The notes under the pieces were generated by a model. The model was given only the letters and a program-made list of their open reading frames with translations, had not been told where the DNA came from and did no database searches. From the IMG/VR virus record IMGVR_UViG_3300032006_000098, positions 1-22,356 of that record: 22,356 nucleotides of DNA. One strand, written 5' to 3'. The position numbers were made by a program, and so were the translations under genes. Source of the stretch: a virus. Every line of letters starts with the position of its first letter. The first letter of the stretch is position 1. This document shows, one piece after another, positions 1-22,356 of this stretch.

Positions 1-1
1 A

Positions 2-571
2 GCGATGGACCGCCAGCTGGAACCAACCGGACCCGCAACCCTGGCCGTGGACGTTGCAAGATTCGGAGCAGATTCGACAGTTGTATATCGACGCCAGGGA
101 AACGTCTGTCGATTGGTATGGCGTACCCAGGGAAGGGACACCCAGCAGGTAGCGGGAAAGCTCCAGGCATTGGCCGAGGATGACCCGGATGTTGACACCA
201 TTGTGGTGGATGATACGGGGCTCGGTGGTGGTGTTACCGACCGACTACGTGAAGAACTTTCGGGATCCCGTGTCCAGATAGTGGCGTTCAACGGTGGCGC
301 CAAGGCCCAACGGTCGGACCGATACGTCAACGCAATAGCTGAAGCCTGGATGGAATTGGGGCAGGTTTTCCGGGATGGGCAGATTGACCTGGACGATAAC
401 CAGGCAGTGGTGGCCCAGCTATCAAGCCGTCGGTACACCCTGCAAGGTGATCGGCGAATCAAGCTCGAATCAAAAGAAGATTATAAAAAGCGTTCAACGG
501 GTGGCAGCCCTGACGATGCTGATGCGCTGGCTATGTGCTACGTGCCAACACCGGGGCGGGGATTGTGGTGA
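2..571 (+). CDS. terL: Terminase large subunit, C-terminal nuclease domain (5' partial)
   Basis: The reading frame is open from base 2, so the window cuts the gene and only about 188 C-terminal residues remain. The ATPase domain lies upstream and is not seen. The visible part is the RNase H-like nuclease domain that cuts concatemeric phage DNA during packaging. Counting from the Met at base 5, it has an AVDVARFGADST motif (acidic D16 and D23), a central VVDDTGLGGG motif (D69/D70) and a C-terminal GGSPDDADALAM motif (D170/D171/D173). These are the three acidic clusters expected for the metal-binding site. The stop overlaps the next start (TGATG), which indicates translational coupling. Its position ahead of portal, protease and capsid is the usual head-gene order. 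The family call is firm. Confidence 0.93.
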   Translation, partial: AMDRQLEPTGPATLAVDVARFGADSTVVYRRQGNVCRLVWRTQGRDTQQVAGKLQALAEDDPDVDTIVVDDTGLGGGVTDRLREELSGSRVQIVAFNGGAKAQRSDRYVNAIAEAWMELGQVFRDGQIDLDDNQAVVAQLSSRRYTLQGDRRIKLESKEDYKKRSTGGSPDDADALAMCYVPTPGRGLW

Positions 572-681
572 TGACTAAGGCGCTACGGTGCAGCAACTGC
601 AATAAGCTCCTGGCAGAACAAGCCTCTAAGGGGACGGTCATCGTGTGCTACAGGTGCAAGACCAGGAACGAAGCGGAATAA
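571..681 (+). CDS. Com-like small zinc-finger protein
   Basis: A 36-residue ORF whose ATG overlaps the terL stop (TGATG). The protein begins MTKALRCSNCNKLLAE and has a second pair, CYRC, about 16 residues on, giving a four-cysteine CxxC...CxxC zinc ribbon in almost the whole protein. The RCSNCNKLL...VxCxRCKTxN pattern matches the Com family, known from phage Mu as a zinc-binding translational regulator of mom. Many phages carry such mini-proteins near the packaging genes. No mom-like gene is visible in the window, so its target here is unknown. It lies 13 bases ahead of the sigma-like gene and is probably cotranscribed with it. Confidence 0.75.
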   Translation: MTKALRCSNCNKLLAEQASKGTVIVCYRCKTRNEAE

Positions 682-694
682 GGGGAAGGATGAA

Positions 695-1303
695 ATGGCT
701 GAAAATTTAACAAGTGACCAACTGACGGACTTGTCCGTGTGGGCAATGAAAACACCGTTCATGGCAAAGCATTATTCGCCCAGGTTAAACGACCGGGAAA
801 GGCGGGTGTTGCTTTTAAGATACGGGTGGGATTATTGCAGCATCCGAGAATGTGAAAAATGCTGGGAACTTATCCCCACGCACACGTTTACTGAGTGGAT
901 GACATCATCAAATAGCAACGGTTTCTGGGTAAGACCCACACGCGAGGAAAGAATGGCAATGCACCAGGACACCGATGCCGATGCCGAGGGTGGATTTATT
1001 GATCCATTTACCCAACCGGTGCGAGTGACCACAACGGTAACTAGAATAACGTCACCGGGGCCGAGCGACGTAGGTTGTTTCCTACCAGTTACGGTTGAAG
1101 ACATATTACGCCAGGACACCCACCAGAAAGCATGGACAACCAAGCCCCATACACTAAAAGAAATCGGCGCCGAATTGGGTGGAATATCGGGGACCAGGGT
1201 TGCCCAGATCGAAGCCAAGGCCATCAGAAAGAACCGTCATTACCTGAACCAGTTATGGAAGAAATTCACCACGATGGTGGAAGCTGCGGATGTCGCGGAA
1301 TAA
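695..1303 (+). CDS. Sigma-70 region 4-like regulator with internal insert
   Basis: 202 aa; the start at 695 is preceded by a purine-rich ribosome-binding site at 681-690. Residues 29-45 (PRLNDRERRVLLLRYGW) and 151-180 (PHTLKEIGAELGG...RVAQIEAKAIRKN) match the two halves of the sigma-70 region 4 helix-turn-helix. In housekeeping sigma factors only about 8 residues separate LRYG from TLEEIG; here about 107 do. The insert holds a Cys cluster (C48, C53, C56). Its residues 65-101, from FTEWM to DAEGGF, resemble residues 127-161 of this phage's own major capsid protein, with about 19 of 35 positions identical by eye. The protein is likely a DNA-binding or transcription regulator of late genes, comparable to phage sigma-like factors. 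What the insert does is unknown. Confidence 0.7.
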   Translation: MAENLTSDQLTDLSVWAMKTPFMAKHYSPRLNDRERRVLLLRYGWDYCSIRECEKCWELIPTHTFTEWMTSSNSNGFWVRPTREERMAMHQDTDADAEGGFIDPFTQPVRVTTTVTRITSPGPSDVGCFLPVTVEDILRQDTHQKAWTTKPHTLKEIGAELGGISGTRVAQIEAKAIRKNRHYLNQLWKKFTTMVEAADVAE

Positions 1304-1487
1304 CACGGCACGACAACGCGCCCGATATTGGGCCATCAAGTCGGCGATGGCCATGCCTGGGGTAATGTTTGAAATCCGCTCGGGCAATAGCTGGTGCCGG
1401 TACACATTTATTGACGGGCTGATGCATACCAGCAGCCAATGGCGCGGAAAGCTGGAGCCATATAAACCGTGGAATATTGACAATTAA
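1290..1487 (+). CDS. Small hypothetical protein, 65 aa
   Basis: This ORF begins inside the last codons of the sigma-like gene (overlap about 14 bases) and fills the gap before the portal gene. The protein is basic at its start (MSRNNTARQRARYWAIK) and ends rich in aromatics (WCRYTFIDGL...WRGKLEPYKPWNIDN). That looks like real protein, although no family is recognised. No strong ribosome-binding site is visible, so translation may depend on coupling to the upstream gene. A minus-strand ORF over the same bases looks like a shadow. Confidence 0.5.
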   Translation: MSRNNTARQRARYWAIKSAMAMPGVMFEIRSGNSWCRYTFIDGLMHTSSQWRGKLEPYKPWNIDN

Positions 1488-1555
1488 AATTCCCCATGCT
1501 TTAATCCGGGGAAGTGACCTTTGCGGAATGTGTCCAGGGCAACCGCCCGAATCCG

Positions 1556-1562
1556 TGGAGGT
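1556..1562 (+). promoter_or_regulatory. Ribosome-binding site that decides the portal start
   Basis: TGGAGGT lies 8 bases upstream of the TTG at 1571 and gives a protein starting MGLLDRFR, a common N-terminus for portal proteins. The alternative GTG at 1514 would add 19 residues unlike portal proteins, and its purines sit too close to the start. Confidence 0.65.
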
Positions 1563-1570
1563 CTTTTATT

Positions 1571-3679
1571 TTGGGTTTATTGGATCGGTTCAGAACCAAG
1601 CAACCGGCAAATACCGAAGTAGCTGTAACCGTGCCGATGCACATGGGAGCGGGTCAGGCCGCCTACCCTAATACTTCCTATTTGAACCTTGCATCCGAAG
1701 GCTACGCCAAGAATCCCATTGTTCACGCTTGCATCCGCGAATTGGCCAATGGTGCAGCTGCGGCAACTTACTACGTGCAAGCCCCGTCCAGCGATGGGGG
1801 ATCTGTACGGGTTGACCGTGGGGATTTATACAACCTGATAACCAGGCCCAACCGCCGCCAGGATTGGAACTCTTTCATTAAGCTCCTGGTGACTTATCTG
1901 CAAGTTGCGGGTAATGCCTACGTGCTGAAAGAACGCAGCCGAGGCAACCAGGTCATGGCCATGTATCTGCTGCGCCCGGATCGAATCCGAATTATTGCAG
2001 GGGATTACGGGGCCGATGGTTTCGTTTATACCGTGGACGGTAAAGATCACTACATTGACCCAGGTGATATGTGCCATATGGCGCTGCCAAACCCATCGGG
2101 TGACGTGTATGGTTTGTCACCCTTGCAGGTATTGGCGCGGATTGTGAACCTTGATTTATCCCTGACCGATTTTGCTAAGAACTTTTTCCAGAACGCTGGG
2201 GTTCCTTCTGGTTTATTGAAACTTAAAAGACGCATAACCAGCAGCGAGGAAGCAGCCGCCGTTCGGAATTCGTGGCGCAGTAAGTTCGGGGGGCCAAACA
2301 ACCAGCACAACGTGGCCATTCTGGACGATGACGCCGAATACCAGACGTTATCATCAGCGCCCAAAGACATGGACATGTCGGGGATTCACAACGACACCGA
2401 GTCGAAGATCTGCGCCGTGTTTCGGGTTCCGGCCATTATCGCTGGGGCGAATGTAGGACTTCAGCGGTCAACCTTCAGCAACTACAAGGAAGCCAAACTA
2501 TCCTTCCATACCGACACATTGGAACCGCTGGTGGATGATATCCTGCGCTTCCTCAACTATAACCTGGCCAGTGAATACCGCAACAACGAAACTATAACGG
2601 TCGATTGGGCTGCAATGCGCTCGGGCCTTGATGACAAGATGGGCGAAACCCAGCAGGTAACGGCCCAATACCAGGCGGGGATTATCTCACTGAACGAAGC
2701 GCGGACCGCCCTGGGGATTGATAGCATCGCGGGCGGTGATATCAGGCTGGTGGGGACTGCCACTTTTGAATTGCCAGTGGGTGAATCTGCACCGGTGGCC
2801 GTTGGTGCGCCAGCTGTAGAAGAAGCGCTGGCTATTGGGACATACAAGACCCCGACGGTAGTTCTGGAGCCATTATCAAAAGCGCCACGGGTAGCAAACC
2901 GGGCGCGTTCTTTAAGCCGTGACTTAATCCAGGACCGAGAAGAAGAAACCGACCGGATGACCCCGCAGATACAGAAACATTTTCGGGGAATACGCAACCG
3001 GATCGATGGGATCCTCGGCCGTTCAATGGAACGGGGCGTCAGTAATGAAAAGGATTATCCATTTGAAACTGATGACCTGGTGCCTACCACTGAGATCAAC
3101 ATATTAGCCGAGATTGTACGGGGCGCCCTGGTCAGGGTAAGCCAGAAAACATTCGACCGGATGAACGCTTCCGGTGTTGCTGGAACCCTGGACTGGTCGG
3201 AAAAGCTGCCACTGGTCAAGCGGGTAATAGACCGGGCGCAGCAACAAGCCACGTATATCCACTTCACAACGAACAAGAACGTCAAGCAAGCGGTACAGAC
3301 TGCCCTTGAGCGGGGTTATTCAATCGAACAATTAGCCCGTGGGGTTCCTGATGAAAGGTTCCCAGGGCTGCGTTCACTGTTAACCGAAACCGAAGCCCGT
3401 TCCCGCATGATAGCGAGGACCGAGGTAATGCAAGCGCAGAACATGACCAGCGTGGGGTTCTATAAGGAACAGGGGTTTGAATACGTGATGGCTGATGACG
3501 GTGGGGATGATGACGACAATTACATCCCGCCCGGCGATCCCTACGGGTACACCTGCAGCGAGCGGAACGGCCAGGTCTACACGGTAAATGATGCCATGAA
3601 TATCGACGATCACCCGAACGGGACATTGAACTGGATACCAATGCCCAGGGATTACCAACCGCCAACCGGGACACTTTAA
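1571..3679 (+). CDS. Portal protein with fused MuF-like minor head domain
   Basis: About 702 aa from the TTG at 1571 (721 aa if the GTG at 1514 is used). The first ~400 residues form an HK97-type portal: NPIVHACIRELA near the N-terminus, the VTYLQVAGNAYVL block, the YGLSPLQVL motif, and a FRVPAIIAGA stretch before the clip/crown region. Portal subunits form the dodecameric DNA channel at one capsid vertex. The last ~150 residues look like the MuF/SPP1 gp7 minor head domain: RSRMIARTEVMQAQNMTSVGFYKEQG, then TCSERNGQVYTVNDA and a HPNGT motif where the family usually has HPNC. Most phages encode this domain as a separate gene. The region between (about 400-540) is low-complexity and helical. It is followed 11 bases later by the protease. 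Confidence 0.88.
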   Translation: MGLLDRFRTKQPANTEVAVTVPMHMGAGQAAYPNTSYLNLASEGYAKNPIVHACIRELANGAAAATYYVQAPSSDGGSVRVDRGDLYNLITRPNRRQDWNSFIKLLVTYLQVAGNAYVLKERSRGNQVMAMYLLRPDRIRIIAGDYGADGFVYTVDGKDHYIDPGDMCHMALPNPSGDVYGLSPLQVLARIVNLDLSLTDFAKNFFQNAGVPSGLLKLKRRITSSEEAAAVRNSWRSKFGGPNNQHNVAILDDDAEYQTLSSAPKDMDMSGIHNDTESKICAVFRVPAIIAGANVGLQRSTFSNYKEAKLSFHTDTLEPLVDDILRFLNYNLASEYRNNETITVDWAAMRSGLDDKMGETQQVTAQYQAGIISLNEARTALGIDSIAGGDIRLVGTATFELPVGESAPVAVGAPAVEEALAIGTYKTPTVVLEPLSKAPRVANRARSLSRDLIQDREEETDRMTPQIQKHFRGIRNRIDGILGRSMERGVSNEKDYPFETDDLVPTTEINILAEIVRGALVRVSQKTFDRMNASGVAGTLDWSEKLPLVKRVIDRAQQQATYIHFTTNKNVKQAVQTALERGYSIEQLARGVPDERFPGLRSLLTETEARSRMIARTEVMQAQNMTSVGFYKEQGFEYVMADDGGDDDDNYIPPGDPYGYTCSERNGQVYTVNDAMNIDDHPNGTLNWIPMPRDYQPPTGTL

Positions 3680-3690
3680 CGGGGGGAACT

Positions 3691-4737
3691 ATGGATAAGA
3701 AATTTATTATATCGGACGCGAAAGTCCTGGATGAAAGACTCGGAATAGTTCAAGCATACGTCAACACGATGGGGGTTCCGGATTATGACGGGGACATCAT
3801 AGACCCCAACGCCTTCAATAGCTCACTGGTGGAACCGATACATATTCCGGTATTGGCTGGGCATGACCACGGTTCAATCGTTGGCAAGGTACTCGAAGCC
3901 CATCCCCACCATATAGGTGGAGAAGAATACAAGCTATTCGCCAGGATGCAAATGAACCTTGAAACCCAGGGCGGCCGTGAAGCCTTCAGCAATATCGCGG
4001 GGGGATTTATCCGGGAATGGTCGGTGGGTTTCAACATACCGAGCGCCGACGCAGTGGTCTATGAACGGGGCGGTAAGAAAGCCATCAGGCGCATTAACGA
4101 ACTTGATTGGGTGGAAGTATCCAGCGTTATCCGGGGCGCGTCACCAGCAACGGGAACCATTGCCGCCAAGTCAGCGGGCATGGACTACGTGGTTGGTGGT
4201 TTCTTCGTACCAGAAGAGTTTATTAACCAAATTGTACACGATCCAGGGGTCCCGGGCAGCGTAACGCGGCCACTCTGCAACGTTATCAGGGTTGGCAGTA
4301 AGGACGGAAGCGTTATCCGGGGCGCGTCACCGGCAACGGGAACCATTGCCGCCAAGTCAGCGGACATGGACACCGAGGAAAAGCCATATCCCAACGAACA
4401 CGCCTGCCGTATGCGGGAACCTGGTGATTTTGAAATCTTCAGAAATAGAGAAGAAGAAGCCGACGGCAAAACCATCCGCGTGATTTACGGGCAGGAAAAA
4501 GGAACCGATAAATGGGACATCCAGAGTTATCGGATGCCCACGTCCGACTGGTCGGAAGCGGAAGCCCGTGGCTATTGCTCCGATCACGACGGGATTAAAT
4601 TCGAGCCAGCAACCGGCGAGGATTCAGAATACGAAGCCGCTGCCGCCTCCAGCACGTCAGACAATGATGCCCTGGACACGGTAAAGGCCAAGCTTCGCCT
4701 TTTGGAGCTACGCCTCAAACTATCAGAAACCAAATAA
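3691..4737 (+). CDS. HK97-family prohead protease with capsid-derived insert
   Basis: 348 aa. Residues 1-165 are a typical HK97 prohead serine protease: YDGDIIDPNAF, candidate catalytic His58 in LAGHDHGS, candidate Ser111 in REWSVGF, and the closing WVEVSSVIRGASPATGTIAAK. The enzyme cleaves the capsid delta domain during head maturation. Residues 169-206 then repeat residues 159-196 of this phage's own capsid protein with 35 of 38 identical. This block is flanked by two copies of a 21-residue segment (145-165 and 207-227). After the second copy comes a domain starting EEKPYPNEHACRMREPGDF and containing WSEAEARGYCSDHDGIKFEPA, which also occurs at the C-terminus of other phage proteases. A charged coiled-coil-like tail ends the protein. 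The insert keeps frame and has no stop, so the gene looks intact. Confidence 0.88.
   Translation: MDKKFIISDAKVLDERLGIVQAYVNTMGVPDYDGDIIDPNAFNSSLVEPIHIPVLAGHDHGSIVGKVLEAHPHHIGGEEYKLFARMQMNLETQGGREAFSNIAGGFIREWSVGFNIPSADAVVYERGGKKAIRRINELDWVEVSSVIRGASPATGTIAAKSAGMDYVVGGFFVPEEFINQIVHDPGVPGSVTRPLCNVIRVGSKDGSVIRGASPATGTIAAKSADMDTEEKPYPNEHACRMREPGDFEIFRNREEEADGKTIRVIYGQEKGTDKWDIQSYRMPTSDWSEAEARGYCSDHDGIKFEPATGEDSEYEAAAASSTSDNDALDTVKAKLRLLELRLKLSETK
4123..4371 (+). repeat. 63-bp direct repeat flanking a capsid-like segment
   Basis: Copies at 4123-4185 and 4309-4371 differ at 2 of 63 bases by eye. They encode SVIRGASPATGTIAAKSA(G/D)MD twice. Between them, 4195-4308 is a copy of capsid-gene bases 5231-5344 with 14 of 114 differences. 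Nine codons there differ silently and three change the amino acid. The repeat unit is 186 bp, exactly 62 codons. Confidence 0.92.
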
Positions 4738-4756
4738 AAAAATAGGAAGGTACGTT

Positions 4757-6073
4757 TTGAGTAGTAGAGAGCTACGAGAAGAAGCAAAAAAATTAGCAAC
4801 CCAAGCCGAAGAAAAGATCGACCAGAACGACGGCGAAGCCGCCATCAAGTTATCCGAGGATGCATTGGCCAAGATTGCCCAGGCTGACCAGCTTGACGCT
4901 GCAGCCGAGTCAGTCAAAAGATTAGCCGGGGATCTTAACACCCCGATTAACACGGTGCCGGTAACTTCCAAGGATGTCGAGGTCTACGATGCCCACGACA
5001 CAACGGCCAGCATCAAGGCCGACTATAAGCCACATTCATGGGTCAAGGGGCTTCCAATTATTGCCCAGCCTTTATGGGTCCAGGAACAAATGGGAAGCAA
5101 CCTAAAAGAGCAAGGCCAGTTTATGACCGACACATTCCTTAAATGGATGTCGGCCCCAACCGAAAGCGCCTTCTGGAATAAGGCCACCAGTGAAGAACGA
5201 AAGGCCATGCAAGAGGACACCGACGCCGAGGGTGGTTTCTTCGTACCAGAAGAATTCATCAACCAGGTGGTACACGATCCAGGAGTCCCGGGCAGCGTTA
5301 CGCGCCCACTATGCACGGTTATCAGGGTCAGCAGTAAGGACGGATATGTTCCAAGTTTGGCATCCGCTTCCTGGGCTGCCATTGCTGAAGAAGCAGCTTT
5401 CAGCGATCAGACCCCAACCGTTGGCCAGGTGGCCTACAGCATTGAAAAGTCTGGCGGGCTTGTAAAAGTCACCAGGGAATTATTAGACGATAGCGCGGTC
5501 AATCTGCCCGCTTTACTCAGCCAGATATTCCAGGAAGCCGCTGGACGGTTTGAAGATGCTGGGGTTCTTAACGGCAACAACAGCACTCAATACGCTGGAA
5601 TTTTGCCATCAGCTGCAGCCGACTATGTCATGGCCGCAACCGGTGCAATAACCGCCGCTGATATTTTGGGGATCTACTATACGCTAGAAAGCCAACATCG
5701 CCAGAACGCTTCCTGGGTAATGCCGAGCTTAATAAGCAAGGCTATCAACGGTATCCAGTCCACCGGTGCCGGCGTACATAGCATCGCATCATTAAGCGAA
5801 GCACCAGCCGCCAACCTGTTGGGCAAGCCCGTAACACACGCAGACGATACCAGCAACAACGGTTTCGCCACTGCATTGTCTGCCAATAACGAAATTGCCA
5901 TATTCGGTGATTTCCGCAATTACTACATATTCGACCGCGTAGGGTTCACCATTCGCAGGAATGATGACCTTTACATGGGCAATGACCAGGTTGGGTTCTT
6001 CGCAACCCGCCGGGGTGATGGCCAGGTCGGTGTAACCGCAGCCTTCAAGGTTCTAAAGTGCGCAGCTAGCTAA
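4757..6073 (+). CDS. Major capsid protein (HK97 fold)
   Basis: 438 aa from a TTG start preceded by TAGGAAGG at 4743-4750. Residues 1-60 form a charged coiled coil typical of an N-terminal scaffolding (delta) domain. Residues 145-190 hold the EERKAMQEDTDAEGGFFVPEEF signature that begins the mature N-arm and E-loop region of HK97-like capsids. Later blocks include SDQTPTVGQVAYSIEKSGGLVKVTRELLDDS, the ASWVMPSLISKAI spine region and a C-terminal RVGFTIRRNDDLYMGNDQVGFFATRRGDGQV, all usual for the family. The adjacent protease would remove the delta domain. Residues 127-161 and 159-196 have counterparts inside the sigma-like gene and the protease respectively. Confidence 0.93.
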   Translation: MSSRELREEAKKLATQAEEKIDQNDGEAAIKLSEDALAKIAQADQLDAAAESVKRLAGDLNTPINTVPVTSKDVEVYDAHDTTASIKADYKPHSWVKGLPIIAQPLWVQEQMGSNLKEQGQFMTDTFLKWMSAPTESAFWNKATSEERKAMQEDTDAEGGFFVPEEFINQVVHDPGVPGSVTRPLCTVIRVSSKDGYVPSLASASWAAIAEEAAFSDQTPTVGQVAYSIEKSGGLVKVTRELLDDSAVNLPALLSQIFQEAAGRFEDAGVLNGNNSTQYAGILPSAAADYVMAATGAITAADILGIYYTLESQHRQNASWVMPSLISKAINGIQSTGAGVHSIASLSEAPAANLLGKPVTHADDTSNNGFATALSANNEIAIFGDFRNYYIFDRVGFTIRRNDDLYMGNDQVGFFATRRGDGQVGVTAAFKVLKCAAS

Positions 6074-6085
6074 TAGCAACAAATA

Positions 6086-6107
6086 GGGCGGGGCTACGGT
6101 CCCGCCC
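6086..6107 (+). terminator. Hairpin after the capsid gene
   Basis: GGGCGGGG and TCCCGCCC form an 8-bp GC-rich stem (the last pair is a G-T wobble) with a 6-base loop, 13 bases after the capsid stop. There is no T-run behind it. It more likely trims or attenuates the late mRNA, keeping capsid expression above that of downstream genes, than stops it completely. Confidence 0.55.
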
Positions 6108-6126
6108 ACTATAAGTGAGGATTTAA

Positions 6127-6396
6127 TTGGTATCAGTAGCCGAAAGATTAAGCGATGAACGCTTTGAAGGGATGGTTCTTCTGGATGGCCTGGACGCCGC
6201 TTTTATAGGGGTGACAGATAGCCAGGACGGGGGCGTCTTTTCAGCGGTTTACGATATCGACAAAATTATCCAAGTGTTAGGCCGTGACATGGGTTTTGAT
6301 GATGCCTGGGAATGGTTCAATTACAACATGGCTGGCCAATATGTGGGGGATCAATCGCCCGTATTTATCAGGACTCTGGACGAAATAACACTGTAA
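6127..6396 (+). CDS. Hypothetical protein, 89 aa
   Basis: TTG start with GTGAGGA just upstream (6116-6122). The protein is acidic and globular-looking: VSVAERLSDERFEGMVLLDGLDAAFIGVTDSQDGGVFSAVYDIDKIIQVLGRDMGFDDAWEWFNYNMAGQYVGDQSPVF (shown in part as motifs DGLDAAFIGV and DDAWEWFNYN). The pattern of a short protein ending in AWEWFxYNxxGxYxGDxTP is seen in small phage proteins of unknown role. No catalytic motif is visible. Its place between capsid and connector genes gives no firm function. Confidence 0.72.
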   Translation: MVSVAERLSDERFEGMVLLDGLDAAFIGVTDSQDGGVFSAVYDIDKIIQVLGRDMGFDDAWEWFNYNMAGQYVGDQSPVFIRTLDEITL

Positions 6397-6408
6397 GGAA
6401 AGAACGAT

Positions 6409-6627
6409 ATGAAAAACGTGGTCTGTATTAAAAGCGTCACATTAGGCGCCACTGGTGACAGTTACGAAGCGGGGCAAACCTACACGATAAAGGACGCGCC
6501 GTTCCGGGATTATGGCGAATACTTCCAGGAAGTCGAGGGCGGGGAAGCCCCGGCAGAGGAAGCCACCGAAGAAAAGGCCGAGGAAACCGAAGAAAACAAA
6601 GAAGCAGAAACGGCCGAGGATAAATAG
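6409..6627 (+). CDS. Small protein with acidic tail, 72 aa
   Basis: ATG at 6409 follows AAGGAAAG. The first ~45 residues (MKNVVCIKSVTLGATGDSY...FRDYGEYFQEVE) look like a small beta-rich fold. The remainder is almost only Glu, Ala, Lys and Thr, a highly charged, probably disordered or helical tail. It sits between capsid and head-tail adaptor genes, where small head accessory proteins are often encoded. No family is recognised and the role is unknown. Confidence 0.72.
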   Translation: MKNVVCIKSVTLGATGDSYEAGQTYTIKDAPFRDYGEYFQEVEGGEAPAEEATEEKAEETEENKEAETAEDK

Positions 6628-6631
6628 TTAG

Positions 6632-7549
6632 ATGGTAACGCGCCACACATACGCGACAGCCGACGACCTGCGGGATTACCTGGCAGGGACAACGTATTCC
6701 AGCGGATGGACTGCCGACGCTGCCACGCTTCGGCGTGTGCTGGAAGGCGCCAGTGACCGCATTGATTTATATTGCGGCGGTGGAACTTTTGGCCCCGTGA
6801 CGGCAACCTATGCATTCGACATAGGTTCCGGTAATCTGCGGAACTCGGTAGAGCCGTTCATGGTGGGTGGGCGCAATGCTATCCGGACAACAGCGGAAAT
6901 GGTCCCCATTATCAGGCTTACCGATTGGCTAATATCTGCCACCACGGTGACGGCCTACGATGGAACCGCCAGGGACAATAACACGGTTTTGACGGCAGGA
7001 TATAACGCCGACTATTTCCTGATGCCCTATAACAGTTCACCGAAAACAATTCTCAAGCTGAACGAAGATACCGCCGACACCCTGGACGCTGGCCAGCAAA
7101 CGTTGACCATCCTGGGGGAGTGGGGATACACGAACGACACCATCCTGGTGACTACTGCGGACGCGGTAGCGAGTACCACGGCCACGTCGGTCAGTGTCAG
7201 TTCGGCGGCCAATTTCGGACCGGCCCAGACGGTGCTTATAGATAGCGAGCAGATGTATATAACCAGTATCAGTGGAAACACCTTGACCGTTGAACGTGGG
7301 GTCAATGGGACCACGGCGGCAACCCATTCGGGCGGGGCAAATGCTTCCCGCTACGATTACCCGCCGCTGATCGTTCAGGCGTGTCTTGATATTGGAAAGA
7401 TTATGTTTCGGAACCGGGACATGGGTTCAGCTGGAACCATTGGGGGTGGGGCCGAGTCAATGACCACCAGCGAATCGGAAATCCGGTCGGTGTTGATGAC
7501 TATTGCCGATTACCGCGCCACTGGCACGTCTAGGGGGGTGATCTTTTAA
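6632..7549 (+). CDS. Head-tail adaptor (gp6-like) with inserted beta module
   Basis: 305 aa. The N-terminal YATADDLRDYLAG...LRRVLEGASDRIDLYCGGG and the C-terminal PPLIVQACLDIGKIMFRNRD segments resemble the helical head-tail connector family that binds below the portal. Residues about 173-238 form a separate beta-rich module (SVSVSSAANFGPAQTVLIDS then EQMYITSISGNTLTVERGVN), a module found in various phage structural proteins. It follows a GEWGY motif, where the simple adaptor would continue directly to its last helices. The stop overlaps the next ATG (TAATG), so the connector genes are coupled. Confidence 0.75.
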   Translation: MVTRHTYATADDLRDYLAGTTYSSGWTADAATLRRVLEGASDRIDLYCGGGTFGPVTATYAFDIGSGNLRNSVEPFMVGGRNAIRTTAEMVPIIRLTDWLISATTVTAYDGTARDNNTVLTAGYNADYFLMPYNSSPKTILKLNEDTADTLDAGQQTLTILGEWGYTNDTILVTTADAVASTTATSVSVSSAANFGPAQTVLIDSEQMYITSISGNTLTVERGVNGTTAATHSGGANASRYDYPPLIVQACLDIGKIMFRNRDMGSAGTIGGGAESMTTSESEIRSVLMTIADYRATGTSRGVIF

Positions 7550-7983
7550 TGGCTGAAGCCTTCAAGGTAAATATAAAGGCAACGGGACCAATGTTTGACG
7601 ATGCCACAATTGCCAAATTCCAGCCCATCATCAACCGTGGGCTTTTGGATATTGCATTGCTTGAAGGATCCAACAATGTCAAGGAACAACTATGGGGTCC
7701 GAGGACTAAACCCGAATATTTAGCATCGACCCCAGCCCAACGCCACGGCGCATATACCCGCAACCTGCGAAACCATATATGGGGCCGTTTAACTGGTAAT
7801 AGCAAGGCCCAGGTGGACGCGAAGGGCGTTACTGGTGGGGAAACGATTGAGTACGCGCCGAAAATTGAAGAAATGTATGGCATGTTTGAGAACACCAAGA
7901 AGGATTTGAACCGGAACGCCACCAGGTTGGGGGACAAATATATAGGGGATCCCATCATTGAATTACTAGGCGGCCAACCGTGA
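7549..7983 (+). CDS. Neck / HK97 gp10-like protein
   Basis: 144 aa; the ATG overlaps the adaptor stop. An early helical part (DDATIAKFQPIINRGLLDIALLEGSNNVKEQLW) is followed by RHGAYTRNLRNHIWGRLTGN and a beta part ending IEYAPKIEEMYGMFENTKKDLNRNATRLGDKYIGDPIIELL. The pattern of an amphipathic helix, then xGxLRxSI-type strands, then YAxxxExG fits the gp10-like head-closure/tail-component family. The gene order (adaptor, this gene, tail completion, tail tube) supports the call. Its stop overlaps the next GTG. Confidence 0.7.
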   Translation: MAEAFKVNIKATGPMFDDATIAKFQPIINRGLLDIALLEGSNNVKEQLWGPRTKPEYLASTPAQRHGAYTRNLRNHIWGRLTGNSKAQVDAKGVTGGETIEYAPKIEEMYGMFENTKKDLNRNATRLGDKYIGDPIIELLGGQP

Positions 7984-8414
7984 GCAGAAGTGGGGCATTG
8001 GATCGAATAGACGCGCTATTGTCCGAGATTACCGACCCGCCATTTGTGGGGGTAATCAGGGCCGAACCATTAGCCCTGGCAGGGACGCCAGTGGTTTGTT
8101 TTTGGGTCAATGGTCGGGTAGATAACCACCAGACCCTGGGGGACATAGGCAGCACAACAACCATCATGGTCCGGGCCTATTGGCGGCTGCAGTCGTCTCG
8201 GGTAGTACAGGAAGCGATTGAACTGGATATATGGGACGCAATGGTGAACATAGATTCCAAGCTGAGAAGCGACGCCAACCTGGACGGCAACTGCACCGAT
8301 TCCAGGGTGGGCGCGGCCACGGTGGTCAATATGCAAATCGGGGACGCTATCTGCAGAACGGTAAGCATCCCATTTGAAATTGACATATACGGGGAAATAA
8401 CAATTACACCATAA
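7980..8414 (+). CDS. Tail terminator / completion-like protein
   Basis: 144 aa from a GTG whose bases overlap the previous stop. It has an N-terminal helix (ALDRIDALLSEI), then strands around VGVIRAEPLALAGTPVVCFWV, a TTTIMVRAYWRL core strand, a helix (VVQEAIELDIWDAMVNIDSKL) and a final RTVSIPFEIDIYGEI strand. This beta-alpha-beta arrangement and the position directly before the tail-tube gene are those of the small protein that caps the tail and joins it to the head. Sequence identity to named families is not obvious, so the call rests mostly on context. Confidence 0.65.
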   Translation: MSRSGALDRIDALLSEITDPPFVGVIRAEPLALAGTPVVCFWVNGRVDNHQTLGDIGSTTTIMVRAYWRLQSSRVVQEAIELDIWDAMVNIDSKLRSDANLDGNCTDSRVGAATVVNMQIGDAICRTVSIPFEIDIYGEITITP

Positions 8415-8424
8415 GGGGTGAAAG

Positions 8425-9162
8425 ATGGCAAAAAGAAGCGGACTCGGTCAGGAATTTTATATATCAAGCTATGATCTATCGGGGGACGTGGCCAGCATTG
8501 GAACGATGGCAACACCACGCGAAGCCCTTGATGTGACGGCCATTAACGCTTCGGCCCATGAACGGGTGATGGGGCTCGCAGACGGCAACATATCCTTCAC
8601 GACTTATTTTAATGACGCCGCTGGCCAGGAACACGCCGCATTGTCGGGACTGCCGACCACTGACGTCCAGATATCCTGGCTGATTAGCGGAACCCGAGGG
8701 GATCCCGCCGTCAGCATGGTAGCCAAACAGATTGACTATAACGGGACACGTGGAACCGATGGAAGCCTGACCTTTGATGTTAACTGCAATTCAACGGGAA
8801 CGGCCCCGGATTGGGGCGTTCTATTGACTGCCGGTTCTGATACCCATTCCAGCGCGGGGGCAACTGCCAGCGTAGACAACGGGGCAGCCACTTCCAACGG
8901 TTTGGTGGCTTACCTGCACGTTGTAAGTATTGCCAGCGGAACGGCAACGGTAGCGATCCAGGGGTCATCCGATAACGGGTCCAGTGACGCTTTCGCAAAC
9001 GTGGCAGCCTTTACCGCTGCCAGTGCAGGAGCAACCGAGAGGATAACGGCCAGCGGAGCCGTGGAACGGTACTTGAGAATCAACACCACGGGGACATTCA
9101 GCAACGCGGTCATTGTTGTGACGGTAAGGCGCGGCACTGCCCAGGATGACGTCAGCTTATGA
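8425..9162 (+). CDS. Major tail (tube) protein with C-terminal extension
   Basis: 245 aa, ATG preceded by AAGGGGTGAAAG. Residues 1-130 form the tube core, with IGTMATPREALDVTAINASA, HERVMGLADGNISFTTYFND and YNGTRGTDGSLTF motifs. The same motifs recur in the 134-aa gene at 9535, so the two are paralogues. Residues about 131-245 are an extra Ser/Thr/Gly/Ala-rich beta domain ending SAGATERITASGAVERYLRINTTGTFSNAVIVVTVRRG, likely displayed on the tail surface. The size and position before the chaperone and tape-measure genes fit a tube protein. The stop overlaps the next ATG (ATGA). Confidence 0.8.
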   Translation: MAKRSGLGQEFYISSYDLSGDVASIGTMATPREALDVTAINASAHERVMGLADGNISFTTYFNDAAGQEHAALSGLPTTDVQISWLISGTRGDPAVSMVAKQIDYNGTRGTDGSLTFDVNCNSTGTAPDWGVLLTAGSDTHSSAGATASVDNGAATSNGLVAYLHVVSIASGTATVAIQGSSDNGSSDAFANVAAFTAASAGATERITASGAVERYLRINTTGTFSNAVIVVTVRRGTAQDDVSL

Positions 9163-9542
9163 CCAACACCCACACACACTGGACGATCACCAGGCCGAGG
9201 GGCAGCCATTCCAGGATTGCGTCCTGTGCTGATGTGGATTGCCAGGAATACCGGCTGGGGTGGAAAACGGTGCTAAATATGAGCGACCCGGTACACCGAG
9301 GCCATGCGGAGTTTATCAGGACTTTGAAAATGAACTGCCAGGAACGACGGGTGGGGGACACGATGGTCGAGTTTATCTTCGCACCTGGTCAGGAATGTTT
9401 CACCGGTCGATCCAACAAGCACCGGGTGGAACTGGAACGGGAATCAGTAATGAAAAAAGACGGGCAATTACTAAACCCGTATCAATGGGTTGATGAAATG
9501 AACGACACACTATACAGGATAAAGGGGGTCAGAAATGGCTAA
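9159..9542 (+). CDS. Conserved phage protein with Cys motif, 127 aa
   Basis: Starts in an ATGA overlap with the tube gene and ends 8 bases inside the second tube gene. Features are SCADVDCQEYRLGW near residue 30, a FIRTLKMNCQERRVGDTMVEFIF block, a PGQECFTGRSNKHRVELERE segment and a C-terminal LLNPYQWVDEMNDTLYRI. The spaced Cys and His residues could bind metal, though they do not form a standard finger. Proteins with this CADVDC...F.F.GQxCF...H pattern occur among phage tail genes, but their function is unknown. The close overlaps on both sides suggest it is made together with the two tube proteins. Confidence 0.72.
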   Translation: MTNTHTHWTITRPRGSHSRIASCADVDCQEYRLGWKTVLNMSDPVHRGHAEFIRTLKMNCQERRVGDTMVEFIFAPGQECFTGRSNKHRVELERESVMKKDGQLLNPYQWVDEMNDTLYRIKGVRNG

Positions 9543-9939
9543 AGAATCGGGCTTGGGAATGAGCGTCGCGGTTGACGATTCGGGTGGAAGCGCCAGGACT
9601 ATATCAAACGATATAACGAACCTGGACTTTGCAACACCCAGGGAAGAAGCAGACGTCACGGGATTGGATAAGAGCGCACGGGAACGGCTGCTATTATTGG
9701 CAGATTTCACGGTTACGCTGAATGGCGTATTTGATGATGCCAGCAACATGGCCCACGACGTATTTAAGACGGTCCCATCCACCAGCGTGGCACGAACCAC
9801 CACCATCGCGCTATCGGGCCAGACATTGGCATGTGAGGCGTTTTATACCGACTACGCTATAAGCCGTGGGACAGACGGGTCATGCACCTGGTCAACCAAC
9901 GGGGTTTTGTCAGGTGGCGCAGTTCCGACGTGGGCATAG
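9535..9939 (+). CDS. Second tail-tube-like protein (paralogue)
   Basis: 134 aa. It aligns with the first ~130 residues of the 245-aa tube protein: LDFATPREEADVTGLDKSARERLLLLADFTV against MATPREALDVTAINASAHERVMGLADGNI, and AISRGTDGSCTWSTNG against YNGTRGTDGSLTFDVN (each shown as matching motifs). It lacks the C-terminal beta domain. One of the pair may build the tube proper while the other decorates it or forms its end. The next gene starts 2 bases after the stop and is the tail-assembly chaperone, which in siphoviruses normally acts with the tube protein. Confidence 0.78.
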   Translation: MAKESGLGMSVAVDDSGGSARTISNDITNLDFATPREEADVTGLDKSARERLLLLADFTVTLNGVFDDASNMAHDVFKTVPSTSVARTTTIALSGQTLACEAFYTDYAISRGTDGSCTWSTNGVLSGGAVPTWA

Positions 9940-9940
9940 T

Positions 9941-10354
9941 ATGACCACCACCAACGGGAGTAAACCCGCTACAGGCAAAACCGGCGGCTTTCGTATACCC
10001 GAAGAACTTGTCAGGTTCAAGCTGACGGGTTCATATGAGGGCGCCTGGGTTGTTTGTCGGTTGAATGTTTCCATGAAGTATTACGCCCAGCTGAGGGCCG
10101 CCGCTGATGCAGAAGATCAGGCGGCAATGGCCACGTTATTCGGGGACCATGCCCTGGCTGAGTGGAACCTGGAAGATCCCACTGGCGAACCATTACCGGC
10201 CAACGGTGAAGGCATGATGGGGATACCGTTACAAATGGCCATGCAGATCGTGGCCGAGTGGGTGGAGCAGGTGTCGGGGGTGTCAGACCCTTTAGGGCAG
10301 CCATCCGGCGATATAGAAGCGTTGGCGGCGCTATCGACCGAGATGGGCGAATAG
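9941..10354 (+). CDS. Tail assembly chaperone, G-like (unshifted product)
   Basis: 137 aa from the ATG at 9941; a longer upstream frame exists but would overlap the tube gene. The protein has a beta-like N-terminus (FRIPEELVRFKLTGSYEGAWVVCRLN), a helical middle with an acidic AADAEDQAAMATLFG stretch, and an ALAEWNLEDPTGEPLPANGEG motif typical of G-like chaperones. These coat the tape-measure protein before tube polymerisation. Near its end it carries CCCTTTA at 10288-10294, read as C CCT TTA in this frame, where ribosomes can slip to give the longer G-T product. It is directly followed by the tape-measure gene. Confidence 0.8.
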   Translation: MTTTNGSKPATGKTGGFRIPEELVRFKLTGSYEGAWVVCRLNVSMKYYAQLRAAADAEDQAAMATLFGDHALAEWNLEDPTGEPLPANGEGMMGIPLQMAMQIVAEWVEQVSGVSDPLGQPSGDIEALAALSTEMGE

Positions 10355-10512
10355 TTAGGAAGCCCTGGGAACTGGAAGAAGCGGAACTGATTGACGGGAT
10401 CTGCCAGCGATATGGTTGTTTACCGTCCCAGCTGATGGATGAACCGGCAACAATTCTCAGGATGCTGGCAATAGTGCAGGAAGGAAACCCGGAAGAAAAC
10501 AATGGCGAATGA
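9941..10512 (+). CDS. Tail assembly chaperone G-T, -1 frameshift product
   Basis: If the ribosome slips back one base at CCCTTTA (10288-10294), reading continues in the -1 frame to the stop at 10510-10512. That gives a product of about 190 aa instead of 137. The -1 frame stays open well before and through the slip site. After the slip it encodes FRAAIRRYRSVGGAIDRDGR and then WELEEAELIDGICQRYGCLP...LMDEPATILRMLAIVQEG, the helical pattern of the T part in G-T chaperones. The T part binds the tape measure or tube. The 3' end overlaps the tape-measure ATG by 11 bases. No in-frame start with a ribosome-binding site serves the T part alone, which supports frameshifting. Confidence 0.78.
10288..10294 (+). 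other. Programmed -1 ribosomal frameshift site CCCTTTA
   Basis: This is a canonical X XXY YYZ heptamer, in phase with the chaperone codons (GAC CCT TTA). It lies 60 bases before the unshifted stop, between two overlapping open frames of the right relation (-1). No strong downstream hairpin was found by eye. Confidence 0.78.
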
Positions 10513-12115
10513 AGTTGAAATCAGCATAGGGGCCGATAGTTCTGGCGCTGTAAAGGGCATCCAGCAGGTTCAAACTGGCTTCGGTAAAATGTCGGCCACT
10601 TTTGAACGCCACCGGAAAAAGATTGGCGTGGGCCTGACCGCATTGGGTGGGGCTTTTACGACGTTAAGCGCGGTTTCGCTGAAAAGTCTACAGGAAGAAG
10701 CTATCGGAATAAGACAGCTTGACCAGGCGTTACTTAACATCGGGGAAAGCTACGCAGGGCAAAAGGCCGCTATTGAAGAAGTAATCAGCGCCCAGCAAGC
10801 AAAAACGAACTTCGGGGATGAGGCCCAACGGTCCGCGCTGATGGATTTAATCAGCGTGTCAGGCAGCTATGAAGATTCCATGAAAGCATTGCCGGCGGTT
10901 CTTGACCTTGCGGCAGCGAAGTCGATGGATTTGGGCGCAGCTGCCACATTGGTGGCCCGTGCGATTGGTGGAGAAACCAGCGCATTGACCAGGTACGGGA
11001 TAGCAGTTGAAAAGGGCGCAGACTCCACGGCGGTTCTGGACGCGATAATGGCCAAGTTCGGGGGTCAGGCTGAAGCGGCAGCGGATCCCGTGACCCAATT
11101 AAACAACAGCATGGGGGACTTGTCCCAGCAATTCGCGAAGGCATTATTACCCGCACTGGAAGCTATAGTTCCACCATTGACCGAGTTATTGACCAAGTTT
11201 ATCAGCTGGTCAACTGAGAACCCGAAGCTGGCGTCAACCATTGGAATAATTGTCGCGGGTATCGGTGGCCTTGCCTTGGTAATGGGTCCGATTCTTTTGT
11301 TACTGCCAGCGATCACGGGGGCGGTGGGATTGTTAACGGTGGCCTTTGGTTCCCTCAGCCTTTCCATGCTTCCCATTACGGCGGTTGTTGTGGGTATCGC
11401 GGCAGCGATAACCGCTGGGATTATCGTGTGGAAAAATTGGGACACTATCGTCAACGTGCTGCGTAAAACCTTTGAAAAAGTTATGACTTTTATTAAGAAC
11501 ATTGTCGAAAAGGTGTTCAATTTCATCACCGACCTTTACGAATCGAAGCTGGGCTGGCTGCTACCAGCTGGGCCATTGGTTAAAGGGATTTTGTTTTTAA
11601 GGGATAACTGGCGGGAAGTATTTGACGCCATTAAAACCATTACCAAAAACGTCACCGAGTCGGTATCCAATTTCTTCGGGGGAATGAAAGACAAAATCCT
11701 GGGCGTGTGGGATGGCATAGTCGGCGGTATACGTGACGCCATTAACTGGATTGTGGATAAGATCAATACATTCATTGGGTCATGGAACCGGATTCAGTTG
11801 AGGGTTCCACGGGTTCGACTTCCTGAGATCCTCGGCGGCTATACCGTAGGGGGCCAGGTGTTTGGCGTGCCACAACTTGGCACAATCCCCAGGTTGGCAA
11901 ATGGTGGCATTGTAAGAAGCCCAACCCTGGCAATGATCGGGGAACGGGGACCGGAAGCCGTGATTCCCTTGAACCGCTCCGGGGCTGGTGGAATTAACGT
12001 CAATATAACGGTCAACGGCGACATTGTAAGTGATGACTTTACGGAACGTGTGACCGCAGCGGTCCGGGACGCGGTGCTGGGTGGCGGTTTCACGGGAGTG
12101 CTGGCTAGGGCGTAA
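10502..12115 (+). CDS. Tape measure protein
   Basis: 537 aa, short for the family; by the usual rule of about 0.15 nm per residue it suggests a tail near 80 nm. The N-terminus (EISIGADSSGAVKGIQQVQTGFGKM) is the usual start of tape measures. A helical middle is followed by hydrophobic segments around residues 245-310 (ASTIGIIVAGIGGLALVMGP, then AVGLLTVAFGSLSLSMLPIT, and AVVVGIAAAITAGIIVW) that could insert in the host membrane. More helices follow, and then the C-terminal motif LANGGIVRSPTLAMIGERGPEAVIPLNR, very common at the ends of tape measures. No lysozyme or peptidase domain is visible. Its start lies inside the end of the G-T frame. Confidence 0.9.
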   Translation: MANEVEISIGADSSGAVKGIQQVQTGFGKMSATFERHRKKIGVGLTALGGAFTTLSAVSLKSLQEEAIGIRQLDQALLNIGESYAGQKAAIEEVISAQQAKTNFGDEAQRSALMDLISVSGSYEDSMKALPAVLDLAAAKSMDLGAAATLVARAIGGETSALTRYGIAVEKGADSTAVLDAIMAKFGGQAEAAADPVTQLNNSMGDLSQQFAKALLPALEAIVPPLTELLTKFISWSTENPKLASTIGIIVAGIGGLALVMGPILLLLPAITGAVGLLTVAFGSLSLSMLPITAVVVGIAAAITAGIIVWKNWDTIVNVLRKTFEKVMTFIKNIVEKVFNFITDLYESKLGWLLPAGPLVKGILFLRDNWREVFDAIKTITKNVTESVSNFFGGMKDKILGVWDGIVGGIRDAINWIVDKINTFIGSWNRIQLRVPRVRLPEILGGYTVGGQVFGVPQLGTIPRLANGGIVRSPTLAMIGERGPEAVIPLNRSGAGGINVNITVNGDIVSDDFTERVTAAVRDAVLGGGFTGVLARA

Positions 12116-12117
12116 TT

Positions 12118-13650
12118 ATGGCAGTTGCAACGTATAAGCTCGAAATAGATTGGAATAATGACGGGGATTTCACTGATACCGGTGATTCCCTGGACATGGG
12201 GCGCGTGCGGACGGTGTCCTGCAACTTCGGACGGGATAGGGCTTCCCAGCTGACGGGCAATTCCAAGGCTGGAACGCTGAAGGCCGTGGTTGATAACCGT
12301 TCGGGTGACTACTCGTATTTTAATTCCAGTTCGCCGCTATATGGAAACCTGCTACCAGGGCGCCCGGTGCGCTTATTGGCCAGCAGCGACAGCCTGACAG
12401 ATCAACCGATATGGCGGGGCTTCCTGACTAAAATAACGCCAATGGTCCGAGCGGGTGGGGATTCAACGGTCACACTGGAAGCCACGGGACCGCTGGGCCA
12501 TGTGAACCTGGACCAGATTAACGTTCCAATGGTTACAAACCAACGAACCGACCAGGTAGTGGCTGCCATCCTGGACGCTGCTGGATGGCCAGCTGGAGCC
12601 AATTACCGGACCCTATCCACGGGCAAGACTACCATTGGCAGGTATTGGCAGGATTCAACCTACACGGTGTCAGCCCTGCAGGAAGTCGAGGAAACCGAAG
12701 CCGGTTTCATATACGAAACGAAAGACGGCAAAATCGGATTCGACGACCGTCAAGCACGACTGAGCGGGGCCGCATTGACCAGCCAGGCCACGTATAGCGA
12801 CGCGGCTGGGGCTGCTCGGGTCTATAACAAGATAGACCAGGACGATCCCCTTCCCCATATCTTCAACGTGTTTTCCACAGAAGTTATAACGCACGACACC
12901 GGCAGCGTTGCGGATCTATGGACGTTGAGCGAATCGGGGGCCAATTCCCCGAGCATTGAACCCGGATTAACCGCCACGTATATCGCCCGATATCCTACGC
13001 CTGGGGCCGCTGGAAACGCCGACGGGGTGGGGACATGGACAACGGTGGCTGCTACTACTGACATGACGGCCAATACCGCCGCTGATGGATCAGGCACAAA
13101 CATTACGTCAGATATTGGGATATCGGTTTCCAAAAGCTCGGAAACAATGTCGATAACTTTGACCAATAACAACGCAGCCAGGGCATATATAACGTTACTG
13201 AAGGCACGGGGAACGCCCGTAACATCCAACAACCCGGTGACAATCCAGGAAACCGACGCCACCAGCAAGACCGCCTTCGGGGAAAGGACCTGGCCGAGTA
13301 AAACGAAATTTATCCCGACCACGGCCGAGGCTTCGGATTGGGGCAAGTTCAACGTGGCAATTTATAAGGATCCCACGCCAATGCTGAAATTGTCATTCGT
13401 GGCCAACCGTGACCAGAATTCACTTAACGAAATGATCCAGCGGGACTTGTCCGACCGGGTGACGGTAGTGGCCCAGAACAACGCGAACCTGGCCATCAAT
13501 GGGGACTTTTTTGTCGAAGGAATATCTCACACCGTCAGCAATAACCGGCTGCACATTGTAACGCTCTTATTAAGCTGGGCGGCACAATACAGCGATTGGT
13601 GGGTGTTAGGGACCAGCAAGTTAGGAACCAGCACACGGCTTTCATATTAA
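12118..13650 (+). CDS. Tail tip / baseplate-type protein
   Basis: 510 aa, starting 2 bases after the tape-measure stop. The N-terminal YKLEIDWNNDGDFTDTGDSL has the DxNxDGDFxD spacing of a calcium-binding loop. It is followed by RASQLTGNSKAGTLKAVVDNRSGDYSYFNSSSPLYGNLLPGRPVRL, a block seen in large tail proteins placed after tape measures. A middle region (QVVAAILDAAGW...EVEETEAGFIYETKDGKIGFDDR) resembles the domains of tail hub proteins. A Ser/Thr-rich beta region and a C-terminal TVVAQNNANLAINGDFFVEGISH segment close it. It probably forms the tail tip ring or hub. A distal-tail role is possible too, since no separate Dit gene is seen. Confidence 0.7.
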   Translation: MAVATYKLEIDWNNDGDFTDTGDSLDMGRVRTVSCNFGRDRASQLTGNSKAGTLKAVVDNRSGDYSYFNSSSPLYGNLLPGRPVRLLASSDSLTDQPIWRGFLTKITPMVRAGGDSTVTLEATGPLGHVNLDQINVPMVTNQRTDQVVAAILDAAGWPAGANYRTLSTGKTTIGRYWQDSTYTVSALQEVEETEAGFIYETKDGKIGFDDRQARLSGAALTSQATYSDAAGAARVYNKIDQDDPLPHIFNVFSTEVITHDTGSVADLWTLSESGANSPSIEPGLTATYIARYPTPGAAGNADGVGTWTTVAATTDMTANTAADGSGTNITSDIGISVSKSSETMSITLTNNNAARAYITLLKARGTPVTSNNPVTIQETDATSKTAFGERTWPSKTKFIPTTAEASDWGKFNVAIYKDPTPMLKLSFVANRDQNSLNEMIQRDLSDRVTVVAQNNANLAINGDFFVEGISHTVSNNRLHIVTLLLSWAAQYSDWWVLGTSKLGTSTRLSY

Positions 13651-13665
13651 AGGGGGGATTTAGTT

Positions 13666-14139
13666 ATGGCATGGACAACACCGGCAACGTGGTCAACGGG
13701 CCAAATAGTCGAAGCTAGTGACCTTAATGCCCAGATCAAGGGCAATATGGAATTGACCGCACCGGCGCTATTCAGCGCCCAGGGTGACATTCTATACGCT
13801 ACGGGCGCCAACGCCCCGGCACGGCTGGCAAAGGACACCAACGCCACCAGGTCATTGACCAACACGGGGTCAAATAACAACCCAGCATGGGCTCAGGTGT
13901 CGATGGCGACGGGTGTATCTGGAACGCTACCGGTAGCCAATGGTGGAACCGGTGCCACCAGTTTGAACGACCATTATGTCCTGGTGGGCTCGGGAACTGG
14001 TGCAGTAACACCAATTACGCCAGGCAGTTCGGGGCTTGTATTGACCAGCAACGGGACGGGATCCGATCCCACGTTCCAGGCTGCTGGGGGAAGTTCTAAC
14101 TCGGCCGACACGATGGTCGAAATAATGATGTATTCATAG
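13666..14139 (+). CDS. Tail fibre-like protein
   Basis: 157 aa, ATG preceded by AAAGGGGGG. The protein starts WTTPATWSTGQIVEASDLNAQIKGNM, a typical opening of phage fibre and tail-appendage proteins. It then has the fibre signature GVSGTLPVANGGTGATSL, followed by VGSGTGAVTPITPGSSGLVL repeats of Gly, Ser and Thr. Such proteins fold as trimeric beta fibres and contact the host surface. It is short, so the receptor-binding part may be supplied by the next small proteins. The position directly after the tail-tip gene agrees. Confidence 0.78.
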   Translation: MAWTTPATWSTGQIVEASDLNAQIKGNMELTAPALFSAQGDILYATGANAPARLAKDTNATRSLTNTGSNNNPAWAQVSMATGVSGTLPVANGGTGATSLNDHYVLVGSGTGAVTPITPGSSGLVLTSNGTGSDPTFQAAGGSSNSADTMVEIMMYS

Positions 14140-14147
14140 GGGGAATT

Positions 14148-14450
14148 ATGGCAAGAGGGGACGTTATTGGGAGTTTGCAGACGTTATCTGCAGGTGGGTC
14201 GTATACGGTGCAACCCGGTTCCGGTGTTGAGTGGGTAATTAAGTGTTTTGGTGGAGACGCTGGTGACAATAATTCAATACAGGCTTACGACGGTACTTCT
14301 ACGGTGATAATTATGCGTGGGGAAGATGCTGAATCCACCGGGGGGCGAATGACTTTTCCGATCAATAATAGTCTATATGCCCGGCTTCAAAATCATAGTT
14401 CGGGCGATTCAACCCGTGCCAGCTATCATGGGTTTATTACAAAGGATTAA
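14148..14450 (+). CDS. Small predicted beta protein, 100 aa
   Basis: ATG preceded by AGGGGGAATT, 8 bases after the fibre-like gene. The protein (MARGDVIGSLQTLSAGGSYTVQPGSGVEWVIKCFGG and RGEDAESTGGRMTFPINNSLYARLQNHSSGDSTRASYHGF as main blocks) is beta-rich, with an SVEWxIK-like strand and a final YHGFITKD. Similar small proteins follow fibre genes in some phages and may cap or extend the appendage. That is inference from place and composition; no family is firmly recognised. Its codons are richer in A and T than those of the tail genes before it, hinting at separate acquisition. Confidence 0.68.
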   Translation: MARGDVIGSLQTLSAGGSYTVQPGSGVEWVIKCFGGDAGDNNSIQAYDGTSTVIIMRGEDAESTGGRMTFPINNSLYARLQNHSSGDSTRASYHGFITKD

Positions 14451-14459
14451 GGGGGACTA

Positions 14460-14810
14460 ATGGCGCGAAGTACTGATGAAATAAACGCAATTATTGCGGA
14501 ATTAAAAACACGTAGGGATACCAGGGATGCGGCCATTGAATCTGCTGCTGCGGCATTAGATGGCAGTAATGAGAAGATTGCTGCTCGTTTACGCAGTTTG
14601 AAGCATGTTAAGGAAATAGCAAACGCGAAAGAAGTTTGTGTATTCTGCAAAGTTATTAAGAATGACGCTGGCGAGGTAGAGGCGATGGAGCATATATCAT
14701 ATTACATCGCTGACGAGATATTGGGAAAAGAAACCCAAAAAGGACTCGAAACCCTGTTAGTCGATGAGTCCTTCACGGTAACGGGCGCCACCACGGTCGA
14801 AAATCTTTAA
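14460..14810 (+). CDS. Hypothetical protein with N-terminal helix, 116 aa
   Basis: ATG at 14460 after AAGGGGGAC. The first half is a long charged helix (STDEINAIIAELKTRRDTRDAAIESAAAALDGSNEKIAARLRSLKHVKEI), likely a coiled coil. The second half has VCVFCKVIKNDAGEVEAMEH and a C-terminal LLVDESFTVTGATTVENL. No known domain is recognised. It lies in the same rightward operon, between the tail appendage and membrane-protein genes. Like its upstream neighbour it uses more AT-rich codons than the structural genes. Confidence 0.68.
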   Translation: MARSTDEINAIIAELKTRRDTRDAAIESAAAALDGSNEKIAARLRSLKHVKEIANAKEVCVFCKVIKNDAGEVEAMEHISYYIADEILGKETQKGLETLLVDESFTVTGATTVENL

Positions 14811-14823
14811 GGAATAAGAGCAT

Positions 14824-15276
14824 ATGGGGAAACATCTGCAATTGATCGGAACCATTGTACCGCTGCTCATTGTGGCCGTGGGGTTAATAGGTTGGGTGCT
14901 GACGCTGCGGGCCGATATAACGGCCGCCCAGACCGAGATTGTGGAACTACGGCGAGCCTCGCAAGTTGTAGGGCAGGCCAGCAGACAGACCGAGATTGAG
15001 ATAAACAAACTCAATAAATTGATTGAAGATTTTGACGAGATCGAAGCGATAACCGAAGAAGTCGATGTTTTGATATTCCGAATAGACGAATTAACCGAGG
15101 AAGTGAATCGTAATTCCCCAGCCATTGAAAAACTCAAGACCGGCCTGGCCATAGCCAATGACCAGGCGAACACTATCATGGCAGACCACGCATATATGGG
15201 TGAGATGCTATCTGAATTAGGGAAGTCACAGCCATCAGGTGAGCGTCGTGATTATGGCGGCTACGGGGGGTATTGA
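14824..15276 (+). CDS. Membrane-anchored coiled-coil protein, 150 aa
   Basis: An N-terminal transmembrane segment (about residues 6-28, LIGTIVPLLIVAVGLIGWVL) is followed by a long charged coiled coil (residues about 30-120, rich in Glu, Ile and Leu, e.g. TEIEINKLNKLIEDFDEIEA). It ends with a Gly/Tyr tail (GGYGGY). A membrane anchor with a long coil resembles spanin or Rz-like architecture and also phage membrane-tethering proteins. The positive charges after the TM (LRAD, ELRRAS) do not settle its topology. Its stop overlaps the next ATG (TGATG). Likely part of the lysis or exit group; function unproven. Confidence 0.72.
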   Translation: MGKHLQLIGTIVPLLIVAVGLIGWVLTLRADITAAQTEIVELRRASQVVGQASRQTEIEINKLNKLIEDFDEIEAITEEVDVLIFRIDELTEEVNRNSPAIEKLKTGLAIANDQANTIMADHAYMGEMLSELGKSQPSGERRDYGGYGGY

Positions 15277-15395
15277 TGAAGTGGTTGAAGCGGATATTCA
15301 AACGACCCAGCAAAAAGGTTGACCCGGCACCTGGTCGGATCATCTACCAGGAACCGGACGGGCTGGGCGGTATCCTAACTATACGGGTTTATTGA
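15276..15395 (+). CDS. Very small basic protein, 39 aa
   Basis: The ATG overlaps the upstream stop (TGATG) and the ORF ends 3 bases before the next start, so it fits exactly between two genes. It begins MKWLKRIFKRPSKKVDPAPG, an amphipathic basic N-terminus, then IIYQEPDGLGGILTIRVY. It could bind membranes or nucleic acid. No family is known. The tight packing and coupled start are the main support. Confidence 0.55.
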   Translation: MKWLKRIFKRPSKKVDPAPGRIIYQEPDGLGGILTIRVY

Positions 15396-15398
15396 TGA

Positions 15399-15719
15399 AT
15401 GGCTGCGGACGATTTACAGGAACGACTATTAGAACAAGCCCGAGAAATCGAGCGGTTGAAGGTCAAGACGTCCACGACATTAACGGGGACCGAGTTTTTG
15501 ACCATTCTGTTCGTGTGGCCTCTATTGATGGGCTTCACCTGCCTGGGAATAATCATTTGTTGGCGTACTCTATCGAACCCGACAGAAGTGGCGCCGGAAT
15601 TAGACATCATTTTGGTGGCTTTTTCCATATTCAGCGCACCGGTGACGGCATTTGTGGCAACCCTGGGGCAGCGGTTAATTTCAGAAAAGAAGCAGGGATC
15701 GGCAGGGGGTGAGGAATGA
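15399..15719 (+). CDS. Holin-like membrane protein, 106 aa
   Basis: The N-terminal charged helix (AADDLQERLLEQAREIERLKVK) is followed by two hydrophobic segments, about residues 31-55 (FLTILFVWPLLMGFTCLGII) and 66-88 (LDIILVAFSIFSAPVTAFVA), and a charged tail (SEKKQGSAGGEE). Small size, two TM segments and polar ends fit a class II type holin. Another frame over the same bases (15392-15712) gives a less protein-like product and is not taken. The stop overlaps the next start (ATGA). Confidence 0.65.
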   Translation: MAADDLQERLLEQAREIERLKVKTSTTLTGTEFLTILFVWPLLMGFTCLGIIICWRTLSNPTEVAPELDIILVAFSIFSAPVTAFVATLGQRLISEKKQGSAGGEE

Positions 15720-16762
15720 TTCTTTCAATCTCGGAACTAATTATCCAGCTGGCAAACTGGTTTTCAGAGTCTACCGGAACGCCTGAAGGTATTTCCCTTT
15801 TTGCATCGGCAATAATTGCGGCACTCGGTGGCGCCCTGGTAAGCGTGGGTATACTGGCCTTGATATGGCGATACAAAGCGCTTGTTGTACGAAATCGCCA
15901 GGTTCAGTTTGCGAAGGTATTTATTCCCTACATTCCGCGCATTGGCTTCTTATCGGCGCTACGCATCCCGACGCCCCGGTTCCGGTTTAATCTCAGCGGG
16001 TGGCGTGGATTGGCCACAAGTGTGGGAATTGTAGCTGTTGGTTTTAGCCTGGCATTAACCACTGTAGTCGCTACCAGTGACCACACCCCGATTTTCCCGG
16101 AAGCAGGCGCCGAATACCATCTGCCGAAGGTATTCGGGACACCCCTGGAACCAGACCCCGAGTATCCATCCCAGCAAAGCCAGACCTTACAGCTGAACCT
16201 TGGGGACAATTCCAGGCTGGATAAATTGGCATTTGAGAATATGAGCCTGGGCAAAGCTGGTCTGGACCGATGCGTTGATATCACATATGCCAGTACTGGT
16301 GTGGCCTCGTCCGCTTATCTTTTCACGGGCAAGCTCTCAATGCTTAATGTATCAGCGCCCACATTCGTGACAACGGGCGCCGAGATATCCCAGCTAAACC
16401 TTGCGGGATCCATTGACGGTTCCAGCGTAACACCAACCCAGGACTCGACCGTTCCCGAACTGGTGGTCAATTCAGACCGGGGCGCAGGGACATTTGAGTC
16501 GAAGGACAGCACCGTTGACCGTATCGTTATCAAGGTCACGGGATCCCCGAAGGTGGGCGAGATCTCATTTAAGAACGTCCATTGCAGCGTTGGGGAATGG
16601 TATATATCCAACGTCAAGGCGGGTTTGATGGAACAGGACGCGGACAGTAAATTCGGAAATGGTACGGGAATTGATGTACCGAGCTACTCCGTATCCCCTG
16701 GGGTAAAGATACGCGGCGGGTCCACTTCCGGGCTAGTCGACCGACCGATAAATGTTAGGTGA
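15716..16762 (+). CDS. Two-TM membrane protein with large beta-rich outer domain
   Basis: 348 aa. TM1 is about residues 27-51 (SLFASAIIAALGGALVSVGI) and TM2 about 99-120 (ATSVGIVAVGFSLALTTVVA). The loop between them holds many Arg and Lys, so by the positive-inside rule it is cytoplasmic and both ends face outside. Residues 121-348 form a Ser/Thr/Val-rich domain with strand-turn repeats of about 20 residues (STVPELVVNS, STVDRIVIKV, KVGEISFKN, SVGEWYISN), suggesting a beta-helix or stacked-strand fold. Two Cys (186, 290) are present. No family or catalytic motif is recognised. It lies in the membrane-protein cluster before attP, so a role in lysis, envelope exit or surface change after infection is possible. 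Confidence 0.75.
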   Translation: MILSISELIIQLANWFSESTGTPEGISLFASAIIAALGGALVSVGILALIWRYKALVVRNRQVQFAKVFIPYIPRIGFLSALRIPTPRFRFNLSGWRGLATSVGIVAVGFSLALTTVVATSDHTPIFPEAGAEYHLPKVFGTPLEPDPEYPSQQSQTLQLNLGDNSRLDKLAFENMSLGKAGLDRCVDITYASTGVASSAYLFTGKLSMLNVSAPTFVTTGAEISQLNLAGSIDGSSVTPTQDSTVPELVVNSDRGAGTFESKDSTVDRIVIKVTGSPKVGEISFKNVHCSVGEWYISNVKAGLMEQDADSKFGNGTGIDVPSYSVSPGVKIRGGSTSGLVDRPINVR

Positions 16763-16766
16763 TGAA

Positions 16767-16916
16767 ATGATAAAAGCGATCAGGTGCAAACTAGGGTTCC
16801 ACAACTATAAGGAATACGGCTGGGGAAGGCGTCGATGCTGCTGCGGTATTGATGAAATAAGGATATACGAGAACGGCCTGACCACGTGGGTCGATTCTGC
16901 AGGTTATGACGTATGA
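16767..16916 (+). CDS. Small Cys/His protein (DUF1660-like), 49 aa
   Basis: ATG at 16767, 4 bases after the previous stop; the ATG at 16762 meets a stop after two codons. Motifs are IRCKLGFHNYKEYGWGRRRC, then CC, and YENGLTTWVDSAGYDV. The C...GxH...C(C)C arrangement resembles tiny phage zinc proteins in which Cys, His and a Cys pair bind metal. Function unknown. Its stop overlaps the next ATG (ATGA), giving a run of coupled small genes. Confidence 0.62.
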   Translation: MIKAIRCKLGFHNYKEYGWGRRRCCCGIDEIRIYENGLTTWVDSAGYDV

Positions 16917-17119
16917 GGCCGGTGCAGCGGAATTCTGCCAGCCAGATGTTCGCGGATAATGTAATTGATAGGATGAATCATTTTATGAGCCCTCAAGGCC
17001 CGTGGGTGAAGCTGGAGCGGAAGGTGGCGGTTTTACAGGCCCAGATGTGGCTTGTATTGGCGGGCATTGGGCTCCTGGTGGGTCTGATGGGATCATTATT
17101 AGTGGTGGTGATAAAATGA
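16913..17119 (+). CDS. Single-TM small protein (XhlA-like layout), 68 aa
   Basis: ATG overlaps the upstream stop. The N-terminal 45 residues are polar (RNSASQMFADNVIDRMNHF...WVKLERKVAVLQAQMW), followed by one C-terminal TM (about 46-67, LVLAGIGLLVGLMGSLLVVV) ending in Lys. An N-terminal helix plus C-terminal TM is the layout of XhlA-type lysis accessory proteins, which work with a holin. The next gene, in ATGA overlap, is a two-TM protein that could be that holin. The similarity is of layout only. Confidence 0.65.
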   Translation: MRPVQRNSASQMFADNVIDRMNHFMSPQGPWVKLERKVAVLQAQMWLVLAGIGLLVGLMGSLLVVVIK

Positions 17120-17310
17120 TGGGAAAGATTCGTCCCCAGATAATGGTGGCTATGATAGCCGCCCTAATCTTCAGCTTGTTTGCAGCCTGGATTGGATACC
17201 TAATGTCTGCGACTGAAATTTTAACGTCTATCGTGTCAGGCTTATTTGGGTTCTTGGCTGGAACAAGTATGCGTATCCTTCAGAACGACGAAAATGAGAA
17301 GAACGATTAA
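17116..17310 (+). CDS. Two-TM small membrane protein, holin candidate, 64 aa
   Basis: ATG in an ATGA overlap with the upstream gene. A longer upstream frame exists but would overlap that gene fully. TM1 is about residues 8-29 (IMVAMIAALIFSLFAAWIGY) and TM2 about 33-52 (EILTSIVSGLFGFLAGTSMR), followed by a polar tail (QNDENEKND). It is the last gene of the rightward late operon, with no endolysin beside it. Size and two-TM layout fit a holin. Confidence 0.65.
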   Translation: MMGKIRPQIMVAMIAALIFSLFAAWIGYLMSATEILTSIVSGLFGFLAGTSMRILQNDENEKND

Positions 17311-17439
17311 CTGAGAACCCGCAACGATTGGCTTTTTTGCCCCACAAAATAGCCATTCTTGGGTTCGCTCCTTGAGTTGGGCGGGGTTGTGGTTTAGTTT
17401 CCCCTTTACCTAGCGCCGCCTGACTTTTGGCAAAAAGAA

Positions 17440-17465
17440 AGGCCACCGTATTGGTGGCCTTTTTC
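17440..17465. terminator. Bidirectional terminator between convergent genes
   Basis: AGGCCACC and GGTGGCCT make an 8-bp stem around a 5-base loop. TTTTTC follows rightward, and AAAAAGAAA stands before it (a T-run for leftward transcripts). It closes the rightward late operon and the leftward gene at 17483. The stem is almost the same as in the terminator at 21541. The bases from 17311 to 17439 hold no supported gene. Confidence 0.85.
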
Positions 17466-17482
17466 TGGTTATCCGATGCTAC

Positions 17483-17881
17483 TTAGATCCTGGGCCCGAA
17501 AGGGCCCTGCCCCGTGGTGGCTATTCGCTCTAATTGTTGGGCGACTGTTCCGTAGTCCTTGAGGCATTTCTTGCAGGTGATTTCGTTATTGGTTTCGGTT
17601 AGTGGCTCGAAGGCGTAATACCTGCCCCATCGCCCACGGGAGCCGCAGTATGCTATCGGATTTGCTATTAGGTAATCATTCCCAAATATAGTTGCTTGTG
17701 TTTGGTGGGAAAAATGGAACCTTTCCCCATGACCCTGGCCAGCCCGAGTTACACCGTAGATAGTTGTTTCTGTCGGCCGTATGTCATCATAATTGGATTC
17801 TATATATTCTGTTATATCTGTGTATCCCATTTCGGCGGCTTTTTGGTCTAGTTTAGCTTTTGTTTTTCTATCGAAAATCAT
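17483..17881 (-). CDS. Small zinc-binding-type protein, 132 aa
   Basis: The ATG (17881-17879) follows a strong purine ribosome-binding site. The N-terminus is helical (FDRKTKAKLDQKAAEMGYTDITEYIES). The C-terminal half has HFSH near residue 56-59, YCGSRGRWGRYY (C79) and ITCKKCLKDYG (C103, C106). A His, a Cys-Gly and a closing CxxCL form a metal-binding pattern found in small phage proteins of unknown role. It is the distal gene of a leftward pair driven from about 18253 and converges with the late operon at the shared terminator. Expression may occur in the lysogen, since it reads against the lytic genes. Confidence 0.72.
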   Translation of the reverse strand: MIFDRKTKAKLDQKAAEMGYTDITEYIESNYDDIRPTETTIYGVTRAGQGHGERFHFSHQTQATIFGNDYLIANPIAYCGSRGRWGRYYAFEPLTETNNEITCKKCLKDYGTVAQQLERIATTGQGPFGPRI

Positions 17882-17979
17882 TATTCCTTCCCCTTCCTTT
17901 TATTGTTTGGCTATCGCCTACGCTTGCAGCGTTTCGGCTGGGAAGCCATCCCAGCCATCATCAGGGCGAAGGGTCGGGA

Positions 17980-18207
17980 CTACCGGCCCGGAAGTGTTCC
18001 CTCAGCCGCGTCGGTGGCCAAGGCCAACGCGATCACCTGATAGACCGATTGCTCGGCCATGACTGGCGCCAGGGCCTTGGCATGGCGCAGGATCTTGTCC
18101 ATGTCCAAGGTGGCCATGTAGGCCGCGGGTCCTTCGATGGACCCATTTTCCCAGACCCGGAACCCGCCGCAGACCCCAGCGGGTTTGTTGTTGTTGATTG
18201 TTGCCAT
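17980..18207 (-). CDS. Hypothetical protein, 75 aa
   Basis: The ATG at 18207-18205 is chosen over a GTG three codons earlier because GAAGGAAG then lies at a proper distance. The protein has ATINNNKPAGVCGGFRVWEN, then AAYMATLDMDKILRHAKALA and VYQVIALALATDAAEGTLPGR, so an N-terminal strand part and two helices. No family is recognised. It is the first gene behind a consensus leftward promoter (18260-18288). The following gap of about 100 bases to the next leftward gene has no clear terminator. Confidence 0.6.
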   Translation of the reverse strand: MATINNNKPAGVCGGFRVWENGSIEGPAAYMATLDMDKILRHAKALAPVMAEQSVYQVIALALATDAAEGTLPGR

Positions 18208-18259
18208 GTTGTTCACTTCCTTCGTTAGTTGTTAGCGTTATCTACTTGCTACAATAGGA

Positions 18260-18288
18260 AGTATAAAGGATGGAAAAACACTTGTCAA
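18260..18288 (-). promoter_or_regulatory. Leftward sigma-70 promoter
   Basis: On the minus strand, TTGACA (18283-18288), 17-base spacer, TATACT (18260-18265). Near consensus. It would start transcripts about 18253 for the genes at 17980 and 17483. Confidence 0.8.
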
Positions 18289-18298
18289 CACTTTACGC

Positions 18299-18319
18299 TA
18301 TCAATTTGCGAAATTGATA
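18299..18319. promoter_or_regulatory. Perfect 21-bp inverted repeat, candidate operator
   Basis: Arms TATCAATTT and AAATTGATA flank GCG. The repeat covers the -35 box of the rightward promoter (18306) and lies 10 bases upstream of the leftward -35 box. A dimeric regulator bound here could therefore control both promoters. Confidence 0.7.
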
Positions 18320-18334
18320 ATATTGGTTTATAAT
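18306..18334 (+). promoter_or_regulatory. Rightward sigma-70 promoter giving a leaderless mRNA
   Basis: TTGCGA (18306-18311), 17-base spacer, TATAAT (18329-18334). The expected start of transcription (about 18341) falls on or next to the ATG at 18342, and no ribosome-binding site is present. Confidence 0.75.
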
Positions 18335-18341
18335 CCCCGAC

Positions 18342-18575
18342 ATGAAAGAATTAACACCTGGTCAGCTGCTGGCCAGTATGCGGAAAATAGTGAAGGGATC
18401 CTGCACCGTGTGCGGTTCCGAGTTTGAAGGCACGGGCAAGCGGCGTTATTGCGGATTGGAATGTTCCAGGAAAGCAAACTGGTCACGGCATCGCGAGAAG
18501 TACAACGCCGACCGGCGGGAACGATACCGTCAGCGAAAAGCCCAGCCAAAACCACCAGAACAAGCCCCGAATTAA
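18342..18575 (+). CDS. Small zinc-finger DNA-binding-type protein, 77 aa
   Basis: The N-terminal helix (MKELTPGQLLASMRKIVKG) is followed by CTVCGSEFEGTGKRRYCGLEC, a C21-C24-C37-C41 zinc finger, and then a very basic helix (SRKANWSRHREKYNADRRER and YRQRKAQ). Such fingers with basic tails bind nucleic acid in phages and mobile elements. The -10 box ends 7 bases before the ATG and no ribosome-binding site is visible, so the mRNA is probably leaderless. It has its own promoter, a possible operator over the -35 box and its own terminator. It lies next to attP, so in the prophage it would sit at one end. Confidence 0.75.
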   Translation: MKELTPGQLLASMRKIVKGSCTVCGSEFEGTGKRRYCGLECSRKANWSRHREKYNADRRERYRQRKAQPKPPEQAPN

Positions 18576-18596
18576 GTGTCGGGGCTTTTCTTTTTC
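18562..18596 (+). terminator. Rho-independent terminator of the zinc-finger gene
   Basis: AAGCCCCGA and TCGGGGCTT form a 9-bp stem with an 8-base loop, followed by TTCTTTTTC. The stop codon lies inside the loop, so the hairpin starts before the end of the coding region. Confidence 0.85.
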
Positions 18597-18627
18597 TGAG
18601 CGTGGGAAAACATGAAAAAAAGTGTTT

Positions 18628-18647
18628 CGCTACAAATTCGCTACAAA
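18628..18647 (+). repeat. Left arm-type repeats of attP
   Basis: Two direct copies of CGCTACAAA (18628-18636 and 18639-18647), 11 bases apart. The same motif recurs as a pair on the other side of the tRNA-like core. Such paired short repeats are typical binding sites for the N-terminal domain of tyrosine integrases. The attP region from 18597 to 18885 has no supported gene. Confidence 0.7.
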
Positions 18648-18676
18648 ACCATCGAAATTAGACATTAGAAAAGACA

Positions 18677-18698
18677 ACAAAAAAGGGCCAAAAGGCCC
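18677..18698 (-). terminator. Leftward terminator beyond the tRNA-like core
   Basis: GGGCC, AAAA and GGCCC form a 5-bp hairpin (18685-18698). Read leftward it is followed by a run of T (18677-18684, interrupted once). It could stop transcripts coming from the integrase through attP. Confidence 0.55.
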
Positions 18699-18720
18699 GA
18701 TTTCGTGCTTAAATTGGTGG

Positions 18721-18764
18721 TGGCTGGGGATCCCAGGATCGAACTGGGGCTTCCGGTTCCAGAG
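18721..18764 (-). other. attP core: 3' part of a tRNA-Gln (CTG) gene
   Basis: Read leftward, the bases give an anticodon loop CTCTGGA (anticodon CTG), the 3' anticodon strand ACCGG, a 4-base variable loop, a T-arm CCCAG-TTCGATC-CTGGG, the acceptor strand ATCCCCA, discriminator G and CCA. A72, C71, C70 and G73 are tRNA-Gln identity bases. The 5' half is absent: the bases beyond the anticodon loop cannot form the stem. This is the usual form of attP in phages that integrate into tRNA genes, because the phage copy restores the host tRNA after integration. It adjoins the integrase gene. Confidence 0.85.
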
Positions 18765-18813
18765 AACTGCACACGTGGTTATTCAATCTGATATTATCTT
18801 CAATTTCTAACGT

Positions 18814-18846
18814 AGATTGTAGAGATTACATAGATTGATAAGATTA
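18814..18846 (+). repeat. Four AGATT(G/A) repeats at 9-bp spacing
   Basis: AGATTG 18814, AGATTA 18823, AGATTG 18832, AGATTA 18841: exact 9-bp phase, alternating last base. An inverted CAATCT stands at 18784. They lie between the attP core and the right arm repeats, where excisionase or bending-protein sites are expected. Confidence 0.6.
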
Positions 18847-18861
18847 AACAATCGTTTTTTT

Positions 18862-18881
18862 GCTACAAATTCCGCTACAAA
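18862..18881 (+). repeat. Right arm-type repeats of attP
   Basis: GCTACAAA at 18862-18869 and CGCTACAAA at 18873-18881, 12 bases apart and in the same orientation as the left pair. They end 4 bases before the integrase stop codon. Confidence 0.7.
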
Positions 18882-18885
18882 TTAT

Positions 18886-20070
18886 TTAACGGGTCCAGCC
18901 GTTTAAGCCGTCCAGGATTTTGTCGTTTTCGCCGCGTCTTATTTTTGTGTAATTTTCAAAAGTTATTTTAGTGTTAGCGTGGCCCAATCTATGAGACGCC
19001 CGTTCCAGGCCATAGTTTAGTTCAACGATTTTGGTGGCGTGCATGTGGCGCAAGCCGTGGACGGTCATTTCGGGAATTCCCACTATTTTGGCAACCTTTT
19101 TCAGCTGCTTCCTGATCCGGTCAGGGGATGGTGGGATCCCGTCATCTTTTGATATAACGAACCGGTCCATTGGTGCTGGCCATGTACCGGGTAATTCAGA
19201 ATCAAGATATATTTGCCTTCCATTGATTTCACGCAGTAATTCAACCAAATCAGGCTGGCAATAAATATCCCGCTTGCTGGTACTCGATTTCAAGCTGCCA
19301 ACCCGGAACCCGCCGCCTTCCCTGGAATGGCGTGATCTTTCAAGCTGAATATATGGGAAAAATGGCGTCTCGTTGTCGGGTTCCGGGTCAACTAAATGGA
19401 TATCAGACCATCTGAGCCCACAAAGTTCAGACCGGCGAAGCCCCGTCAGGATTAGCAGTTCTATCGCGTCATTCAGATAATGCCGGTGTTCCTTCTTGTA
19501 TTGAATAAACTTTTTTAACTCCTGGTCTGTCCAGATTACGACGTCACGGCGTTCAATGCTGGGGATGTTGACCGTGTGTAGTAAGTTGCGCCTGATATAT
19601 TCCCGCTCTACTGCATAGCTAAAAGCGTTTCGCATAACATCCCGAACGAGTTTAATCGACCCGGTGGATAATGGCTTGTCACGGGTTTCAAGACGTTCAA
19701 AAAAGGCGTCCAGATGGGCCAGGGTTAGCTTTTGGATGGCTATTTTGGCCAGTGGATCTTGTAATGGGTATTTGAGTTTTTCGCTATACCCTGCAAATGT
19801 GTTAGGGGTTATCGAACCCTTCCCTGGGGTGTCGTTAACGAATCGTTTCTTATATGCCAGCCATTCGCTGATAAAATCGCCCACGGTCATCTTGCTGGGG
19901 TCGATATATGTGCCGTTGTCGAGACTCGATACTATTTCCCGTAATATCTTTTCCGCTTCCCGTTTGGTTCCCCTGTAGGTTTTGACGTTGACTTTTCTTT
20001 CACCGTCGAGGTATGTGTCCCATTGAATACGCCACGCGCCTTTATACCCAGGGTAAACGCCGCCTTTCAC
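18886..20070 (-). CDS. int: Tyrosine recombinase integrase
   Basis: 394 aa from a GTG start. The N-terminal region (GAWRIQWDTYLDGERKVNVK...GTKREAEKIL) is an AP2-like arm-binding domain. Residues about 62-165 are the core-binding SAM-like domain (TVGDFISEWLAYKK...SYAVEREYIRRN). The catalytic domain has R212 in LTGLRRSELCGLRW, K261 in GSLKSSTSKR, H338-x-x-R341 in TVHGLRHMHAT, H364 in RLGHAN and Tyr374 in FENYTKI, so all active residues are present. It catalyses integration and excision at attP, which lies directly downstream. The GTG overlaps the repressor stop by one base (TAGTG), so both come from one leftward mRNA, and integrase is made under lysogenic control. Confidence 0.95.
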   Translation of the reverse strand: MKGGVYPGYKGAWRIQWDTYLDGERKVNVKTYRGTKREAEKILREIVSSLDNGTYIDPSKMTVGDFISEWLAYKKRFVNDTPGKGSITPNTFAGYSEKLKYPLQDPLAKIAIQKLTLAHLDAFFERLETRDKPLSTGSIKLVRDVMRNAFSYAVEREYIRRNLLHTVNIPSIERRDVVIWTDQELKKFIQYKKEHRHYLNDAIELLILTGLRRSELCGLRWSDIHLVDPEPDNETPFFPYIQLERSRHSREGGGFRVGSLKSSTSKRDIYCQPDLVELLREINGRQIYLDSELPGTWPAPMDRFVISKDDGIPPSPDRIRKQLKKVAKIVGIPEMTVHGLRHMHATKIVELNYGLERASHRLGHANTKITFENYTKIRRGENDKILDGLNGWTR

Positions 20071-20465
20071 TAGGCACCATCCCCATCTTCTGCCAATCCC
20101 CTGGCGGTGTTCATTACAATCCTGCGCTGGCGTTCAGATATGACCCGGACGTTATCAATCAGGGCCTTTTCGTCCGGTGTAAGGTCGTATTCGGCATGGA
20201 TTCGACCCAATGCGTCGGAGTCCCCGTCAATTAAACCGGCCTTGATATATAGAATCTGGGGGTCAACGTCCATAGCGTCGGCCAACCGTTGCAGCGTTCT
20301 AATGCTCGGGCTTACAAGATAATCAAGGTTTTTAATTGACATCATTGTCCCGCTTGATAAATTAGCAAGCGCAAATAATCGGTTCCAGTTGGTGGCGTTA
20401 TTATCTATCCAATACTGGATATAGTCGCGTAATTGTTGGAAGTCAGTGTTCGCTTCTGGTGGCAT
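20070..20465 (-). CDS. XRE-family CI-like repressor
   Basis: 131 aa from the ATG at 20465-20463, preceded by AAGGGGAAAAG. A longer frame to 20582 would run over the promoter and is not taken. Residues about 10-75 form an XRE helix-turn-helix domain (FQQLRDYIQYWIDNNATNWN...LSSGTMMSIKN...SIRTLQRLADAMDVDPQ). The C-terminal part (LTPDEKALIDNVRVISERQRRIVMNTARG) is short and helical, with no S24 peptidase domain, so inactivation by RecA-type self-cleavage is not expected. It probably represses the rightward promoter at 20576 and controls its own. It is coupled to the integrase gene. Confidence 0.85.
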   Translation of the reverse strand: MPPEANTDFQQLRDYIQYWIDNNATNWNRLFALANLSSGTMMSIKNLDYLVSPSIRTLQRLADAMDVDPQILYIKAGLIDGDSDALGRIHAEYDLTPDEKALIDNVRVISERQRRIVMNTARGLAEDGDGA

Positions 20466-20528
20466 ACTTTTCCCCTTTTTCACACATTCCGACCTGGTGG
20501 CCGGTCCCACAATGCTGCAATAACCATG

Positions 20529-20539
20529 ATAATGATTAT
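20529..20539. promoter_or_regulatory. Short palindrome, possible operator
   Basis: ATAAT-G-ATTAT lies just downstream of the predicted repressor transcription start (about 20547). It is AT-rich and short, so chance is possible. A repressor autoregulation site is one reading. Confidence 0.35.
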
Positions 20540-20553
20540 TCGATTTGGAACAG

Positions 20554-20582
20554 AGTATAACAAGCTCCCGATTTCTTGACAA
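20554..20582 (-). promoter_or_regulatory. Leftward promoter of repressor-integrase
   Basis: On the minus strand, TTGTCA (20577-20582), 17-base spacer, TATACT (20554-20559). The -35 box overlaps that of the rightward promoter by five bases. The leader to the repressor ATG is about 80 bases. Confidence 0.78.
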
Positions 20583-20605
20583 TGCGCCGGGGTGTTTTTT
20601 ATATT
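20576..20605 (+). promoter_or_regulatory. Rightward promoter of the NTF2-like gene
   Basis: TTGACA (20576-20581), 18-base spacer, TATATT (20600-20605). It shares its -35 region with the leftward repressor promoter, so only one polymerase can bind at a time. Confidence 0.7.
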
Positions 20606-20641
20606 AGAACCTGAAAAATTAACCGGGGGCGTATTGTTAGT

Positions 20642-21514
20642 ATGTGGGGCGAAAACAATGGCGAAAACGGTCACGATGGTCAGCAATTCGAGCAAATAAA
20701 GGTTCAATATATTCCGGGAATTGATAGCGAAGCGATCCCACCAGGAAGCACGGTTATCATTGATTCCGGGATGGCTGCAGTATTCCGGGAATTACTTAAA
20801 GAATGTGTTGTGCTGAAGCCTGATAAGTTCCGGGGTCCCAGCCGCAACACTGTCAACATATCCGAGCTTTTAACATCCCCTGACGTTATCGACCGTGAAA
20901 ACGGCCTGACGGTCAAGAATTACCTTATGGGGCTTGCCCAACGGGATTGGGAAACCGTCTGGCAATGCCTGGCCGAAAATATGACGTTCTATTCCAATAC
21001 GATGTATTGGACCACCGAGCGTGGGGAAATGCGGGCCAACAATCGGGCCGAGTTTATACCCTGGCTTGTTGGTTGGCGGTCAACGCTGCCTATTGTTGAT
21101 TATGAATTGTCTGTTGTGTCTGTAACGTCGAGCATGGCCTTTATTCAATACCAGTTGCAGGTCGTGACAGAAGAAGGGGACAGGGTTTCCATTGTTGGGG
21201 ATGACGGGAAGCTGCTGGCAAATGCCCTGGACTGGTACACCGAGGCGCAGAAATCAGACCTGGACCACTTGAGGGACGCATCTATTGACAAGGTCATTCA
21301 AGACCGCAAGCCCAAAACGTACAATTATATTGATGGTGTCCAACAGGCTATCGACCAACTGCCGCCTGTAATCTTTGAACTAACTGAGCAAACCCTGGCC
21401 CCCATGACGATATATTATCGGTTCAACGACCGTCACCAGATAACCGAAATTCGCCACATCATGGAAGCCGACCCAGCGCCATTAACGCCGAACATTTTGC
21501 AGATCAGCGAATAA
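20642..21514 (+). CDS. NTF2/SnoaL-like protein, possible moron
   Basis: 290 aa. Residues about 90-175 look like an NTF2/SnoaL-fold domain: NYLMGLAQRDWETVWQCLAE as the first helices, then NMTFYSN, a NNRAEFIPWLVGWRSTLP helix and the VDYELSVVSVTSSMAFIQYQ strands. A final strand pair (MTIYYRFNDRHQITEIRHIM) appears at about 255-275, after a 75-residue charged, helical interruption. The N-terminus (PGIDSEAIPPGSTVIIDSGM and a helix) is unassigned. The fold serves as enzyme or ligand binder; no catalytic residues can be named. The gene has its own promoter, shared in -35 with the repressor promoter, and its own terminator, and stands where Cro normally is. The ribosome-binding site (GGGGG, 12 bases away) is weak. 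Confidence 0.72.
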   Translation: MWGENNGENGHDGQQFEQIKVQYIPGIDSEAIPPGSTVIIDSGMAAVFRELLKECVVLKPDKFRGPSRNTVNISELLTSPDVIDRENGLTVKNYLMGLAQRDWETVWQCLAENMTFYSNTMYWTTERGEMRANNRAEFIPWLVGWRSTLPIVDYELSVVSVTSSMAFIQYQLQVVTEEGDRVSIVGDDGKLLANALDWYTEAQKSDLDHLRDASIDKVIQDRKPKTYNYIDGVQQAIDQLPPVIFELTEQTLAPMTIYYRFNDRHQITEIRHIMEADPAPLTPNILQISE

Positions 21515-21540
21515 GCCCCTTCACTTTCTACCGTTAACAG

Positions 21541-21569
21541 GGCCACCAAATTGGTGGCCTTTTCTTTTG
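21541..21569 (+). terminator. Rho-independent terminator of the NTF2-like gene
   Basis: GGCCACC and GGTGGCC form a 7-bp stem (extendable by AA/TT) with a short loop, followed by TTTTCTTTTG. The stem is nearly identical to that of the late-operon terminator at 17440. Confidence 0.88.
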
Positions 21570-21600
21570 TTTATTTCCATTATTAACTTCCCGAAGATTG

Positions 21601-21629
21601 TTGCACTTCGCCCAGTTTTATTGTATTCT
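21601..21629 (+). promoter_or_regulatory. Promoter of the early rightward operon
   Basis: TTGCAC (21601-21606), 17-base spacer, TATTCT (21624-21629). It lies just after the terminator and before the GTG at 21683, which has a strong AAAGGGGGG ribosome-binding site. Confidence 0.6.
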
Positions 21630-21682
21630 ATCGGTATAAAAACTCGGAGAGATAGTATACTTTTCGGAAAGGGGGGAACCAG

Positions 21683-21886
21683 GTGAGAACGACCGAGGCG
21701 GCCAAGTTGATGGACACCACGCCTTCGATAATCAAGAAATTGATTAAGAACGGCCAAATACCACCGGATTGTGCGACGTATTTTCCACCGGCAAAGGATG
21801 ACACATACCCGTACTACCACATCAACGGCCCAAAGTTTAAGGAATGGCTTGAAGGAAACGCACATGTTACGAACGCCAATAGCTAG
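21683..21886 (+). CDS. Excisionase-like / MerR-type HTH protein, 67 aa
   Basis: GTG start with AAAGGGGGG 7 bases upstream. The N-terminus RTTEAAKLMDTTPSIIKKLIKNGQIPP is a helix-turn-helix typical of excisionase and MerR-like small DNA-binding proteins. It is followed by a wing-like part with YYHINGPKFKEWLEG. First gene after the early promoter, with its 3' end overlapping the next gene by about 23 bases. It could act as excisionase (binding the phased repeats in attP) or as the early regulator replacing Cro; the sequence does not decide. Confidence 0.75.
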   Translation: MRTTEAAKLMDTTPSIIKKLIKNGQIPPDCATYFPPAKDDTYPYYHINGPKFKEWLEGNAHVTNANS

Positions 21887-22163
21887 AACAAACGATCCAT
21901 ACACCAGCCACGAGGCTGCTGCCTATCAGAACACCAGCGGGAAGCGTCAAAGCGCGGCCGAACGGTGTTTATCGGTGGTAATAGACCGCCCAGGGCTGAC
22001 AGCTGGGGAAATTGGTGACGATACAGGGCTCGGGCATATACCAGCCCAGCGCCGGCTATCCGATCTAAAGAACGCGGGCAAGGTGGTCATGGGGGACCGG
22101 AAACAATACAAGGGATCCAATCAATCCACATGGTGGCCAGTAGGCCAGCAGACGCTTTTATGA
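21864..22163 (+). CDS. Winged-helix phage protein, 99 aa
   Basis: The ATG at 21864 is chosen because GAAGGAAA stands before it; a longer frame would overlap the HTH gene much more. The protein has ARTNDPYTSHEAAAYQNTSG, KRQSAAERCLSVVIDRPGLT, AGEIGDDTG and AQRRLSDLKNAGKVVMGDRK, ending in STWWPV. This DPxTSHEAA...GLTxxEI...RRLSDLxxxGxV pattern is a known early-phage protein type with a winged-helix fold, likely DNA-binding. Exact function unknown. The stop overlaps the next possible start (ATGA). Confidence 0.78.
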   Translation: MLRTPIARTNDPYTSHEAAAYQNTSGKRQSAAERCLSVVIDRPGLTAGEIGDDTGLGHIPAQRRLSDLKNAGKVVMGDRKQYKGSNQSTWWPVGQQTLL

Positions 22164-22243
22164 CCGTTGTGGGGACGGGACGAACGTGGGGCAAGCGAGG
22201 CACCCGTGGGAAGGGCAGAAAAATTAAAGAAAAAGGGGGAAAC

Positions 22244-22356
22244 ATGGTTCAGGTAAAGAGTGAACCGGACATAGTAACCAGCCAGCAGCTAGTCAATAGA
22301 TGGGCTGACCCGTGCAACATGCCGCTGGATGCGAGTTTTGACGAGATTATCGAAGG
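22244..22356 (+). CDS. Unknown early protein (3' partial)
   Basis: The frame stays open to the window end. The ATG at 22244 has a strong ribosome-binding site (AAAAAGGGGG). An in-frame ATG at 22160, overlapping the previous stop, would add 28 very basic residues. The visible protein starts MVQVKSEPDIVTSQQLVNRW and continues ADPCNMPLDASFDEIIE. That is too little to name a family. It belongs to the early operon begun at 21601. Confidence 0.5.
   Translation, partial: MVQVKSEPDIVTSQQLVNRWADPCNMPLDASFDEIIE

Follow-up and report, generated by a model that had tools for sequence, protein, structure and literature searches.

In HK97-type phages, the head maturation protease acts within the procapsid, and the HK97 capsid protein is cut during maturation between K103 and S104. 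Phage mosaicism through relaxed or illegitimate recombination has also been described, and Rad52-like phage recombinases act on divergent sequences (PMC3945230). The locus analyzed here is a prohead protease gene that carries, in frame, a piece derived from a capsid gene. It lies in a 22,356-bp IMG/VR virus record, a single metagenome contig that was analyzed whole and is hereafter called the window, in which the 3' part of a terminase gene, a sigma-like gene and the genes for portal, protease, capsid and more structural proteins follow in this order. An integrase is encoded on the opposite strand, so the phage is probably temperate. The insert-bearing protease (3691-4737, + strand) is a single uninterrupted open frame of 348 aa, annotated as a prohead (head maturation) serine protease of the Peptidase_S78 family (PF04586, E=2e-13 at residues 16-158; phrog_80, E=2e-25); its S78 domain scores 51.3 bits against a Pfam cut-off of 21, which places it within the family, and the Pfam scan of the protease returned no domain besides S78. 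The major capsid protein with the HK97 fold (4757-6073, + strand; PF05065, E=1e-45) has 438 aa and a TTG start.

Within the protease gene, a 63-bp sequence (A) occurs twice, and the capsid-derived piece lies between the two copies. The upstream copy A1 (4123-4185, SVIRGASPATGTIAAKSAGMD), which aligns with the single copy of relatives, completes the conserved end of the protease core and is followed by a 9-nt junction filler, TACGTGGTT (4186-4194), for which an 11-mer search of the window on both strands found no source. The piece itself (4195-4308) comprises 38 codons in the capsid's own frame, corresponding to capsid residues 159-196 according to the repeat comparison and a profile of 18 capsids. 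After the downstream copy A2 (4309-4371, SVIRGASPATGTIAAKSADMD), the protease continues with a backbone-type C-terminal domain and helix (4372-4737; pLDDT ~85 for residues 250-300) that are close to those of relatives L003 and L004 (dS ~0.14-0.18); all these features are on the + strand. As direct repeats, the two copies extend over 70 nt (4123-4192 and 4309-4378; 93%, spacing 186 bp), with 2 differences in the first 63 nt, and the extra unit thus amounts to 186 bp in frame, as the preliminary description had stated. The piece is in turn a direct repeat of 5231-5344 (+ strand) in the capsid gene (114 nt, 88%). In agreement with the earlier counts, 35 of the 38 residues are equal, the three replacements being I/V, N/T and G/S, and 14 of 114 bases differ, distributed over 12 codons (9 silent, 3 replacement), which bears out the claim that the local capsid gene was not merely copied in during assembly. 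The capsid profile detects it in the protease with 69 bits (E ~1e-19), and by these measures the match is far above chance. A mobile intron or intein was rejected as the identity of the insert, since the Rfam scan of the window gave no match, hence no intron in window or insert, and the Pfam scan of the protease showed no splicing domain.

To place the event in time, we turn to the relatives at the same site. Among 36 protease relatives fetched, 32 have an open frame covering the site, and every one of these contains A once, without the capsid piece. They include the closest relatives, L003 and L004, whose identity to the window is 94-95% across the 2.9 kb on the left and whose proteases lack exactly the 62 residues of the extra unit. 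Because such close backbones are without the insert, the event appears to be young, contrary to the old duplication proposed in the preliminary description; the insert occurs in a single record, rather than being present and constrained in more than one lineage as a conserved duplication would be. Neither junction sequence was found in another IMG/VR record (in scans that may omit the record of the window itself), and viral contigs gave no match in degenerate pattern scans at both joins or in a scan for the insert's capsid stretch. Against named phages, a nucleotide search with the insert returned just chance matches of 21-25 bases, and the protease reached an identity of at most ~35%, with none shown to carry the insert. 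A protease profile run against bacterial genomes found 8 weak relatives (<=37%) and no close host or prophage.

The insert is confirmed as real in the contig at the level of its sequence. Its occurrence in one record, with joins that recur in no second one, would also be expected of an assembly or amplification chimera of two strains, and strain mixtures with L003/L004-type and window-type capsids do exist. Contig L005 ends near the repeat, though a difference between L003 and L004 (GGCC versus GGAC) also branches there, and for this reason we discarded that contig end as a hint of the insert. Against a chimera, both joins are unique and not among the k-mers that the parents have in common, and would therefore not be produced by an assembler on its own; the capsid's own frame is open and held at both ends with native capsid codons, the remaining two frames of the insert being interrupted by stops; and A1, which runs into the filler, differs from A2 at 2 bases. 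A chimera of either kind is therefore unlikely, although one might have formed during amplification.

The divergence between the two capsid-derived sequences bears on the donor. The piece differs from the local capsid at 10 of 27 synonymous sites (dS 0.51, dN 0.05), whereas the portal gene differs from that of the insert-free L003 and L004 by a synonymous difference of ~0.17 (dS 0.19), and A1 differs from A2 at 1 of 17 synonymous sites. This silent excess gives Fisher p values of 0.018 and 0.016 against the portal of L003 and L004 and 0.031 against A1/A2; the samples behind these tests are small (27 and 17 synonymous sites), and gene conversion acting on the repeats could have given A1 and A2 a falsely recent appearance. 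For many of the 14 differences, the insert has the base that is common among 77 natural capsid alleles, and sometimes the local capsid is the odd one (third base of codon 181, 1/77; first base of codon 192, 4/77); the insert's Asn at codon 187 is also found in natural capsids. In the tree, insert and local capsid are sisters (branches 0.080 and 0.092, support 0.92), and the insert belongs to the window's capsid type, with 14 differences as opposed to 33-38 to the type of L003, L004 and L015. No capsid allele nearer to the insert than the local one (88%) was present among the fetched loci. If the insertion postdates the split from L003/L004, both capsid sequences would already have diverged beforehand, and the donor was most likely a sibling allele of the present capsid with a past as a capsid gene. 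On this reading, the excess of silent differences is uninformative on selection inside the protease. The dN/dS comparison suggested earlier did return a low overall value (~0.09), yet this value, like the silent divergence once taken as the sign of a protein-conserving duplication, fits divergence within capsid genes before capture and is no evidence of selection in the protease.

The joins retain leftover parental similarity. The sequence GGACACCGA occurs both in the protease, directly behind A, and in the capsid, directly ahead of the copied stretch, while it does not account for the 9-nt filler in the 5' join; at the other end, A2 agrees with the capsid continuation at 29 of 63 positions in register, the best among 418 in-frame placements. 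The sequence of the segment, its frame, its absence from relatives, the relative divergence, the predicted disorder of the surrounding linker and a swap of the neighboring capsid all argue that the segment is probably a recombination scar, i.e., a capsid fragment caught in frame by illegitimate recombination and tolerated. We infer the following course. In an ancestor of this phage that was replicating, or recombining with a co-infecting relative, the protease would have been joined, just past the 63-bp A, to a sibling capsid allele ~88% identical to the present one; ~114 bp of capsid would have been copied before the join switched back to the protease where A begins, which would have duplicated A and produced the order A-piece-A, presumably by template switch or relaxed recombination. 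The product may have survived because the frame was kept and because the piece came to lie between the S78 core and the C-terminal domain, in a linker that is predicted to be disordered and tolerates insertions, and for the same reasons the protease is predicted still to work. Recombination between the 63-bp repeats could delete the piece again.

The neighboring capsid has a history of its own. Identity to L004 is ~94% until ~4,683, falls to mostly 50-80% up to ~6,500 and then returns to 94%, delimiting a swapped cassette of approximate extent 4740-6520 (~50-88% identity to L004) that comprises the capsid and the next small genes. The capsids of L003, L004 and L015 are of one type, 94-96% identical among themselves, even though L015 is otherwise only ~75% identical to the window, and the window capsid shares 68-73% with them over most of the gene. 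By these comparisons, the present capsid type is foreign to the backbone and has been swapped relative to L003, L004 and L015. The insert and the capsid exchange may stem from one recombination period. The insert as breakpoint of the capsid swap was rejected, the backbone resuming after A2 and the cassette starting near 4740.

The catalytic core is complete upstream of the insert, which begins after residue 165: the His and Ser motifs are intact, and H58 and S111, which we take to be the catalytic residues by analogy with HK97 gp4, are invariant in 15 sequences. In the AlphaFold model the protease core and C-terminal domain are folded on either side of a linker, with pLDDT <50 at residues 147-232 and ~21-29 across most of the insert-bearing part; the run used a shallow 15-sequence alignment (mean pLDDT 57), and the low linker confidence partly reflects alignment depth. 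The insert is accordingly predicted to lie within a disordered linker downstream of the protease core. Other proteases carry different material in this linker, after a VIRGASP/VIRGSSP motif, namely a DUF3721 module (L006 type) or a longer, unnamed domain (L016 type). Since relatives hold such other material, the linker seems to tolerate insertions and is, as far as these genomes tell, a recurrent, insertion-tolerant site.

Two functional readings have to be weighed against such tolerance. Residues 149-153 form a KAMQE block that hardly varies within the capsid family, and the maturation cut presumably falls at ~K149/A150, by analogy with HK97. The copied piece adjoins this region, which had led the preliminary description to consider a tethered pseudo-substrate or inhibitor; the protease would then carry a decoy of its own cleavage target that delays activation. 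However, the first capsid residue in the piece is 159, so that the copy begins ~9 residues past the inferred cut and leaves out both the KAMQE block and the inferred scissile region, and the structure prediction of the protease, in which the insert region is not folded, gave no sign of docking or inhibition. Because the inferred cut lies outside the copied piece, we prefer to see in it an extension of the linker that is tolerated; a decoy substrate is extremely improbable, and we infer no dedicated function. A retained functional mimic, in which the tethered capsid N-arm is kept by selection because it helps the protease enter the procapsid or because it docks on capsid subunits, would suit the capsid frame kept through the piece, the low dN/dS between the copies and a protease that works inside the procapsid. 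It is quite improbable, given that the piece is missing in all 32 relatives and predicted to be disordered, that capsid-gene divergence preceding capture explains the low dN/dS, and that the flanking duplication of A is gratuitous, being unnecessary for function.

Group I introns (Rfam Intron_gpI) occur in the capsid genes of three relatives, L008 (3490-3724), L021 (5375-5610) and L025 (3824-4054), at codons 154/155, 156/157 and 159/160; no endonuclease gene was seen in these short introns. The sigma-like gene of the window (695-1303) also has a capsid-like part (~878-1006), homologous to capsid residues 124-164, i.e., the maturation-site region. Such a segment was detected in the sigma-like genes of the window, L117, L118, L015 and L119 (E 4e-6 to 1.5e-8) and weakly in L120, and a scan with the family alignment yielded no further members. 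About 100 residues, the capsid-like segment among them, are inserted in the domain of the sigma-like protein, and Pfam Sigma70_r4 matches the second half alone, after this insert; in L120, a second sigma-like protein from ~5292 stands beside the first with a different insert at the same place. Both captured capsid segments thus have an edge in or near the intron-site region of the capsid: the introns sit at the left edge of the piece copied into the protease, which starts at codon 159, and the end of the sigma-like gene's segment is close to that position. A break at a capsid intron homing site could have produced free capsid ends, which would have been captured in the protease and, earlier, in the 695-1303 gene. 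Such a trigger, which would refine the scar reading rather than compete with it, is a lead and not a result: the window itself has no intron, the relatives' introns are short, with no endonuclease gene seen, and a highly conserved site could draw both captures by chance. We regard it as unlikely.

The segment is probably a good example of phage mosaicism, and a neutral one: a well-resolved snapshot of a process that places part of one structural gene inside another, in frame. It also illustrates that, where a sibling allele could have been the donor, differences at silent sites do not by themselves imply an ancient duplication under selection. That the N-arm piece is a selected mimic recruiting or regulating the protease in procapsid assembly is highly improbable; were it true, the piece would, together with the older capsid-like segment of the sigma-like gene, indicate that the capsid maturation region has been used more than once as a module in other phage proteins, and a functional piece would represent a new way of directing the maturation protease to its shell.

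Compared with known systems, the locus resembles phage mosaicism by relaxed or illegitimate recombination (PMC3945230) in its short join similarity, divergent donor, in-frame survivor and swapped neighbor cassette, and differs in that the recipient gene, 1 kb away, is not homologous to the donor fragment and the landing sequence was duplicated. With HK97-type prohead proteases (PF04586), it shares the H and S motifs (GHD, REWSVGF), the portal-protease-capsid order and a herpes-protease-like fold, the latter by weak Foldseek matches in which herpesvirus proteases rank top and none falls below E = 0.001; unlike them, it has 62 extra linker residues, 38 of them capsid-derived. The L006-type S78 proteases likewise carry an added module in the same linker after VIRGASP, yet their DUF3721 is a recurrent domain found in several records and not a piece of the capsid.
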